Source of the DNA: Aureispira sp. CCB-QB1
GTDB taxonomy: Bacteria > Bacteroidota > Bacteroidia > Chitinophagales > Saprospiraceae
Direction of reading: 5' to 3'
Assembly (NCBI RefSeq): GCF_000724545.1
Contig: NZ_JHBV01000016.1
Span: forward strand, 1 to 64,000
Length of the DNA: 64,000 nt
Part shown: positions 1 through 64,000 of the stretch, piece after piece
Numbering within the stretch: the stretch's first letter is position 1
Layout of the letters: each line of letters opens with the position of its first letter
The notes under the pieces: generated by a model
Databases searched by the model: none
What the model was told of the DNA's origin: nothing
The model's input: the letters and a program-made list of their open reading frames with translations, nothing else
Made by a program: the position numbers and the translations under genes

Positions 1-127
1 ACAGACTTAGAAAAGCCATCCATTTTATCTTAACATTTTTATTTTGTCAATGTGCTTTAGAAAATTCGGGATGACTCATGTTTGTTTCTTATTTCTAAAT
101 CAATGTTTGACAAGCGTACAAATTATT

Positions 128-1848
<1,721 letters not shown>

Positions 1849-2685
1849 TCAAGGGATAACGGTTAGCTTATTCTTGGTCCAAATATATTGTTTGTCTACT
1901 TGGCGAGTATAAACTGGACGCCTGTCAACATCAAAGGTTCCTGCCTCATTTCTAAGAATAATTGTTTGCGTTGGTAACGCCTGCTCATCTGGATAGATAT
2001 AAAATCGATTGGAAAATGTTTCGTTACTAAAACCGTTGCTTAGCAAACTAATATAAAACAAAGAATTTCCATCCCAAAAGATAGTAACAGTTGCCGCTAC
2101 ACCTCCACAATACCCATCACTAAATGCCACTTCAATTACTTCTTTAATGGTTTTTATTCCTTTATTTCCCAAAGCCTTCCCTTGTGTTTGAGTATATAGT
2201 GTGCCCATTGCTTCAAATACAATACTATCTTTTACTTGATAATTATCTAAAGCGTATAAGATCAAATGTATACTTTCTTCTGTATAGTTCCCTCTATTCA
2301 CAATTCCTATGTGATCAATACCATACAAAAATAGTGTGTTAGAGTTGTCCTTTGCCACAAATGCCCCAACAGCAATACTTCCTCCCCATAGATACCCTTC
2401 TTCCAGCCGACCATTGTGGTCAAAAACAATACGGTACCAATTGGTTCTAAATCCATTTATTTTAACCATCTCATCCATTCGTTCTTCTACCTGAATGGCC
2501 GCACCTGTAGATAGTGTTCCAAGAACAGCAGCTGTTGCAAAAGGAGCCGCATGAACTCTAGAAGGCTTTAAAACATAAAATGATTGTCCTTCTTCCAAAC
2601 TTCGGTACAAGCTATTAAAGGTATAATCCTCTTGTGCGTGCAAACTAGTTTGTATAATAATTATAATAAAAAATACAATTTTCAT
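1849..2685 (-). CDS. Secreted protein with bacterial SH3-like domain
   Basis: Protein of 278 aa with an N-terminal signal peptide (hydrophobic FFIIIIIQTSLHAQ) when started at 2685; six further codons upstream are open. Residues about 30-100 read like an SH3b module: YVLKPSRVHAAPFATAAVL, then a GAAIQVEERMDEM-type turn, then WYRIVFDHNGRLEEGYLWG. Such domains commonly bind peptidoglycan or act as protein-interaction modules. The remaining 170 residues resemble no family I recognise; they contain a GYCGGVAA segment and alternate beta-like strands. Predicted to be periplasmic or surface-exposed. It sits alone between gdhA and an aminotransferase, same strand, with gaps too large for a tight operon. 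The function is unknown. Confidence 0.75.
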   Translation of the reverse strand: MKIVFFIIIIIQTSLHAQEDYTFNSLYRSLEEGQSFYVLKPSRVHAAPFATAAVLGTLSTGAAIQVEERMDEMVKINGFRTNWYRIVFDHNGRLEEGYLWGGSIAVGAFVAKDNSNTLFLYGIDHIGIVNRGNYTEESIHLILYALDNYQVKDSIVFEAMGTLYTQTQGKALGNKGIKTIKEVIEVAFSDGYCGGVAATVTIFWDGNSLFYISLLSNGFSNETFSNRFYIYPDEQALPTQTIILRNEAGTFDVDRRPVYTRQVDKQYIWTKNKLTVIP

Positions 2686-2790
2686 AATTACGTTTTGGTA
2701 CATTGATAACTCCCAAAATACAAAAAGGATACCAGTAAAATTCCCTACTTGTCATTAACATCAATAAGCAGCTAGGAACTTACTTTGTTG

Positions 2791-3942
2791 TTATCTAAGC
2801 GTGGCTTCAATCGCTTCTAATAATTGCTGAATATCGCTTTCATCATTAAAAACATTAACAGACACTCTAAAATAATTTCCTCGATTTGACAAAACAATAT
2901 TATGCTTGGCGAGTTGTCTGTTCAATTGCTCCGCATCAATTCTATCGAGTAATGGTAGTGCAAATAGATGATTAGAAAAATAAGGCTCGGCTTCCATAAT
3001 ACCTCCGATATTATTAAAATAGTCACGTAGCGGTTGAATTAGTTTTTGGGCATAAGCTTGTATATTAGACACCTCCCAAGTATTAATCTGTTCTAAGCCC
3101 GTTTTGAGAATTGGCATTAGAATAAAGTTGCTAGTTTCACCTACATTGTAACGAGTTGATTGAGGACCATAATTAGAATCATATTGCGTTAATCTACTAA
3201 AATCACGCGCATTGGTTCGATTCATCCACGACTCTTCTATGGGTATTCCCGCTTTGAATTTCTCGCCAATATAAGCAATTCCTAACGAGTAGGAACCGAA
3301 CAACCATTTGTACCCAGCACAAATCAACGCATCTATCTTTAACTGTTCGACATCCATGGGCAAAGCCCCTACTGCTTGGCTTCCATCTACAATAAAATAA
3401 GCCCCAACAGCAGCACACCGCTCTCCAATAGCCATTAAGTCGTATTTTAATCCTGTCATCCATTGAATTGCCGAAATCAAAACTACGCTTGTATTCTCAT
3501 CAATGGCTTCTAGTATTTTTGTGTTCCAATCTTCTCCTAAAGTTGTTAAGTTGGGATTAGGGCGCACTACAATCAATTCATTTTGGTGTGTTGAGCACCA
3601 GCGTTGTGCAGCAAAATACCCGCTAGGGAATTCTTCTTCTACAACAATTGCCGTCCCTTTCTTTTTGGGTAATACATTATTCATTACACTACTAAAACCA
3701 TAAGAACTGGATGGAATTAAGGCAACATTAGTAGCAGAACAATTAACAAGCTTTCCAAAAGCTGATCGCACTGCATCCACTTCATCAAAAAAATCGTTGA
3801 CAGAAATTTGTATTGGATTTCGCTCTCGAACCAATGCTCGAATTGCGGCTTTTTCTGCCTCTTTCAACAAAGGGGATTTGGCAGCACAGTTTAGGTAATG
3901 TATTTCAGTATCTAAACTAAAAAGATGTTTTTGACAATCCAT
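2791..3942 (-). CDS. Class V aminotransferase / cysteine desulfurase-like PLP enzyme
   Basis: A 383-aa fold-type I PLP enzyme of the class V aminotransferase group (the NifS/IscS, kynureninase and isopenicillin-N-epimerase-like superfamily). The cofactor-binding stretch is visible: IVDGSQAVGALPMDV carries the aspartate (D186) and the following glutamine-type contact, and ICAGYKWLFG carries the Schiff-base lysine (K212). N-terminal YLNCAAKSPL is typical of the group. There is no clear cysteine-containing active-site loop of IscS/SufS type, so Fe-S biogenesis is not supported; a selenocysteine-lyase or isopenicillin-epimerase-like subgroup is more likely. The substrate cannot be told from the sequence. 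A NUDIX gene lies upstream on the same strand, 82 nt away, so co-transcription is possible but not shown. Confidence 0.85.
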   Translation of the reverse strand: MDCQKHLFSLDTEIHYLNCAAKSPLLKEAEKAAIRALVRERNPIQISVNDFFDEVDAVRSAFGKLVNCSATNVALIPSSSYGFSSVMNNVLPKKKGTAIVVEEEFPSGYFAAQRWCSTHQNELIVVRPNPNLTTLGEDWNTKILEAIDENTSVVLISAIQWMTGLKYDLMAIGERCAAVGAYFIVDGSQAVGALPMDVEQLKIDALICAGYKWLFGSYSLGIAYIGEKFKAGIPIEESWMNRTNARDFSRLTQYDSNYGPQSTRYNVGETSNFILMPILKTGLEQINTWEVSNIQAYAQKLIQPLRDYFNNIGGIMEAEPYFSNHLFALPLLDRIDAEQLNRQLAKHNIVLSNRGNYFRVSVNVFNDESDIQQLLEAIEATLR

Positions 3943-4024
3943 AAAGAGCTTTTTTTAACAATTAAGTATTTTTTTCTGGACGATTGCTTATTTATAAAAG
4001 GGCCTAAAGGCTACTTCTTCTTTA

Positions 4025-4570
4025 TTACTTAATATCGTTCATATATGCACGATTATCGCCATGATGCACTCCTTTATAGCTAGGATCTTTTATATATTGC
4101 TCCAATGCAAATACATTGGAATGAAAAGCCAAATCGTCCCAAGGGATTTCATCCATTGCAAATAGACGTACGTCCGAAGTTTCTTCTGCGGCACCAAAAA
4201 TGGGCTCAGTCAACTTTGCCAAAAACAAAAAATAGACCTGATTGACATGCAAAATATTATAGACGGTATGCAAACGCTCTATTTCTACCTTTGCCCGCAC
4301 TTCTTCCCACACTTCTCTCGCAGCACCTTCTTTGACCGTTTCGTGATTCTCCATAAATCCTGCTGGAAAGTTCCACTTCCCCATTCTTGGTTCAATTCCT
4401 CGTTTTCCCAACAAAATTTTGCCTTCATAAAACACCAAACAACCACAAACAATTTTAGGATTTTGATAATGAACTACCTCACAGTTAGAACAAATATACC
4501 TCACTCGGTTATCTCCTTCTGGCTGTTTGTACTCCAATGGGCTATGCCCGCAATTATTGCAAAAATTCAT
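4025..4570 (-). CDS. NUDIX hydrolase with N-terminal zinc ribbon
   Basis: A 181-aa pyrophosphohydrolase of the NUDIX superfamily. Residues C4, C7, C27 and C30 form a CxxC...CxxC zinc ribbon, as in NudC-type NADH pyrophosphatases and related ADP-ribose/NADH hydrolases. The Nudix box follows: G71, E77 and R85-E86-x-x-E89-E90 give the metal-binding helix. The glycine expected after the EE pair (EExG) is arginine here, a minor departure. The preceding KRGIEPRMGKWNFPAG segment is typical of zinc-ribbon NUDIX proteins of unknown substrate. It is probably a cytoplasmic housecleaning enzyme acting on a nucleoside-diphosphate derivative. The upstream 240 bp separates it divergently from the TBDR with the operator pair. 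Confidence 0.88.
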   Translation of the reverse strand: MNFCNNCGHSPLEYKQPEGDNRVRYICSNCEVVHYQNPKIVCGCLVFYEGKILLGKRGIEPRMGKWNFPAGFMENHETVKEGAAREVWEEVRAKVEIERLHTVYNILHVNQVYFLFLAKLTEPIFGAAEETSDVRLFAMDEIPWDDLAFHSNVFALEQYIKDPSYKGVHHGDNRAYMNDIK

Positions 4571-4704
4571 CTATTATGCGTTTTATATCATTTGTAATTT
4601 TCTTCAACTACTTGGTTTCAAGCCCTCCTTTAGAAGTTGTCCTAATGTACTAAGATAATAATATTATAACAATAACCTTTCGCTAGAAACAAATAGCTAT
4701 ACTT

Positions 4705-4738
4705 AAAAATATTTTTAGATTAATCTAAAAATATTTTT
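4705..4738. promoter_or_regulatory. 34-bp perfect palindrome, operator candidate 1
   Basis: Two 17-nt arms (AAAAATATTTTTAGATT and its exact complement) meet without a spacer. The central part TAGATTAATCTA belongs to a 21-nt unit (4709-4729) that recurs with three differences at 4777-4797. The palindrome lies just upstream of the TACATTTG element, where the -33 region should be, so a bound dimeric regulator would block RNA polymerase. The symmetry is directly visible; the regulator is inferred. Confidence 0.65.
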
Positions 4739-4757
4739 TATTACAACCTTTATAATA

Positions 4758-4765
4758 TACATTTG
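4758..4765 (+). promoter_or_regulatory. Bacteroidota-type -7 element (TACATTTG)
   Basis: TACATTTG fits the Bacteroidota primary-sigma -7 consensus TAnnTTTG. It lies 46 nt upstream of the TBDR start codon and between the two palindromic operators. A clean TTTG/TTG -33 element is not visible at the expected distance, where the sequence is the A/T-rich end of the first palindrome. An activator-dependent or derepressible promoter is possible. Confidence 0.5.
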
Positions 4766-4776
4766 TCATGCAAATT

Positions 4777-4797
4777 ATATTTTTAGACTAGTCTACA
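4777..4797. promoter_or_regulatory. Operator candidate 2 with TAGACTAGTCTA palindrome
   Basis: The 12-bp perfect palindrome TAGACTAGTCTA (4784-4795) is embedded in ATATTTTTAGACTAGTCTACA, which matches the upstream copy at 4709-4729 except for three positions. The start-to-start spacing is 68 bp. It ends 13 nt before the ATG at 4811, downstream of the presumed transcription start, which is a classical repressor position. The TTTAG...CTA half-sites resemble DtxR/MntR-family boxes; a repressor of that family is encoded at 37912-38574. The link is an inference. Confidence 0.6.
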
Positions 4798-4810
4798 CTG
4801 TTATAATTCT

Positions 4811-7126
4811 ATGGAAATAAGACTATTTACTTTCATTTTTTTACTGATTGCACTATCAACCAATGCTCAAAAAAGTCTCCTAAAAGGTAGAATCGTGAAT
4901 TCAGATAATGAAGCAGTTATTGCTGCCAATGTTATTTTATTGCAAGATAGTGTTGTTACTAACTTGGGGGCAACAACAGACATAGATGGTTTTTTTGAGC
5001 TTTCTAATGTTCCTCAAGGCAACTATACCTTGCAAACTTCTTATGTTGGTTTTGCAAGCTATCGTACCTCTATAAAAATAGAGGAGAATGAAGTTGATTT
5101 AGGAATTATTCGGCTAACACCAACCTCTGGAGTTATTGACGAAGTAGTTGTTACTCATAAAGGAGCCAACCTATTCAATCCGACTAAAATTGCCCCTACG
5201 GTTGCTACCAAATATGTCGTTGATCCAAGTGCCTTAGAAAAAATCACAGCCCCAACCAATCTAATTGAAGCCATTTCGCTTGTTAGTGGGGTACAAGAAG
5301 AAGTAGCTTGCGGTGTTTGTTTTACCAATACAATTAGCATTAATGGACTGCCAGGTCAATATACAGCAGTACTGATTGATGGTACTCCTATGTATGGTAA
5401 TTTAGCCTCTATTTATGCTTTGAACGGTCTGCCAACAACGATGATTGAGCGCATAGAGATTACCAAAGGACCTAGTTCTACTATTTTTGGTTCGGAAGCA
5501 GTTGCTGGTGCTATTAATGTGATTACAAAAGATCCTAGTCAAGAACCGTTGATTTCATTAGACATTATGGGAACATCTCATCTAGAGTCGTTTAACAACT
5601 TATCTTTAGCTGGAACATTCGGAAAATTTAATGGTATGGTTGGCGTCAATCATGCTTATGTTGGTACCAATCACGATGATAATGGTGATGGCTTTGGTGA
5701 TTTAATCAATCTAGATAGAGTCTCTGCCTTTGCCAAATTAAATATGAAGCGCCCTAAAAATCGTCGCTTCTCTCTTTTTGCTCGTTATTATTATGAAGAT
5801 AGAAGAAATGGCGTTGAAGAATATGTAAAGGGTAGAAATTATATTGATTTAAGAGGCGATGATATCATCTATGGTGAGAGTATTTTCACACAACGTTGGG
5901 AAATATTAGGAACCTATGATTTGCCGACTCAAGAGTATTTTAAATTAGATTATTCTTTTTCTGGCCACTACCAAGATAGCTATTATGGTTCTGATTATTA
6001 TAATGCAACGCAATATGTTGGTTATACAAATTTTAATTGGAACAAATACATCAAAGGGCACGGCATTACGGCTGGTCTAAACTTGCGTTATCAGTATTAT
6101 GATGATAATACCTTAGCAACGGTAGATAGTGTTGCGGGGAACATTCCTAGTCATCAATTTATTCCAGGGATATTTATTCAAGACGCTTGGGATATTTCTA
6201 AAAAAGTGGCGGTCTTATACGGTTGTCGACTAGACTATTTCCAAGATCATGGCGCTATCCCCGCCCCTCGATTTAATCTCAAATACAAACCAGACACGTG
6301 GACGACTTTTCGCCTAAACTTTGGTACAGGTTTTAGAATTGTCAATTTATTTACAGAAGATCATGCCTTTATCACAGGGAGTCGCCAAGTCGAAATTACA
6401 GAGCAAATACAACCCGAACGTTCTTACAATGGTTCTTTGAATTTTAACTATGTCTTTGCAATGGGTTCTAGCCAAGGAACGATTAATGTTGATGGTTTTT
6501 ACACTTACTTTACCAATGCCATTTTTCCTGATTATAGCAATCCAAAGAAAATTATTTACAAAAATCTAGATGGTTTTGCACAAACAAGAGGGTTTAGCAT
6601 CAATTATAGCCAACAATTCCGATTTCCCTTGGCTATCAGTTTATCGTATAATATGCAGTGGGCGGATCAGACCGATATTGATGAACAAGGCAACAAAACG
6701 ACTGGAGCATTAGAATACTCTCCTTTGTACAGTGGTTCTTTGGTTCTTAATTATACCTACAAACCATGGCAATTAAATTTTGCTTACACAGGAAAATTAA
6801 CGGGGCCTATGCAATTGCCTGAAGTATTTGACTTAGATGCCAATGGTACGCCCGTTGCCGTTGCTCGCCCAACTACTTCTAAACCGTTCTCAATGCACAA
6901 CATTCAAATTACTAAAGATTTTCCTAAATTGAATTTGAGTATTTATGTTGGTGTGCAAAATTTATTTGATTATCGACAAGAAATTTCACCTTTAGTAGGT
7001 TATAATGATCCCAATACCAATCCTGGTTTTAGCGATTACTTTGATACAGCTTATGCTTATTCTCCGATTCACGGTCGAGAATTTTATCTTGGTTTGCGTT
7101 GGAAATGGTCTCCTGCCAAACGATAA
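4811..7126 (+). CDS. TonB-dependent outer-membrane receptor
   Basis: A 771-aa ligand-gated outer-membrane transporter powered by TonB/ExbBD. A signal peptide (to about residue 20, ending TNAQ) is followed by a carboxypeptidase-regulatory-like domain (about 24-110: GRIVNSDNEAVIAANV...GFFELSNVPQGNY), a plug domain (about 125-240, with EITKGPSSTIFGSEAVAGAINV) and a 22-strand-type beta-barrel ending in the aromatic strand FYLGLRWKW. The plug contains CGVC, an unusual pair of cysteines near the ligand-facing region that could bind metal or form a disulfide. The twin operators in front of the gene suggest metal-dependent repression, so a metal, metallophore or haem substrate is plausible but unproven. 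A strong hairpin follows, so it is probably monocistronic. Confidence 0.9.
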   Translation: MEIRLFTFIFLLIALSTNAQKSLLKGRIVNSDNEAVIAANVILLQDSVVTNLGATTDIDGFFELSNVPQGNYTLQTSYVGFASYRTSIKIEENEVDLGIIRLTPTSGVIDEVVVTHKGANLFNPTKIAPTVATKYVVDPSALEKITAPTNLIEAISLVSGVQEEVACGVCFTNTISINGLPGQYTAVLIDGTPMYGNLASIYALNGLPTTMIERIEITKGPSSTIFGSEAVAGAINVITKDPSQEPLISLDIMGTSHLESFNNLSLAGTFGKFNGMVGVNHAYVGTNHDDNGDGFGDLINLDRVSAFAKLNMKRPKNRRFSLFARYYYEDRRNGVEEYVKGRNYIDLRGDDIIYGESIFTQRWEILGTYDLPTQEYFKLDYSFSGHYQDSYYGSDYYNATQYVGYTNFNWNKYIKGHGITAGLNLRYQYYDDNTLATVDSVAGNIPSHQFIPGIFIQDAWDISKKVAVLYGCRLDYFQDHGAIPAPRFNLKYKPDTWTTFRLNFGTGFRIVNLFTEDHAFITGSRQVEITEQIQPERSYNGSLNFNYVFAMGSSQGTINVDGFYTYFTNAIFPDYSNPKKIIYKNLDGFAQTRGFSINYSQQFRFPLAISLSYNMQWADQTDIDEQGNKTTGALEYSPLYSGSLVLNYTYKPWQLNFAYTGKLTGPMQLPEVFDLDANGTPVAVARPTTSKPFSMHNIQITKDFPKLNLSIYVGVQNLFDYRQEISPLVGYNDPNTNPGFSDYFDTAYAYSPIHGREFYLGLRWKWSPAKR

Positions 7127-7153
7127 AGGAAATTAATCTCTCCAATACTGTTA

Positions 7154-7213
7154 AAGTCAAAAGCTAGTCGCCATTGGTTCACCAATAGGACTAGCTTTTG
7201 ACTTATTTTTTCA
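7154..7213 (+). terminator. Rho-independent terminator of the TBDR gene
   Basis: A 16-bp perfect stem (7154-7169 with 7189-7204, AAGTCAAAAGCTAGTC) encloses a second small hairpin (ATTGG/CCAAT) and is followed by TATTTTTTC. It lies between convergent genes ending at 7126 and 7249. The T-run favours the plus strand. Confidence 0.85.
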
Positions 7214-7248
7214 ATAATTTTAACACCTAACTATTGATTCTTATTCAT

Positions 7249-8229
7249 TTATTTCAACTCTTGCACCATCCAGAAATCATGCTCTCGATCAATTAAAGCC
7301 ATCTCTATGCGTTCTTGTTCTTTTTTTAGAGCATCTCCCGATGTATATTCTGCAAGCGCCCGATCATACGCATTTGTCTCTTTCTCAATGATACTCTGAA
7401 AACATCTAAAATGCAACCAATCATCTAAATTCTCTACCATTGAATTTGACGTTGAATGAGCCGTCAATTGAGCCAACAAAGGGCGGATATCCTCATACTT
7501 CAACCAACACAAAGGCCTTCCTTCTTCCTCTTTTTTAGATTTTATAATTGGACAAATCCCTAATATTCGGCTTTCGGATATGCCTCTAGTCAATTCAAAG
7601 AATTGCACTTCTTTAATTTTATATCCAATAATTTGCACCTTATTTTGTTGAAAGATTGCTGTTCGTTCTGTTTCAGAAAACAACTCTTGAAAGTCGTCTG
7701 AGTCTGTTTTGTAGATTGGAATGTCTTTAGCAGAAGCAAGTTGATTAAACAGTAAATGATGACTTTGCCCTCCCAATAGAACAGAATTCGCTTTATTGTC
7801 TGAAAGTTGTCGCCAAATACGTTTTTCCCAATAAACATTATCCAATTGAGTTGCAGGATACTCAATATAGCCAGCTTTATTTTTGTTTAACGGATAAATT
7901 GACCTTTCAGGAGTCGATAACGCCACCCCATTATCATCTTGATAAACCAACGTTTCAAACTGAAAATGATTTTGATATTTTCTATGAACTTTCAAAACAC
8001 CCGAAGCTCCCCAAACCTTCCAATCGCCTACGCGTTGATTATTTAGGAATTGACCTTCTGCCTTTTTCTGGCCATTGGGATACCAACACGTATACTTACC
8101 ATTTAGACAGCCATTCGTAGTTTCTACTTGGTATTTTAAACGAGCATTTTGGTGATAATCTCTTTTAATTTGAGCCTTGAGAGTAAATGAAAGCAAGGCA
8201 ACTAGCACTAGCATTGACAGTAATTTCAT
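7249..8229 (-). CDS. GldN/PorN-like T9SS protein with MORN-like N-terminal repeat
   Basis: The 326-aa protein starts at 8229 (MKLLSMLVLVAL; the 17 upstream codons are leader) and has a signal peptide ending LKAQ. About residues 32-75 form an antitoxin/MORN-2-like repeat (WYPNGQKKAEGQF, then GDWKVWGASGVLKVH). From about residue 105 the sequence follows the GldN pattern: VYWEKRIWRQL, then a DIPIYKTDSDDF-like segment, then GYKIKEVQFFE, ESRILGICPI, RPLLAQ, NAYDRALAEYTSG and IDREHDFW near the C-terminus. GldN/PorN is a periplasmic component of the type IX secretion/gliding machine bound to the PorK/GldK ring. Here it is an orphan, not next to gldKLM, and carries an extra domain, so it is probably a paralogue rather than the main GldN. 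Confidence 0.72.
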   Translation of the reverse strand: MKLLSMLVLVALLSFTLKAQIKRDYHQNARLKYQVETTNGCLNGKYTCWYPNGQKKAEGQFLNNQRVGDWKVWGASGVLKVHRKYQNHFQFETLVYQDDNGVALSTPERSIYPLNKNKAGYIEYPATQLDNVYWEKRIWRQLSDNKANSVLLGGQSHHLLFNQLASAKDIPIYKTDSDDFQELFSETERTAIFQQNKVQIIGYKIKEVQFFELTRGISESRILGICPIIKSKKEEEGRPLCWLKYEDIRPLLAQLTAHSTSNSMVENLDDWLHFRCFQSIIEKETNAYDRALAEYTSGDALKKEQERIEMALIDREHDFWMVQELK

Positions 8230-8420
8230 GATATAGTAATTATAAGTAATAATACTTTGTGGATTAGCTGACAACCCCACGAAGTAAAGAATCGTTATTA
8301 TATTAATATAATACTATTTTTTTACAAATGTTATCACTCTATCAATGCAATTCCCTATTAATCATCAACTTTCAACCTATTTCAAAGTCCAATCATACTA
8401 CAATAGAAAGCATATTACCC

Positions 8421-10370
8421 TTAATTAAAATCTTCCATATCAGGAAAGTCATCGTTTTGATTGGTTGGTGGTTTTTTATTGTCTTTCTTGGATACGGCTG
8501 ATTCATCTAAATGATCAATAGCACTATCTTCTTCTTGATCAGCTGTTGTCTTTATAGGTAAATTTTCACCACTATCTAAAACGCTATCCAAAGCTAAAGG
8601 AGCTTCGTTTTGACCAAACAAACCTGCTTTTTCCATAAAATAGTTCAAAAAATACAAACTCAACATAGCTAATAGGAGCAACGAAAATCCAGTTCCATAT
8701 TCTTGTAAGAGTAATTTTCCTGTTAAGAATAAGATACTATAAGTCATCACAATAGCCGATAGCCAACAAGCAGCTAAATATTTTAAATTCTTTGCAAACG
8801 CCCCAGAATTCACTTTATAATTACCATCTTTAACACCATGTACTTTTTGCCAGAAAGGAACCAAAATACTTGCTGGTTCGGGCTTGGTCAAAAAAGTGAC
8901 CAACAACCAAACACAAGTTGTAAATAACGTTGTTGTTATTAATGCAATCGGCAACTCAACGGTAGTAGCATATTGGTATTCGTACCACCAAATCAATCCT
9001 GTAAAGAAAAATGGTGCTATGGTTGCTGAAATCTCTGACCAAACATTGATACGCCACCAATACCAACGTAAAATAAGGACAAGTCCTAAACCTGCACCAG
9101 CTTGAATAATAAATCCCCATGCTCCAGAAATAGACTGCACTCGTGTACTAATTAGCAAGCCTAAAATCATTAGAATGACGGTACTTATTCTAGAAACGAA
9201 GACATAGTGCTGTGCCTCCCCATCTTTCATCCAAAATCGTTTGTACACATCATTCACCAAATAGCCTGCCCCCCAATTAAGCTGTGTTGAAATGGTACTC
9301 ATATAGGCAGCCAAAAAAGCAACCAACAACAAACCTCTCCAACCCGAAGGTAAGAAATCTCGCATGGCATAAACATAACCTAACTTTTCATCCCCTGCCG
9401 CTAAATCTGGATACAAAATTACAGCTGCCAATCCAACAATAATCCAAGCCCAAGGTCGAATACAATAGTGCGCTACTTGAAAAAATAAGGTTGCATAAAC
9501 CGCATCTTTATCTGAACGGGTACTCATCATCCGTTGAGCGATATATCCGCCACCACCTGGTTCAGCGCCTGGATACCAACAAGCCCACCATTGACACCCT
9601 GCATAGGCTAAAAATCCAACTACTGTCAATCCTAGAGTTGTCCCTGTTCCTCCTGCATTACCAATAGACGGCAAAAAATTTAGAATATTGGGGTTTTGAA
9701 ATTCTAGTTGTTCTTTTAAACCTGTAATGCCACCAATTTCGGGCGCATTCAAAACAAAATATGCCAACGCAACGCAGCCAATCATAGCAACTACAAATTG
9801 AATTGCATCGGTTACAGCCACCCCTATTAATCCTGAGAAAGACGCATAAGTTGCTGCCAAAACCATCGCTACTCCTGTGTACAATAATGCAACTGTTTCT
9901 GATAGATCAAAGAAAACGACGAGCAGAGATTGTAAAGCGACATTCACCCATGCAATAACAATCACATTCATCAATACGCCTAAGTACACGGCTTTAAAAG
10001 CTCTTAGAAACTGTGCAGGCTTGCCCGCATACCGCAATTCTATAAGTTCTACTTCTGTCAAGACACCTGATCGCTGCCATAACCTTGCAAAAAAGAAGGT
10101 TGTCAACATCCCTCCTGCCAAAAAGTTCCACCACAACCAATTCCCCGCAATGCCACTTCCACTAACAATTTCGGCTACAGCCAAAGGGGTATCTGCCGCA
10201 AATGTAGTTGCCACCATTGATATTCCAGCTAGCAACCAATGCATGTTTCGTCCCCCCAAAAAGAAACTCTCCATGTCCTTCGATGCCTGCCGAGTATAAG
10301 AGATTCCGACACTCAGGATTAAGACCAAAAAGCCAATTATTATCCCCCAATCTAATGATGTTAGTTCCAT
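8421..10370 (-). CDS. Sodium:solute symporter (SSS family)
   Basis: A 649-aa inner-membrane transporter of the SSS superfamily. There are about 13 predicted transmembrane helices from the N-terminal LTSLDWGIIIGFLVLIL to FSLLLLAMLSLYFLNYF, with the characteristic second-helix stretch FFLGGRNMHWLLAGISMVATTFAADTP split across helix 1-2 (SSS proteins use GG-R and an unwound TM1). The C-terminal 75 residues (from about 575) are hydrophilic and acidic (DQEEDSAIDHLDESA... DDFPDMEDFN) and probably cytoplasmic. The substrate is not evident; subfamilies move sugars, amino acids, carboxylates or sialic acid using Na+. Transcribed alone. Confidence 0.9.
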   Translation of the reverse strand: MELTSLDWGIIIGFLVLILSVGISYTRQASKDMESFFLGGRNMHWLLAGISMVATTFAADTPLAVAEIVSGSGIAGNWLWWNFLAGGMLTTFFFARLWQRSGVLTEVELIELRYAGKPAQFLRAFKAVYLGVLMNVIVIAWVNVALQSLLVVFFDLSETVALLYTGVAMVLAATYASFSGLIGVAVTDAIQFVVAMIGCVALAYFVLNAPEIGGITGLKEQLEFQNPNILNFLPSIGNAGGTGTTLGLTVVGFLAYAGCQWWACWYPGAEPGGGGYIAQRMMSTRSDKDAVYATLFFQVAHYCIRPWAWIIVGLAAVILYPDLAAGDEKLGYVYAMRDFLPSGWRGLLLVAFLAAYMSTISTQLNWGAGYLVNDVYKRFWMKDGEAQHYVFVSRISTVILMILGLLISTRVQSISGAWGFIIQAGAGLGLVLILRWYWWRINVWSEISATIAPFFFTGLIWWYEYQYATTVELPIALITTTLFTTCVWLLVTFLTKPEPASILVPFWQKVHGVKDGNYKVNSGAFAKNLKYLAACWLSAIVMTYSILFLTGKLLLQEYGTGFSLLLLAMLSLYFLNYFMEKAGLFGQNEAPLALDSVLDSGENLPIKTTADQEEDSAIDHLDESAVSKKDNKKPPTNQNDDFPDMEDFN

Positions 10371-10727
10371 ATTGTTAAAAAATGTTAATTTTTCTTAGAT
10401 TTACTTTACCTTAGTAATCTACTAATCTTTCATTTGTCTACTATCATTACTTCGTATCAACCACGAAGTATTGTGTGATATGACCAAGTTAATATACCTG
10501 ACAATTACTTCTTTGACAAGGTAGGACTTTTTTACAAAAGACTTTGTGTTATGTTTAGTAGTAGTTCGGTGATTTTTTGCTTTTTTAACAAAAAAAATAA
10601 AAAAGCAGGTTCATATTAACCTAGCTTTGTTGCTAGTATACTGCTTTAACGAACTATTGTTTTAGGGATTATTTTATACCAACATATCGAACCGTTTTGA
10701 AAACAAACCACAAACAAAGAATCAACT
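10371..10727. other. Divergent intergenic region with inverted repeats
   Basis: A 357-nt gap between the divergent symporter and cupin genes. It holds an 8-bp inverted repeat TACTTCGT/ACGAAGTA (10448-10455 and 10463-10470) that resembles half-units of the interspersed repeat family seen at 57141-57260 and 58142-58222. It also holds a hairpin TGCTTTTTT/AAAAAAGCA (10578-10586 and 10599-10607) nested inside TAGTTCG/CGAACTA (10562-10568 and 10650-10656). No promoter stands out. Confidence 0.5.
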
Positions 10728-11234
10728 ATGCACACTCTACTTTTATTCTTACTATTATTGAGTACTCAAATTCTCTCTGCTCAAATTTTGACTCAGGATG
10801 CTAATTCAATGCGCCCCAAAGAGGAGTATACAAACGTTATGACAATCCCTTTGCATAGCGATGACAACACCTCTGTATTCATGATTTTTGTCAAACAAGC
10901 CGTACGCAAACATGTACATCAGTATCATACCGAAGTAATTACGGTCTTAGATGGAACGGGGCGAATGTATTTGGGAGGAGATTATTTTGATATTAAAAAA
11001 GGCGATCATATTATTGTTCCCCCCAATACAGCCCACGCTGTTATTACCACCAGCGCCAAACCCTTAAAAGTACTTTCTGTTCAGTCGCCCCAATTTTTGG
11101 GACAAGATCGTATCTTCATCGAAGAAACACCTACCAATACTCCAACAACAGTTGATGACACCAAAACAAAGAAAAAGAAGAAGCCTAAAAAGAAAAAAGA
11201 TGATATTCCTGAATTTGAAGGTGAATACGATTAA
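10728..11234 (+). CDS. Secreted cupin-domain protein with lysine-rich tail
   Basis: A 168-aa protein with a signal peptide (LLLFLLLLSTQILSAQ) and a single cupin barrel from about residue 35 to 130. The two cupin motifs are readable: H-x-H with HVHQYHTEV and a following glutamate position (YHTEVITVLDGTGRMYLGG), then PPNTAHAV carrying the last metal-ligand histidine. The C-terminal tail (about 140-168) is KKKKKPKKKK followed by the acidic DDIPEFEGEYD, which is unusual for a secreted cupin and may mediate charge-based anchoring. The ligand or reaction is unknown. The next gene starts 26 nt downstream on the same strand, so the two are probably co-transcribed. Confidence 0.82.
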   Translation: MHTLLLFLLLLSTQILSAQILTQDANSMRPKEEYTNVMTIPLHSDDNTSVFMIFVKQAVRKHVHQYHTEVITVLDGTGRMYLGGDYFDIKKGDHIIVPPNTAHAVITTSAKPLKVLSVQSPQFLGQDRIFIEETPTNTPTTVDDTKTKKKKKPKKKKDDIPEFEGEYD

Positions 11235-11260
11235 ATTTTGCTAACAATAATTTACTAAGC

Positions 11261-11779
11261 ATGATGAAAGAAGCTCCCAAAAGTACTTCCAATTGGATAC
11301 CAAGATTTAAATCTCTTCCCATATACAATAAAGTTCTTTTAGGAGCTATTTTTTTGTTTTTTGTCTTTGCCTCTATTCGTTATGACAAGCTATCCATCGA
11401 TCAATCGAATATAAGGGAGGTACAATTTAAGTCTTTAAAAAAGAATAAAATGTATAAAGACTTGGGCTATTCTTATCGTCTTAAGCTATTAGAATCGGCA
11501 CAGGAATTTATTATCAAGGCTGATTATGCTCCATGTCTAAAGTTGGATACGTTCCATCAAGTTGTTCAAGAAGGAGATGTTATAAAAATAAGTACAGAAC
11601 GTTCCAATCCTTCTTTGATTTGCTTTATCAGCAAAGGAGATATTATCTTGTTGGATATTAACTGCGTCGCTACTCAAACCAACTATATCAATAGGATGAT
11701 TCCTATTTTAATTGCGCTAAGTATTTTCTTAGTTTGGGGGCTTTTATATAAAATCAAACAAGATCAAGGAACTGCTTAG
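11261..11779 (+). CDS. Small membrane protein, unknown function
   Basis: The 172-aa protein has one transmembrane helix near the N-terminus (VLLGAIFLFFVFASI, about residues 24-40) and one near the C-terminus (MIPILIALSIFLVWGLLY, about 147-164). The roughly 105-residue segment between them would face the periplasm and contains three cysteines (C86, C127 and C136 by approximate count). I recognise no family. It follows the cupin gene by 26 nt and ends 6 nt from the convergent T9SS-sorted gene. Confidence 0.65.
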   Translation: MMKEAPKSTSNWIPRFKSLPIYNKVLLGAIFLFFVFASIRYDKLSIDQSNIREVQFKSLKKNKMYKDLGYSYRLKLLESAQEFIIKADYAPCLKLDTFHQVVQEGDVIKISTERSNPSLICFISKGDIILLDINCVATQTNYINRMIPILIALSIFLVWGLLYKIKQDQGTA

Positions 11780-11785
11780 TAATTG

Positions 11786-12931
11786 CTAACGAGCAATAAC
11801 AACTCGTTTGTAGTAATGCTGCTGCTCGCACTTGATTCGCAAAAAATAAACTCCATTCAACAATTGGTCTGTTTCAATTGCTATACTTTGTTTTCCAACA
11901 CTCAATAATTGGGAAGCAAAACGCCGAACAATACCTCCCTTAGCATCTAATAACTGACATGCTACTTTCTGAGGTACTTGCAATTCAAATTCGACATTAA
12001 ACTGTGTATCTGTTGGGTTAGGATACACAACCACGTGACTTAGTGCAGGTGGCAACTGCTGTTTAGTTCCTGTAACAAGACTAGTTAAGTTTAATTCTCC
12101 CAATTGGGCTGCTCCTAATATACTAGATTCATTACTAAAGTATAAACGCTGGTTGTCCACAAAATCTAATGCTTCTTTTTGAGAGGTGCTATTCAAGGAA
12201 ATTGTTTGTACCGTCCCATCAAAAAATCGATTGCCAGAAAAATCTGTAAACCACCAAATTCTGTTCGCCCCTAACAAAGCGAGTTGCTCTTGGTTGGGAG
12301 ACATCGCTGCTCCTGTCACTTCAAATATATAGCTAATTTGATTGGTCTGAAAACTGTCTAGCAATACAGCCGCATGGCTTCCTGTGTCCGCAGGAATTTG
12401 GTACAACCAAGTATAGCCTTGATGCGGAGAAGTACGATCTTTTGTAAAAAAATAAAGAGAATCTTGAAAATAAACAACAGCCTCTGTATCGTATTTTTTT
12501 TCACTATTGGCAGGAGGGAAAGCCGTTTGTTCTGGATAATAATATTCGATTATTTCGGCGACAACAGTATGTCCTATAATGGAGTCAGGATGTGGAATTC
12601 GGTATACTTTTAAATCTTGACGACTGTTGTTATTATTACCAAAATCTCCAATATAAACCCGACCTTGGTTGTCGTACGTAATGTCTTCCCAATCAATATT
12701 AGAGACATTCTGAACGAGAATTGTTCTTTGTACGGTCCCGAAGGTATCTATTAAATACAATTTAGCCGAGTCGCCACTATCATTATGAAGCCAAATAGCA
12801 TTTTCATTACTTACAAGCATTCCAGAGTTTTCTGCCAAACTGTTTGGTAAGGTGCTTATCATCCGAACTGTTTGGCTACAAGCTATTAATTGAAATGTAA
12901 ATAAAATAAAAATAATATAGAGAATTCTCAT
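11786..12931 (-). CDS. T9SS-sorted secreted protein with C-terminal sorting domain
   Basis: The 381-aa protein starts at 12931 (MRILYIIFILF). The last 80 residues form a type A T9SS C-terminal sorting domain: VVYPNPTDTQFNVEFEL, an LLDAKGG turn, LLNGVYFLRI and a basic end KRVVIAR. This directs export through the type IX system to the surface. The body (about 30-290) has beta-propeller-like segments, for example WLHNDSGDSAKLYLID, WEDITYDNQGRVYIGDFGNN and YDTEAVVYFQDSLYFF, similar to esterase-like or SdiA-regulated propellers that bind calcium or DNA-like ligands. An N-terminal LIAC could be read as a lipobox, but with the sorting domain a plain signal peptide is more likely. The enzymatic role is unknown. 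Confidence 0.82.
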   Translation of the reverse strand: MRILYIIFILFTFQLIACSQTVRMISTLPNSLAENSGMLVSNENAIWLHNDSGDSAKLYLIDTFGTVQRTILVQNVSNIDWEDITYDNQGRVYIGDFGNNNNSRQDLKVYRIPHPDSIIGHTVVAEIIEYYYPEQTAFPPANSEKKYDTEAVVYFQDSLYFFTKDRTSPHQGYTWLYQIPADTGSHAAVLLDSFQTNQISYIFEVTGAAMSPNQEQLALLGANRIWWFTDFSGNRFFDGTVQTISLNSTSQKEALDFVDNQRLYFSNESSILGAAQLGELNLTSLVTGTKQQLPPALSHVVVYPNPTDTQFNVEFELQVPQKVACQLLDAKGGIVRRFASQLLSVGKQSIAIETDQLLNGVYFLRIKCEQQHYYKRVVIAR

Positions 12932-13420
12932 AAGATCAAGTTTTAAAACCATCTAAGATAGTACTTTTTTTCAATATATTTTAGGGTATTTTTATTCTTT
13001 TGATCATATTTTAATTTTATATACACTGCATTCTAAATGAAGTAGATTCGCCAACAAAATTCGCTTGTTTTAATAGTTCAACCAGAATTCACAAATCTAC
13101 AAACAAAGAAAAAGGCAGAAAAGCTTGATACATTTTTAAATCTTTTTTTCGTTTTCAATGTTCTATTTATTACCTTAGAAACCTATTCTTGACTCTTTGG
13201 ATGGACTCAATTTTTAAAGTTCCGTATCATTCCATAAAGTTTGTTGGTTTTCATAAGAGCAAATTTTAAAATTTAAGTAAGCCAATAGAAAAAGACATCG
13301 AACAAAATTGCGATTGGTTTGATTACTTTCTTCCATGACGGCTTACTATAGATTTATTTGAAACCAAACTATTATCTATTTATTGTTTAATGTGGTAAAA
13401 CCCATTCTAAAAAAGACACA
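12932..13420. other. Intergenic region, nothing recognised
   Basis: This divergent region of 489 nt, between the T9SS-sorted gene and rlpA, is AT-rich. I found no ORF with a family match, no clear TAnnTTTG/TTTG pair and no strong hairpin. It should contain promoters for both flanking genes. Confidence 0.4.
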
Positions 13421-14245
13421 ATGAAATTACTTGTTCAAATTTTCGCTTTAGTTATCTTAACCATTCAAGTAGCCACAGCAACTCCTGTTGAGAAAGGACT
13501 TGCTAGTTATTACGATGATAGTTTTCATGGTCGTAAAACAGCTAGTGGAGAAAAGTACGATAAAAATCAACTCACAGCAGCTCACAAAACACTTCCTTTT
13601 GGTACCAAAGTAAAAGTTAAAAATCCTGCCAATGGAAAATCTGTCAATGTTGTTATCAATGATCGAGGTCCTTACATCAAAGGCCGTGTCATTGAAATCT
13701 CCAAAAAAGCAGCCCAACAAATTGATTTGGTAAAAGTTAACGTAGCTCCTGTAGAAATTACGGTTATTAGTGGTCCTGATAACAAACCTACTGTAGCAGC
13801 TAAATCTACTAATGAGAAACCTGTTGCCAAACCTGTTCAGAACACAACAAAAGCAACTGCAAAACCTGCTGAAAAGAAAAAGGCAAGTACAACTCAAAAA
13901 GAACCTAAAAAAGACAATTTGATTGTTGAAGCCAAAGAAATGGAAACTGGTGGTTTGTACAAAATGCAGGTGCTAAAATTACAACCTAAAGGTTTTGGGG
14001 TACAAGTAGCTGGATACAGTGATTATCAATCTGTTGTACAACAATTGGCTGTATTCCAAAAAAACTGGTTCAAAGGAGCAACCGTTTTTGTAGATAAATT
14101 AAATGGCAAACCATATTACAAAATTATCTTAGGCCCTATGAATACAAGAGAAGAGGCCGATAGTTATTGTGAAAACCTCAAGAAGAAATACAACTTAAAA
14201 GATGCCTTTGTTGTCAATATCGAAGCATTGGCAGCTAAAAAATAA
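13421..14245 (+). CDS. rlpA: RlpA-like septal ring lytic transglycosylase with SPOR domain
   Basis: The 274-aa secreted protein has a signal peptide (to about residue 21, ATATPVEKG), a double-psi beta-barrel (about 25-115) and a C-terminal SPOR-type domain (about 185-265). The barrel shows the RlpA hallmarks GLASYYDDSFHGRKTASGE, LTAAHKTLPFGTKVKV and NDRGPY; its Glu and Asp positions are those used for cleavage of denuded glycan strands. A Lys/Ala/Thr/Pro-rich linker (about 120-165) separates the two domains. The SPOR segment (FGVQVAGYSDYQSV and YYKIILGPMNTREEADSY) should bind denuded peptidoglycan at the division site. It is followed by a large hairpin terminator. Confidence 0.9.
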   Translation: MKLLVQIFALVILTIQVATATPVEKGLASYYDDSFHGRKTASGEKYDKNQLTAAHKTLPFGTKVKVKNPANGKSVNVVINDRGPYIKGRVIEISKKAAQQIDLVKVNVAPVEITVISGPDNKPTVAAKSTNEKPVAKPVQNTTKATAKPAEKKKASTTQKEPKKDNLIVEAKEMETGGLYKMQVLKLQPKGFGVQVAGYSDYQSVVQQLAVFQKNWFKGATVFVDKLNGKPYYKIILGPMNTREEADSYCENLKKKYNLKDAFVVNIEALAAKK

Positions 14246-14258
14246 ATAACTCCACCTT

Positions 14259-14336
14259 ACCACAGTCGTCTATTTTGACTTCCTAAAAAAGGATGCACTT
14301 ATTGTGTATAAAAATAGACCACTGTGGTTTGTTTTA
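14259..14336 (+). terminator. Large bipartite hairpin after rlpA
   Basis: ACCACAGT (14259-14266) plus TCTATTTT (14269-14276) pair with AAAATAGA (14311-14318) plus ACTGTGGT (14321-14328), with a symmetric 2-nt internal loop (CG/CC). The 34-nt apical part holds a TCCT/AGGA mini-stem. T-rich TTGTTTTATT follows. It probably terminates rlpA; the size and the structured loop are larger than usual. Confidence 0.7.
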
Positions 14337-14419
14337 TTCTAAAAAGCCGATTCATAATATCTGCTCAACAACAATAGACCCTATTATCTCACATTCACAT
14401 TTTTTCAAATTTCTACATT

Positions 14420-14818
14420 ATGAAACAGCGTATTTTGTTTGTTGCTTCTATTTTCCTTCTACTTCTGAATACTAGCTGTGAAAAAGCAGCCAAAATTCAT
14501 CTAATTTCTGCACAAACATGGGTCGTTACCGAAATTTCTTCGGGTTTTTCTAATTTTGCTAATGTTGGAGATGAATTAACATTTCACGATAACCGCTTAT
14601 TTTTCAGCTACTCTAATGGCGCTGAATCAGATGGTCGATGGGAGTTTGAGGGTAGCCAAACAAGTCCTTTTGCTCCTGCAACAGTAGAAGGCTTATCTAT
14701 AACAGCAGGTTTTGGGGCTTATAGTTTTTCAATTCTAACATTGGATAATAACGAACTAAAAATCCAAGATATTACGAATTTTGGAAGCCCAATATATTCT
14801 ATGAAGGCAAAGGAATAA
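14420..14818 (+). CDS. Small lipoprotein, lipocalin-like
   Basis: The 132-aa protein has a type II signal peptide: SIFLLLLNTSCEKAAK, with the lipobox cysteine at residue 20. The mature part reads as alternating strands with WVVTEISSGFSNFANVGDELTF, then LFFSYSNGAESDGRWEFEG and NELKIQDI, which resembles small lipocalin-like lipoproteins common in Bacteroidota. No catalytic residues are visible. It is likely attached to the outer membrane. It ends 10 nt before the convergent TBDR gene, without an obvious separate terminator. Confidence 0.7.
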   Translation: MKQRILFVASIFLLLLNTSCEKAAKIHLISAQTWVVTEISSGFSNFANVGDELTFHDNRLFFSYSNGAESDGRWEFEGSQTSPFAPATVEGLSITAGFGAYSFSILTLDNNELKIQDITNFGSPIYSMKAKE

Positions 14819-14827
14819 CTTACAAAG

Positions 14828-17284
14828 TTATTGAACACCTAAGGTAAACCGCAGCGTAACGTAAAAGCTTAGACCATCCGCAGGCAAAATCCCTGGTCCT
14901 GGATAACTTGCCGCTCTTCTAGTAAAATAAACTTCATTCGTTAGATTATTAATTCCTGCCTGCAACGTAAACCATTTCCATTGATAACTTGCCGAAATAT
15001 CCATCACGCCATAACTAGGAATAACTCCCACAACTGCATTAGGCACCCATTCGGCATTGGTGGCATCTGAATAATGCTTGGATGTATAAGAATATTGATA
15101 AGACAATTTGAACGTTTTGTATCCAAAACTAACTCCTGTTCTTAAAATAATTGGTGCTACAAATTCCAGCTGTTTTCCAGATGCAAAACTATTATCTGTT
15201 TGTGTATAACGACCGTCAAGAATCGAGAAGTTAGCAAATACATTCAAACTAAATGGTGTCTTTTTTTGTTTGCTAAACAACTTCCAAAAATCAGCTTCTA
15301 CAAAAAATTCGGTTCCAATAACTCTAGCATTTCCCACATTTGTACGCAACGTATATGGTTCGATAATCAATGGATTGTCTTTGTTAGGACGTTCACTTTG
15401 AATGTTTCCTATTCTACGATTGTACCCCAGATAAAATATAGTAGCATTAAAATTAAACAGCCCTTTATAGCTTCCTCTAAATCCGATATCAGCATTAAAC
15501 CCGTATTCGTCTTTGAGGTTGGGATCTACTTCTTGATTTGGATTGGAAATACGCATATCGTTGAAATTAATTCCTCGATAGTTTTGTGAAAAATTTCCAT
15601 ACACCTCTATATTCTTACTCAACTTGTAACTCACTCCTACCCCCGCTAAGAAAATAGATCTAGAATTACTTCTATACTCATCTATCGCTTCATTTCGAAT
15701 TGTATCCCATCCTGTACTACTAGGAACTACGACCAAATCTTGATAATACCCAGCTGCTTCGGTATGAATATACTCAAAACGCACTCCCGGTGTCACACTA
15801 AACTTCTCTGTTATTGCAAAATAATTTTCAGCAAAAGCAGCAAAATTAAAACTAGGGAAAGCATAATCTGATTTAAGAATGCCTTTAGGCGCAGCAGAAA
15901 AAGTAAAATCGCTTAGTGTTCCTGTCGTATGATTGTTAGACAATCCTTGTTGTTGCGTAGTATATCCTTTATAAATTCGAACACCTGTCACCAATGCTGA
16001 AACATTGCTTAGGAGTTTATAGCGATGCACCAATCTCGTTTCATTCCCAAAATTCATGTAATGTCCTTTGATTAAATCCCTTGCTTCGCCATAATCTGGA
16101 CGATTAATGGCTTGCAAATTACCCAATGATTGGCGACTGGCAAACAAGGCAAAATTTCGTACATTCAACTGTGTCAATGAAGAAAACTTATAATTCAATG
16201 TCAATGCGCTCAAGTTCCAATTTACTCGAAACCAGTTGCGTTCTCGCTTCGATTGGCGAGCATTTTGAGCAAACTCCGTATCGGTTAATCCTCCAGGCTG
16301 ATGTGCCAAATATTGCATAATTGTCTGCTCTGCACGAATACTTAGTTTTTTGTTAGGTTTATACTCCAATTGAGCGTAACCATTGTGTACCTCAAAATTT
16401 GCATTAGGTCGCCAGCCATCACCACGCTTGTATTGATAAAAAGCATAATAATTTAATTGTTTTTTGGCAACTGTTCCACCTATGCTATTAAACGTATTAA
16501 AAAAGTTAAAGCCTCCATAAGTATTCTCTGTAACAAATTCAAAAGCTTTGTCTTTAGGTCCTTGCTTCATTACAAAGTTTAGCATACCGCCAAACTGAGT
16601 TCCAAACTGCAAAGAAGCGGCACCTCTTAAAACTTCTATCCGTTGTAAGGCCTGTGCAGGCGGTGTGTAATAAGTTTCTGGATATCCCAAGGCATCCGCA
16701 CTAATGTCATATCCATTTTGGCGCGTATTGAAGTTGGTTGTTCGATTGGGATTTAGACCTCTTCCTCCTATATTTAACTGAATTCCAGAATTATCATTTT
16801 CCCAAATATTCAAGCCAGGAACGGTCTTAAATAATTCCCTAGCATTATTATTGGCTTGATTGGCCAATACTTTTTTGAGGTCTATGACATTGATTGTTTT
16901 AGCACTTAATAAAGTGACGCCTTGAATTGCAGGATTAAGATGATACTCCTCTCCATCTACCACTACTTCTTTATCAAAAGTTACGGTCAAAGAATCCAAT
17001 ACAAGATTTAAAACAACGTTCTGATTTTCAATTTTAATTGGGACTGTCTTTTGTTGAAAACCATCTGCATTAATAGTTAAGGTATAAGAACCACTTTCAA
17101 GCTGATAGAAGTGGTAACTTCCTTTGGCATTGGAGGTTGCCATTTTATCCATTGGGCTTAATAGAATGAATGCATCTGAGATGGCTTTGGATTGATTATT
17201 TTTTATCTGTCCACTGATGCTATATTGACTGTACAGATGACTGATACAGCAAAAGAAACAGATAATACCCCAGGATAACCGCAT
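14828..17284 (-). CDS. TonB-dependent receptor, FecA/siderophore-like
   Basis: The 818-aa outer-membrane receptor has a signal peptide (about 1-19), a CarboxypepD-regulatory-like domain (about 20-100: SGQIKNNQSKAISDAFILL, GSYHFYQLESGSYTL), a plug (about 125-245) and a beta-barrel. The plug includes FKTVPGLNIWENDNSGIQL, GGRGLNPNRTTNFNTRQNG and IEVLRGAASLQFGTQFGGML, like the FecA group of ferric-dicitrate or siderophore receptors. The barrel ends in FYVTLRFTLGVQ. It is monocistronic and its promoter region carries a TACATTTG -7 candidate. Substrate by similarity is a ferric chelate, but regulation by Fur or an anti-sigma partner is not visible here, since no fecIR-like pair lies nearby. Confidence 0.9.
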   Translation of the reverse strand: MRLSWGIICFFCCISHLYSQYSISGQIKNNQSKAISDAFILLSPMDKMATSNAKGSYHFYQLESGSYTLTINADGFQQKTVPIKIENQNVVLNLVLDSLTVTFDKEVVVDGEEYHLNPAIQGVTLLSAKTINVIDLKKVLANQANNNARELFKTVPGLNIWENDNSGIQLNIGGRGLNPNRTTNFNTRQNGYDISADALGYPETYYTPPAQALQRIEVLRGAASLQFGTQFGGMLNFVMKQGPKDKAFEFVTENTYGGFNFFNTFNSIGGTVAKKQLNYYAFYQYKRGDGWRPNANFEVHNGYAQLEYKPNKKLSIRAEQTIMQYLAHQPGGLTDTEFAQNARQSKRERNWFRVNWNLSALTLNYKFSSLTQLNVRNFALFASRQSLGNLQAINRPDYGEARDLIKGHYMNFGNETRLVHRYKLLSNVSALVTGVRIYKGYTTQQQGLSNNHTTGTLSDFTFSAAPKGILKSDYAFPSFNFAAFAENYFAITEKFSVTPGVRFEYIHTEAAGYYQDLVVVPSSTGWDTIRNEAIDEYRSNSRSIFLAGVGVSYKLSKNIEVYGNFSQNYRGINFNDMRISNPNQEVDPNLKDEYGFNADIGFRGSYKGLFNFNATIFYLGYNRRIGNIQSERPNKDNPLIIEPYTLRTNVGNARVIGTEFFVEADFWKLFSKQKKTPFSLNVFANFSILDGRYTQTDNSFASGKQLEFVAPIILRTGVSFGYKTFKLSYQYSYTSKHYSDATNAEWVPNAVVGVIPSYGVMDISASYQWKWFTLQAGINNLTNEVYFTRRAASYPGPGILPADGLSFYVTLRFTLGVQ

Positions 17285-17325
17285 TTTTTCTTCTTAGTTT
17301 TTATTTTGTCTAAATAAACATACTG

Positions 17326-17333
17326 CAAATGTA
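17326..17333 (-). promoter_or_regulatory. Bacteroidota-type -7 element for the FecA-like TBDR
   Basis: The complement of CAAATGTA gives TACATTTG, the same octamer as in front of the TBDR at 4811. It is 41 nt upstream of the start codon at 17284. A TTG (complement of CAA at 17357-17359) lies 23 nt further upstream, slightly long for the -33 spacing. The overlap of the -33 region with TTTTAGGACTAACA is noted, but its symmetry is incomplete. Confidence 0.45.
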
Positions 17334-18002
17334 AGAATATTTTCTTTTAGGACTAACAATTTTTTAAAAATAGTTGACGCTCTCCCACTTCTTCCCCGTT
17401 TTATCACCTAAATACAACAATAAATATAGATGCGCTAACCGAGTACATTGGACTATTGAACATGCTTAAAATGCCTAAGCAGGCTCTTTTTTTAGTTAAA
17501 AAACCTTTATTTCTGTTAGCCTACAATTCTATTTTTGGCTCTTTTAGTACCCAACTAAAACGATATAGAAGCATATTTTCGAAATACATAAGCTACACCA
17601 ATCTGATTATCAAGCTCTAAAATAATCGTTTTTTAAGAACATATATTATTGACTATCAAGTACGAAGCACTGACATAAAAATTAGGCACCATTTAGTAGC
17701 TGTAGAACGCAAAAATAAATCTGCCTACTTTTATTAAAATTATCGTGAAAGAACTGTTAAAAGAGGAACTAAATCAATACATTTGTAATCTAGAAAAAAG
17801 TTTATACCTTTAGTCATCAAGAATGAGCATTTACTTTTCTCATCAAAAGAAATGAAGTGATTTTAAGCTTTTTGAAAAAAAAAAGAAAAAATCGAATACT
17901 AAGATACTATTTATCTGTTTGATAGCGTTTAGGTAGTATATTTTTTAATCCCCATCCCTCAAACGGGAAGCTATTTACTTAACATTATACCAAGATTACA
18001 AG
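17334..18002. other. Long divergent intergenic region
   Basis: No convincing gene in about 670 nt. The stretch 17644-17672 (ATTATTGACTATCAAGTACG then AAGCACTGAC) looks like a decayed copy of one unit of the interspersed repeat (compare 58142-58163). An A-rich run is at 17875-17890. Promoters for the PorG-like gene must lie here, but no TTTG/TAnnTTTG pair is obvious. Confidence 0.35.
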
Positions 18003-18971
18003 ATGCAAAGAACTTTTATTTTATGGTGTTTAGTTATGCTTGGAGCAACGGCTGGTTTTTCTCAAAACGGCTACCAACCAGCATACCCTCTAGAAGTTGG
18101 AATACAAGCAGGAACTTCACAGTTTTTGGGAGATTTAGGAGGTCAACCAGGTATTGGAAAAGGTTTTATTATAGATACAGATATTCAATCGGTCAGACCT
18201 ACTTTCGGGATTTTTGGACGATATAATATAGGTGGTCATTTTGCAGCTCGATTAGATCTCAGCTATTTGCAATTTCACGGCGATGACAAACTAGCTGGTG
18301 TTGGTTTTTCTGCAACTAGCTCAAGAGATAATGTAGATGATGCATGGTTCCGTTACTATCGTAACTTGAACTTTAGAACACATGTATTTGAAGCAAGTAT
18401 TGCTGCAGAAGTCATTCCATACAACTTTGAGTTAAGTGGCGGCTATAAAAACTACAGCGTTATTTCTCCTTATGGTTTTATTGGGGTAGGAATTTTTGCA
18501 TTTAATCCTGAAGCACTATACAACGGGACTTGGGTAGAATTAAAACCTCTAAGCACAGAAGGACAAGGTATTGTAGATGGACGTGCACCTTATGATTTGG
18601 TACAAATAAATATTCCAATGGGTTTTGGTGTAAAATGGTCTTATAACGACACTTGGTCTGCCGCTTTAGAAATCAATCATCGTATGACATTTACGGATTA
18701 CATTGACGATGTTTCTGGAGATTATGTGACAGATGATCGTATATTTGACCAAAACTTAGATCCTACAACTGCTAGCTTAGCCAAAGCATTGGCTCGTCGT
18801 TCTGGTGAAATTGACCCGAATGGTATTAACAGCATTGTAACAGCTCCAGGCGAGCAAAGAGGAGATCCAAAAGATAATGATGCTTACTACACCGTAACTA
18901 TCCGCTTTAGCTTCTACATAGATACAGATAACTTAGGTGGAGGTAGACGCTATGGTTGCCCTGTTTGGTAA
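18003..18971 (+). CDS. PorG-like (DUF6089-type) outer-membrane beta-barrel protein
   Basis: The 322-aa protein has a signal peptide (LMLGATAGFSQ) and a small beta-barrel. The N-terminal part EVGIQAGTSQFLGDLGG followed by RPTFGIFGRYNIGGHFAARLD is the pattern of DUF6089/PorG-like proteins: a GDLG motif, then a strand with RYN. PorG is an outer-membrane component that anchors the T9SS PorK/N ring in Porphyromonas; other family members have unknown roles. The C-terminus ends YYTVTIRFSFYIDTD, then a short non-barrel tail with a cysteine. Standalone gene with its own terminator. Family-level assignment is moderate; a true T9SS role is inference. Confidence 0.65.
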   Translation: MQRTFILWCLVMLGATAGFSQNGYQPAYPLEVGIQAGTSQFLGDLGGQPGIGKGFIIDTDIQSVRPTFGIFGRYNIGGHFAARLDLSYLQFHGDDKLAGVGFSATSSRDNVDDAWFRYYRNLNFRTHVFEASIAAEVIPYNFELSGGYKNYSVISPYGFIGVGIFAFNPEALYNGTWVELKPLSTEGQGIVDGRAPYDLVQINIPMGFGVKWSYNDTWSAALEINHRMTFTDYIDDVSGDYVTDDRIFDQNLDPTTASLAKALARRSGEIDPNGINSIVTAPGEQRGDPKDNDAYYTVTIRFSFYIDTDNLGGGRRYGCPVW

Positions 18972-18995
18972 CAATATTTATAACTTACAACAAAT

Positions 18996-19033
18996 AAAAA
19001 AGGAATTGGCAAGATGTCAATTCCTTTTTTTGT
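18996..19033 (+). terminator. Rho-independent terminator after the PorG-like gene
   Basis: AAAAAAGGAATTG (18996-19008) pairs with CAATTCCTTTTTT (19018-19030) around a 9-nt loop, followed by further T residues. It is 24 nt downstream of the stop codon. Confidence 0.9.
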
Positions 19034-19154
19034 TCTATAAACTTATCACAATAAGAATATCTTAACTTATTTTAGCATAATAGTTGCAAAGTTAACAACG
19101 TTAGAGGATTGTATCATCACTCCATACAGACTAAAACAATGCTTATAGACATAA

Positions 19155-19192
19155 GAAAAGCGATTCGGAGAGGCAATACCGAATCGCTTTCT
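19155..19192. ncRNA. Second hairpin in the same gap; possible small-RNA 3' end
   Basis: AAGCGATTCGG (19158-19168) pairs perfectly with CCGAATCGCTT (19179-19189) around a 10-nt loop (AGAGGCAATA). No ORF of support lies between this hairpin and the terminator at 18996-19033, so it does not terminate a visible gene. It may end a short untranslated RNA, form the leader of the NlpC gene at 19306 or be a second terminator. No U-tract follows (TTCTGTAAC), so intrinsic termination is doubtful. Confidence 0.3.
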
Positions 19193-19305
19193 GTAACAAC
19201 ACAAAATATTGTTTTGCATTGTGTAATAACCCTTTTAACTAACCTAATAAAAACTTGCTTTTTAAACAGCTACAACCGTGCCAATTAGGCATAAAAAAAA
19301 TATCT

Positions 19306-19833
19306 ATGCAAAAATCAATCATCAATTTGTCTATTTTTTTAGTTTTAGCCTTAGCTTTGGTTAATTCTTGTCAATCTACTCGTTCTGCTTCTACAAGTTC
19401 TAATAGCAAAAAAGTTTCTGCTGAAACGGCATTAAGAGAGAGTTTAATTAAAGATGCTGAGAAATATAAAGGGGTTAAATACAAATATGCGGGCAAAGAT
19501 CCTAGAGGATTTGACTGTTCTGGCTTTACTTCTTTTGTCTGTGCAAAACACAATATCAAACTATCTAGTAGTTCTACTAGTCAATCCAAACAAGGAACTG
19601 AAATTGCCATTACTAAAGCTAAACCTGGTGATTTGTTGTTTTTTGGACGCAACGGTCGAAATGGGAAAATACAGCATGTAGGTATTGTCTATAAGAATAA
19701 TGCCGATGGACTTTATATGATTCACAGTAGTAGCAAACGAGGTATTGTTATTGATAGTGTCACCGATTCTAAATACTGGAAGCCCAAACTGTTGTTTGCT
19801 AAAAATGTATTGCCTTTAAAAGGGAAATCATAA
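19306..19833 (+). CDS. NlpC/P60-family cell-wall endopeptidase lipoprotein
   Basis: From ATG 19306 the protein is 175 aa; the frame is open 17 codons further up, but MQKSIINLSIFLVLALALVNSC is a clean type II signal peptide with the lipid cysteine in NSC. The NlpC/P60 cysteine-peptidase triad is visible: Cys in DPRGFDCSGFTSFV, His in KIQHVGIVY and a third polar His in MIHSSSKRG. It would cleave stem-peptide bonds in peptidoglycan (gamma-D-Glu-diaminopimelate type by family). Anchored in a membrane facing the periplasm. The esterase gene follows 43 nt downstream on the same strand and may share its transcript. Confidence 0.92.
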   Translation: MQKSIINLSIFLVLALALVNSCQSTRSASTSSNSKKVSAETALRESLIKDAEKYKGVKYKYAGKDPRGFDCSGFTSFVCAKHNIKLSSSSTSQSKQGTEIAITKAKPGDLLFFGRNGRNGKIQHVGIVYKNNADGLYMIHSSSKRGIVIDSVTDSKYWKPKLLFAKNVLPLKGKS

Positions 19834-19876
19834 ACTCAATAGCTATCTAACTTTCTTTACTACTAACAACTGTATC

Positions 19877-20899
19877 ATGGTGCTTTTTGATTTTGTTTTT
19901 TATGCCCTTCTTTTTTTTACTGGCATTGGGAGTTATAAAATTATTCGATCAGCGCCAGCACAAAACAAGTTTATAAAGCTACTCAAATTGCTGTGGGTAC
20001 TCTGGACTGCTTCTCTTTGGATCGGTCTTATCCTACAATGGGTTTTGCCTAAAGGTTCTAAATATCAAGAAGCCGTACACTTGCCCCGTCATTTGTGGAT
20101 ACTAGATCATGGTTCCTTCAAAGATGGGTATTCCAAACAAAAGATAGCCTATGGTCAACATCCTAAGCAATACTACCATTACTATCCTGGTTTAGAGACT
20201 AGTCCAAAAAAAAATACAATCATTATCTACTTTCATGGCGGGGGGTGGTGCTTGGGTAGTCCAGATCAACATCGGTATTTAGCACACCTATTGCAACAAG
20301 AAGGATATAGTTTAGTTTTTCCTGCTTATCGCTTAACTCCAGCGTTTGGCTACAAAGACCTGCAAGCAGACGTTAACCATGCTGTACGACATGCCTTAAA
20401 TTTTGTAAAACAACAAGGGGTTGAACAACCTAAAATTATACTAGGCGGCACCTCTGCTGGAGGCAATTTGGCTAGTTTATTCGCTTATGACGAAAATAGA
20501 TGGTCAGCAATGGACCTAGATCGATCTATTTTAAAGGGCGTTTTCAGTATTGTTGGAGCACTTAATACAGCTGCTATGGAGCAAACCTATACCTTACTAA
20601 ATTATACTGGTCTCATTGATAGCCCATCTTACCAATTAGCCAATCCTCTTCATTGGATCAGCCCACAAGATACCTTTCCTTTTTTATGTTTACATGGCAA
20701 AAAAGACGGTTTGGTTGCTTATAAAGCGGTAGAAGAGTTTTGTAAAAAACTGAACCATACCGTCCCCAATATGTTACAATTCAAGACGTATGAAACAGCT
20801 ACTCATATTGAATTAGGAGCTGCTTGGTATTATAATTCCGAAGCAAATTTGGGACAAGATACGGTTCTAATTAACTGGTTAAATACCGTTTCTAGATAA
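19877..20899 (+). CDS. Alpha/beta-hydrolase, HSL-type esterase
   Basis: The 340-aa hydrolase has an N-terminal membrane segment or signal anchor (two hydrophobic stretches within residues 1-60). The hormone-sensitive-lipase signature is clear: oxyanion motif YFHGGGWCLGS, nucleophile motif GGTSAGGNLAS (serine), acid in LHGKKDGLVAYKAV (aspartate) and histidine in ETATHIELGAAW. It hydrolyses short-chain carboxylic esters by family. The AYRLTPAFGYKDLQADV segment matches the family's next conserved block. The substrate is unknown. Follows the NlpC/P60 gene closely. Membrane anchoring is inferred. Confidence 0.9.
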   Translation: MVLFDFVFYALLFFTGIGSYKIIRSAPAQNKFIKLLKLLWVLWTASLWIGLILQWVLPKGSKYQEAVHLPRHLWILDHGSFKDGYSKQKIAYGQHPKQYYHYYPGLETSPKKNTIIIYFHGGGWCLGSPDQHRYLAHLLQQEGYSLVFPAYRLTPAFGYKDLQADVNHAVRHALNFVKQQGVEQPKIILGGTSAGGNLASLFAYDENRWSAMDLDRSILKGVFSIVGALNTAAMEQTYTLLNYTGLIDSPSYQLANPLHWISPQDTFPFLCLHGKKDGLVAYKAVEEFCKKLNHTVPNMLQFKTYETATHIELGAAWYYNSEANLGQDTVLINWLNTVSR

Positions 20900-21038
20900 T
20901 TCCTATAAACTAATGATAATTAAATTACTGACCTCTTTAATTTTGCAAATACTAGCTTATTAACAAAATAAGTAAGTGGGCAGAAAAAAATATAGCTAAA
21001 AAATAGACTTATTTTTAGTGCTAATTGATGAACGCAGT

Positions 21039-21130
21039 GACCACGTAGTAGCAGCGTAGCTAACTATTGTTAAAACTCAATGCAACTAAAGACACAATAC
21101 TGATTATCAACTACACAGCGCTTACCAAGT
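21039..21130 (+). repeat. Interspersed repeat, copy with units B and A
   Basis: Unit B (21039-21071) reads GACCACGTAGTAGCAGCG then TAGCTAACTATTGTT, and unit A (21101-21130) reads TGATTATCAACTACACAGCG then CTTACCAAGT. The same units occur at 58142-58222 in the order A-B, at 57141-57260 inverted, and as unit B alone at 39292-39333. There is no ORF inside. It occupies most of the gap between the esterase gene and the HYC_CC_PP-like gene; nothing else is seen in 20900-21179. Confidence 0.75.
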
Positions 21131-21179
21131 CATCTAATGCGATTTTAAAGCAGACGAATACCGTTAAACAAAGTTAAAA

Positions 21180-21211
21180 TTTGCTTCTAGGATTTTTTTC
21201 TACTATATTTG
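21180..21211 (+). promoter_or_regulatory. Bacteroidota promoter of the Cys-rich gene
   Basis: TTTG (21180-21183), a 20-bp spacer and TATATTTG (21204-21211) match the Bacteroidota primary promoter (TTTG, 17-23 bp, TAnnTTTG) exactly. The predicted transcript start is about 5-8 nt downstream, at or beside the ATG at 21217, so the mRNA may be leaderless or nearly so. Confidence 0.75.
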
Positions 21212-21216
21212 TTTGT

Positions 21217-21702
21217 ATGACAACGACAAAACATAAAATAACAGCCTTCTCATTGGCTTTTTTAGTTCTAATTTCAACGACTGGAATTGGACTAAATATT
21301 ATGTTATGTAATTGTACGGGAGTCCAATATCTAGCTATTCTAGCTTCTAAAATGAATTTAGAGTGTTGCAAAGAAAAACTAGCTGCTGCCAAGAAAAATT
21401 GTTGCACAAACTCTAAAACTATTCAGCAAGATAATTTTGACTCGCCTACTATAATGGCAGAAAAAGAGTGTTGTTCTTCTTCTTTTAAATATGCAAAAGC
21501 AAATATTAATTTAGAGCTTGTAAAAGAAATACCACTACCTACCACAAGTTTTGTTCACACATTTTGGGTACCTAGTAAGGTACTTCCATATACAGAACCA
21601 CTTTTACTTCCTCAAAATGTTGCTTGTAGCAATACATCTAATAAAGCACCTCCCCGATTTAAAGAATCAATCTTAAATTGGTTTCAAGTCTATCGTTGCT
21701 AG
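21217..21702 (+). CDS. Cys-rich membrane-anchored protein, HYC_CC_PP-like
   Basis: The 161-aa protein (start ATG 21217; an upstream TTG would lie in the promoter) has a hydrophobic N-terminal segment (about residues 9-30), then LCNCTGVQYL, LECCKEKL, KKNCCTNS and EKECCSSSF, and ends with an APPRFKESILNW segment and a final cysteine. This order of a Cys pair, several CC pairs and a C-terminal PP matches the Bacteroidota HYC_CC_PP family, usually encoded next to heavy-metal TBDRs; the usual HYC is replaced by LCNC. The next gene, 190 nt downstream, is such a TBDR with fused metal-binding domains. A periplasmic metal-binding role is plausible by context, but no member has a proven function that I know. 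Confidence 0.65.
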   Translation: MTTTKHKITAFSLAFLVLISTTGIGLNIMLCNCTGVQYLAILASKMNLECCKEKLAAAKKNCCTNSKTIQQDNFDSPTIMAEKECCSSSFKYAKANINLELVKEIPLPTTSFVHTFWVPSKVLPYTEPLLLPQNVACSNTSNKAPPRFKESILNWFQVYRC

Positions 21703-21892
21703 AGATATATTAACAATTCTTGCTATAAAAAACTTTTTTTATAGCCATCCCACGTTATTAATATATTATTAACCACATCTACACTCCTCTATTCTTTTAT
21801 CAGAAAATATTTTTTATCAAGGAGTTAGATCAACTTAGGCGTACTATTTTCAAGAATCCAGTAGTTTAGCCTAAATTCAATTTAGCAACATC

Positions 21893-24850
21893 ATGCACTA
21901 CTTATTATTATCATGCTGGATAACATTCTTTGCATTTATTTCTCATCACACTGCTTCTGCTCAAGAAGATCCTATGCGCTTCTCAGGAATGGTGGTTAAC
22001 AAAGCCGATGAGCCTCTTATTGGCGCAACAGTAAACTGGGTTAATACCACTGTTGGTGGTGTTACAGATATAGATGGTTGGTTTGATATTCCTAGGTTAG
22101 ATAGTACCAATTCGCATATTTTAGAAATTAATTATGTCGGTTACGAAACCGTTCAAGTAGAGATTCTTCCAAGCGAAGAACGCCTAAAACTCGTTGTTGA
22201 AGATAATACAACTCTTGAAGATATTGTTGTCGAAGCCAAAGAACGAAGTAGTTTTACCTCTACCTTAGACCCCATCAATCTAGAAACTATTGGAGCAGGC
22301 GAATTGCGTCGAGCAGCTTGCTGTAACCTTTCGGAAAGTTTTGAAAACAATGCTACTGTCAATGTCAATTTTAGCGATGCTATTACAGGTGCCAAAGAAA
22401 TTGAGATGCTAGGGCTTCGGGGCACTTACACACAAATGCTTATCGAAAACCGCCCCTCGTTCAACCGTCTTGGTCGCGCTTATGGTTTAGAGTACATCCC
22501 AGGAACATTCATTGAAGCCATTCAAATTTCCAAAGGAGCTAGTTCGGTCCGTAATGGCGTGCAGGGCATCACAGGTCAAATTAATACAGAACTCATTAAA
22601 CCTTACAAAGCACCGCTTTTGTTTCTAAATCTATTTGCTAATTATACGGGACGGGTAGAATTAAATGCTCAGTTCAATTATAGAATTACCAAAAATTGGA
22701 GTACAGGTTTGCTCATGCATGGCAATTATTATGGAACTGAAATTGATTATAACAAAGACTCATTCCTTGATATTCCACAAAAAAAGCAAGTTAACATCAT
22801 CTCTAGATGGGTTTATAAACCCGAATCTTTGCATTTTGAAATCAACTTTCAAGGTATTCTAGATAGTCGCGTTGGTGGTCAAACTCAAAGTAGTTTTCAA
22901 AAAGTATTTGACCAACCTGCTACTCGTTTGTATCAAGTCAATAGTGAAATTCGCCGTCTTGGAGTATTTGGAAAACTCGGCTACTTTGGTTTTGATAATC
23001 CCAAACAAAGTATTGCTGTTGTTTACGATGCCAACATACATCAACACAACTCTTATTTTGGAAGTAAAAAATATACTGGTTTGCAAAAACGCTTGTATGC
23101 TAATTTTGTTTTCCAGACCAATTTGGGCAACACTGGATTACACAATTTAAGCACTGGTTTGAATTATGATTTGATTGATTTCAAAGAGCAATTTGTTGAT
23201 ATTAATAACGATCGAACAGAGCACCTTGCAGCTCTTTATGCAGAATATGATTTTACCAAAAAATTTAATGAAGAGAAAGGCACTCAATTTGGTTTAATCT
23301 TAGGAGTTCGTTCTGATTTAATACACACACAACAGTATACCAAGTTTTATCCTTCTCCTCGCTTGAATATTAAGTATAATTTCTCAGATGATATGGTCAT
23401 TCGCGCTTCGGCAGGACGAGGAGTTCGCACAACGAACTTATTGATTGAAAACTTAAAGTTCATGCCGAGTTATAAGGAGTTTTCTGTCTTGGAAACCATC
23501 CTACCAGAAGTTGCTTGGAATTACGGTGTGAATTTTGCTTGGAACCTCAAGATAAGTCCCAAATTAGAAGGTAGCTTAAATGTTGACCTTTACAGAACAG
23601 ACTTTGAAAATCAATTGATTGTAGATTTAGATTCTGATCCTACTTATACTCGCATACAATTCTACAATTTGAACGGAAAATCTTTTGCCAACAGTATTCT
23701 GATTAGTTATACCCAAGATATAATAAAAGGCTTAGAAGCTAGAGTAGCCTATAAATTTAACGACGTTAGAATGACTTATGGCACTGTACTACATCAAATG
23801 CCTTTAATGCCACAACACCGAGGGCTTATTCATTTAAACTATACCACTCCCAAAAAAGATTGGGAATTTAACGTGACCCTAAATATTATTGGTTCACAAC
23901 GTTTGCCACATTTACACCCTCCTTATGGTGATAACTTACCTGCCTACCGTTTTCAAGAATATAGCCCCGCGTATGTTCGTTTGAATGCTCATATTTCTAA
24001 GTTTTTCAAAGGAGGCTGGGAAATTTATATTGGAGGTGAAAACCTAACCAATTATACACAAGAACAACCAATTTTGGGTTATCAAGATCCCTTTGGAACA
24101 TCTACGACCAACAGCTATGCTAAATTTGATGCTACATCTGTTTTTGCTCCTGTCTTTGGTGCCCAAGTGTATGCTGGTGTCAAGTATACTTTTGAAGGAA
24201 AAGAACGCTTTGCTCCTGTCAATTCATGCTCTAGTATACCTACTATTTCAGAAAATACAATACCGACTAAAGAGGATTGGATATTAGACGAAAATCAGCA
24301 ACGAATAGCGATTAAAACGTCATCTCAGTGTGGCTCATGTGAAGAGATTATGCAAAAAGCATTATCCAACTTAGCTGGCATCGAGCAAGTTAGTTTAGAT
24401 ATAGAAACACAAATCTTAACCGTTATTTATCATCCTAATCAAGTTGAGGTCTCTGATATTCGAAATGCCATTTCAGAAGCGGGTTACGATGCCGATCATG
24501 TAAAAGCAAATCCTCAAGCACACGATAATTTGCCTGGTTGTTGCCAACAAGATGGAGGACATAGAGATGGTAAAACTAATTATACCTTAACAACTGCCGT
24601 TATTCAAAGTTCTAATCAATGTGGTATGTGTACCATTACAATTAGTGAGGCTTTATTTGCCTTCGATGGCGTAAAGAATGTATCTGCTGATGAAGAGAAA
24701 CATACTGTAACCGTCCAATTCATTGAGCAGAAGATTAACCTTCAAAAAATAAAAAAGGCAATTACTAAGGTTGGTTATGATGCTGATAATCTAAAAGCAA
24801 ACAAAGCAGCTTATGATAAGCTACATGGTTGTTGTAAAAAAGCAGAGTAA
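21893..24850 (+). CDS. TonB-dependent receptor fused to two C-terminal HMA domains
   Basis: The 985-aa protein consists of a signal peptide (to about 24), a CarboxypepD-regulatory-like domain (about 28-105), a plug (about 130-250), a beta-barrel to about residue 780 (ending VYAGVKYTFEG), and then two heavy-metal-associated domains. HMA1 has C813-G-S-C816 and ends with LPGCCQQ (C883, C884); HMA2 has C910-G-M-C913 and ends with LHGCCKKAE. The plug contains AACCNLSESF and TGAKEIEMLGLRG, typical of a Bacteroidota receptor group associated with copper or other soft metals. After the barrel the chain should emerge in the periplasm, so the two HMA domains could receive the imported ion there. Such HMA proteins are normally separate genes; the fusion and its duplication are unusual. 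A frame error creating the join is unlikely, since one frame runs through without interruption. Confidence 0.9.
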   Translation: MHYLLLSCWITFFAFISHHTASAQEDPMRFSGMVVNKADEPLIGATVNWVNTTVGGVTDIDGWFDIPRLDSTNSHILEINYVGYETVQVEILPSEERLKLVVEDNTTLEDIVVEAKERSSFTSTLDPINLETIGAGELRRAACCNLSESFENNATVNVNFSDAITGAKEIEMLGLRGTYTQMLIENRPSFNRLGRAYGLEYIPGTFIEAIQISKGASSVRNGVQGITGQINTELIKPYKAPLLFLNLFANYTGRVELNAQFNYRITKNWSTGLLMHGNYYGTEIDYNKDSFLDIPQKKQVNIISRWVYKPESLHFEINFQGILDSRVGGQTQSSFQKVFDQPATRLYQVNSEIRRLGVFGKLGYFGFDNPKQSIAVVYDANIHQHNSYFGSKKYTGLQKRLYANFVFQTNLGNTGLHNLSTGLNYDLIDFKEQFVDINNDRTEHLAALYAEYDFTKKFNEEKGTQFGLILGVRSDLIHTQQYTKFYPSPRLNIKYNFSDDMVIRASAGRGVRTTNLLIENLKFMPSYKEFSVLETILPEVAWNYGVNFAWNLKISPKLEGSLNVDLYRTDFENQLIVDLDSDPTYTRIQFYNLNGKSFANSILISYTQDIIKGLEARVAYKFNDVRMTYGTVLHQMPLMPQHRGLIHLNYTTPKKDWEFNVTLNIIGSQRLPHLHPPYGDNLPAYRFQEYSPAYVRLNAHISKFFKGGWEIYIGGENLTNYTQEQPILGYQDPFGTSTTNSYAKFDATSVFAPVFGAQVYAGVKYTFEGKERFAPVNSCSSIPTISENTIPTKEDWILDENQQRIAIKTSSQCGSCEEIMQKALSNLAGIEQVSLDIETQILTVIYHPNQVEVSDIRNAISEAGYDADHVKANPQAHDNLPGCCQQDGGHRDGKTNYTLTTAVIQSSNQCGMCTITISEALFAFDGVKNVSADEEKHTVTVQFIEQKINLQKIKKAITKVGYDADNLKANKAAYDKLHGCCKKAE

Positions 24851-24906
24851 AACATAATTACTACAATAGTTACCTAAGTTATTCGTGACCATTCTTACCA
24901 TTGAAA

Positions 24907-24946
24907 TAAAAATCCCCATCCAAAAATATCGGATGGGGATTTAAAA
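24907..24946. terminator. Bidirectional terminator between convergent genes
   Basis: AAATCCCCATCC (24910-24921) pairs with GGATGGGGATTT (24931-24942) over 12 bp with a 9-nt loop. A-rich sequence on one side and T/A-rich sequence on the other suit termination of both the TBDR-HMA gene (plus) and the OmpA-domain gene ending at 24967 (minus). Confidence 0.85.
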
Positions 24947-24966
24947 AATATGAACTGTATGGATTA

Positions 24967-26631
24967 TTATTTACATTTTGTAAACTGAGCCTCACTAAAG
25001 TCCTGAACTTTGTTGAACTTCACTCTTCTCATAACATACATATTGGCTGCTTTTTTATATTTCAATTCAGAAACAGCAGCTTCTTGGTATAATTTGAATT
25101 TTGGTTTTGTTGAGTTTTGAACATAAACAACCAAATCACCTACATTGTCTGTGTCATAAATTACATACTCTTTAGGTCTAGTTTTTCCTTTACGCTCAGC
25201 ATTCTTAGCTTTATAAACCTCACCTGTTTTCTTATTTCCAATAAATACAACAGACTCTTTCAACAAACGAACTTTTAAGATCCACTTATCTTCTTTTTTA
25301 GGTTTGCCTGCGCCAGAATTCCAATCTCCAACTTTGTAAACTCCAGTAGAAGGAACATCGTAAACAACATACTCACAGTTAACAGAACCTAAACAAGGAG
25401 TTGGAGCAACAATATTATCTGCATATTTAGCATACCCTTTTGTATGTCTATCTCCAACTAAGATAACAGGCTGGTTCAAATCTTTTAAAGATTCTTTTTT
25501 CAAATACAAACGAGTTGTTTTGCTACCTGGTGCTGTTTCAGATTTGATAATAATATTTTTCAAATCTTTCATTTTATGTTTGTTTGGGAACCAATCGCTT
25601 GTTGCGATACCATACTCAAATTGCTCACAAACATCCAAATCTTCTTCTTTGTTATTATCATCAATAACAGTAACACCATCTAAGCTAGCGTACGTACCAT
25701 CTTCAAACTCAGCAACAGTTTGTTCAGCACTATAACGAATGTTAGCAGCTGTCAAGTCAGGTCTGTCTACACCAGAAAAAGCATCACCATTACAATCTTC
25801 TTCACACTCTCTTTGAGTAGCACAAGCACAGTAACCACTATTCATCCAGTCAAAGTCATAAGTTTTGCAATCTGCACCATCTGTTACTTGACAAGGTTTG
25901 CCAGTGTTTTTCCATACGATTTTACCACCTTGATCTACACCTTCGTAGAAAGTATATCCTTCTTTAGGCTCGTTCACCAATGGTAATTTAATTTTTACTG
26001 CTTTTTTAGCAGCCAATTCAGTGCCTTCAAAAGTTGCTTTGAAGTGTACAACAGAATTGAAGTATAATTTGCGCCCTTCTGTATCTTCAATAGAGATATT
26101 GTTTGTTTTTAGCACTTTAGTGTTATCGAAGTACTTCAACTCGAAACTAGATTTTTTAGTTTTTGTAGGTTTGTACGTTCCTTTTTCAATAAAAACTTCT
26201 GCACAATCGTTTTTGATTAAAGTATCTCTATCATCATCTTCCAAATAAAAAAGAACGAATACACGACGGTTTTGCTCTCTATCATCATATTTTTGTTCTT
26301 TTTCACCATAGAAAAACAATTCTGTTTTTTCTTGGTAAGCATCCCCTAGTGTCTTTACATATTCGAATGCTGAATTAGCACGTCTCTCAGAAAGTCCCAT
26401 ATTATAATTATCAGACCCCAAGTCACAAGTATGTCCAGCTACACGAACCTTTAATATTCTTTCTTTATTTTTCTCAAAAGCAGCTGTAATGGCTTCTGTA
26501 CTTTCTTTTAACAAGTTAGCCTTGTCTAATTTAAAAAATACTTCCATACTATCTTTGATGGCTTCCTCTTGACCAAAAGAAAAGTTAGCACAACAAAGTA
26601 TTAGGAAACAGCCTAAAAATAACTTCTTCAT
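24967..26631 (-). CDS. OmpA-domain protein with long C-terminal extension
   Basis: The 554-aa protein has a signal peptide (about 1-20, ANFSFGQ). It carries an OmpA-like peptidoglycan-binding domain at the N-terminus (about 30-135): VFFKLDKANLLKES, RVAGHTCDLGSDNYNMGLS and ERRANSAFEYVKTLG, with the conserved Asp and Arg of the diaminopimelate-binding loop. The rest (about 140-554) is a set of repeated beta-rich segments with six or more cysteines around 250-300 (CQVTDGADCKTYDF, YCACATQRECEEDC), probably disulfide-linked. In most OmpA-family proteins this domain is C-terminal, so the order is reversed here. It may anchor an extracytoplasmic scaffold to peptidoglycan. The upstream AT-rich gap of about 300 nt has no gene. 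Confidence 0.85.
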   Translation of the reverse strand: MKKLFLGCFLILCCANFSFGQEEAIKDSMEVFFKLDKANLLKESTEAITAAFEKNKERILKVRVAGHTCDLGSDNYNMGLSERRANSAFEYVKTLGDAYQEKTELFFYGEKEQKYDDREQNRRVFVLFYLEDDDRDTLIKNDCAEVFIEKGTYKPTKTKKSSFELKYFDNTKVLKTNNISIEDTEGRKLYFNSVVHFKATFEGTELAAKKAVKIKLPLVNEPKEGYTFYEGVDQGGKIVWKNTGKPCQVTDGADCKTYDFDWMNSGYCACATQRECEEDCNGDAFSGVDRPDLTAANIRYSAEQTVAEFEDGTYASLDGVTVIDDNNKEEDLDVCEQFEYGIATSDWFPNKHKMKDLKNIIIKSETAPGSKTTRLYLKKESLKDLNQPVILVGDRHTKGYAKYADNIVAPTPCLGSVNCEYVVYDVPSTGVYKVGDWNSGAGKPKKEDKWILKVRLLKESVVFIGNKKTGEVYKAKNAERKGKTRPKEYVIYDTDNVGDLVVYVQNSTKPKFKLYQEAAVSELKYKKAANMYVMRRVKFNKVQDFSEAQFTKCK

Positions 26632-26857
26632 TTTAACAGTTTTTATTATTAGATAATTTGGTGGCGAATATAATTGTATTAGAACAAGGGTATTTTTTAA
26701 ATTTACTTAATTGTATTTGGGTTTACAAATGTCATATAATTGCAAAAATATCTGTTGAAATTGAAATATCCATAAAACTTACGATTAATCTAAGTAAAAA
26801 CTAAGATTTTCTTTATAAATCGGTACTTATTCTTGTTTTTGTTAAAAAAGTTGTTCA

Positions 26858-26895
26858 AAAAAAAAGCTAGCGACCCAAATCACTAGCTTTTTTTT
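26858..26895. terminator. Bidirectional terminator with GCTAG stem
   Basis: A run of As plus GCTAG (26858-26870) pairs with CTAGC plus Ts (26883-26895) with a 12-nt loop. It lies 33 nt beyond the stop codon of the minus-strand TBDR at 26928, which it should terminate. Confidence 0.85.
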
Positions 26896-26927
26896 CATAT
26901 TTTTTAGCTTTTCAAATCAACTTAATT

Positions 26928-29318
26928 TTAAAATTTCAAGTTAATATTTAAGGCTGGCATAATAGGAAGTTGGTTGATTCTCTTGTACTCAATGCGATCA
27001 AAGTAGAATATATTTTCTCTATTGTAAACATTGGTAACACTTACTCCCAATGTCAATTTCATATGCTTGATTAAATCCAAAGTATATTTGATAGAAATAT
27101 CCAATCGGTGGTAAAATGGTAATCTACCTTGATTGATTTCTTCTTCATAAACAACTCCTAAAGTGGTGTTAGGGTTAGTATTATCTGTCAAATAATTGGT
27201 ACCTATCCCATCTATAAAAGACTGATTAGCATAAAAACCCTGTGTTCTAGTAAAAGGAAATCCTGATCCTAAATTCCAACGAATGCCTATTTCAAAAGGA
27301 TACTCCGTGCGTTTTTGAATTTTATCATCATCTGATGCAGGTTTTTTCTTGCCAATTCTAAACTGATATGCTCCAACAAAGTTCACATTGTGACGGCGAT
27401 CAAAATGGGCAAAGAAAGATTGTACCCCGTCATTTCTAGTCACATAACCCAATGAGTAAGAAGCATACAAGTACAGTTGATCCTTGTCGTAAGTTCCAGA
27501 AAAGTCAATTCCGTAAGCATCTCCTGTTTCAGCCAAAAAGTTCTTGCCAATATCTCCAGCAGCTCTATTTCTATTCAAAGAAACAATTTGAGGAAAGTAT
27601 TTATAATAAGGTTCTAAATTCAAAGTCAAGTACTTACCTAAATCCAATTCGAAACCAGCTATAGCATGAATAGAGGTCTGCAAACGACTTTTCATTTTTT
27701 CATATACCCTGTCACCATTTTCGGTCACACTCAAGCGGTATACATTATCATCTGGTGCCCCCAAAAAACCTACAAAAAGATTGACTACATCGCGCTCATC
27801 TACAGAAGAAATTAAGTTTTGAGTATAAAATCCTCCTGCCGCTTTGAAACGCAGATAGTCGGTAATATTCCATTTTAGACCAAGTCTAGGCTCTATTTTA
27901 ACTTCTCCTAGCGAAGCATAAGCCTGCATACGCACACTTGGTTCGATGACCACAGGACCAAATCGTCCTTGAAAATGACCATAGACAGCCGCTTCGATAT
28001 TTGTTTGAGGAGCATTTTTGTCGCCTTGTGTTATAGCAGTATTATTTCCCAATGAATACTCAAAAGAAGTCGACAAACTATTAATTTCTACTCCAAAGTT
28101 AAACACTCTTGATTTAGGCAAGTAATAACTTACATTTAAGTTTGCGTTAAAGCTACCAACATCACTTCGACGTACTTTACTAGTTGCTCCCAATTCATTA
28201 AACTCCGATCCATAAATAGAATATGCAATAGTTCCATTCAAAGCCAATTGAGCTCCACCTGGCACAATTCTAAAATCGACACCTCCACCTGCTGCATCCC
28301 AGTCATAAGCTGCCAAACCATCAAAACGCACATTATCAGAATGATAAAAACCAAAAACATTGACTCGGCTACCATTGTTGGTATTAAAAGAAATCTTGGC
28401 ATGTCCATCCGTAAAATTGTACGGCAGTACACCTCCTTCGTTCGCATAACTATATAAGAAAGGCGATGTTTCTCTTAAGTAAGAATGTTTTACCGTCATT
28501 AGAAACGAAATACTAGAACCTGTCTCTTCACTCAACTTGACAATAGGTCCTTCAAAAATCCCCTTGGCAACAAATGGATTGACATTCAACATCCCTGCAA
28601 AGCGAGTTTTATTCCCTTCTCGTGTTTTAATATCAACTACTGCAGACGAACGACCTCCATATTTGGCACTAAAACCTCCCGTATAAACATCTGCACTACG
28701 AATAATATCTGTTTCAAAAACAGAGAAAAACCCGATAGAGTGAAACGCATTAAACAATGTCATTCCATCTAGCAAAATTCTATTTTGCACAGGAGCACCA
28801 CCACGTATATACAACTGCCCTCCTTGATCTCCTGTCGAAACAATACCAGGCAAAACTTGTAAATATTGAGCAAAATCGGCTTCTCCCCCAGCAGCAGGAA
28901 TACGGTTAATTTCTTTAGGAGTGATTCGAACCAAAGAAACAGCCACATCATTTTGTCGTGCTGTTTTGTCGGCATCTACTTGTACTATATCAATTACATC
29001 GGTACTCACCTCTTCCATCAAAAGGTTTTGGTTCACCATTTTAGAACCAATAGATACTTCTATGGCTATAGAATCATAGCCTAAAAATGTTCCTTTCAAA
29101 ATGTAATCCCCAACAGGAACTCCGGTAATATTATAATCCCCATCAATGGTAGTCGATGAAGCGTAAGTAGTACCATCTAAGTAGATTACAGCTCCAATTA
29201 GAGGTTCTCCTGTTCCTTTATCCAATACGGTTCCACGGATACCACCTTTTTGTGCTGTTGCCAATTGACTTAGCAGCAAAAATAGGACTACCAACAATAC
29301 ATTAAATTGTAACTTCAT
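26928..29318 (-). CDS. TonB-dependent receptor with CarboxypepD-like domain
   Basis: The 796-aa outer-membrane receptor has a signal peptide (to about 22, LATAQ), a CarboxypepD_reg-like domain (about 24-105: GIRGTVLDKGTGEPLIGAVI, GDYNITGVPVGDYIL), a plug (about 120-230) and a barrel ending MPALNINLKF. The plug region reads YLQVLPGIVSTGDQGGQLY, IRGGAPVQNRILLDGMTLF and GFSAKYGGRSSAVVDIKTREG, typical of the large Bacteroidota group annotated simply as TonB-dependent receptors. No adjacent SusD-like gene exists, so glycan uptake of Sus type is not supported. No cysteine-rich segment is seen, unlike the two metal-type receptors in this window. The substrate is unknown. Confidence 0.9.
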   Translation of the reverse strand: MKLQFNVLLVVLFLLLSQLATAQKGGIRGTVLDKGTGEPLIGAVIYLDGTTYASSTTIDGDYNITGVPVGDYILKGTFLGYDSIAIEVSIGSKMVNQNLLMEEVSTDVIDIVQVDADKTARQNDVAVSLVRITPKEINRIPAAGGEADFAQYLQVLPGIVSTGDQGGQLYIRGGAPVQNRILLDGMTLFNAFHSIGFFSVFETDIIRSADVYTGGFSAKYGGRSSAVVDIKTREGNKTRFAGMLNVNPFVAKGIFEGPIVKLSEETGSSISFLMTVKHSYLRETSPFLYSYANEGGVLPYNFTDGHAKISFNTNNGSRVNVFGFYHSDNVRFDGLAAYDWDAAGGGVDFRIVPGGAQLALNGTIAYSIYGSEFNELGATSKVRRSDVGSFNANLNVSYYLPKSRVFNFGVEINSLSTSFEYSLGNNTAITQGDKNAPQTNIEAAVYGHFQGRFGPVVIEPSVRMQAYASLGEVKIEPRLGLKWNITDYLRFKAAGGFYTQNLISSVDERDVVNLFVGFLGAPDDNVYRLSVTENGDRVYEKMKSRLQTSIHAIAGFELDLGKYLTLNLEPYYKYFPQIVSLNRNRAAGDIGKNFLAETGDAYGIDFSGTYDKDQLYLYASYSLGYVTRNDGVQSFFAHFDRRHNVNFVGAYQFRIGKKKPASDDDKIQKRTEYPFEIGIRWNLGSGFPFTRTQGFYANQSFIDGIGTNYLTDNTNPNTTLGVVYEEEINQGRLPFYHRLDISIKYTLDLIKHMKLTLGVSVTNVYNRENIFYFDRIEYKRINQLPIMPALNINLKF

Positions 29319-29747
29319 TATTAAACTTTTTTAAACCAGCCAACAATTAAAAGGATTGCAGTTGGGGTTGCGCCCCTAAAACGTTGACATTTAGTCTTAT
29401 ATTAAAAATAGTTTTGTACTAATTTCCTACCTGCTAAAAACTACGTTGACTGCTTACTTTTTTAGTACGCACACCAATTTCAGTGAATGGCAGTTTAACT
29501 ATATTGCTTGTTGCTACAAGAAACCCTGCCCATGTAAACTTATGAAGTAATATTTAGCAGGTTATTAGCCTGCAAAAGAGGTCAAAACCCTCATTTTATT
29601 GGCTTTGGCGTGAAGTTATGCTTTTTTGGCTTATGTAGAAAACATAAAGCAGACTAAATTTCTCGATTTTGTACTCTTGAACCCTTCTTTATTCTTTATT
29701 GCAGTTCGATTCTAAATTTATCACAGCACAATTTTTTTCTAAAGCAC
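29319..29747. other. Intergenic region with short GC-rich repeat
   Basis: No gene is seen in 429 nt. GGTTGCGCCCCTAAAA (29366-29381) is nearly the inverse of TTTTAGGGACGCAACC at 36824-36839 (15 of 16 positions), and its GGGG/CCCC pair (29364-29367 and 29373-29376) makes a tight hairpin. The rest is AT-rich with no promoter pair I would call. Confidence 0.4.
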
Positions 29748-30431
29748 CTACCGCTTTTTTCTCTTTTCTTTCTCTCTTTTTTCATAAGCCTTCACCCACG
29801 CTTTTCTTTCTTTGTTGCTAATTGCATTTAATTCTTCAATCAAAACAATTTCTTTATAAAAAGGATATTTTTGAGTCACCACATCGTACAATTCTATATC
29901 TTTCCAAACGATCTCTACCACTGTGTTTTTATAAGGTTTGATACCATTCATAAAACGAGTAGAGCCATCAAATTCTCGAAACCAGATAAATTCTAAAGTT
30001 TCGTTTTTTTCTGTCAAAATAGTAATGATAGGAAACTGTTGATTGGTATTAAAATCATAGAGAAGTCCAATATTAGAATGCTGTTCTTGTTTTATTTCCT
30101 TGATTTGCTCTTTTCCCATTTGCTTGGCAAATTTTCGAAAGCCTGTACAGTTTTTGAGTAGGTATTGATGCATTTTTTGCGCCACCTTTAACATTCCTCC
30201 ACTATCCTCCAAACTCGTATTATTCTCCTTTAAAACACCTGTCAAGTTGGTATATAAGGCTTCTTCTATACAGCTATCTGCTTTGGTAGAAAGGTATTCT
30301 TTGTCTATTTGTAAAAAGTCAATCGCATCAAAACAGGCGCACGCTTTACCAAAAGCTTCCTCAGTTGCTGGTATTTGTCCTAGCAACAACATAGGGCAAA
30401 GAATCAATCCTATGACAAAGCACTTACTCAT
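29748..30431 (-). CDS. Secreted protein of unknown function
   Basis: The 227-aa protein has a signal peptide (LILCPMLLLGQIPA). The mature part has three cysteines in the first 60 residues (ACACFDAI and SCIEEAL) and a fourth in NCTGFRKF, and ends in a very basic helix (KREKEKRKKR). The middle segment FPIITILTEKNETLEFIWFREFDGSTRF reads like a small beta-sheet domain, seen in other uncharacterised Bacteroidota proteins. Its start overlaps the end of the TPR gene at 30424 by 8 nt on the same strand, so translation is probably coupled and the products may work together. No function can be assigned. Confidence 0.65.
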   Translation of the reverse strand: MSKCFVIGLILCPMLLLGQIPATEEAFGKACACFDAIDFLQIDKEYLSTKADSCIEEALYTNLTGVLKENNTSLEDSGGMLKVAQKMHQYLLKNCTGFRKFAKQMGKEQIKEIKQEQHSNIGLLYDFNTNQQFPIITILTEKNETLEFIWFREFDGSTRFMNGIKPYKNTVVEIVWKDIELYDVVTQKYPFYKEIVLIEELNAISNKERKAWVKAYEKREKEKRKKR

Positions 30432-31554
30432 CTCGTTGTTGTGTCACTTTATAAACGTTTTTGAGTTCCTTATTCAGTTTTTGGTAACGGTCGCTGTCTC
30501 TTCCTTCCAATCGTTGAACAATACCTTTTGCTTTCAAATATAACTTGGCAGCTTCTGAACTATCCTCTATCAACATATAAAAAGCAGCTAGATCAGCCAA
30601 TGCGTCCGAAAATGCGAGACTCTCTGTACCGTGTATTTGTTCTGCATTTTGTAAGAGTTTGGTATAAATTAATTTAGCACCTGTGTATTCTCCTATTCGA
30701 ACATAGATAGAAGCCAAATTATAAGCTAGAGGAAGATACAAATCGGTTCCTCTAGTCAAATCCATTGTTGCCAAGTACAGCTGTTCACCTTTTTTATAGT
30801 TTTCAAAATCTTCAAAAACACTAAACAAACTATACATATCCGTAACAATTTTATCAGAGATAACACCACCAGAACTATTCAAAACATATTGCACCGTTTT
30901 AGACGTTTCTCTTAAAGCAACCTCGTTTGTCAAATCATAAGCTTGTTGAGCTCCAATGGCTTTATATGTAGAAGCTAGCGTGATTAGGCTACGTACTAAA
31001 ATAATTTTCACATCCAAATAAATACGATACGCATTTCTTTGTCGATCTCTATCTTTGATTGCATCAATCGACCGATTAAAATCTTGAATAGGATAATAAC
31101 GCTGATTAAGTGGATTCTTTATTTTAATGTTTTTAACTTCCCAACATAACTTTTCAGTTTGCTCATAGTTTCCAAGTTGCATCTCGGCATCTGCCAAATG
31201 CGACAAAGTGGAAGCATAAGTCAACGATTGTTTGCCATAAATTGTCGCTGCGACATCAACTAGTTCTTGTCTAATTTTCTGAGTCAAATTCCAATCTCCT
31301 GCTGCTGCGCTTGCTCTTGCGGTTTTGGTCAACACCAACCCATACACCGATTCCTTTCTATGATAACGCTCTTTTGCCAAGTTCATCATTTCCAAAGCAT
31401 AGGGCAAAGATGCTGCATACATACGCTTTGTATGGTAATTATCCACTGCTTCTGTCAACTCCTCCCAAGACAAGTCACTAATATTCCCCTCTTGCCCACG
31501 CAAACAAAAAGGAAGTGCCACACAGGCACATAACAAACTCAAGGATAACAACAT
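30424..31554 (-). CDS. Secreted TPR-repeat protein
   Basis: The start at 31554 gives 376 aa with a signal sequence (MLLSLSLLCACVALPFCLRGQ); the frame is open 29 codons further up, without a signal-like beginning. The mature protein is helical with tetratricopeptide repeats: examples are LSHLADAEMQLGNYEQTEKL, YNLASIYVRIGEYTGAKLIY and LADLAAFYMLIEDSSEAAKL, the last three following the A-x-x-Y spacing. TPR proteins act as scaffolds, here in the periplasm or at the outer membrane. It is the first gene of a two-gene unit with the secreted protein at 29748 (8-nt overlap). The partner is unknown. Confidence 0.8.
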   Translation of the reverse strand: MLLSLSLLCACVALPFCLRGQEGNISDLSWEELTEAVDNYHTKRMYAASLPYALEMMNLAKERYHRKESVYGLVLTKTARASAAAGDWNLTQKIRQELVDVAATIYGKQSLTYASTLSHLADAEMQLGNYEQTEKLCWEVKNIKIKNPLNQRYYPIQDFNRSIDAIKDRDRQRNAYRIYLDVKIILVRSLITLASTYKAIGAQQAYDLTNEVALRETSKTVQYVLNSSGGVISDKIVTDMYSLFSVFEDFENYKKGEQLYLATMDLTRGTDLYLPLAYNLASIYVRIGEYTGAKLIYTKLLQNAEQIHGTESLAFSDALADLAAFYMLIEDSSEAAKLYLKAKGIVQRLEGRDSDRYQKLNKELKNVYKVTQQRDE

Positions 31555-31799
31555 GATAATTTTTTTTACACTAAAATACGATGTTTGTAATTTGGGGAGT
31601 TTTTCTATATAAATATTTAAAAAACATATACTTTTATCCAAAAAAGGGCTATGCTCTATTTCATAATAATGTCTAATATACTAGTTCTATTGCATTTTTA
31701 AGCAAAAGTGTATCTATTAAACGACATTTTAGCCTTATCTTGCATACCATCTCGATTTATATAAAAATAGTCTACTTACAAATACATTTACCAAAAATC

Positions 31800-32726
31800 A
31801 TGTGGGAGTCCATTCAAACCATCTTAAATTTCAAAAACCCCGTTGCCTATGCCATTCCATTTTTTGCTCTATTCATAGGAGCAGAAGTTTATTTGAATTA
31901 CCGAGAACGTTCTGACAATTATCAACTAAAAGATTCGGCAGCTAGTATTTCGATGGGGATCGGCTCTGTTGTTATTGATATTTTAACTAAGTCAGCCGCA
32001 TTTTTTCTCTTTAATTTTATTTATGTCAATTATGGCTTATTCAATGAAGCACTAAGTTATACCCTTTTAGGTTGGGTCTTGTTATTCTTTTTAGATGACT
32101 TTACCTTTTACTGGCATCATCGTTTTTCTCATCAAGTGCGCCTGTTGTGGGCAGCGCATGTCAACCATCATTCGTCGCAACATTACAATTTAAGTACTGC
32201 TTTGCGTCAAAGTTGGTCTGAGCTATTTTATAAATACCTTTGGTTCCTTTGGCTACCATTTTTGGGTTTTCCACCATTGATGATTCTAACACAGATTTCA
32301 ATTAGTCTAATTTATCAATTTTGGATACACACCAAACACATCAATCGTTTTCCTGCTTGGTTTGAATTTATTTTTAACACACCTTCTCACCATCGTGTCC
32401 ATCATGCAAAGAACATCATTTACTTGGATAGAAACCATGCGGGTATTTTAATTATTTGGGACAGAATGTTTGGCACTTTTATGGAGGAAGATCCCAATGA
32501 GCCTGTGATTTATGGCATTACCACCAATATCAACACATACAACCCACTAAAAATTGCTAGCCATGAATTCATCAATCTTGGCAAAGACATTTACAAAGCT
32601 CCAACCTTTGTAGATAAGTTAAAATACATCTTTTTACCTCCAGGTTGGAGTCACGATGGAAGTACCATGACAGCTGATGAAATGCGGGCAGACTGGGAAC
32701 AGCAACAGAAAAAAAATACGCCTTAG
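31800..32726 (+). CDS. Fatty-acid hydroxylase superfamily, AGMO-like membrane di-iron enzyme
   Basis: The 308-aa integral membrane protein starts at ATG 31800; 20 open codons upstream lack family similarity. Three histidine clusters needed for a di-iron centre are present: FYWHHRFSH, HVNHHSSQHYN and PSHHRVHHAKN. The last segment continues YLDRNHAGILIIWDRMFGTF, which is characteristic of the alkylglycerol monooxygenase (AGMO/TMEM195)-like branch of the sterol desaturase/fatty-acid hydroxylase superfamily. About five transmembrane helices flank the histidine boxes. It would oxidise a lipid using O2, for example an ether-lipid or hydrocarbon chain, but substrate and pathway are not shown. A second, more distant member lies at 45431-46249. 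Confidence 0.85.
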   Translation: MWESIQTILNFKNPVAYAIPFFALFIGAEVYLNYRERSDNYQLKDSAASISMGIGSVVIDILTKSAAFFLFNFIYVNYGLFNEALSYTLLGWVLLFFLDDFTFYWHHRFSHQVRLLWAAHVNHHSSQHYNLSTALRQSWSELFYKYLWFLWLPFLGFPPLMILTQISISLIYQFWIHTKHINRFPAWFEFIFNTPSHHRVHHAKNIIYLDRNHAGILIIWDRMFGTFMEEDPNEPVIYGITTNINTYNPLKIASHEFINLGKDIYKAPTFVDKLKYIFLPPGWSHDGSTMTADEMRADWEQQQKKNTP

Positions 32727-32917
32727 AAATAAAACAATAGTTAGTTGCGATGCTACTAAAATAACGTCCACAGAACTATTTATATCGCTTAGAATGTTAA
32801 GAGTGTAGCCTATCTACTTGTTAAATGGCTTCACACTACGAATAAAATTATAACTTCAGTGGTAGAAGTTCTTTATTGGTAGCAACAAACGATGGTATTA
32901 AAACACAATCTACTATT

Positions 32918-33940
32918 ATGAATGCACTCCTCCTTTCAATGTCTTGGGGAGAATTTTTAATTGACGTAGTTCAGCATCCTCAGAAATATGTTTTCTGGCT
33001 TATCGTCTTTCTAATTGTTCTCTTCCTTCTTTCTAGATTGAGAAATATCATGGAAGAACGTGGTGTAAATAGAGCCATCTATATCTCACGTGGATTTGTA
33101 GGAACATTTATTGCATTTATTGTCACCCCTGTTGTCTTTTTTATTATTCTCAATCTTGTAGCTATTGTACACGGCGTCAATACGATTGACATTAGTTTTT
33201 TGGCCAAATGGATTGGATTGACCTTAACTTCCTATTGGTGGCTTTTGAAATGTTTTTTTGGCAGCGAAAGTTTATCTGGTGCCACAGAAATCTATAGTTT
33301 AGATGCCATTATTAGAATTTTTTGGGTGCTTCTACCCTTTTCTATTATATGGTTCAGAGTATCCAGTTCAAGGATTGGTAAATTATTTCTTATTCCGTTA
33401 ATTATTGGTGTTTTTGTGATTACCCGATACAAAACAGCTCCTCCAACATTTATTACAGAAGACCGAGAACTTGTCAATAAAATACCAGGATTAAATTGGT
33501 TTACAGATCAAGCGAATGGTAACAGTGCTGCCAATGCAGAAAAACAGTTTTTGGATGCTTCTAAACGAAAAATCATTGCTGGAGCTTTAGCACTCGTTAT
33601 TATTATTGGATTTGTGGTTGGTTTGTACTTAGAATATAGAGTTATTGGGCTTCTTGTTACCTTAATTGGATTGCTAGGTTTTCTGCTCATGGCACCACAC
33701 GAGAAAGAGAAGGTTATCCCTCCCTCACATCATCGAGATTATCATATGAATATTGATAGTTTAATCTATCAAATGGATAGTCTCTATGCGATAGATCAAA
33801 AAAGTATCGAAGTTTATAATATTAGTATGAAAATTAGTTCTGCTTATCAAGCAAGGATAGATGTAGGGGATATGATTCGTTTTCCAGATACACTTTGTGT
33901 CAAATACGAATCGTATTTTTACGATTGGTGTAAAGAATAA
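32918..33940 (+). CDS. Multi-pass membrane protein, unknown function
   Basis: The start at ATG 32918 gives 340 aa; the longer frame begins with a TTG. There are about six hydrophobic segments: FWLIVFLIVLFLLS, GTFIAFIVTPVVFFIILNLVA, WIGLTLTSYWWLL, FWVLLPFSIIWF, IGKLFLIPLIIGVFVI and then the pair around IIAGALALVIIIGFVVGLYL and VIGLLVTLIGLLGFLLM. The C-terminal 80 residues are soluble and include two Cys (LCVKYE and WCKE). I recognise no transporter or enzyme signature. The protein is not in an obvious operon; about 190 nt separates it from the AGMO-like gene. Confidence 0.7.
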   Translation: MNALLLSMSWGEFLIDVVQHPQKYVFWLIVFLIVLFLLSRLRNIMEERGVNRAIYISRGFVGTFIAFIVTPVVFFIILNLVAIVHGVNTIDISFLAKWIGLTLTSYWWLLKCFFGSESLSGATEIYSLDAIIRIFWVLLPFSIIWFRVSSSRIGKLFLIPLIIGVFVITRYKTAPPTFITEDRELVNKIPGLNWFTDQANGNSAANAEKQFLDASKRKIIAGALALVIIIGFVVGLYLEYRVIGLLVTLIGLLGFLLMAPHEKEKVIPPSHHRDYHMNIDSLIYQMDSLYAIDQKSIEVYNISMKISSAYQARIDVGDMIRFPDTLCVKYESYFYDWCKE

Positions 33941-34319
33941 ATTTTGAAGCACCTCCATAGACCTTTCTGATAAGATTGGAGGATTCACTGTTTTTTTGTA
34001 CATTTACTTTATACCTACTCTACACGACAGTTTATTAGAAGCTTCCATCAAATGAGCTTTATGATGCTATTTATAATCATACTTAGCGACACTATTTATT
34101 TTGTAAACATGGGTTTTTGATTTTCTACAAATCATCAACTCCACAACATTCACACAGTAGTAGCGTGGCTAAAAAGGAGTACTCTCTTAGGAAACGATAG
34201 CACATAATATAGACATTCGTCTTTTAGATATTGTATTCAAACAATCTAAAACATTAAATTTTGGTGTAAAAAAAACATCATATAGAGTATTAAATAAGAA
34301 GAAATCAAGCAATCCAACC
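33941..34319. other. Intergenic region with weak hairpin and decayed repeat
   Basis: A CCTCCA/TGGAGG pair (33952-33957 and 33977-33982) followed after 8 nt by TTTTTTT (33991-33997) may be a weak terminator of the membrane-protein gene. CACACAGTAGTAGCGTGGCT (34151-34170) resembles unit B of the interspersed repeat with several changes. The rest of the gap is AT-rich, with no gene. Confidence 0.4.
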
Positions 34320-34916
34320 ATGGGTAGAAAACCATTAGATAAAGAGCGCGTAAATGATCCTTACATCAAAGAAACTTGGGTAAAGGAACTGGCTACCCTA
34401 TACTTGCAGCATGGTTTAGGCAAATTTACAATGGACAAAATTGCTAAAAAGCTCAATATTAGTAAAGCTACTTTGTATAAGTATTTTTCCTCTAAAGATG
34501 AGATTATTGATGCCGTTGTCCAATATAAAATTCAAGAAATCATCACGTTTGAAGACTTACTTGTAGATGATAATATTGATTTTTCTGAACGTTTTTTTGA
34601 GATTATCAAAACAGCCTCTATTATGTTAGCAGAAATCTCAGGTCAATTCCTACACGACACCAAAGTAAAACACCCAGAGTTGTTTGTCAAGATGGATACC
34701 TTTAGCGATCGAGCGCTCTATGCTGCCGAAAAATTTTACCAACAAGGTATCGAAGCAGGTGTACTCAACGATATTGATCCCAAAATTCTTGCTTTAACAG
34801 ATAAGATGTTTATCCAAGCCGTTTCCAATCCTAAGTTTTTACAAGAACATAACATCTCTGTAAAAGAAGCCTTTGACAACTATTTTCTAATGAAGAGTAA
34901 GGGAATTTTTAAATAA
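34320..34916 (+). CDS. TetR/AcrR-family transcriptional regulator
   Basis: The 198-aa protein has an N-terminal helix-turn-helix (about 25-70: FTMDKIAKKLNISKATLYKYF then SSKDEII), the classical TetR DNA-binding domain, and a helical ligand-binding/dimerisation domain. By family it would repress its own gene or a neighbour until a small ligand binds, often a lipid, drug or bile acid. No divergent target with a palindrome is obvious: the flanking genes are on the same strand with gaps of about 130-380 nt. The target and the ligand are unknown. Confidence 0.9.
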   Translation: MGRKPLDKERVNDPYIKETWVKELATLYLQHGLGKFTMDKIAKKLNISKATLYKYFSSKDEIIDAVVQYKIQEIITFEDLLVDDNIDFSERFFEIIKTASIMLAEISGQFLHDTKVKHPELFVKMDTFSDRALYAAEKFYQQGIEAGVLNDIDPKILALTDKMFIQAVSNPKFLQEHNISVKEAFDNYFLMKSKGIFK

Positions 34917-35045
34917 TCCATGTTCTTCTCTATTTTTAACAGTAGACTTTCCCTTTCGTGCTCAACAATTCTATATACTTGTTGTTCTAAGTAATTGACA
35001 CAAAGAAATCAATCGACACATATACCATAACTAGTACTTAAACCT

Positions 35046-35948
35046 ATGCAAATAGCCATTATTGACTGCGGCACCAATACGTTTACCTTAAGTTTATTTG
35101 AAGTAGATAACTCTAATCAATTTCGACGAAGCCTAAAAGATCGCCATTATGTAGAATTGGCAGAAGAAGGCATACACCAAATAGGTCCCAAGGCATTTCA
35201 AAGAGGAGTTGCTGCATTTCAAGCATTCCACGACTTCCTACAACAATACCCTAAGGCTAAGGCTCTCGCCATAGGAACAGCTGCCTTGCGTAGAGCTGCT
35301 AATCGCAATGATTTTTTAGACGCAGTAGAAGCTGTTTCTGGCATTCGTATACAAATTATAGATGGCTCCAAAGAAGCTGAATTAATTTATAGAGGGGTTC
35401 GAACAGCAGCACCGCTTAGTGCAACCCCATCGCTAATTATGGACATTGGAGGAGGAAGTGTAGAATTCATTATTGCTGATCAAGAGCGGGTTTATTGGGC
35501 TAAAAGCTACCCTATTGGCGTAGCCGTTTTATTCAAAAATTTTCAGCACTCTGACCCCATCCATATTGACCACATTCAACAATTAAACAAACACCTAGAA
35601 AAAGAACTCTCTGATTTACTGGAGCAACTAGAAGCCCATGCTATAGAGCATTTAATTGGTGCCTCTGGATCCTTTGATGTATTGGATAGTTTGAATGGTG
35701 CTAAAGATGCGACTGCTTCATTTGGATACATCCAACCCAATGCATTTGAGGCAATTTATCAGCAACTTGTAGAATCTAGCTATGAACAACGCTTGGTTAC
35801 CAAAAACCTTAGTTCAACTAGAGCTAAATTAATTGTTATGTCTGTTTTATTGATTCGATTTATCCATCAAAAAATCAACACTCCCAATTTAGTAGTTTCG
35901 GATCATGCCATGCGAGAGGGCTTGGTCTATGAATTATTAGAACAATAG
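35046..35948 (+). CDS. Exopolyphosphatase / pppGpp phosphohydrolase family (Ppx/GppA)
   Basis: The 300-aa protein belongs to the ASKHA-fold Ppx/GppA family, which releases phosphate from polyphosphate or from pppGpp. Phosphate-binding loops are visible: AIIDCGTNTFTLSLFEV at the N-terminus, AIGTAALRRAANR around residue 78-90 and MDIGGGSVEFI around residue 133. The length is that of short Ppx/GppA proteins lacking the C-terminal HD-like domains; such short forms are common in Bacteroidota. The cytoplasmic function in polyphosphate or alarmone turnover is by family; which of the two is unclear. Confidence 0.92.
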   Translation: MQIAIIDCGTNTFTLSLFEVDNSNQFRRSLKDRHYVELAEEGIHQIGPKAFQRGVAAFQAFHDFLQQYPKAKALAIGTAALRRAANRNDFLDAVEAVSGIRIQIIDGSKEAELIYRGVRTAAPLSATPSLIMDIGGGSVEFIIADQERVYWAKSYPIGVAVLFKNFQHSDPIHIDHIQQLNKHLEKELSDLLEQLEAHAIEHLIGASGSFDVLDSLNGAKDATASFGYIQPNAFEAIYQQLVESSYEQRLVTKNLSSTRAKLIVMSVLLIRFIHQKINTPNLVVSDHAMREGLVYELLEQ

Positions 35949-36070
35949 TCATTAGGATTTTTATAAAAAAAATAGTATTTTAGTTATGTTTATTAGTAGT
36001 CCACAGTGGATATTTTTATAATATGAATTAACGGTCTTTCAACTCTTTGATTCACATACTAGATAGCATA

Positions 36071-36775
36071 ATGGCAAAAAAAAGAGCAAAAAAAATTTAT
36101 GAGGAAGAGGAAGAAACCTTGAAAAAACGCTCTATCAATGGTCTTTTCAAAGACAAAAAAGAGGATGAATTGATGGGGATTAATACTGCTTTGGAGCAAG
36201 AAAAGGAGCAGCAAGAAAATACCACTGATGAAGAACAACTCTTACAACTGCAACAAGAACAGCTGCTAAAAGAACAACAAGAGGATGCTGAAAAAAAAGC
36301 AGCTAGCAAAGGAATTGCTATCCCTAAAGCTATCGCTGTCCGAGATCCTCGCAAAAACAAAGATCCTCTAGAAGGCGAAGACTTAGGAATCGACGAAGAT
36401 GATTTTTTGTTGGCTCGAAAAGTACGAAAAGAAGATTTAGAAGCTCATAATGAGGTTAATGAGGAGGGATTGTTAGGATCAAATATTCGCAGACCTCGCG
36501 ATTTCATTAGCATTTTTAGCCGTGGTCCTAGCACCGATGAATCTCCTAAGATTGACTCTAGCTTCGCTATTCTCAATAATAAATTCTTGCGCAAGGAAGT
36601 AGCAGCCATCCAACTTCTTCATAATTACCATTCAAAAGATAATAAGGAGAAAAGTAATACCCTTCAAATTTTTAGAGAATTATACTTAGAGGAGGACATA
36701 ATTGACGAAATCAAAGAGGACAAAAAAGCATACGAAGACGAAGACTTGATTCAAATCATTATGAATCGATTGTAA
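36071..36775 (+). CDS. Highly charged protein of unknown function
   Basis: The start at ATG 36071 gives 234 aa. The first 100 residues are extremely charged and Gln/Glu/Lys-rich (EEEEETLKKR, ALEQEKEQQENT, LLQLQQEQLLKEQQ), probably a long helix or coiled coil. The second half is more ordered (RRPRDFISIFSRGPSTDES, ILNNKFLRKEVAAIQLLHN and a C-terminal IIDEIKEDKKAYEDEDLIQI). There is no signal peptide, so it is cytoplasmic. I recognise no family. It follows ppx and precedes tatC on the same strand, separated by 122 and 231 nt. Confidence 0.65.
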   Translation: MAKKRAKKIYEEEEETLKKRSINGLFKDKKEDELMGINTALEQEKEQQENTTDEEQLLQLQQEQLLKEQQEDAEKKAASKGIAIPKAIAVRDPRKNKDPLEGEDLGIDEDDFLLARKVRKEDLEAHNEVNEEGLLGSNIRRPRDFISIFSRGPSTDESPKIDSSFAILNNKFLRKEVAAIQLLHNYHSKDNKEKSNTLQIFRELYLEEDIIDEIKEDKKAYEDEDLIQIIMNRL

Positions 36776-36823
36776 CATTCAAATTTATAGTTACACACTC
36801 GAAGCAGAATTCAATAACTCCTA

Positions 36824-36839
36824 TTTTAGGGACGCAACC
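36824..36839 (-). repeat. Short repeat matching 29366-29381
   Basis: TTTTAGGGACGCAACC is the inverse of GGTTGCGCCCCTAAAA at 29366-29381 except for one base. The two copies are 7.5 kb apart in intergenic DNA. Their meaning is unknown; two copies of a GC-richer 16-mer in such AT-rich spacers are noteworthy but may be chance. Confidence 0.35.
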
Positions 36840-36917
36840 TGTATTCATTTATTTCTAAATTAGAAAATATTACACTAAGAATAAAGCATAAATAAGTAGC
36901 TATTCATAAGACTTTTG

Positions 36918-36925
36918 TACTTTTG
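36918..36925 (+). promoter_or_regulatory. Candidate -7 element before tatC
   Basis: TACTTTTG fits TAnnTTTG and lies 82 nt upstream of the ATG at 37007. The -33 TTTG is not seen at 17-23 bp, so this is a weak call. Confidence 0.3.
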
Positions 36926-37006
36926 TAGAATCAATGGATATCACCGCCATTTTCAATAAATAGTTTGAGAACAAACCAATGTTCTCTATTAGTACGAGTA
37001 CAAAAT

Positions 37007-37864
37007 ATGCCTGATATAGCTAATAAGCCCGTTGTGACGGACTCCGAAGAGAAAGAGATGTCATTTGTAGAACATCTTGAAGAATTGCGCATTCACTTAA
37101 TTCGCATTGCAATAAGTGTGTGTGCATCGGCTGTTTTTATTTTTTTTGCAACCAAATCCATTTTCACCAAAGTCATTTTTGGACCACTCAATCAAGATTT
37201 CTTGACCTACCAAATCATGTGCAAGTTATCTCATAAGTTAGACTTGGGGGACAAAATGTGCTACAGCCCAGCCGCTATTAATTTGGTAACCTTAGAAATG
37301 GGAGAAGCTTTCTTGTTGCACATCAAAGTTTGTATTTTTGGTGGCTTAATCATCTCTTTTCCATTTGTATTATGGGAATTGTGGAAATTCATAAAACCAG
37401 GTCTATATCCCAAAGAACGCAAAGCTGCCAATGGGGTTGTGGTAGTAAGTAGTTTCTTATTTCTTGCTGGAATTTCTTTTGGGTATTTTGTTTTGGCTCC
37501 TTTTGCCATTAATTTTTTAGTTGGATATGAATTGCCGATGATTAATGCTGCTAGCAATAGTAATTTGATCAAAGCGACCTCATTAATCAACTATATGATT
37601 ATGTTCACGGTGCCTGTAGGAATTATTTTTGAATTGCCAATTATTGTTTTTTATTTGGCAAAAATGGGCTTGGTCACCGATACCTTCATGCGAGAATATC
37701 GTCGTCATGCTATTGTGTTAATTTTGGTTATTGCTGCTTTTGTGACTCCTCCAGATGTTATGACTCAAATTATCATTGGTATTCCTATCTATATTCTTTA
37801 TGAATTGAGTATCCAAATTGCTGCTAGACAAACCAAAAAACGAGCTGCTGAGTTAAACGATTAA
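37007..37864 (+). CDS. tatC: Twin-arginine translocase subunit TatC
   Basis: The 285-aa inner-membrane protein starts at 37007; the frame continues upstream to a TTG. It has six transmembrane helices, including IRIAISVCASAVFIFF, FPFVLWELWKFIKPGLYP, SSFLFLAGISFGYFVL and VLILVIAAFVTPPDV, and the conserved N-terminal MSFVEHLEELR, whose glutamates and arginine recognise the twin-arginine signal. TatC binds the RR signal peptide and, with TatA, exports folded proteins. No tatA/tatB gene is adjacent, as is usual in Bacteroidota. A DtxR-type regulator follows 47 nt later and may be co-transcribed. Confidence 0.95.
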   Translation: MPDIANKPVVTDSEEKEMSFVEHLEELRIHLIRIAISVCASAVFIFFATKSIFTKVIFGPLNQDFLTYQIMCKLSHKLDLGDKMCYSPAAINLVTLEMGEAFLLHIKVCIFGGLIISFPFVLWELWKFIKPGLYPKERKAANGVVVVSSFLFLAGISFGYFVLAPFAINFLVGYELPMINAASNSNLIKATSLINYMIMFTVPVGIIFELPIIVFYLAKMGLVTDTFMREYRRHAIVLILVIAAFVTPPDVMTQIIIGIPIYILYELSIQIAARQTKKRAAELND

Positions 37865-37911
37865 CCCACATCATTAATCCCAAACATATCCACTAGAAAA
37901 TTCAAACAACA

Positions 37912-38574
37912 ATGCCAATCTCTCCTACAGAAGAAAATTATCTAAAAGCTATTTTCAAATTATCAGGAAAAGATAATGAAACTGTAGCCACCAATGCTAT
38001 TGCAACGTCTATGAATACGGCAGCAGCTTCTGTAACGGATATGCTCAAACGCTTGACGGAAAAAGGTTATGTTTTGTATGAGAAATACAAAGGGGCTTGT
38101 TTGAGTCAAAAAGGCAAAGATGCAGCCATTCAATTGTTGCGTAAACACCGCCTTTGGGAGACCTTTATGGTTGATAAATTAAATTTTTCATGGGATGAGG
38201 TTCATGTTGTTGCCGAACAACTGGAACACATCCAATCCCAAAAACTAATTGATCATTTAGATGCTTTTTTAGGATTTCCCAAATTTGACCCACACGGCGA
38301 TCCTATTCCAGACAAGCATGGCAATTTTGAGCATCATTTATCTGTATTTCTGTCTGAATTAAAGGTTCACGAACGTGCGATTATAGTAGGCGTAAAAGAG
38401 CACTCTAGCCCTTTCTTGCAATACTTGGAACAATGCAATTTAGTCTTAGGAACAACTGTAGAGGTCTTATCTTTCTTTGAGTATGACCAATCCTTATTGG
38501 TCAAAATTGGAGCAGAAACTCAAATTACAGTCACCCACAAAGTCGCTCAAAATTTGTATATTAAACAAATATAA
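37912..38574 (+). CDS. DtxR/MntR-family metal-dependent repressor
   Basis: The 220-aa regulator has an N-terminal winged helix-turn-helix (about 1-65: PTEENYLKAIFKL, NTAAASVTDMLKRLTEKGYV), a dimerisation/metal-binding domain (about 66-145, with LLRKHRLWETFMVDKL, EQLEHIQSQKLIDHL, FGFPKFDPHGDPIP) and a C-terminal SH3-like/FeoA domain (about 150-220). The metal-binding residues of MntR/IdeR (E and H in the second domain, H in DPHGDPIP) are visible. It senses Mn2+ or Fe2+ and represses uptake genes by binding a palindrome of TTAG...CTAA type. Two such palindromes precede the TBDR at 4811. That link is only suggested by site and family. Confidence 0.93.
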   Translation: MPISPTEENYLKAIFKLSGKDNETVATNAIATSMNTAAASVTDMLKRLTEKGYVLYEKYKGACLSQKGKDAAIQLLRKHRLWETFMVDKLNFSWDEVHVVAEQLEHIQSQKLIDHLDAFLGFPKFDPHGDPIPDKHGNFEHHLSVFLSELKVHERAIIVGVKEHSSPFLQYLEQCNLVLGTTVEVLSFFEYDQSLLVKIGAETQITVTHKVAQNLYIKQI

Positions 38575-38726
38575 ACCTCCTACAAACTTTAGGCATATAG
38601 CAACATCCCATTGTTCAATACATTTCTAGCTGTTTATTTTGGTAATTTTTTTGGAGGTATTTTGTAACCTTTTCGCCTTTGGTGTTACTTACTAATAGAA
38701 CACTTTGACTAAACAATGAAAAGCGT

Positions 38727-39287
38727 ATGCAAGAAATAAAAACAACGCCTTCTTCTCAAGCATTTTTAGAATGGTACGAACCCATTCATGCTTCTTTTAT
38801 TCGTTATTGTAGCAGCAAATCCCTCGATTTAATGCCAACCGAAGACTTGGCACAAGAAGCTATCTTGGTTACATTATCCGCCTTTGATAGAATCAGAGAC
38901 AAAAACAAGCTTCTGAGTTATATGATAGGTATTGTTAACAACATTATCAAAAATCATTTGCGGCAGAAAAAATTTAGAGCAACTTGGAACGAGCAAACAA
39001 TGGCAACTATTGCTGCTAAAGTCAACGACCCTGAAATAGCTTTGGACATCCAGTACCTTTATCAATGTATTCATAAGCTAAAGGATAAAGAAAAAGAAGC
39101 CATCTTATTATTTGAAATTAGTGGTTTTAGTATCAAAGAAATTAGTGTCATTCAACAGTCTTCTTCTGCTGCTGTCAAAACTCGGCTGCATCGTGCCCGA
39201 AAAACTTTAAAAGAGCTCGTAGCCAAAGATAAAAGCCCTCGTAGTTTATCGGAACGATTGGCTGTTTATGCTAGTATTTTATTCTAA
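38727..39287 (+). CDS. RNA polymerase ECF-type sigma factor
   Basis: The 186-aa sigma-70 family factor has region 2 (about 15-90, with the PTEDLAQEAILVTLS motif that melts the -10 region and contacts core polymerase) and region 4 (about 115-165), whose helix-turn-helix is AILLFEISGFSIKEISVIQ then AAVKTRLHRARKTLK. The spacing and size fit ECF (group IV) factors. These redirect RNA polymerase to a small regulon upon release from an anti-sigma factor. No typical anti-sigma gene follows, only a 58-codon ORF (39362-39538). The cognate stimulus is unknown. Confidence 0.9.
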   Translation: MQEIKTTPSSQAFLEWYEPIHASFIRYCSSKSLDLMPTEDLAQEAILVTLSAFDRIRDKNKLLSYMIGIVNNIIKNHLRQKKFRATWNEQTMATIAAKVNDPEIALDIQYLYQCIHKLKDKEKEAILLFEISGFSIKEISVIQQSSSAAVKTRLHRARKTLKELVAKDKSPRSLSERLAVYASILF

Positions 39288-39291
39288 TCAA

Positions 39292-39333
39292 TAGTTCGTT
39301 GAAACCACGCAGTAGCAGCGTAGCTAACTACTA
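39292..39333 (+). repeat. Interspersed repeat, unit B alone
   Basis: ATAGTTCGTTGAAACCACGC then AGTAGCAGCGTAGC and TAACTACT match unit B (21039-21071; 58191-58222) with the core GTAGCAGCG(T)AGCTAACTA. It lies between the ECF sigma gene and the small ORF and could separate their expression. An open frame runs through it only by chance. Confidence 0.65.
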
Positions 39334-39361
39334 TCTAATAATAGACTATGTTTTTTTTATT

Positions 39362-39538
39362 ATGAAAAGACCTATTAATGTCCCAGAAACCTTCTCCAAA
39401 CTCCAAAAACTGCCCATAGAAATTAGTTTTGAGCAAGTAGAACAATGGGTAAAAGATGCTCCTAAGCATTCCACTACTGTCAATCGCTGGCTTCCATATT
39501 GGCTCGTTCAATTAGCCTCTTGGCGACCATTTAATTAA
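39362..39538 (+). CDS. Small protein downstream of the sigma gene
   Basis: The 58-aa ORF starts at ATG 39362 (MKRPINVPETFSKLQKLPIE) and ends WLPYWLVQLASWRPFN. It is amphipathic, with an aromatic- and hydrophobic-rich C-terminus, no signal peptide and no family that I recognise. Its position after the ECF sigma gene makes a regulatory partner possible (small anti-sigma or a remnant of a longer anti-sigma protein), but this is speculation. The codon pattern is in line with its neighbours. It could also be non-coding. Confidence 0.45.
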   Translation: MKRPINVPETFSKLQKLPIEISFEQVEQWVKDAPKHSTTVNRWLPYWLVQLASWRPFN

Positions 39539-39682
39539 TAATCTATAACGGGCATACCAAAGCAATGACCATTCTAAGCATTGCTTGCCCACACTTTCCA
39601 TCAATAATATAACATTCTCAAACTACTTGTCAAAACAAGTACGGGCAGCTTATGTCCTATTCTGAGCTTTGACAATAAACTT

Positions 39683-40375
39683 ATGCTTATGTATTCTAAA
39701 AATGAATTTATCAAATATGCCTCAGGGCATCTAGGGATGAGTAAGTTTCATTTAGAAACCCATCTTCAAAAACAACCTCCTTTTCCTCCTCAATTAAAGG
39801 GATTTACCCCTTCTGTAATGGAAGAACGCCAGATGAATGTCATTCAAATGGATGTTTTTTCTAGGTTGATGATGGATCGCATTATTTTTTTAGGTGTTGG
39901 TATTGATGCTTATGTAGCGAACGTCATCCAAGCACAACTACTGTTTTTGGATTCCTTAGATTCCAAAAAAGATATTCAAATGTATATCAATAGTCCAGGT
40001 GGGTCTGTCATTGATGGCTTGGGGATTTTTGACACGATGCAATATGTTACGCCTGATGTGGGCACAATTTGTACGAGCATGGCAGCGTCTATGAGTGCTG
40101 TTTTACTCGCCGCTGGGAGCAAAGGCAAACGTGTCTGCTTGCCGCATAGTCGCATTATGATTCACCAACCTTCTGGTGGCATGCAAGGGCAAGTGTCAGA
40201 TATGGAAATCACCTACGATTTATTCAAGACATTACAGAAAGAACTATATACCATTTTGAGCAATACAACAGGGCAAAGTCTTGAGCAAATCAAAATAGAT
40301 TGTGATAGAGACAATTGGATGCGTTCAGAAGAAGCCAAAGCTTATGGCTTGGTTGATCAAGTGGTTGGACAATAA
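39683..40375 (+). CDS. clpP: ATP-dependent Clp protease proteolytic subunit
   Basis: A 230-aa ClpP. The catalytic triad is clear: serine in CTSMAASMSAVLLAAG, histidine in SRIMIHQPSGG, aspartate in KIDCDRDNWM. The YINSPGGSV segment and MERDNWM-type ending SEEAKAYGLVDQV are typical. It forms a tetradecameric barrel that degrades proteins delivered by ClpX/ClpA. The N-terminal 45 residues (including LQKQPPFPPQLKG) are longer than in most ClpP proteins, as often in Bacteroidota, and may be removed by processing. No clpX is adjacent. It is followed by a good terminator. Confidence 0.95.
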   Translation: MLMYSKNEFIKYASGHLGMSKFHLETHLQKQPPFPPQLKGFTPSVMEERQMNVIQMDVFSRLMMDRIIFLGVGIDAYVANVIQAQLLFLDSLDSKKDIQMYINSPGGSVIDGLGIFDTMQYVTPDVGTICTSMAASMSAVLLAAGSKGKRVCLPHSRIMIHQPSGGMQGQVSDMEITYDLFKTLQKELYTILSNTTGQSLEQIKIDCDRDNWMRSEEAKAYGLVDQVVGQ

Positions 40376-40391
40376 CTCCGATGGTAAAAAG

Positions 40392-40430
40392 AAAAACACT
40401 TGACTGAAAGATCAGCCAAGTGTTTTTATA
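40392..40430 (+). terminator. Rho-independent terminator of clpP
   Basis: AAAAACACTTG (40392-40402) pairs with CAAGTGTTTTT (40417-40427); inside, CTGA/TCAG (40404-40407 and 40412-40415) extends the stem. It lies between the convergent clpP and the lipoprotein gene at 40450 and may serve both. Confidence 0.9.
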
Positions 40431-40449
40431 TACGTAGAGTCGTTAGATT

Positions 40450-40728
40450 CTAGTGCTCGTGTCCATCATGAGCCTCATCGTGAGCCTCATCAACAGCATC
40501 TTTTACTTTGTCAGCAGCCTCGTCGATAGTAGCATCAACTGCTTCTTTAGCTTCTTCAGCAGCACTTTTAGTGTCTTCTACTGCTTTTTCACCAGCTTCT
40601 TTTACATCCTCAGCAGCTTGATCCATTTTCTCACCTGCTTTTTCCATAGTTCCGTCGTTAGCATCTCCACAGCTGATTACCAAAGCAGAGAACATAAACA
40701 TAAAAGATAAGATTTTTAGCGTTTTCAT
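40450..40728 (-). CDS. Acidic amphipathic lipoprotein with His-rich tail
   Basis: The 92-aa protein has a type II signal peptide with cysteine after the VIS motif (ALVISCGD). The mature part consists of Ala/Glu/Lys/Asp-rich amphipathic repeats (AGEKMDQAAEDVKEAGEKAV), reminiscent of LEA-like or apolipoprotein-like helices and of YtxH-like proteins, then a His/Asp/Glu-rich end (HDEAHDGHEH) that could bind divalent metal. It is predicted to be anchored to an outer or inner membrane. The gene stands alone, on the minus strand, 86 nt from the next lipoprotein gene, which shares the MKTL...ISCG type of leader. The function is unknown. Confidence 0.75.
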   Translation of the reverse strand: MKTLKILSFMFMFSALVISCGDANDGTMEKAGEKMDQAAEDVKEAGEKAVEDTKSAAEEAKEAVDATIDEAADKVKDAVDEAHDEAHDGHEH

Positions 40729-40813
40729 AATTATGTATGATTAAAAGAGTTAAAAAGATATGAGCCATAGTATTTATTGGCTCTTATAAAAATATACAAG
40801 TATTGTATTTAAA

Positions 40814-41230
40814 TTATTTGGGGCATTTTGCCTCCATTTTTTCCGCCAAAGCACTTTCTGCATCAGCACGTTCTTTTTCAGTTGCATCAGGTCCCAACAA
40901 ATCGGCAACAAATTGGATTTTATTTTTCCCTCCCATACATTCACCTACTTTGGCAAAATCAATTGTTCTATCTTCTCTTCTAGCATTTTCTTGGCAATCA
41001 CAAGCTTGCTGAACAACAGCATCTGTAATTTTGCTAGCACCACTAGATACACTAGTTGATGATGTTGTTGAAGTAGTATTGGTGGTGGTGGTTGGATTTT
41101 CACCTGTTGTTGTTTCAGTTGTAGGTTCTGTCGTTTCGGTTGCTTCGTTATTAGCATCAGATGCACCTCCACAACTGATAAAAAAAGTAGTTACAAAAAC
41201 TAACAGTAAAATGCTTCTTAATGTTTTCAT
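40814..41230 (-). CDS. Thr-rich linker lipoprotein
   Basis: From ATG 41230 the protein is 138 aa, with a type II signal peptide (LLVFVTTFFISCGG). A Thr/Glu/Asn-rich linker (about 24-62) leads to a compact C-terminal domain with five cysteines: QQACDCQENARRED, VGECMGGKNKIQF and EAKCPK. The helical, cysteine-containing domain resembles other uncharacterised Bacteroidota lipoprotein domains. It is transcribed in the same direction as the smaller lipoprotein gene at 40450, 86 nt away. The function is unknown. Confidence 0.72.
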   Translation of the reverse strand: MKTLRSILLLVFVTTFFISCGGASDANNEATETTEPTTETTTGENPTTTTNTTSTTSSTSVSSGASKITDAVVQQACDCQENARREDRTIDFAKVGECMGGKNKIQFVADLLGPDATEKERADAESALAEKMEAKCPK

Positions 41231-41715
41231 TTTGTTTTTTAATATTATTTTGCTCTTTTCATACAATTTAAACCATATTGAAAGAACTTTTTTACCTAAA
41301 AATTGCTTTGATAAGAGTGCTTAATGTAGTAATTTAGGCGCTGTTAAAATCAAAACATTGTCAAAAATAAGAAGTATATATTGAGAATTCCTAGTTTTTG
41401 AATGTTTTTTTGAATGTTTCTCTAATATTTAATGCTTGGCTCAAAGCTGCTTAAGTATTTTAAATAATTAATTTTTTTAACAACTCAATCTCATAATTAT
41501 ACAGAAGTCTATCTATTCAACAATATAGACCGAAGCTATAAGTTAGATTCATAGTCAATATATAAATTTTTCGTTTCTTATTTATCTCCCAATTTTGTAT
41601 AAAAACATATGGGTACGATGCAGAAACTACGATGACTAAAAACTATGTTTAACTTCCTATAATTATAGATTTCAATCGACCTATCTTTCAACAATAGGCA
41701 TCAAGAAAAAACACA
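41231..41715. other. Intergenic region before smpB
   Basis: The 485-nt divergent gap is AT-rich. I checked for tmRNA (ssrA), since it can be near smpB, and saw neither its ends nor a tag-encoding stretch. No promoter pair or hairpin stands out. Confidence 0.4.
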
Positions 41716-42177
41716 ATGGATCTAAAAAAAAATATAGAAATTATCAATAAAAAAGCCAAGCATGAGTATACGTTTTTGTTTACCATAGAGGCTGGCATTA
41801 TGCTACAAGGCACTGAAATAAAATCTATTCGAGCAGGAAAAGTAAATATGAGTGATGCTTACTGCATCATTAAATCAGGAGAATTGTATGTTTATAGCAT
41901 GCATATTTCGGAATACAAATATGGTACCTACAACAATCACATCCCCAAGCGACCTCGAAAATTGCTAGTTACTAAAATCGAACTAAAAAAATTGCACAAC
42001 AAGGTAAAAGAACAAGGCTATTCTATTGTGCCTTATCGTTTATTTATCTCCGAACGAGGCTTGGCAAAACTAGAGATTGCTCTAGCAAAAGGTAAAAAAA
42101 GCTACGACAAACGGGATGCCCTTAAAGAACGTGATTCAAAACGCACCTTGGATCGCCTACGCAAAAAATACCAATAG
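41716..42177 (+). CDS. smpB: SsrA-binding protein
   Basis: The 153-aa protein binds tmRNA and rescues stalled ribosomes by trans-translation. Family signatures are present: ILQGTEIKSIRAGKVNMSDAY is matched by MLQGTEIKSIRAGKVNMSD, MHISEYKYGTYNNH by the central core, RKLLVTKIELKKL and the basic C-terminal tail (KRDALKERDSKRTLDRLRKKYQ) that becomes helical in the ribosomal decoding centre. The length is typical. The dipeptidase gene starts 5 nt after the stop, so both are probably on one transcript. Very secure. Confidence 0.97.
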   Translation: MDLKKNIEIINKKAKHEYTFLFTIEAGIMLQGTEIKSIRAGKVNMSDAYCIIKSGELYVYSMHISEYKYGTYNNHIPKRPRKLLVTKIELKKLHNKVKEQGYSIVPYRLFISERGLAKLEIALAKGKKSYDKRDALKERDSKRTLDRLRKKYQ

Positions 42178-42182
42178 ATTCT

Positions 42183-42956
42183 ATGAACAACGCTCCCACT
42201 TTTTCTTTCTACTTGCTTCTTATTGCTTCTAGCTTATTTTGCTGTGCTTGTCAGTCAGATGCTCCTTCTTCGACCCAAGCCACTGTTGCCACTAGTCTTG
42301 ACCTAGGCATAGATAGTATCACGATTGATACTATTCATACCCCAACACGCCCAAAAAAAGTTTCTCTTGGTTTTTCTTCAACGCAATTAGATTCAATTTT
42401 TCAATTGCATGATACAACATGGGTCAATTTAAAAGAGTTGCATCCATCCATTGAGTTGGATTTAAGATACGCAACGACAAATAATTTTATGGAGTTGCAA
42501 ATTTATGATTGCGCTCAATGCTATCTTCGTTTAGCAACAGCTAAAGCGCTCTTAAATGCTCAAAAAGAGTTAGAAAGTCAAAATTTAGGTTTCAAAATGT
42601 TTGACTGTTATCGTCCTAAAAGTGCTCAATACAAACTTTGGAAGAAAGTTCCTGACCGTCGTTATGTCGCCCCACCTAGCAAAGGATCAATGCACAGTCG
42701 AGGAGGGGCACTTGATTTAACCATCATTCAACTCGACAACAAGAAAGAATTGGAAATGGGAACCGAATATGATTATTTTGGTCGAGCTGCTTATTGGGTC
42801 AACAAAGATCTTCCTGAAGAGGTTCTGGACAATCGACAGTTACTACGTTCTACCTTAGAAAAACATGGCTTTAAAACTGTAACCACCGAGTGGTGGCACT
42901 TCTCTTATCGCCGTGCTTGGTTCAAACTATCTGATATGCAATGGGATTGCAACTGA
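42183..42956 (+). CDS. D-alanyl-D-alanine dipeptidase, VanX/DdpX family
   Basis: The 257-aa secreted peptidase of family M15D has a hydrophobic N-terminal signal (FYLLLIASSLFCCACQ; a cysteine there may be lipidated). The zinc ligands are in GSMHSRGGALDLTI (H and D) and EWWHFSY (H), with the catalytic glutamate before WWH. The KMFDCYRPKSAQYKLWK segment with the arginine is also family-typical. It hydrolyses D-Ala-D-Ala, in most bacteria for recycling or use of cell-wall dipeptide. Vancomycin resistance is not supported: no vanH/vanA ligase genes are adjacent. Starts 5 nt after smpB. Confidence 0.9.
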   Translation: MNNAPTFSFYLLLIASSLFCCACQSDAPSSTQATVATSLDLGIDSITIDTIHTPTRPKKVSLGFSSTQLDSIFQLHDTTWVNLKELHPSIELDLRYATTNNFMELQIYDCAQCYLRLATAKALLNAQKELESQNLGFKMFDCYRPKSAQYKLWKKVPDRRYVAPPSKGSMHSRGGALDLTIIQLDNKKELEMGTEYDYFGRAAYWVNKDLPEEVLDNRQLLRSTLEKHGFKTVTTEWWHFSYRRAWFKLSDMQWDCN

Positions 42957-43233
42957 TTTGTTAAAGATTTCTAAAGACACTTTTTAGGAATCTTTTTTGC
43001 ATTTAGGCTAAACACAAGGATTGAATTTACTATTTTAGATAAAATTTTTTGACCAAGTGAATAGCTGGTCATAGAAAGTATGGGTAAAAATTACAAAAGG
43101 TAAAATGAGCCTGTACACAACTATACAACTTTTGTTGTTGTTAAATTTAAGAGATATATGGTGCTACTGCGTAGTATCTATTTCACGAACCTTTTTGTAA
43201 ACGTCCTATACCATAAAATCTAAATGCATTGTT

Positions 43234-43791
43234 ATGAAATTTTATTTACTATGTTTCTTTCTCTTGAGTAGTTGTTTGATCAACTCTAACATACTTTTAG
43301 CTCAAGAAGCCAAAGAAGATACTCCCCCAGAAAAATTAACCAAACAAGAACGAGAATATCTAGCTGCTCAAGAATATTACGCTACCGTAAAGCGAGTAAG
43401 CAAGATGTCAAGAGAGGAAAAGAACACGGTTACAGAATGCCCTTTGCACAATGAAAATAAGGAAATGCCCTTGAGTGATAATTATAGAGCTAACGCATCG
43501 GACTATACTACTTGTTATGAATATCCTTTTGCTTATCAGCTCAACTATCGCCGCTACTGCCGTGTCTGTACTAAAATTATGTCTAAAGACTCAGGGCAAA
43601 AAATGCCCGTTATTCCTAAAGGAACCTTTCAGCGTTGTCCAGCACACAATACTCCTTTAAAGGGGAATCCTGATTACGACAATATTATATATGAAAGAAA
43701 TCCAGACGTCAATACACCACACGCCAAGCAATATTCGTTTAAGTATTACTGCAAGACTTGTACTAAAATTCTGAAATCTGAAACCAAATAG
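43234..43791 (+). CDS. Secreted protein with two CPxHN/CxxC modules (copy 1)
   Basis: The 185-aa protein has a signal peptide (LINSNILLAQ) and two similar modules of about 50 residues. Module 1: CPLHNENKEMPLSDNY, then YPFAYQLNYRRYC and RVCTK. Module 2: CPAHNTPLKGNPDYD, then HAKQYSFKYYC and KTCTK. Each has CPxHN near its start and CxxC near its end, so four ligands (C, H, C, C) that could hold a zinc or a heavy metal. The pattern recalls heavy-metal-binding domains with CPxHP, but with asparagine and a different core. A paralogue follows 285 nt downstream. No other family is recognised; function unknown. Confidence 0.75.
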   Translation: MKFYLLCFFLLSSCLINSNILLAQEAKEDTPPEKLTKQEREYLAAQEYYATVKRVSKMSREEKNTVTECPLHNENKEMPLSDNYRANASDYTTCYEYPFAYQLNYRRYCRVCTKIMSKDSGQKMPVIPKGTFQRCPAHNTPLKGNPDYDNIIYERNPDVNTPHAKQYSFKYYCKTCTKILKSETK

Positions 43792-44076
43792 ACTTTTTAC
43801 TTCCCCCAAATTAGCCGAGTATGAATTCCCAAAATACACTTGATCCAAAAAGCCTTGTAATATCTTAAGGGATTGTTCACAGCTTTTTTTATTTTTGTTT
43901 TTAGAAACCAATTGTCTATGTATACTTTTTTGTTGGTGCAGTTTTAGTTTCAAATAAAACTGAAAATCAACACATTGCAATTCTGACAAAAGTAAATAGG
44001 AAATCGTTTCAAGCACCTAATATAATTGGTGCAAAATATTTTAAATTTAAATAACATTTTACCTTATTCAAATAAA

Positions 44077-44667
44077 ATGAACATAATGAACTTTATACCA
44101 TCAGATAGATTGGGGCGTCTATACCAAGTATGCTTATTTTTATTTCTATTTTTTGCAGCCAGCTCTACGACATTGGTAGCACAAGGTAATGGCAAAAAGG
44201 AAGGAAAACCCCAAAAAGTGAAGGTAGCTAAAAATGGTAATTCTGCTGCTGCTATTACAGTGCAACTAAGCGGTATGACTAGAGAGGAGAAAAATACCAT
44301 GTCTCGCTGTCCTTTGCACAACAAACACATGAGTCTTAGTGACAATTATCGAGCAGATGCGTCGGACTATACTCCTGGAGATGACTATCCATTTGCTTAT
44401 CAGCTCAACTACCGTCGCTACTGTCCTGTCTGTACCAAAGTAATGGATAAAGAAGCTAAGAACTTTGAAGCTGAGGACAAGGCTGTCAACGAAGGGCTTC
44501 AAACCTTTGAGCGTTGCCCTGTGCACAATAGTCCGCTAAAAGGAAATCCTGATCAAGACAAAGTAGATTACGAAAAAAATCCTTCTGAGGATATGCCACA
44601 TGCTAAACAATACTTATTTAAGTATTATTGCAAAACGTGTACGAAAGTTTATAGAATTCAAAACTAG
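44077..44667 (+). CDS. Secreted protein with two CPxHN/CxxC modules (copy 2)
   Basis: From ATG 44077 the protein is 196 aa, with a signal peptide (FLFLFFAASSTTLVAQ). It has the same two-module layout as its neighbour: CPLHNKHMSLSDNY to YRRYC and PVCTK, then CPVHNSPLKGNPDQD to KYYC and KTCTK. The central SDNYRA.ASDYT and YPFAYQLNYRRYC stretches are nearly identical to copy 1, so the two arose by tandem duplication. A longer linker (KNFEAEDKAVNEGLQ) separates the modules. The mature N-terminus is Lys-rich (GNGKKEGKPQKVKVAKN). A third downstream gene (44721) is different. Extracytoplasmic metal binding is possible but unproven. Confidence 0.75.
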   Translation: MNIMNFIPSDRLGRLYQVCLFLFLFFAASSTTLVAQGNGKKEGKPQKVKVAKNGNSAAAITVQLSGMTREEKNTMSRCPLHNKHMSLSDNYRADASDYTPGDDYPFAYQLNYRRYCPVCTKVMDKEAKNFEAEDKAVNEGLQTFERCPVHNSPLKGNPDQDKVDYEKNPSEDMPHAKQYLFKYYCKTCTKVYRIQN

Positions 44668-44720
44668 ATCATCGTTAACGAGCACCATCTAGATATCCTT
44701 ATTTTCCAAAACACCCTTTT

Positions 44721-45368
44721 ATGCTTTTTTATATACTTATAATACTTCTTGTACTCAGTTTCGGGGTTTATTTTTTATTAAAGTTCTTACGCAATGTACA
44801 GCCCTCTGAAGCTGAAGTTGACCAAGATTTAAAAGAATTAAAAGAAAAAGTCAAGGCGTTTAAAGGAGGTTTTATGCCTTGGACAGATGAAATATCTTCC
44901 AATCAAATTGATCAAATCTTGACCAAAGATAATGCTCGTTCTGGAAATGGAGTCTTTTTGTCTAGCCTTGGGGATCCTATTTTTGCCTATGCCTATAAAA
45001 ATTACATCGGTCCAGGGCAAAATGCCGTGATGTATATCTTAACACAAGAACATGAATATGTCTTTAGAATCACGAATAAAGGAACAGAAGTGTTTATGGA
45101 CAACGAAAGAAAGGGTCTAATTCGTGAAAATGGTATATTCTATGATTTGAAAAATGATGAAGTAGCTCAGCTAAAACGCCATGGCGCTAGTGGTATTAAT
45201 AAGATTTATATAGGAGAAGAAGAAGTAGCCAAAATTGCACTTCCTGATTCAATTGCTGCTAAAGCCATTGATGTTACCAAAATAGATCTTAGTCCTCTGG
45301 AAAAGAATACGGTTCAAATGATGGCGGTTTATGATCTGGTCAGTAATATAGAAGAGACAGAAGGTTAG
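44721..45368 (+). CDS. Membrane-anchored protein, unknown function
   Basis: The 215-aa protein has a single N-terminal transmembrane helix (MLFYILIILLVLSFGVYFLL) and a soluble domain. The domain begins with an acidic helix (SEAEVDQDLKELKEKVKAFKG) and continues with beta-like segments (YILTQEHEYVFRI, TEVFMDNERKGLIRENG, INKIYIGEEEVAKIAL). I recognise no family. It follows the CPxHN/CxxC copy 2 gene by 53 nt and could be its operon partner; it ends at a strong bidirectional terminator. The orientation of the soluble part (cytoplasm or periplasm) cannot be fixed from the charge pattern. Confidence 0.65.
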   Translation: MLFYILIILLVLSFGVYFLLKFLRNVQPSEAEVDQDLKELKEKVKAFKGGFMPWTDEISSNQIDQILTKDNARSGNGVFLSSLGDPIFAYAYKNYIGPGQNAVMYILTQEHEYVFRITNKGTEVFMDNERKGLIRENGIFYDLKNDEVAQLKRHGASGINKIYIGEEEVAKIALPDSIAAKAIDVTKIDLSPLEKNTVQMMAVYDLVSNIEETEG

Positions 45369-45386
45369 CAGTCAATTAAATTATTT

Positions 45387-45431
45387 AAAAAACGAGCATA
45401 GGGAGTTCCTTATGCTCGTTTTATTTTTTTT
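45387..45431. terminator. Bidirectional terminator
   Basis: AAAACGAGCATA (45389-45400) pairs with TATGCTCGTTTT (45411-45422), then a T-run (TATTTTTTTTT). It separates the convergent genes that end at 45368 (plus) and 45431 (minus); on the minus strand the A-run before the stem becomes a T-run. Confidence 0.9.
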
Positions 45432-46249
45432 TAAGACTTTATAGTATTTTTTGTCCTTTTCTGTTCTTTTTTTTCGTTTAGAATGCGTTCATGAACAGCA
45501 TCATAAGTTGTATTATAATCCTCAAACTCGGTGCCGAACCAACGATCCCACCACGTAAAATAGAGTCCATAATTTCCCTCAAATTTCGCATGATGCATAT
45601 TGTGGTGTGTGGAAGCTGTTTTCCATTTAAAAAGCCAATGTTTTGTAAAACCTCTTGGATAGATTTCATAGCCCATATGCCCAATAACATTGAATCCTTG
45701 TTGAATAATTTGCCACAGAATAATTGCCCCCAAATGTATTGGAACAATAAAAACAAAAATAACATAAAACCCTGCTTCTACCAGCGCCTCTAATGGATGA
45801 AATGAAAAAGCAGCAAATGGGCTTGGATCAATACTTTCGTGATGAACTTTGTGGACATGTTTGTACAATAAAGGATGGTGCATCAACCGATGTGCCCAGT
45901 AAAAATAAGCATCGTGCAACAATAACATTACGCCCACGCTAACTCCCCAGTACCACCAAGCATAGCCTGTTGAATCTGTATAAATTTTTGTCCAACCATT
46001 CTTAGCTGCGATATATATACCAACATCAATAGCACAAAATATCAACAATGTTGTTCCAGAAAAAAATAGTTCTCGACGGATATGTTTGCTTGTTGCTCGT
46101 TGTTGGGGTTGAATTCTTCTAGCTTTAAACACATTTTTCCCTACTATCCAAAAGACAAAAAAGGCAGGCAAAGCAAAAACAATATAAATAAAACTATTAA
46201 AAGTAATGTCAGCAATAGCTGTTGTTAGTAAGTTCTCTAAGGTCAACAT
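45431..46249 (-). CDS. Sterol desaturase/fatty-acid hydroxylase family protein
   Basis: The 272-aa membrane enzyme has the superfamily's histidine boxes: FYWAHRLMHH, KHVHKVHHES and STHHNMHHAK, plus a conserved WWDRWFGTEF at the end. Four or five transmembrane helices surround them. The di-iron site would hydroxylate or desaturate a lipid chain or carotenoid-like substrate with O2. The GHMGYEIYPRG segment fits bacterial members of the C-5 sterol desaturase-like group; the substrate is not predicted, and eukaryote-like sterols are not implied. Distinct from the AGMO-like gene at 31800. The next gene upstream on this strand is a Crp/Fnr regulator. Confidence 0.88.
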   Translation of the reverse strand: MLTLENLLTTAIADITFNSFIYIVFALPAFFVFWIVGKNVFKARRIQPQQRATSKHIRRELFFSGTTLLIFCAIDVGIYIAAKNGWTKIYTDSTGYAWWYWGVSVGVMLLLHDAYFYWAHRLMHHPLLYKHVHKVHHESIDPSPFAAFSFHPLEALVEAGFYVIFVFIVPIHLGAIILWQIIQQGFNVIGHMGYEIYPRGFTKHWLFKWKTASTHHNMHHAKFEGNYGLYFTWWDRWFGTEFEDYNTTYDAVHERILNEKKEQKRTKNTIKS

Positions 46250-46326
46250 TATCTAGTGATTTTCATGATTCATAAGTAGAATAAGACAAATTTCTGCTTT
46301 TTTAATCAAACCTCTGTTGACAAATG

Positions 46327-46887
46327 TCAAATACGGCGAATTCGGCTTAAATTTTCTTTGGACATACCTAAAAACGAGGCGATATGCGTCAATGGGGCAC
46401 GTTGTATTATATCTGGATGCTGTTCAGCATATTCCCAATAACGATCTTTTGAATTTTTGTGCTTCAAAGCACGAGTATGTTCCTCTAACTTCATGTAATA
46501 ATCTTCTGTCAGTAAACGCCCCAATAAATTCAAACTAGGGTACGTTTTATACAATTCTTGCAGTTCGTTGTAGGTGATAGACCAAATCCGACTATCTTCC
46601 AATACTTCTATTGATTCTTGACTCGGTTGTTGGCTAATAAAGGAATAAACGGATAAACATGGATTGTTCTCTGACGCAAAATAGGTCGTAATATCTTTTC
46701 CATCTTGATAATAAAAACTTCTAGTCAATCCTTGCTCTATAAAACCTACACGTTGACAAATACGACCTTCTTTTAATACCAAGTCTCCTTTTTTATAAAT
46801 CTGGCATATTGATATTTGGGCAATGGCTTCGTATGCCTCTTCAGATATGGGAGCGTATTCCTCTAATCCTGTTATAATTTTCTGCAT
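46327..46887 (-). CDS. Crp/Fnr-family transcriptional regulator
   Basis: The start at 46887 gives 186 aa. The N-terminal cyclic-nucleotide-binding-like beta-roll (about 15-120: YKKGDLVLKEGRICQRVGFIE, GLTRSFYYQDGKDIT) is followed by a dimerisation helix and a C-terminal helix-turn-helix (THIASFLGMSKENLSRIRR). The cAMP-contact arginine/serine pattern (RxS with E in PBC) is not seen and no Fe-S cysteine cluster is present, so the ligand may be a different one, as in most Bacteroidota members. It reads divergently from nothing close; the hydroxylase gene lies 77 nt downstream and may be co-transcribed. Confidence 0.9.
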   Translation of the reverse strand: MQKIITGLEEYAPISEEAYEAIAQISICQIYKKGDLVLKEGRICQRVGFIEQGLTRSFYYQDGKDITTYFASENNPCLSVYSFISQQPSQESIEVLEDSRIWSITYNELQELYKTYPSLNLLGRLLTEDYYMKLEEHTRALKHKNSKDRYWEYAEQHPDIIQRAPLTHIASFLGMSKENLSRIRRI

Positions 46888-47337
46888 AATTGAATTTTTT
46901 AACAACCTATAAAAAGATAAATAAGGCTAATAATCAACAAGACAAAACCAATGCCCCATAAAATCTAATCTAAATTTAAAATCCTACATAGGGGTTGAAT
47001 TACAACAGGTTTATTCCTCTTGATTATTAGAACATTTGTTTTTTTATTAATGCTAATTTCCTATCTTACAGCTGTTTTGTGATGTATTGTTGAACTTTAA
47101 ATTTACAAATTTAATCTATACGAATAGATCATTATCCCCTAATACTAAAATCGTTTAGTAGTTTATTAAAAATAATTCTTAGATAACACATCAATTAGTT
47201 TATCAATGCACTATGAGCTTGTACAATTAGTTGATTTCAGCAGCCAACAGTTGATTATTTACGTTCCGTTGCTGCTTAGCAATACTTGATATTCATAGGT
47301 ATTAACGTTGTTGTCAAAGAATGAAAAATCTAAAGTT
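46888..47337. other. Divergent region with palindrome and decayed repeat
   Basis: An 18-bp palindrome TTAAATTTACAAATTTAA (47097-47114; two 8-nt arms around AC) lies about 220 nt from both flanking starts and could bind the divergently encoded Crp/Fnr protein, but it is simple AT sequence. The stretch 47224-47292 (AGTTGATTTCAGC... then GTTGATTATTTACG) carries fragments resembling the interspersed repeat. No gene. Confidence 0.35.
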
Positions 47338-48696
47338 ATGAAAATAAAAATTACCTTATTTAGCTCCTTTGTATTATTAAGCAATATGCTATCGGCTCAA
47401 AATGTTGGTATTGGCACCAACAATCCTCTTGAAAAATTAGATGTAAATGGTGATTTAATTGTTCGAGGTCAAGACATTTATGTCTCTCATGACAATACGA
47501 CAAATGCCAACAATGATTATTTGAGTTATGACGATGCCGTTCCTTCTACTTTGGGTAGTGCTGGAATTTTTCATCTTCACGCTGATCAAGCAAGAACAGG
47601 CACATGGCAGTTGCCCTCTGCCTCAATTAGCGCTAGAGGAGCTTATTTTGCTGGGCGAGTTGGGATTGGGACAGATGCCCCTGCTACTATTGCCCATATT
47701 TCAAGCGGTACAACAAATGATGCCATTTTGCGCATTGATTCCGATACAGATAACAACAACGAAGATGATAATCCAAGGCTAGAGCTCTATCAAGATGCAA
47801 GTGCTGTTGGTGCTATGATCGGTTTTTACAATGGTTCCCTCAACGATGGAAACACTTTTAGAATAGGAACCCGCGCTAGTAATATTGACAACTGGACTAC
47901 GTTCACGATTAATGCTATAACTCAAAATATAGGTATTGGCACAGAAACGCCTGACCAACGCTTAGAATTATTGGGTGGGGGAATCCAACTAAATGGAGAG
48001 TTTGGAATCGGTTTTTTAGGTGAAATTCCTAACGATGGAATCGTTTCTGGTGACCGAGCCAAAATTTACTATGATGGTGATTTTATTGGCACTTATAACG
48101 ATTTTTTAGTTTTTGAAAAAACGGATGGCAATGATGCTGATCCTGATGGTGGGTTTGTTTTTACCATGAAAGGTGTTGACGATATTCGCACGCCTGCAAT
48201 GACCATTCGAGGAAATGCTCGTGTAGGATTACAAACCATTACAGATCCAGCCTACGCTTTTGAACTTCCGAATAATACTGCCGTGACAATCGGTAGAGCT
48301 AGAGCCAATGCATGGGTGACCTATTCCGATGGTCGTTTAAAAGACCAACGAAAAACTATCCCATACGGTCTTTCTACTGTTTTGAAACTACGCCCCTTAC
48401 AATATCAACACCATCACTCTAGTACAGATGCTAATGGGCTTTTACAAATTGATAATAACAGTAGTGTCGACATCGGATTCATAGCTCAAGAGGTAGCTTC
48501 ATTAGTTCCTGAGGTCGTTTACGCTCCCAGCGACGAATCAAAAGACCTTTGGGCTGTTGATTATACACGCTTAGTTCCTGTCTTAACCAAAGCCATTCAA
48601 GAGCAACAAGCTACCATTCAACACTTGGAAGAAAAGTGCACTAAAATAGAAGCTCAATACCACAGCCTACAAGAACAACTAAAACAAAATAAATAA
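47338..48696 (+). CDS. Secreted structural protein with C-terminal S74 chaperone domain
   Basis: The start at ATG 47338 gives 452 aa with a signal peptide (LFSSFVLLSNMLSAQ). After NVGIGTNNPLEKLDVNG (a repeated GIGT-N-P type motif, also in VGIGTDAPATIAHIS and IGIGTETPDQRLELLG) the middle consists of beta-rich repeats. The C-terminal part (about 340-452) is an intramolecular chaperone of the S74 type: YSDGRLKDQRKTIPYGLSTVLKLRP, IGFIAQEVASLVPEVV, DYTRLVPVLTKAIQEQ, then a coiled coil. Such domains trimerise beta-helical proteins (phage tail spikes, endosialidases) and cleave themselves off with a Ser/Lys dyad. In Bacteroidota the same layout occurs in surface proteins. The ligand or structure is unknown. 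Confidence 0.85.
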   Translation: MKIKITLFSSFVLLSNMLSAQNVGIGTNNPLEKLDVNGDLIVRGQDIYVSHDNTTNANNDYLSYDDAVPSTLGSAGIFHLHADQARTGTWQLPSASISARGAYFAGRVGIGTDAPATIAHISSGTTNDAILRIDSDTDNNNEDDNPRLELYQDASAVGAMIGFYNGSLNDGNTFRIGTRASNIDNWTTFTINAITQNIGIGTETPDQRLELLGGGIQLNGEFGIGFLGEIPNDGIVSGDRAKIYYDGDFIGTYNDFLVFEKTDGNDADPDGGFVFTMKGVDDIRTPAMTIRGNARVGLQTITDPAYAFELPNNTAVTIGRARANAWVTYSDGRLKDQRKTIPYGLSTVLKLRPLQYQHHHSSTDANGLLQIDNNSSVDIGFIAQEVASLVPEVVYAPSDESKDLWAVDYTRLVPVLTKAIQEQQATIQHLEEKCTKIEAQYHSLQEQLKQNK

Positions 48697-48717
48697 ATAA
48701 GCGCAAATTGCTACTTG

Positions 48718-48756
48718 CTATTAGAGCGTCGTCAAAGATTTGGCACGCTCTGATAG
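48718..48756 (+). terminator. Hairpin after the S74-type gene
   Basis: CTATTAGAGCGT (48718-48729) pairs with ACGCTCTGATAG (48745-48756), with one G-U pair and a 15-nt loop. No T-tract follows, so it may be a weak or factor-assisted terminator between the convergent genes. Confidence 0.45.
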
Positions 48757-48779
48757 CTACAATTTATCACCAACTACGT

Positions 48780-51374
48780 TTATAATTTGAGTCCTTCTAA
48801 GGCAACGATATCTTTGTGAGCTTGTTGTATTTTTTCTTGAATATTTAATTGAATATTCTCTATAGATGGCGACGACAGAAGTGCTTGCACCTCTATTCTG
48901 TAATCTTTATTCATATCCTCCAATCGTTGGGTCATTTTTGACATCGTTGCTTCGCTCTCTTTATAAATCAGTTCATATTGAGTTTTAAACGTCTGTTCGA
49001 TTTTTTCAATCTCCACTTTTTCTTGCTCAATCAACTGCTCTAATAAAACATTGGCAGCTTCAAAATCCTTCTTCAAAGCTTGTTTCTTTTGAGGTAAATC
49101 CACTTGCTGTAACTCCTCTAATTGTTTTTGATAAGTATCTTTCAAATCTTCCAACAGTTTTTCATCCTGTTCTCGTTTATGCGCATATCGTTCCTGAAAG
49201 TAAGCCTTTCCATAATTAATGTCATGAGTTTGGGCATAAACAATACCTTCTTGATATTTCAAATATGCAGCATAGAGCTTCTCTAGATATTGGTGTGATT
49301 TCACAGACAAGTATATTTCGTCCACTCCTTTCTCATAATTAGGGCTCTCTTTGCAAAGGATAATTGTCAAATCACCATTACCTCCTTGGCTCATTGTTTG
49401 GATGTCTCTCAAATTTTTAATGGGGTATTTCTCTATTAGTTTTTTCAGACTAGCTTTCTCTAGTTTATCTGCATTGAAATGTTTATCATAAAAATAGTTT
49501 AAATCAAAAATAGACATGGCTTCATCCATCAGTGCTTGCTGTCCTATGTCAATTTCTTCTTTCAATTTCGTCTTCGCCTTTCGATAAGCCTCCTCTAATA
49601 CTTTTTTTTCCTTTTGACCCAATAGTTTTAAGCTATTTTGATAGAAGCTTTTCAAACGTTTGTGCAATGCAAAAATATAACGACCATTCATTGCAACCAA
49701 TAGTTGATTATGTACTGTTTGTTCAAGGTATTTTTTACTAATTGCCTCCAAAGCCACCTTTCGTTCTCCCATTAACGTTTTCACTTTAGTATCTTGCTCT
49801 TGCAAATATTTTTTTAATGGAGCTTCATATTGAATTTTTTCCTTTTCAATAGCTGCTATTTGTACCTTATTTTTTACTAAAAGTTTTTCTAAAACAACAC
49901 GCTTCGTTTCTATTACGTCACGTTTTAACTGAGGGTATGTTAACCGAAATCGCTTCCACAATTTACGGGCTTTTACTTCTGGTGAAGCTATATGTCGAGT
50001 CCAAGAAACTACTCGAGGAAAAACGCTCCACAAACTTAACATCAAGCCAATAATTACTAAATTAATTAGCCATATAGGCAACAGCCAAAAATCTCCCATC
50101 ATCCACCCTCCTAATGGTGTACAACTCCCTATTATAAAAAGCAAGATCCCCAGTACAATAAAAGACAATACATAATCTTTGAATGTCAATGCTAATTGAA
50201 TTTGCTGTTTCCCTGATTCAATGGCTTGATGTAATGTAATTGGCAAAGGAGGCAAGCTCCCAAAAACAGCCGATACTTGTTCTTCCAACCAACGTTTAGG
50301 ATGTAATTCTTCTAAATACTGCTGATACAAGACAGAAGGGAGTTTCATTTTCAACTTTGAAACATTACCCCAAAGTCCTAGAATATGCGCAAAATGAGCT
50401 TCAAGCTTTGGATCACCTATTGCTATCAAAAAAGCAGAACACCATTCATCCGCAGTTGGTCTAGCTTCGGGATTTTCGTGCCCTTCTTCAAAACATTGGA
50501 TAAATAGCTCTTGTAAATTTGAGTCTATAGTATAAAATTGCTGATGAGGGGGAGGGACAACAGAGAATACGGCTCGATTGATGGTACGATGAACAAATAG
50601 ACCATGCTCAATTTTCTCGTGCAAACTCACCAAATGATCATAAGGCGGGTTCGCTGATGCGGCAAAAGGATGAATGCCACATAATAATTTATAAAAAATA
50701 ACTGCTAAACCAAAACGATCCCAAGACTCACTGACCGTTTCATTTTTTCGATGCGCATTTGAATAAAATTCGGGTGGTGTATACTCGGGAGTAGCTACAG
50801 GAGCTGGAAAAATAGCGACTTCCTCCTCAACTACTTCAACAGAATCTGTATCAACAATTGCCAATAAGCCATTGGGTTGTATCAAAATATTTTCAGGCTT
50901 CATATCAACCAACACATAATGTTCGGTAGCATGCATTTGATAAATCGCAGCTGCTAGATTAAAACAAATTCTTAACCGATACTGAAGTGAATCTGGAGCG
51001 TTAAAACTAAATCGTTGCCACTGCTTCCCCAAATGCTTGGGTAGTTTTCCCAAACAAAGCAATTCCAATTTTTGTCCTTTTGCAAAAGGCATGACAAATC
51101 CTACAAATTGATACGATTGGGTATACAAAGCATCTTTTATCCAAACAATGGCGTCATTTTCAGAAAGCCCGATGGGAGGGTTTTCTATCAGGTATTGTGT
51201 TTTCTCTTCTCGTTGTTGACTCCTTTTGTGAGGATGATACAGTTTGGCAACATAATTTTGATACGCTGTCGGAGCTACTATTTTATACAAACCGCCTTCG
51301 CCTCCACCAGCAAAAGGCTTGGCTGCTAATTCAATAACTGTTCTACTTTCTTTTAAAAGGTATTGATTAGACAT
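48780..51374 (-). CDS. YegI-like membrane-bound Ser/Thr protein kinase with coiled coils
   Basis: The 864-aa protein has an N-terminal kinase domain (about 10-320). Glycine loop GGGEGGLY (23-30), ATP-lysine in YVAKLYHP (K44), catalytic VDMKPENIL (D157, K159, N162; Arg of HRD is absent) and DTD instead of DFG (D175 present) suggest an active, non-RD kinase. Two transmembrane helices (about 401-417 and 429-449) with a short loop GSCTPLGGW lie between the kinase and a C-terminal region of about 400 residues that is almost entirely coiled coil. The architecture resembles the YegI/COG4248 kinases, usually next to TerY and PP2C genes; these neighbours are missing here. The gene is preceded 89 nt upstream by a 197-aa protein on the same strand, which may be its partner. 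Confidence 0.82.
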   Translation of the reverse strand: MSNQYLLKESRTVIELAAKPFAGGGEGGLYKIVAPTAYQNYVAKLYHPHKRSQQREEKTQYLIENPPIGLSENDAIVWIKDALYTQSYQFVGFVMPFAKGQKLELLCLGKLPKHLGKQWQRFSFNAPDSLQYRLRICFNLAAAIYQMHATEHYVLVDMKPENILIQPNGLLAIVDTDSVEVVEEEVAIFPAPVATPEYTPPEFYSNAHRKNETVSESWDRFGLAVIFYKLLCGIHPFAASANPPYDHLVSLHEKIEHGLFVHRTINRAVFSVVPPPHQQFYTIDSNLQELFIQCFEEGHENPEARPTADEWCSAFLIAIGDPKLEAHFAHILGLWGNVSKLKMKLPSVLYQQYLEELHPKRWLEEQVSAVFGSLPPLPITLHQAIESGKQQIQLALTFKDYVLSFIVLGILLFIIGSCTPLGGWMMGDFWLLPIWLINLVIIGLMLSLWSVFPRVVSWTRHIASPEVKARKLWKRFRLTYPQLKRDVIETKRVVLEKLLVKNKVQIAAIEKEKIQYEAPLKKYLQEQDTKVKTLMGERKVALEAISKKYLEQTVHNQLLVAMNGRYIFALHKRLKSFYQNSLKLLGQKEKKVLEEAYRKAKTKLKEEIDIGQQALMDEAMSIFDLNYFYDKHFNADKLEKASLKKLIEKYPIKNLRDIQTMSQGGNGDLTIILCKESPNYEKGVDEIYLSVKSHQYLEKLYAAYLKYQEGIVYAQTHDINYGKAYFQERYAHKREQDEKLLEDLKDTYQKQLEELQQVDLPQKKQALKKDFEAANVLLEQLIEQEKVEIEKIEQTFKTQYELIYKESEATMSKMTQRLEDMNKDYRIEVQALLSSPSIENIQLNIQEKIQQAHKDIVALEGLKL

Positions 51375-51463
51375 GAAGAAGTTTTTATTAGCAACGGTTA
51401 TCTAGCAAACTATACAAGTAGTTCGATTAAAGGCGATCACCCAATATAAGATTCTACGAATAC

Positions 51464-52057
51464 CTATTCCTGTCCGTCTATTTTTTCTACCAAGTTAATT
51501 GCAAAATCTAGCAATTGTATTAGTGCTTGTCTTTTTGAAAAAGTATCGGGTAACCAAGCTGTCTTTATATACAAGCGTTTGCGTTCTAAAACAAATGAAG
51601 AGAATTTTATCTTGTTCAAAATGGTAACTTTCTCTCCCATTGCAATATCAAACAACTCTTCCAAACACTCGTTGTTATTAGAAGCCAATATCAACTTATC
51701 TAAGTTAACATTTTTCAACTGATGAATTGGTTCTATATCTAATGTTTTTTTGTGGTCTGATTTTGCAATCGTCTTTTTTTGGAGTACAAGTGTTGTCCAG
51801 TTTGGGTTTTCACATTGAATAATTAACTCCAATTGTTGTTTTTTAGTTTCTTCTTTGAGGGGATTTTGATATAAGTTTAAAACAAAACGATGGTTTCGAA
51901 TCGTTCCTTCTACTGTATAATCATACGATTTAGAATAAGTTGCTACTTGCTTTTTGGTTTTTAATTTTTGTTCTTCTATACCAAAGATTTTATAAATAGC
52001 TTTCAACTCTTCTTCTATGTGTTCAAATGCCTCTTTGACAAATAATCGACGTAGCAT
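51464..52057 (-). CDS. Unknown cytoplasmic protein, upstream of kinase
   Basis: The 197-aa protein has no signal peptide or membrane segment. It begins with a basic helical part (MLRRLFVKEAFEHIEEELKA) and has mixed alpha/beta segments (YDYTVEGTIRNHRFVLNLY, QQLELIIQCENPNWTTLVLQ, KIKFSSFVLERKRLYIKTAW). I recognise no family. It lies upstream of the kinase gene with an 89-nt gap, both on the minus strand, so it is likely in the same transcript. Its promoter lies in the 370-nt divergent region shared with the TPR-CHAT gene. A regulatory or substrate role for the kinase is only a guess. Confidence 0.6.
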   Translation of the reverse strand: MLRRLFVKEAFEHIEEELKAIYKIFGIEEQKLKTKKQVATYSKSYDYTVEGTIRNHRFVLNLYQNPLKEETKKQQLELIIQCENPNWTTLVLQKKTIAKSDHKKTLDIEPIHQLKNVNLDKLILASNNNECLEELFDIAMGEKVTILNKIKFSSFVLERKRLYIKTAWLPDTFSKRQALIQLLDFAINLVEKIDGQE

Positions 52058-52427
52058 ATATTGCTTTTGTATTCGCTAATAGGGATTTCTTTTGCTTGAG
52101 TAATTTTTGAGGGGAACTAATATACAATTTTAGTTGGAAGAAAGCAACTCTCATTCTAACAAAATTAATAAAAATCATATAATTCAAACCCTTTTATTAA
52201 ACTTTAATCACTCTCATTTTGTGATAACCAAGCCAAACTAAACTGATCCAGTGAGTTTTACTCAGCCCCAAAGACTTTGTTTAGGGACTAATTTTCAGCC
52301 ATACAGTAAGCACCCCACGAAAGACGAGCCAAACAACAATATTAAGTTGATTATAAAGCTATAAAATACGATTATCCTCATAAAAAACGTTATTTTACAA
52401 AGCTATCACACTCAAGAAATATTATCA
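52058..52427. other. Divergent promoter region between kinase operon and TPR-CHAT gene
   Basis: The 370-nt divergent region is AT-rich; no TTTG/TAnnTTTG pair and no strong symmetry is evident to me. A short CACCCCACGAAAGACG stretch (52308-52324 region) faintly resembles the interspersed repeat end. If the two transcripts are co-regulated, sites should be here. Confidence 0.35.
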
Positions 52428-55400
52428 ATGCCCTTACTTTTACTCTATATCCTATTATCTTTTCACGCTACAGCCATGCTTGCTCAAGCCCCTTTATCTG
52501 CTCAAAAGTTAGTAGATAGCAGCGAATATTTAATTTATGAGGACATGGATTTGGCGATAGCCAAACGGTTGAATAAAAAAGCTCAGCAACTTTTTAAAGC
52601 AGAAAACGACCTCGAAGGTTTGGCGCACTGTGCCATCAACACAGCCACTATCTGGGCTCAAAAAGATTCTTTTCAAAAATCGGTTCTTTTATTAGATAAA
52701 GTAGCAAAAAACTTTTCTCCTACACTACTTCCAAACAGTCGTCTATTAGGGCTTTTTTTTACGTCCAAAGCTTGGGCACTATGGGGCGCCGCTGATTATC
52801 CACTAGCTTATAATCATGCATTGCAAGCTTGTCAGATTTTGAAGCAATGCAAGGATTGGAAACGCTATGTCAATGCTTCTTTAATTGCGACCTATGCCAT
52901 TTATTATAACAATGCCAGTGATTTTAGCCTTATCGATACACAAATGGATAGCACCTATCAAGTTGCCTTAGATTATTTACCCAATTCTAGTTTGGCATTT
53001 AAGTATATTTATCAACTCTATGGCTCTATTTTATATCAGCAAGGACGCATCGAAAAGGCAATTGATATGACCCATCAAGGTTTGGACTATGAATATCAGT
53101 TTTTGCTTAAAGATCATCACCAAAAAGATTCTTCAATTGTTGCCAAATACTACAGCAATTTGGGGCGTATGTACTCCGAGAATGACGATATAGAACAAGG
53201 AATTATCTACTATAAAAATGCCTTTATTATCTATGAAAAGCTAAACGATTTTGGGGCGCTTATTAAGCTTTGTACTCGCATTGGTGAATTGTACGAAAAA
53301 AAAGAAAAAAGCAACGAAGCAGATTTATATTTTGGAAAAATTCCAGAGTATATTCCTTTGCTATCCAAGGATCCCATTTTACAATTGAGGGAAAATAATT
53401 TTGAGCACCTATCTATGGCGTACTATTACAATCACTTCAATTTTAATGATTCTATTCTTGATTATTACAAAAAAAATATCGCCTATATAAAAAAACACCA
53501 ACTAGGAGTTGATAAAGCATACCTAAATATTGGGAATGCTTTTGAAGCTTTGGGAAATTATATAGAGGCTAAAAAATACTATCTCAAAGCACTTCAGCTC
53601 GCTACACAAAAATATGGACATCAAGGCACCAAAGTTGCTTCAATTTATTTCAAAATTGGGCACTTGGCAGCCGAAGAAGGGCATTATCCCAAAGCGATTA
53701 GTTACATGGATACCGTGATTTTGCTGTTAGATGAAAGCCCCGAAAATCAAAATGACAAAATTCTTTTGTTAGAGTATTTACTAGACAAGTCTATTGCTAT
53801 TGAAGCTTATCAAAAACGAGGGGATGCTTTTGTTCAAGAAGGAAAGCTCAATCGTGCCCATAGTGATTTTAACAACATCATTTTACTAACCAACTATTTG
53901 AGAGATCACTACATTGATAATGAATCGAAATTGTTGTCGATCAATCGCCTTCGTCCTGTATACGAAAAAGCAGCATCAACAGCATGGAATTTGTATAAAA
54001 AACAAAACAACGAAGCGTACAAGATGTCTATTTTTGACTATGCCGAACACAGTAAGTCTGCTTTGTTAAATGAAAATATTCTGAAATTTAGAAATAATTA
54101 TACCGAAGGAGGGACTGGAATTTCTAAAGCGCTATTACAACAAGAAGAAAACTATATCGTACAAATTGATCGATGTAAGGAGCATATTTTAGAAGCAAAA
54201 AAAGAACAAAATCCAGAAAAAGAAGCAATTTACCTCCAAAAAATGTTGCTATTAGAACAAAAACTCGATTCGTTTGAGCAATATCTTCAAGCTACTCATC
54301 CTAGTTATCGATCTTGGGACTATGGTAGAGATTCGATTGTTGCTCCCCAAGAAGTGCAAAGGCATTTAGATGACGATGAGCTTTTTATTGAGTACTTTAT
54401 TAGTAATAATCATTTTTTTGTGATTTATATCTCTAAAGAAGTTGTCAAAATAAAAGAAATATCCAATTTTGATATAGCGATACTTAATGAAAAAATAAAA
54501 GACCTTAGACGTTCTTTGTCTAATGTTAGCTTTATTTTGCAACAGGAACAAGAGGCTTACCAAGTCTTTTGTACAACAGCTTATTGGTTATATAAAAACA
54601 CCTTAGAAGATGAGCTATTAAATGGTAAAAAACATCTTATTATTGTTCCCGACAGAGGCTTGCATTACGTTCCTTTTGAAGCCTTGCTAACGGACACACT
54701 TCAAACAAAAGGCATTGATTATCAAAGTCTCCCTTACTTAATACAAGATTATACCGTCCATTATGAGTATTCAGCTGCCATTATGGCTAATAACCAACGA
54801 AAAGTAAATACAGAAAATGGTCGAATATTAGGCTTTGCGGCAAGCTATGGGCAGCAGTTTGCCTACGAAAATTTCTCTCCTTCTCTTACAAAAGAAAGAA
54901 GTGCTGAGGAAACGCATACGCACAATTCGGCTGTTCCTATTCCAGGTACCATAACAGAACTAAGGAAGATTCAAGAAAAATTTAAAGGTTCCTTTTTTAC
55001 CTATCAAGCGGCCAATGAGCATAATTTTAAACAGCAATTAAAACAGCACAGTTATAGTGTCGTTCACTTAGCCATGCATGGAGTCGTAGATTATAATCAT
55101 CCTGCTTATTCTGCCTTACTTTTTACAGAAAACCTAGACTCTTTGGAAGATAATTTATTATATGCTTATGAAACACAACATCTCAATGGGCATCATGCCA
55201 ACCTGGTTGTCTTGTCGGCTTGCAAAACGGGCTATGGAAAATACGCACAAGGAGAAGGTATTATTTCATTAGGACGTAGCTTTATGTATGCTGGAATTCC
55301 TAGTATTGTCATGACGTTGTGGGAACTGAATGACGAAACTAGTGTGGAGGTAATTCAGTCGTTTTACGCAGGGCTAGCTCAAGGATTAACCAAAGATGAA

Positions 55401-55622
55401 GCCATGCAAAATGCCAAGATTCAATACTTAAACAATAACAAAGGTTTTACTGCTCATCCCTTTTTCTGGGCTAGTATGATTTGTATTGGCAATCAACAAG
55501 CCATTCCCCTAGCACAAAAATCTCATCCTTGGTATTGGTATCTTCTGGGTGGCGTATTTGTTATTGGTGTACTTTGGAGAATTGGACGGTATCTGTTGGC
55601 ACAACGTTCATCTGAAGTTTAG
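52428..55622 (+). CDS. TPR-CHAT caspase-like protein with C-terminal membrane anchor
   Basis: The 1064-aa protein has a signal peptide (FHATAMLAQ), N-terminal tetratricopeptide repeats (about 60-460, such as YLNIGNAFEALGNYIEAKKYY and FKIGHLAAEEGHYPKAISY), a helical linker and a CHAT domain (about 640-1020). CHAT is a caspase-like cysteine-peptidase fold; its catalytic dyad is visible as H884 in VHLAMHGVVDY and C932 in VVLSACKTGYG, with the conserved GEGIISLGRSFMYAG following. A transmembrane helix (about 1037-1057, WYLLGGVFVIGVLW) closes the protein. With the signal peptide this points to an extracytoplasmic protease-like protein. TPR-CHAT proteins in Bacteroidota are common but functionally largely uncharacterised. 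The stop overlaps the stop of the convergent gene by 4 nt. Confidence 0.9.
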   Translation: MPLLLLYILLSFHATAMLAQAPLSAQKLVDSSEYLIYEDMDLAIAKRLNKKAQQLFKAENDLEGLAHCAINTATIWAQKDSFQKSVLLLDKVAKNFSPTLLPNSRLLGLFFTSKAWALWGAADYPLAYNHALQACQILKQCKDWKRYVNASLIATYAIYYNNASDFSLIDTQMDSTYQVALDYLPNSSLAFKYIYQLYGSILYQQGRIEKAIDMTHQGLDYEYQFLLKDHHQKDSSIVAKYYSNLGRMYSENDDIEQGIIYYKNAFIIYEKLNDFGALIKLCTRIGELYEKKEKSNEADLYFGKIPEYIPLLSKDPILQLRENNFEHLSMAYYYNHFNFNDSILDYYKKNIAYIKKHQLGVDKAYLNIGNAFEALGNYIEAKKYYLKALQLATQKYGHQGTKVASIYFKIGHLAAEEGHYPKAISYMDTVILLLDESPENQNDKILLLEYLLDKSIAIEAYQKRGDAFVQEGKLNRAHSDFNNIILLTNYLRDHYIDNESKLLSINRLRPVYEKAASTAWNLYKKQNNEAYKMSIFDYAEHSKSALLNENILKFRNNYTEGGTGISKALLQQEENYIVQIDRCKEHILEAKKEQNPEKEAIYLQKMLLLEQKLDSFEQYLQATHPSYRSWDYGRDSIVAPQEVQRHLDDDELFIEYFISNNHFFVIYISKEVVKIKEISNFDIAILNEKIKDLRRSLSNVSFILQQEQEAYQVFCTTAYWLYKNTLEDELLNGKKHLIIVPDRGLHYVPFEALLTDTLQTKGIDYQSLPYLIQDYTVHYEYSAAIMANNQRKVNTENGRILGFAASYGQQFAYENFSPSLTKERSAEETHTHNSAVPIPGTITELRKIQEKFKGSFFTYQAANEHNFKQQLKQHSYSVVHLAMHGVVDYNHPAYSALLFTENLDSLEDNLLYAYETQHLNGHHANLVVLSACKTGYGKYAQGEGIISLGRSFMYAGIPSIVMTLWELNDETSVEVIQSFYAGLAQGLTKDEAMQNAKIQYLNNNKGFTAHPFFWASMICIGNQQAIPLAQKSHPWYWYLLGGVFVIGVLWRIGRYLLAQRSSEV

Positions 55623-56008
55623 TTGAATTGACTTAATAATTCCTGAGTGGCAACATAATCTTTCCAATATTGCTCTGACTGGACATATTCTATTTTTTCG
55701 TTTAATGCAGCAAGAATTAGATGATAATCTGGTAAACTTTCATCGTATTCAAGCTTTGCACTTTTTAGATTTTCTAGAATGCTTTTCTCTAAATCAGACC
55801 TTACTTTCACTAATAATTTATTTATATAAAGTCGCCCTGGAATTTTAGCATTAGGATAACAATCAAGCGACATATTTTGATGAAACTCTATTTCAATTTT
55901 TTCTCCAGCTATGTTTTCACAGTAGACTGTAACCGAACCACCATCCATCCAAAAAGATAAATCTTTAATTATCATTCTTGACTGAAAGTTAATATTTAGC
56001 TGCTCCAT
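55619..56008 (-). CDS. Small acidic cytoplasmic protein, unknown
   Basis: The 129-aa protein has no signal peptide or membrane helix. It begins with beta-like strands (NINFQSRMIIKDLSFWMDGGSVTVYCE, EKIEIEFHQNMSL) and ends with a long acidic/helical part (DLEKSILENLKSAKLEYD, ALNEKIEYVQSEQYWKDYVATQELLS). I recognise no family; the size and composition would fit an adaptor or immunity-like protein, but that is unproven. Its stop codon overlaps that of the TPR-CHAT gene by 4 nt in convergent orientation. Confidence 0.6.
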   Translation of the reverse strand: MEQLNINFQSRMIIKDLSFWMDGGSVTVYCENIAGEKIEIEFHQNMSLDCYPNAKIPGRLYINKLLVKVRSDLEKSILENLKSAKLEYDESLPDYHLILAALNEKIEYVQSEQYWKDYVATQELLSQFN

Positions 56009-56080
56009 CTTACATCTATGTTAATCAATAAAAATTCAAGAGTTCCAACAAAATAACAATTCAATCCCCCTAGCCCCCCA

Positions 56081-56671
56081 CTACTTGCTCCCACTGTACC
56101 GTTCGTCCAAGGCAAACTTATCCGAAAATTTTGGTGTGATATTTTTATAAAAATCCATAATTTCCGACATATCTCGATGAATATCCCCCGTTGGATAAAT
56201 CATTTTACCGATACCACTCACTTTCTTTTGGTAATCTAAATACCCCAAAGCAATGGGTACATTTGCTTCCAAAGCAATATAATAAAACCCTGTTTTCCAT
56301 TTTTTTTGCAGTGCCCGTGTTCCTTCTGCTTGAACAATAACCGCCAATTGATCGTGTTTTTTAAATAGATTGGCAATAGCGCTCACAAGATTCATACGCT
56401 GATGACGATTATTCGGTATCGATCGATCCACACCAATTCCTCCCATTAATTTAAAGAAACCACCATAAGGAAACTTCATCCAATCTTTTTTGATGGTATA
56501 ACGTAGGTTTACTCCCAAAGCTGCCATCGAGTACACGGCTATGGGATAATCCCAATTAGAAGTATGCGGGGCAGCAATCACAACACACTTTTCAAATAAC
56601 TCTTTAGGAGTATTTGGATCTATTTTCCACCCCAAAATTTTTATAACGATTTTTCCTATTATTTTCTTCAT
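56081..56671 (-). CDS. 1-acyl-glycerol-3-phosphate acyltransferase family (PlsC-like)
   Basis: The 196-aa protein has the acyltransferase signatures: HTSNWD (H-x4-D catalytic dyad), GGFFKLMGGIGVDRS with the Arg/Ser of motif II, and QAEGTRALQKKWKTGFYYIA (motif III EGTR). It transfers an acyl chain to a glycerophosphate or another lipid acceptor at the membrane. It is shorter than typical PlsC (about 240) and belongs to the compact Bacteroidota group of glycerol acyltransferases, which may make non-phospholipid or ornithine-type lipids. Substrate unclear. The next gene upstream on this strand, 57 nt away, is a small membrane protein. Confidence 0.85.
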   Translation of the reverse strand: MKKIIGKIVIKILGWKIDPNTPKELFEKCVVIAAPHTSNWDYPIAVYSMAALGVNLRYTIKKDWMKFPYGGFFKLMGGIGVDRSIPNNRHQRMNLVSAIANLFKKHDQLAVIVQAEGTRALQKKWKTGFYYIALEANVPIALGYLDYQKKVSGIGKMIYPTGDIHRDMSEIMDFYKNITPKFSDKFALDERYSGSK

Positions 56672-56728
56672 AACATTTAGTCACACAACTCGCATCCAAA
56701 ACAATTGCTTTGCGATAAGATTCGTTTG

Positions 56729-57097
56729 CTAATCCTCCAAATCTTGCTGTTCCCAATAATTCTTTTTTTTCCAGCCATTGTAAAAAATCAATGCCCCTCC
56801 TAAAAAAATAAAGTAAACCAAATAAATATAATGCCCTTCGTCATTAATCAACGAATACAGAGACATCATCCCTGCAATCAAACAAAAAGCAATGCCTATC
56901 CAAATCATTTCTCTTGCCTGCCGTTGAATTGCTTTCTGCTCATCCCGCTCCAAAATGTAAGGATCCAAATCTCTCATTAACGATATCAATTCATCTCCCT
57001 TTATCCCATTTTTGATCGCTAAAGCTCTTATTTCATCGTAGCTCTGTCCCGCTTCAACATACGAGCGATATTTCTCTGTGTGTTTACTTTTTATCAT
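56729..57097 (-). CDS. Small membrane protein
   Basis: The 122-aa protein has a soluble N-terminal half (KYRSYVEAGQSYDEIRALAI, LISLMRDLDPYILERDEQKA) and two transmembrane helices (WIGIAFCLIAGMMSLYSLI and YLVYFIFLGGALIFYNGW). No family is recognised. It is probably co-transcribed with the acyltransferase 57 nt downstream. Function unknown. Confidence 0.6.
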   Translation of the reverse strand: MIKSKHTEKYRSYVEAGQSYDEIRALAIKNGIKGDELISLMRDLDPYILERDEQKAIQRQAREMIWIGIAFCLIAGMMSLYSLINDEGHYIYLVYFIFLGGALIFYNGWKKKNYWEQQDLED

Positions 57098-57140
57098 TCT
57101 ATATATAATAATCCATTACTCCGTTTAACAATCGTATCAG

Positions 57141-57260
57141 TTTACTTCGTGAGCGCTACGCTTTTAGTTAGCTTTGTTACTCCCTATGGTCGTGAGCTCG
57201 CATAGCTCGGTTCGCTGCTACTACGTGGTATTGCAGGAGTGCTTCGCAGTTGATTATTAA
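57141..57260 (-). repeat. Interspersed repeat, longest copy, inverted
   Basis: On the minus strand the order is unit A (TTAATAATCAACTGCGAAGC then ACTCC), unit B core (ACCACGTAGTAGCAGCG), a GC-rich central part containing GAGCTATGCGAGCTC, then AGCTAACTAAAAGCG and CTCACGAAGTAAA. The parts match 58142-58222 and 21039-21130. It is in the gap between two minus-strand genes (56729-57097 and 57338-57997). GC-richer than its surroundings, with inverted subparts (TAGTTAGCT / AGCTAACTA). No ORF inside. Confidence 0.75.
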
Positions 57261-57337
57261 CAAGATATATTTTTGCCAATCTTTGCACTGAAAACTGATA
57301 ATCAAAACCAATACAAGAAACTAGTAAAATAAAGTGT

Positions 57338-57997
57338 TTAAAGTATTTCAATTTGCTCTTTCACTAATTTCCAATCTGCTAAATGTTCCTCATTCCAAAC
57401 GATATTACTTTCGATAGGCTCATTAGTCAACAAATCAATTGTTTGTAATAAAACGTCATCATGATAGTAAGATATTTGTGTACTTTCATCTTCGATTCTA
57501 GCTCCATTCTCTGTTATTCTCTCTTTTAACTGAATCACTTCGACAGCAACTAAAGCACGATTTTTAACAAAAAACAGCTTACCTCCTATTGGCTCCCCAT
57601 CAAAATAATCCGCATAAACTCGAATGTATTGATCTCCAAATTGAATAATTTCTAGTGCTCCTGATTCTGTAGGTTTTCCCAAAAAAGCAGAAAATGGTAC
57701 TGATTCCACATAATTTTCTGCTTCCTCTACACTTTCGTCATATGCTTTTTTTAATGCCAGCGTAGTCGCTAGGGCTGTTTCTAATTGAATGGCCTGTTGT
57801 TTTGCCTTTTCAGCAGCATCTATTGCTCTCAAGCTATCTATACGGGCAGCATCTTCTACAGATTTCTGAATCAACCGAACTGTTGTATCTATTTGTACGA
57901 ATGCTTCTTGATTGGCATTTTCTGCTGTTTCTTCACTACTGCAAGCTGTTAAACAACCCAAAATAAAAATGCTCAGACAACAAATACAAGGTTTCAT
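57338..57997 (-). CDS. Lipoprotein, unknown function
   Basis: The 219-aa protein has a type II signal peptide (LSIFILGCLTACSSEE, cysteine at about 19). An acidic/helical segment of about 60 residues (Ala/Glu/Lys-rich, EEAENYVESV) precedes a beta-rich part (YIRVYADYFDGEPIGGKLFFV, LVAVEVIQLKERITENGARI, STQISYYHDDVLLQTIDLL). No family recognised. The repeat copies at 57141-57260 and 58142-58222 flank this gene on both sides. Probably outer-membrane-bound. Function unknown. Confidence 0.65.
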   Translation of the reverse strand: MKPCICCLSIFILGCLTACSSEETAENANQEAFVQIDTTVRLIQKSVEDAARIDSLRAIDAAEKAKQQAIQLETALATTLALKKAYDESVEEAENYVESVPFSAFLGKPTESGALEIIQFGDQYIRVYADYFDGEPIGGKLFFVKNRALVAVEVIQLKERITENGARIEDESTQISYYHDDVLLQTIDLLTNEPIESNIVWNEEHLADWKLVKEQIEIL

Positions 57998-58349
57998 ATT
58001 AATAATTTTTATGGAGACGTTGTTGCATATTAGTAGTTCGTTGTTTTTTTACCTTTTACTAAAAAGACAAAAAAAACAACATCTATATTACCTTAATAAC
58101 CAAAACCTTAACACAAAACACAACGAATCCACAACTTTCTAATTATCAACTGCGCAGCACTCACGAAGTAAACTAATAAAGGTTTTCAACGACCACGTAG
58201 TAGCAGCGCAGCTAACTATTGTGCATATATATTAAAACGGTGTAAAATAGGGGCTAACAAACAGGGATTAAAGTCTATATATTAACTTCTTAGGAAGTTG
58301 CTTATTCGACTACTCTACAAAATAACAGCACTACTAACTATTGTCTACT
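57998..58349. other. Intergenic region with repeat
   Basis: The 352-nt gap between two minus-strand genes is largely filled by the repeat copy at 58142-58222. Upstream, AGTAGTTCGTTGTTTTTTTA (58030-58049) and the A-rich AAAAAGACAAAAAAAACAAC may be part of a larger hairpin-like structure. No gene or clear terminator. Confidence 0.35.
58142..58222 (+). repeat. Interspersed repeat, units A and B in one orientation
   Basis: Unit A is ATTATCAACTGCGCAGCACT then CACGAAGTAAAC (58142-58173). After a 17-nt spacer, unit B is CGACCACGTAGTAGCAGCG then CAGCTAACTATTGT (58191-58222). The same units recur at 21039-21130, 39292-39333 (B) and 57141-57260 (inverted), in intergenic DNA only. Short partial copies are at 10448-10470, 34151-34171 and 43159-43180. 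Confidence 0.75.
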
Positions 58350-58916
58350 CTAATCATATTTATAACCTCCTGCGCCATTGTTTTGTTCTAAATCAACGCC
58401 CAAACCTAATACAATTCGATTGACAAAATTAAAATAAGCAATCACTAATGTCGCATCCAAAATAGCCCGATCTTCTACATCTAATGCTCTTAAAGGTTGT
58501 AAATAAACAGCTTCATCGGCTTGAGAAGGGTTTTGTGTCAATTGCTTTGCCAAATCGCACCATAAGCGATCTTCCTCCGATAAATCAACTTGAGTATAAT
58601 CCTTTATCAATTGATTTACCTTAGCTTCATCTTTCCAAAAATGACGTACAGCTTCTGCGTGATGGGTCGTACAATATAAGCAATTATTATAAACAGAAAC
58701 GACAACAGCAATCATTTCTCGTTGATAGCGACGCAACGGAGATTTTCCAAACATAATTTTCATGTACAAATCCATGTGTGCTACAATTGTACTCGGATTA
58801 AGACTTTGAATCTTGTGTACAGAAGCAAGTTTTCCCCTACTCTTTATCAAATCATCATAAATTTCTTTTAATTCTCCTTCTGCTTCCTCGTGTTCAATTA
58901 CTTTGATATGCGCCAT
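58350..58916 (-). CDS. AhpD/carboxymuconolactone-decarboxylase-like peroxidase-related protein
   Basis: The start at 58916 (MAHIKVIEHEEAEG) gives 188 aa. The core helix with CLYCTTHH (CxxC followed by HH) is the alkylhydroperoxidase D-like active site, in which the two cysteines and a histidine reduce peroxide or act as a relay. The surrounding REMIAVVVSVYNNCLYC segment is typical of the uncharacterised peroxidase-related subfamily. Predicted to be cytoplasmic and helical, usually forming trimers or hexamers. It may protect against peroxide; no partner reductase is adjacent. Monocistronic as far as visible. Confidence 0.88.
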   Translation of the reverse strand: MAHIKVIEHEEAEGELKEIYDDLIKSRGKLASVHKIQSLNPSTIVAHMDLYMKIMFGKSPLRRYQREMIAVVVSVYNNCLYCTTHHAEAVRHFWKDEAKVNQLIKDYTQVDLSEEDRLWCDLAKQLTQNPSQADEAVYLQPLRALDVEDRAILDATLVIAYFNFVNRIVLGLGVDLEQNNGAGGYKYD

Positions 58917-59115
58917 GTTATCAACTGTTAATTTCAATAATTAATAATTCGCTACGATCACTCCAAGAACGAACTGACCGACAAAAGCCTTTTGATCCAA
59001 ATGGTTAACGAATGAATTGCTAAAATTCTAAGGTTAAAAATAAAGATTCCCATCCAAAGAAGCTCTTATCTAGCTATAAAATATGGATTCGTTGGTAAGT
59101 TTTGAGACAATTACT

Positions 59116-59155
59116 AAAAAAGGGACTCCGAAATAAATCTCGGATTCCCTTATCG
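59116..59155 (-). terminator. Rho-independent terminator of the pseudo-receiver gene
   Basis: AAGGGACTCCGA (59120-59131) pairs with TCGGATTCCCTT (59140-59151), with one C-T mismatch and an 8-nt loop. On the minus strand the A-run at 59115-59120 becomes a T-run after the stem. It lies 36 nt beyond the stop of the receiver-like gene at 59191. Confidence 0.75.
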
Positions 59156-59190
59156 AACGTTGCAAAAAATTAATGCTCTTTTTAGGTTTT

Positions 59191-59580
59191 TTAGCCTTTT
59201 TTATCGTTTGACATTTTTTTATAAAAATGATATTTTACAATTTCTAGATAAGCATATAAGCTATCTTTGTTTCCCATTTTAGCACAATAGACAGGAGGAG
59301 GCAAGGTCTTTATTTCTTCCAACAAAGAAGGCGAAAGGCTCGACGATAAGAACAAATAAGGGACACAATGCTTTCTACTAATGTCTTGAATCCAACTTAA
59401 ATAAGCAATGTCTTGTTCTTGAATAGGATACAAAATCAACATTACGATTTCTTTTCTTAATAACTCAGAACAACCAACACCAGCACTCAACACTTGATAA
59501 TCTAACTCTGTTAGAAGAGCAGTTAAATGATTGATTGTTGGCGTATGTTGACTAATAATGAGTATTTGAGAACGAGACAT
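59191..59580 (-). CDS. Degenerate response-regulator receiver (pseudo-receiver)
   Basis: The 129-aa protein aligns by eye with the receiver of the LytTR regulator next to it: ILIISQHTPTI against ILVVEDEMII, LLTELDYQVLSAG against ILEELGYDVLEPA, and VPYLFLSSS against IPFIFLTSN, with PPPVYCAKMGNKDSLYAYLE against SPPAYLLKPFDKNDLYTSIE. The acidic Asp pair is replaced by S10-Q11 and the phosphorylated aspartate by tyrosine (Y51, ILYPI); only the switch Ser and the conserved lysine (K101) remain. It therefore probably does not accept phosphate, and could act as a protein-binding or redox-independent switch. It has no output domain. The gene follows the kinase/regulator pair on the same strand. Confidence 0.72.
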   Translation of the reverse strand: MSRSQILIISQHTPTINHLTALLTELDYQVLSAGVGCSELLRKEIVMLILYPIQEQDIAYLSWIQDISRKHCVPYLFLSSSLSPSLLEEIKTLPPPVYCAKMGNKDSLYAYLEIVKYHFYKKMSNDKKG

Positions 59581-59681
59581 ATAAAAATAGATTTAATTAA
59601 TGCCTAAATATCTATCATTCGGCGCAAATTTAGCGGATAGAAGTTCTCAAATAGTCTAATGATGTTCTCAATGGTAGGTTT

Positions 59682-60437
59682 TTACTCTACATTCACTTTT
59701 TTTAGTAATTCTGCACGATACCCTTTTCCAAATGGTAATTCATGTCCTTTGATTGTTAAATAGATTGTTCCTATGCTTTCTACCTGTTTTAAATTGATGA
59801 CATAACTTCTATGAATTTTAAAGAAATAGTCTGGTAAGCGTTCTATAAACTTAGACATACTATTGCGGATTAAATACTCCTTGGTATTGTTCAAAATGAT
59901 TCGAATATAAACATGCTCGCTTTTGAGAAACAAAATGTCTTCAAAATTAACTTTTTGAAAGCTTTGCTTGTGCTTAACAAATAAGGCCTCATTAAGGACG
60001 ACATTTTCGGTTCTTTCTTCTGATTCTGGCAAGCGTTTTTCTCCTAATTCTCCTGTATTATTTTGACTGTAATTGTACAAGGCTATCTCTATAGAAGTAT
60101 ACAAATCGTTTTTATCAAAAGGCTTTAATAAATAAGCTGGTGGGCTTACTTTTTTGGCTCGTTCTACTGTTGCAGGATCTGCATTGGAGGTTAAAAATAT
60201 GAATGGAATTTCATACTCGTCTTTGATTTTCCAAGCCAGATCAATGCCATCTCGTCGCCCAGCCAGTTGAATGTCTAACAATGCCAAGTCTGGCTTTTCT
60301 GCTTCCAAAATTTCCAAAGCCTCTGTATAGCTAATTGCAGGTTCCAAAACATCATAGCCCAATTCTTCCAAAATAGAACAAATATTGTCTGCTATGATCA
60401 TTTCATCCTCAACAACCAAAATCTTAATCTTTCCCAT
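59682..60437 (-). CDS. LytTR-family response regulator
   Basis: The 251-aa two-component regulator has a receiver (about 1-125) with VVEDEM (acidic pair), LALLDIQLAG (phosphoryl Asp55), FLTSN (Thr/Ser) and LLKPFDKND (Lys), then a linker and a LytTR DNA-binding domain (about 150-245: VNFEDILFLKSEHVYIRII, FKIHRSYVINLKQVESIG). LytTR regulators bind direct repeats of about 10 bp and often control cell-wall or surface genes. The gene starts where the histidine kinase gene ends (1-nt overlap, 60437), so the two are translated together. All receiver residues are intact, unlike the paralogue at 59191. Confidence 0.93.
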   Translation of the reverse strand: MGKIKILVVEDEMIIADNICSILEELGYDVLEPAISYTEALEILEAEKPDLALLDIQLAGRRDGIDLAWKIKDEYEIPFIFLTSNADPATVERAKKVSPPAYLLKPFDKNDLYTSIEIALYNYSQNNTGELGEKRLPESEERTENVVLNEALFVKHKQSFQKVNFEDILFLKSEHVYIRIILNNTKEYLIRNSMSKFIERLPDYFFKIHRSYVINLKQVESIGTIYLTIKGHELPFGKGYRAELLKKVNVE

Positions 60438-62731
60438 TAATCAATCGTTTTTCGAAGTGCTGTATCTTTAAAATAAATGCTAAAAAGTGCGCCATTAGAA
60501 TTTTCATAAGTAGCCTTTCCAAACAGTTGTTTGCTCAATCGACGCACCAACCTTAATCCCAAACTTCTTGCTTTTTGCAATTGAAAGTCTACGGGCATCC
60601 CTTTCCCATTATCTTGTACTTGCAACAAATAACTCCCTTCTTCCAACTTCTTTAAAACTATTTTTAATTCAGGTCTCGTGTTATTCGCAAAAGCATATTT
60701 GCAAGCATTGGTCAACAGCTCGTTTAGGATTAAACCTAGTGGAATAGCCGTATCAATATCAAAAGCAACCTTAGCATCTATGTCCAAAATTAAGTTGGGT
60801 TCCATGTCAGTAAGGGTTGCCATAATCTGATGGTACAACTGTTCTGTGTACTCCTTAAAATTAATGGTAGCAATGTCCTCATGTTGATACAATTTATGGT
60901 GAATGAGTGCCATTGACTTCACCCTAGCTTGTCCATCTGCAATAGCAGTTCGAGCCGTTGTATCTTCAATTTTGTTCGATTGTAAATCTAACAAACTCGA
61001 TATGATTTGCAAATTATTTTTAACACGATGATGGATTTCTTTCAACAAGAGTTCCTTTTCTTCATTTTGCTGATCGACAACCTTTTTTTGTTGCGTAATC
61101 AAATTGTTTTTAGCAGTTAAAGCAGCATTGGCTCGACGCTTTTGAGCAAAAAACCAGTACAGCATCCCCAATAGCAATAGAGCAATTACCAGTATGCCAC
61201 CTCCTGCATACAACAGCGTTTTTTGCTGTTTATTTTCTGCCAATTGCAAGGCTTTTTCTTGGTTGAGGCTTTTGATTTCAAATTCCTTTTTTTCGGTTTG
61301 ATATTTGGTTTCCAAATCCAAAACAGCATCAATTTTGTTTTTCTTAAACAAAGAATCTGAGAGTTCAATGATTTGATTAGCCACTTCCAATCCATCTTTA
61401 TAATTATTAGTAGCTTGATAAATTGCTTTTAAAATTCTATACCGCCCCAAACTCGCATCTAAATTAGCCGCAGGACACTCAATGCTTTCTTCGGCATAGT
61501 ATTGAGCTTCTTTTAAACTTTGAGCAGCCTCTGTAGAGTTTTCTGTTCTTGTTTTTGAATATAATTCATAGTGTAACTTTGCTAAATTTTTACAAATGTC
61601 TCCATAATCTAAATTCTTTTTAGACGCCAATACATTTGTTGCTTTGGTATAATAGACAATAGCAGAGTCATATTTCTCTGTGCTTTGATAAACATTGCCG
61701 ATCCCTCGATAACTCCTAGAACGACCTGTTGGGTGACTAATTTGCTCATAAAAATTCAACCCCTTTTGATAATAATCCAAAGCTTCTTCGTATCTGTTCT
61801 CCTCCAAATAAACGCCTCCTATATTGTGGTTAATTAAACCCTCCAGTTCTTTATTATCCGTAGTTTGGAGTAGATCTAGCCCATTTTGATAATAAACAAT
61901 TGCACGATCATATTCTTTGAGTATTTTATACAATCCTGCAATGCTATTAAGTAGCACAATTTCTCCTTTTATATCCTTGGTTGTTTGATTTCTATACGAT
62001 TCTAATGCCGTTTGATAAACCTCTAATGCTTTCTTATTTTCTCCTGCAAATTTGTGTACTTCCCCCTTAATTTGATACGAGCGATTCACTCCCATTTCAA
62101 AACCTTGCGCTTTAAATCTTGTAAGCGCACTATCAATAGAAGCAACCGCAGAATCTAGCATTCCCAAATCTCTATACAACAAGGTCAAATTCATATAGGC
62201 ATGTCCTAACTTTTTGGTTGCGTTCAACTCTTTCTTAATAGCAATGGATTTTAACAATAATTTGGTTCCTTTTTGCACCTCTCCCATTTGCCCATAAAGT
62301 GTTCCTATAACCATATAAATATCCGATGCTTCCTCTTGCATACCAGCAGCCTCATAACTCTTCAAGGCTTTTTGTCCGTATTCCATGCCTTCTTTGACAT
62401 ACCCCCAACTAGTATAAGCAATCGAAGTATAGTGCAACAACAAAGGCTCATACTTAGCTCGAATTTCAGAATTTAGCCCTTCTATGGTTGTTTGTGCTTT
62501 ATTATAATATCCAACTGTCGAATCTAGATTTTTGTACAAATAATAATCCCCCAATCCTATCAAAGATTCTACCTTGACAGTATCTATCGTTGTCAACGCA
62601 TAAGACCGCTGCAACGAGTCCAAAATATTATCGGTCTGTGCTGTGGCAATATTCGTCCATAAACAAACCCCAAAAAGAAGGCAATAATAGAGTTGTTTTA
62701 AACACCCCATTCCTTTGAATTTAGATACCAT
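60437..62731 (-). CDS. TPR-containing sensor histidine kinase
   Basis: The protein starts at ATG 62731 (764 aa; a TTG three codons further up is also open, and ATG 62710 is a third choice). It has a signal sequence (YYCLLFGVCLWTNIATAQ), periplasmic tetratricopeptide repeats (about 60-440, e.g. GDYYLYKNLDSTVGYY, NIGGVYLEENRYEEALDYYQK), a transmembrane helix (about 495-515, LLYAGGGILVIALLLLGMLYWF), a cytoplasmic linker and a HisKA_2-type kinase core: KEIHHRVKNNLQIISSLLDL carries the phosphoacceptor histidine (about 568), followed by an HATPase with LNELLTNACKYAF and GKGMP. TPRs probably sense a periplasmic ligand or partner. It is the cognate kinase of the LytTR regulator by overlap. Confidence 0.92.
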   Translation of the reverse strand: MVSKFKGMGCLKQLYYCLLFGVCLWTNIATAQTDNILDSLQRSYALTTIDTVKVESLIGLGDYYLYKNLDSTVGYYNKAQTTIEGLNSEIRAKYEPLLLHYTSIAYTSWGYVKEGMEYGQKALKSYEAAGMQEEASDIYMVIGTLYGQMGEVQKGTKLLLKSIAIKKELNATKKLGHAYMNLTLLYRDLGMLDSAVASIDSALTRFKAQGFEMGVNRSYQIKGEVHKFAGENKKALEVYQTALESYRNQTTKDIKGEIVLLNSIAGLYKILKEYDRAIVYYQNGLDLLQTTDNKELEGLINHNIGGVYLEENRYEEALDYYQKGLNFYEQISHPTGRSRSYRGIGNVYQSTEKYDSAIVYYTKATNVLASKKNLDYGDICKNLAKLHYELYSKTRTENSTEAAQSLKEAQYYAEESIECPAANLDASLGRYRILKAIYQATNNYKDGLEVANQIIELSDSLFKKNKIDAVLDLETKYQTEKKEFEIKSLNQEKALQLAENKQQKTLLYAGGGILVIALLLLGMLYWFFAQKRRANAALTAKNNLITQQKKVVDQQNEEKELLLKEIHHRVKNNLQIISSLLDLQSNKIEDTTARTAIADGQARVKSMALIHHKLYQHEDIATINFKEYTEQLYHQIMATLTDMEPNLILDIDAKVAFDIDTAIPLGLILNELLTNACKYAFANNTRPELKIVLKKLEEGSYLLQVQDNGKGMPVDFQLQKARSLGLRLVRRLSKQLFGKATYENSNGALFSIYFKDTALRKTID

Positions 62732-62772
62732 ATAGAACAATGTATTTTTAAAATATTATAATGCGCCCAATA

Positions 62773-62815
62773 TACAAAAAAAGGGCTTGCAGTTTCTCTG
62801 CAAGCCCTTTTAATA
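62773..62815 (-). terminator. Rho-independent terminator of the atp operon end
   Basis: AAAAGGGCTTGCAG (62779-62792) pairs perfectly with CTGCAAGCCCTTTT (62798-62811) over 14 bp, loop of 5 nt; a T-run follows on the minus strand. It lies 21 nt beyond the stop of atpG. Confidence 0.95.
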
Positions 62816-62836
62816 AGGATTAAACTCCTATTAATC

Positions 62837-63733
62837 TTAAGCATCTTCCAATGCCGCAACACCACCAACGATTTCGGAAATTTCAGCAGTAATTGCTTCT
62901 TGACGAGCTTTATTATAGTTAATTTTCAGTTCTTTTAACAAGTCTTCAGCATTCTCGGTTGCATTTTCCATTGCTGTCATACGAGCGCCTTGCTCCGAAG
63001 CATTAGAATCAAGAATAGTTTTGTGCAACTGCGTTTTAAGAATAGTAGGCACCAAGTAGTCCAATAAATCTTCCTTGTTAGGTTCAAAGATGAAATCTGC
63101 GTTTTCATCCGTACCATCTTCTGTTACTTCTAATTTAGCAACAGGTAAGAAAGGCTCTACAGTAAAGTTTTGAATAGCAGCATTTTTGAATTGTGCATAA
63201 ACAATATCGATAGCATCGTATTGCTCTGTCTCAAATTTAGACATCAATTCACTCGCTACTCTAGAAGAATCTTCAAAACCAAATGTTTTGGTTACCAAGC
63301 CCATGTGCTCTGTATTCAAAATAGCATTAGGAACACGGCTTTTTAAGTAGTCATATCCTTTTTTACCAATAAAAAGGTATGTCAAATTTCCAGCATTGTA
63401 TTCCAATTCGTACTTGGTTTCAGATAGCTCTATTGCCAACTTAGAAACATTGGTATTAAAACCTCCACACAATCCTCTATTAGAAGTTATGACGACAACC
63501 AAAGCATTTTTAACTGGACGCTCAACACCAAAAGAAGTACTTGCATCACCTTCCAAATTGGAAAGAATATTGGATAACATAGCACTTAACTTGTTGGAAT
63601 AAGGACGCATTTCAACAATAGCCTGTTGTGCACGACGCAGCTTAGCAGCAGCTACCATTTTCATAGCTTTTGTTATCTGCTGAGTAGATATAACAGACGA
63701 GATACGTTCTCTTACTTCTTTTAAGTTTGCCAT
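62837..63733 (-). CDS. atpG: ATP synthase F1 gamma subunit
   Basis: The 298-aa central stalk subunit couples proton-driven rotation of the c-ring to ATP synthesis in F1. Conserved N-terminus LKEVRERISSVISTQQITKAMKMVA and the C-terminal helix RMTAMENATENAEDLLKELKINYNKARQEAITAEISEIVGG are unmistakable; these two helices form the coiled coil inside the alpha3beta3 ring. The middle (VVVITSNRGLCGGFNTN) is also family-typical. It is preceded by atpA on the same strand and followed by a strong terminator, so it ends this operon. Bacteroidota often have a split atp gene set, with beta and epsilon elsewhere. Confidence 0.97.
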   Translation of the reverse strand: MANLKEVRERISSVISTQQITKAMKMVAAAKLRRAQQAIVEMRPYSNKLSAMLSNILSNLEGDASTSFGVERPVKNALVVVITSNRGLCGGFNTNVSKLAIELSETKYELEYNAGNLTYLFIGKKGYDYLKSRVPNAILNTEHMGLVTKTFGFEDSSRVASELMSKFETEQYDAIDIVYAQFKNAAIQNFTVEPFLPVAKLEVTEDGTDENADFIFEPNKEDLLDYLVPTILKTQLHKTILDSNASEQGARMTAMENATENAEDLLKELKINYNKARQEAITAEISEIVGGVAALEDA

Positions 63734-63825
63734 TTTTAATTCTTTATTTTATATCATAGTAGTTAGCAAAAGTTGGATAAAATAAGAACTATTCCATCCA
63801 ACTTTAAAAACTATTATTATTACGC

Positions 63826-64000
63826 TTAAAATTTAGCTGTTAACTCTTTAGCCAAAGCTTCTACTTTTGCTAAATCAGCTTTATCGTATTTACCAGAACG
63901 GAAGTTCGCCAATACATCACTATGACGCTCTTTCATCTTAGCCAAGAAGAACGCTTCAAATTCCATGACACGCTCTACTGGTACATTTTGAACCAAACCT
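63826..64000 (-). CDS. atpA: ATP synthase F1 alpha subunit, C-terminal end (partial)
   Basis: The last 57 codons of the alpha subunit are within the window; the rest lies beyond base 64000. Reading in the minus direction gives GLVQNVPVERVMEFEAFFL, then KERHSDVLANF and KVEALAKELTAKF before the stop at 63826. This helical C-terminal domain pattern (V..V..FE..FL) matches F1-alpha. It is located directly upstream of atpG (92 nt gap), as in standard atp operons. The catalytic and nucleotide-binding parts are not in view. Confidence 0.9.
   Translation of the reverse strand, partial: GLVQNVPVERVMEFEAFFLAKMKERHSDVLANFRSGKYDKADLAKVEALAKELTAKF

Follow-up and report, generated by a model that had tools for sequence, protein, structure and literature searches.

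To our knowledge, it is largely an open question how the periplasm takes over ions that cross the outer membrane by way of a TonB-dependent receptor. The window analyzed here, the whole stretch of 64,000 nucleotides from contig NZ_JHBV01000016.1 of Aureispira sp. CCB-QB1, encodes a TonB-dependent receptor ending in two heavy-metal-associated (HMA) domains, and so raises the question of whether one polypeptide could both import a metal ion and receive it.

Architecture of the receptor-HMA protein

The gene and its parts were placed as follows:

21893..24850, + strand: single 985-aa frame encoding a TonB-dependent receptor that ends in two HMA domains
21983..22231, + strand: CarboxypepD_reg-like domain, residues 31-113 (Pfam PF13715, CarbopepD_reg_2, E 7e-13)
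22274..22576, + strand: Plug domain, residues 128-228 (Pfam PF07715, E 8e-8)
22319..22324, + strand: vicinal cysteines C143-C144 in the plug, kept in 101/101 aligned family members
22619..24193, + strand: beta-barrel, residues 243-767, 22 strands (Pfam and the DSSP line of the predicted model)
24194..24298, + strand: linker, residues 768-802, containing C779 (776-793 disordered in the model)
24299..24547, + strand: HMA domain 1, residues 803-885, with C813GSC816 and GCC at 882-884 (Pfam, model)
24587..24835, + strand: HMA domain 2, residues 899-981, with C910GMC913 and GCC at 979-981 (Pfam, model)

The open reading frame starts with ATG and consists of 985 codons and a stop with no internal stops, as the first-pass annotation had read it. 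The protein begins with a signal peptide. The earlier description of a complete receptor was borne out, with CarbopepD_reg_2, Plug (33.3 bits, cut-off 23.9) and the TonB barrel (PF00593, residues 315-718, 69.1 bits, cut-off 27, E 9e-19) all above the Pfam cut-offs; the CarboxypepD_reg model, which overlaps CarbopepD_reg_2, was slightly below its own. The HMA model (PF00403) matched two stretches (E 3e-21; 75.9 bits for the whole protein, cut-off 24.8), and the CGSC and CGMC cysteines lie exactly where they had been reported, each module ending in GCC as described. The protein contains 12 cysteines: C8 in the signal peptide, C143-C144, C779, and eight in the HMA modules. HMA1 and HMA2 are identical at 32 of 82 aligned residues.

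Among NCBIfam models the HMA units scored best with CopZ_Bs (76.9, cut-off 91), followed by UxxU (59.1, cut-off 95) and MerP (54.9, cut-off 92.55). All three scores were under the curated cut-offs, and the units were rejected as CopZ, UxxU or MerP equivalogs. A defense system was also rejected, with zero PADLOC model matches. The genome of this strain contained 38 Plug-family matches and six HMA places; the receptor at 21893-24850 was the only Plug place that coincided with, or lay within 5 kb of, any HMA place.

Predicted structure and topology

An AlphaFold2 model of the protein, built from an input alignment of 56 sequences, had a mean pLDDT of 86.8 and a pTM of 0.68. This prediction, proposed in the first-pass annotation as a check, returned a plug, a 22-strand barrel, a linker and two HMA folds. 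The barrel strands were counted in the DSSP line of the model. The final strand spans 758-767, which moves the end of the barrel from the earlier estimate of about residue 780 to 767. Residues 776-793 were predicted with pLDDT below 50, and the two beta-alpha-beta-beta-alpha units (803-862 and 899-959) mostly with pLDDT of about 80-95. Ahead of the plug, within a stretch that is disordered in the model (106-117), the motif LEDIVVEA resembles what we take to be the Bacteroidota TonB box. Foldseek neighbors were TonB-dependent transporters, with PqqU, PhuR, Cir and ZnuD first (ZnuD at rank 4) and OprC at rank 26.

The topology of TonB-dependent receptors, with a periplasmic plug and an even number of strands, is established. 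Since the 22 predicted strands follow a periplasmic plug, the C-terminus of the receptor, and with it the HMA pair, should be periplasmic, in agreement with the earlier expectation.

The C-terminal fusion in Aureispira and a second genus

The C-terminal HMA fusion was found in eight of nine Aureispira genomes (the source genome, G001-G007 and G695): seven carried two C-terminal HMA domains, G005 carried one, and G002 carried none. G695, a second assembly of the same species in two contigs, contained a 985-aa frame with the same layout. These relatives and the second assembly rule out an assembly error, and the receptor-HMA fusion is confirmed. A second genus of the same family (g232) had a single C-terminal HMA domain in 3/3 fetched genomes (L194-L196), with 9-16 His per 70 residues in the linker stretch before it; a fourth g232 genome, G728, had a similar long frame. 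In G002 the receptor ends in a His-rich tail (12 His) without an HMA domain (L038:5909-8380, - strand). Two HMA domains do occur elsewhere in the G002 genome, in a detached 226-aa protein that looks exported (L187:5802-6482, - strand). In G003, HMA2 no longer ends in CC.

Comparison with G001 and G006 gave dN/dS values of 0.06-0.18 for the HMA units and 0.04-0.05 for the receptor part, with synonymous sites near saturation. By these ratios each HMA unit is under purifying selection, and the receptor part under stricter selection.

A FastTree phylogeny of 120 receptors, from which L042 was omitted as a near-copy, required two changes of the C-fusion label. The best reading of this tree is one gain before Aureispira and g232 parted and one loss in G002. 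The nearest outside rows to the C-fused receptors, L056 and L211, had no recognised HMA. On an HMA tree built from 88 columns the C-fused domains grouped together (SH-aLRT 96), which makes duplication within the fused gene the most likely origin of the pair. For all 18 C-fused domains the best match outside the group was the HMA of a downstream gene, which fits fusion of a downstream neighbor.

Linkage of receptor and HMA across Bacteroidota

A profile of 27 receptors was run over 395 genomes of the phylum, one genome per species. Its matches fell into two families, a core family with E values no higher than about 1e-174 and a sister family matched more weakly, from about 1e-138 on. At least 103 core-family matches were listed (E up to 4.5e-174), and 80 of these loci were fetched; the source locus and 22 others, 13 of the 22 from genus g51, were left out. 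Two additional sets were chosen by hand (20 relatives, and 20 loci with mostly long frames), and proportions within them are not sampling results. Open reading frames were called mechanically. HMA domains were detected with a profile seeded from the protein's own two HMA domains, and a few proteins were checked against Pfam. With the sister family included, the receptor family was present in at least 81 of 171 genera scanned (E 1e-90).

A separate HMA gene on the same strand within 200 bp of the receptor was found at 44/80 core loci (25 downstream, 17 upstream and two both), and for this receptor family the earlier remark that HMA proteins usually have a small gene of their own is therefore right. 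N-terminal HMA fusions occurred at 12 of the 80 loci (five single, seven double), and an HMA lay only farther away at four. The remaining 20 had no recognised HMA, and diverged HMA genes may sit among them, since the detecting profile was seeded from the protein's own two domains. C-terminal HMA fusions were found at 0/80 sampled core loci. By these counts N-terminal fusions are commoner than C-terminal ones (12/80 vs 0/80), and by the receptor tree, on which the N-fusion label changed four times, they are of separate origin. At L148 a receptor with an N-terminal HMA domain is accompanied by a free-standing HMA gene, which lies 14 bp upstream; this may represent a transitional state.

No HMA was found within about 5 kb on either side at 20 sister-family loci. 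Against this 0/20 a chance linkage of receptor and HMA is unlikely, the sister loci being a control taken from the top of the family list and not a neutral null, as a plug Cys motif occurs there too. Clustering of 974 neighbor proteins gave HMA as the commonest neighbor, at 53/101 loci and adjacent at 48, and a hydrophobic N-terminal stretch was present in 49 of 54 adjacent small HMA proteins. The HMA and a Cys-rich protein, described below, were the two prominent neighbors; the next cluster covered 13 loci, all on the opposite strand. Among loci without recognised HMA, L117 adjoined a YHS-domain protein, and L122 and L133 adjoined an exported-looking 115-aa protein, that of L133 with zero Pfam family matches.

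In annotated plasmid records the order hypothetical protein, receptor, HMA protein was seen in Parabacteroides distasonis and Bernardetia. On a Haliscomenobacter plasmid HMA was absent, and a CusA/CzcA exporter came after the receptors. In these records, receptor, HMA and HYC_CC_PP proteins were labelled only by domain names or as "hypothetical protein". A second receptor within the window (4811-7126, + strand) belongs to the sister family, has CGVC in its plug, and is a candidate soft-metal receptor without HMA.

The Cys-rich companion gene and other neighbors

One further gene of the window resembles a recurrent partner of the family:

21217..21702, + strand: small protein, rich in Cys and exported-looking, similar to HYC_CC_PP of NCBIfam; 161 aa when read from ATG (TTG at 21181 also open)

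Its product scored 21.1 bits with NF047658 (HYC_CC_PP), under the cut-off of 28; a profile built from the genes lying upstream of other family receptors matched it at E 5.6e-10. The Cys-rich neighbor cluster was upstream and on the same strand in all 38 of its loci. At a loose threshold (E 0.01), and with the 38 seed loci counted among the matches, its profile matched at 77/101 loci, and at 75/101 the match was upstream, on the same strand and within 900 bp. NF047658 was matched at E 0.01 by 35 of 37 aligned Cys-rich members. HYC_CC_PP may, as a guess, be an exported, Cys-rich protein that binds metal. An alpha/beta-hydrolase-like gene (19877-20899, + strand) lies upstream of the Cys-rich gene, and similar frames were upstream in several congeners (L008-L013).

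P-type ATPases were near family members at 3/121 loci, all with CPC, YN and MxxSS motifs, which we take to be the signature of the Cu(I) type. The adjacent exporter at L146, being of the general CzcA type, is no argument for copper. ATPase and RND genes were too few for the identity of the metal to be read from neighbors.

Conserved residues of the receptor and its HMA partners

C143 and C144 were present in 101/101 aligned family members and H276, on the third barrel strand, in 96/101. Beyond the plug pair, 86/101 members had zero Cys in model columns. The sister family had CxVC or CxIC in place of CC in 20/20. A structural disulfide between the adjacent C143 and C144 seems unlikely. The CC end was found in 11/11 C-fused first, 6/7 C-fused second and 42/42 N-fused HMA domains, in 28/32 HMAs of downstream genes and 24/27 of upstream genes, and in 0/4 HMA domains of large proteins from the same stretches.

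Comparison with known systems

In the available excerpts of PMC8610252, OprC of Pseudomonas aeruginosa is a TonB-dependent importer of ionic copper, whose ligands are a Cys and a Met of the plug and a His and a Met of the barrel. The receptor-HMA protein resembles it in having a 22-strand TonB-dependent barrel, with a Cys in the plug and a His in the barrel. It differs in that CxxxM-HxM is absent, its place taken by C143-C144-N-L-S-E and H276-G-N, and in its HMA domains, which the excerpted description of OprC does not include (PMC8610252). OprC was not among the PDB sequence matches of the protein, and no copper-receptor model was among its NCBIfam matches at E 0.01. Membership in the OprC group was rejected on the lack of a sequence match and of CxxxM-HxM; the analogy for C143, C144 and H276 as a metal path, with a differing motif, is suggestive. 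An OprC-like receptor with CxxxM-HxM and a proposed role in copper uptake is described for Bizionia argentinensis in excerpts of PMC11213822.

The CrtA family (PMC12914433) and TccA (PMC12617631) are, in the portions of those papers available, TonB-dependent copper transporters tied to respiratory oxidases, and CrtA has a conserved genetic partner (PMC12914433), as the present family does. According to the same portions CrtA receptors have no conserved Cys or Met and have PepSY_TM partners (PMC12914433), whereas the family described here has an invariant Cys pair and an HMA partner; with C143-C144 in 101/101 members it falls outside the CrtA family. Excerpts of PMC13188914 list a receptor type that contains selenocysteine, along with HMA-like selenocysteine proteins. 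NCBIfam includes a CU-motif receptor model.

Chaperones of the CopZ, MerP and MerTP type share the HMA fold and CxxC, and in MerTP an HMA domain is joined to a transporter; here, by contrast, the transporting part is a barrel of the outer membrane and CC closes each HMA module. The N-terminal HMA-receptor fusions (L044 and L142 among them) have the same receptor family and CC-ended HMA domains in one or two copies, but the HMA stands before CarboxypepD_reg or the plug, and their origin is separate on the tree. The sister family of 4811-7126 is related and has a plug Cys motif, but has CxVC or CxIC instead of CC and lacks HMA, both in 20/20.

No description of the receptor-HMA fusion or of the three-part arrangement was recognised in the open PubMed Central literature as far as its text was available, and the available parts of PMC12119571 and PMC6417203 contained nothing on a receptor-HMA system. 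In its available text PMC6417203 tabulates PGN_0493 as a heavy-metal-associated domain gene but treats it in the discussion as Hma, the haem receptor of E. coli, which looks like a name confusion.

Proposed import and hand-over of a soft metal

Fusion of the same two partners is a classical sign of joint function. Receptor and HMA occur as neighbors and fused at either end, which argues that they work together. We think it somewhat probable that the receptor-HMA protein imports a soft metal, most likely copper, across the outer membrane and has a metallochaperone pair of its own on the periplasmic side. The observations beneath this reading are the architecture, its conservation and purifying selection, the linkage, the separate fusions at either end and the predicted folds. 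The conserved C143-C144 and H276, and the His-rich linkers or tails of the second genus and of G002, also count in its favor. Copper is the first choice because the sites are thiolate, three nearby ATPases have Cu(I) motifs, the HMA units score best with CopZ models, though below cut-off, and TonB-dependent copper import is established for OprC (PMC8610252) and supported for CrtA (PMC12914433) and TccA (PMC12617631) in the excerpts available; as a substrate it would be the likeliest, and Cu(I) is a best guess.

Substrate, direction, hand-over and hand-over chemistry are what we infer within the import reading. TonB would pull on the plug, and the ion, whether it arrives free or has been taken off a carrier, would pass the plug at C143-C144, where H276 in the wall of the barrel may take part. 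In the periplasm the CxxC of a tethered HMA domain would take it by thiol ligand exchange, with the CC that closes each module helping capture, and the ion would move on from the HMA to the copper-protein assembly or transport machinery of the cell. Elsewhere in the phylum the same hand-over may use the small exported HMA protein of a neighboring gene, or N-terminal HMA domains; in the Aureispira lineage the receptor would have gained a downstream HMA gene by fusion, followed by a duplication inside the gene. The first-pass interpretation, that the receptor could hand the ion straight to its own HMA pair, is partly supported: comparative data make it likelier than sequence alone did. The first-pass account did not include the wider receptor, HMA and HYC_CC_PP arrangement of the phylum, of which this protein is one form, the N-terminal fusions or the Cys pair of the plug. 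Against import with hand-over stand L056 and L211 without recognised HMA, the lesser constraint on the HMA units, the lost CC of HMA2 in G003, and the absent OprC site. The 20/80 loci without recognised HMA, the 4/80 with a distant one, and G002 indicate that the receptor can do without a linked HMA.

The same design of import and hand-over might serve another soft metal (Zn, Cd, Ag, Hg or Co) or a metal-carrier complex, which we consider rather unlikely. The scores of the HMA units with the MerP and UxxU metal-binding models, the zinc importer ZnuD at rank 4 among fold matches, the His-rich linkers of the second genus and CzcA-type exporters near two family members point that way; the sites, however, are all-thiolate, without the Asp/His mix of many zinc sites, and 3/3 nearby P-type ATPases are of the Cu(I) motif type.

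It is less probable still that the HMA tail does not receive imported ions and acts as a periplasmic buffer, a sensor or gate tuning the receptor, or a part of metal resistance. HMA domains are sensors or regulators in some P-type ATPases, and a CusA/CzcA exporter follows family receptors on the Haliscomenobacter plasmid and at L146, but exporters are rare near family members and the free HMA proteins at 44/80 loci fit a carrier better than a built-in gate. A neutral or accidental fusion, in which a stop codon was lost and the two parts are functionally uncoupled, or else an error of assembly, could draw on G002 without its HMA part and on the degraded HMA2 of G003, but is largely refuted and very improbable given the fusion in 8/9 Aureispira genomes and a second genus, a tail dN/dS well under 1, and the same partner joined at the opposite receptor end elsewhere.

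The reading of metal import with hand-over extends, tentatively and with slightly less than even confidence, to an undescribed, phylum-wide metal-acquisition system of Bacteroidota made up of a HYC_CC_PP protein, a CC-plug receptor and an exported HMA protein. In such a system a thiolate relay from the plug Cys pair to CxxC and CC would couple import to capture and keep the periplasm without free ion, and Aureispira and the related genus would have receptor and HMA in one polypeptide. The pattern of neighbors, N-terminal fusions and C-terminal fusions suggests a function for the receptor family, for the exported HMA proteins that adjoin it, and for HYC_CC_PP. With importer and chaperone in one chain, the Aureispira protein would offer a natural one-protein test of metal transfer between partners that are always present 1:1.
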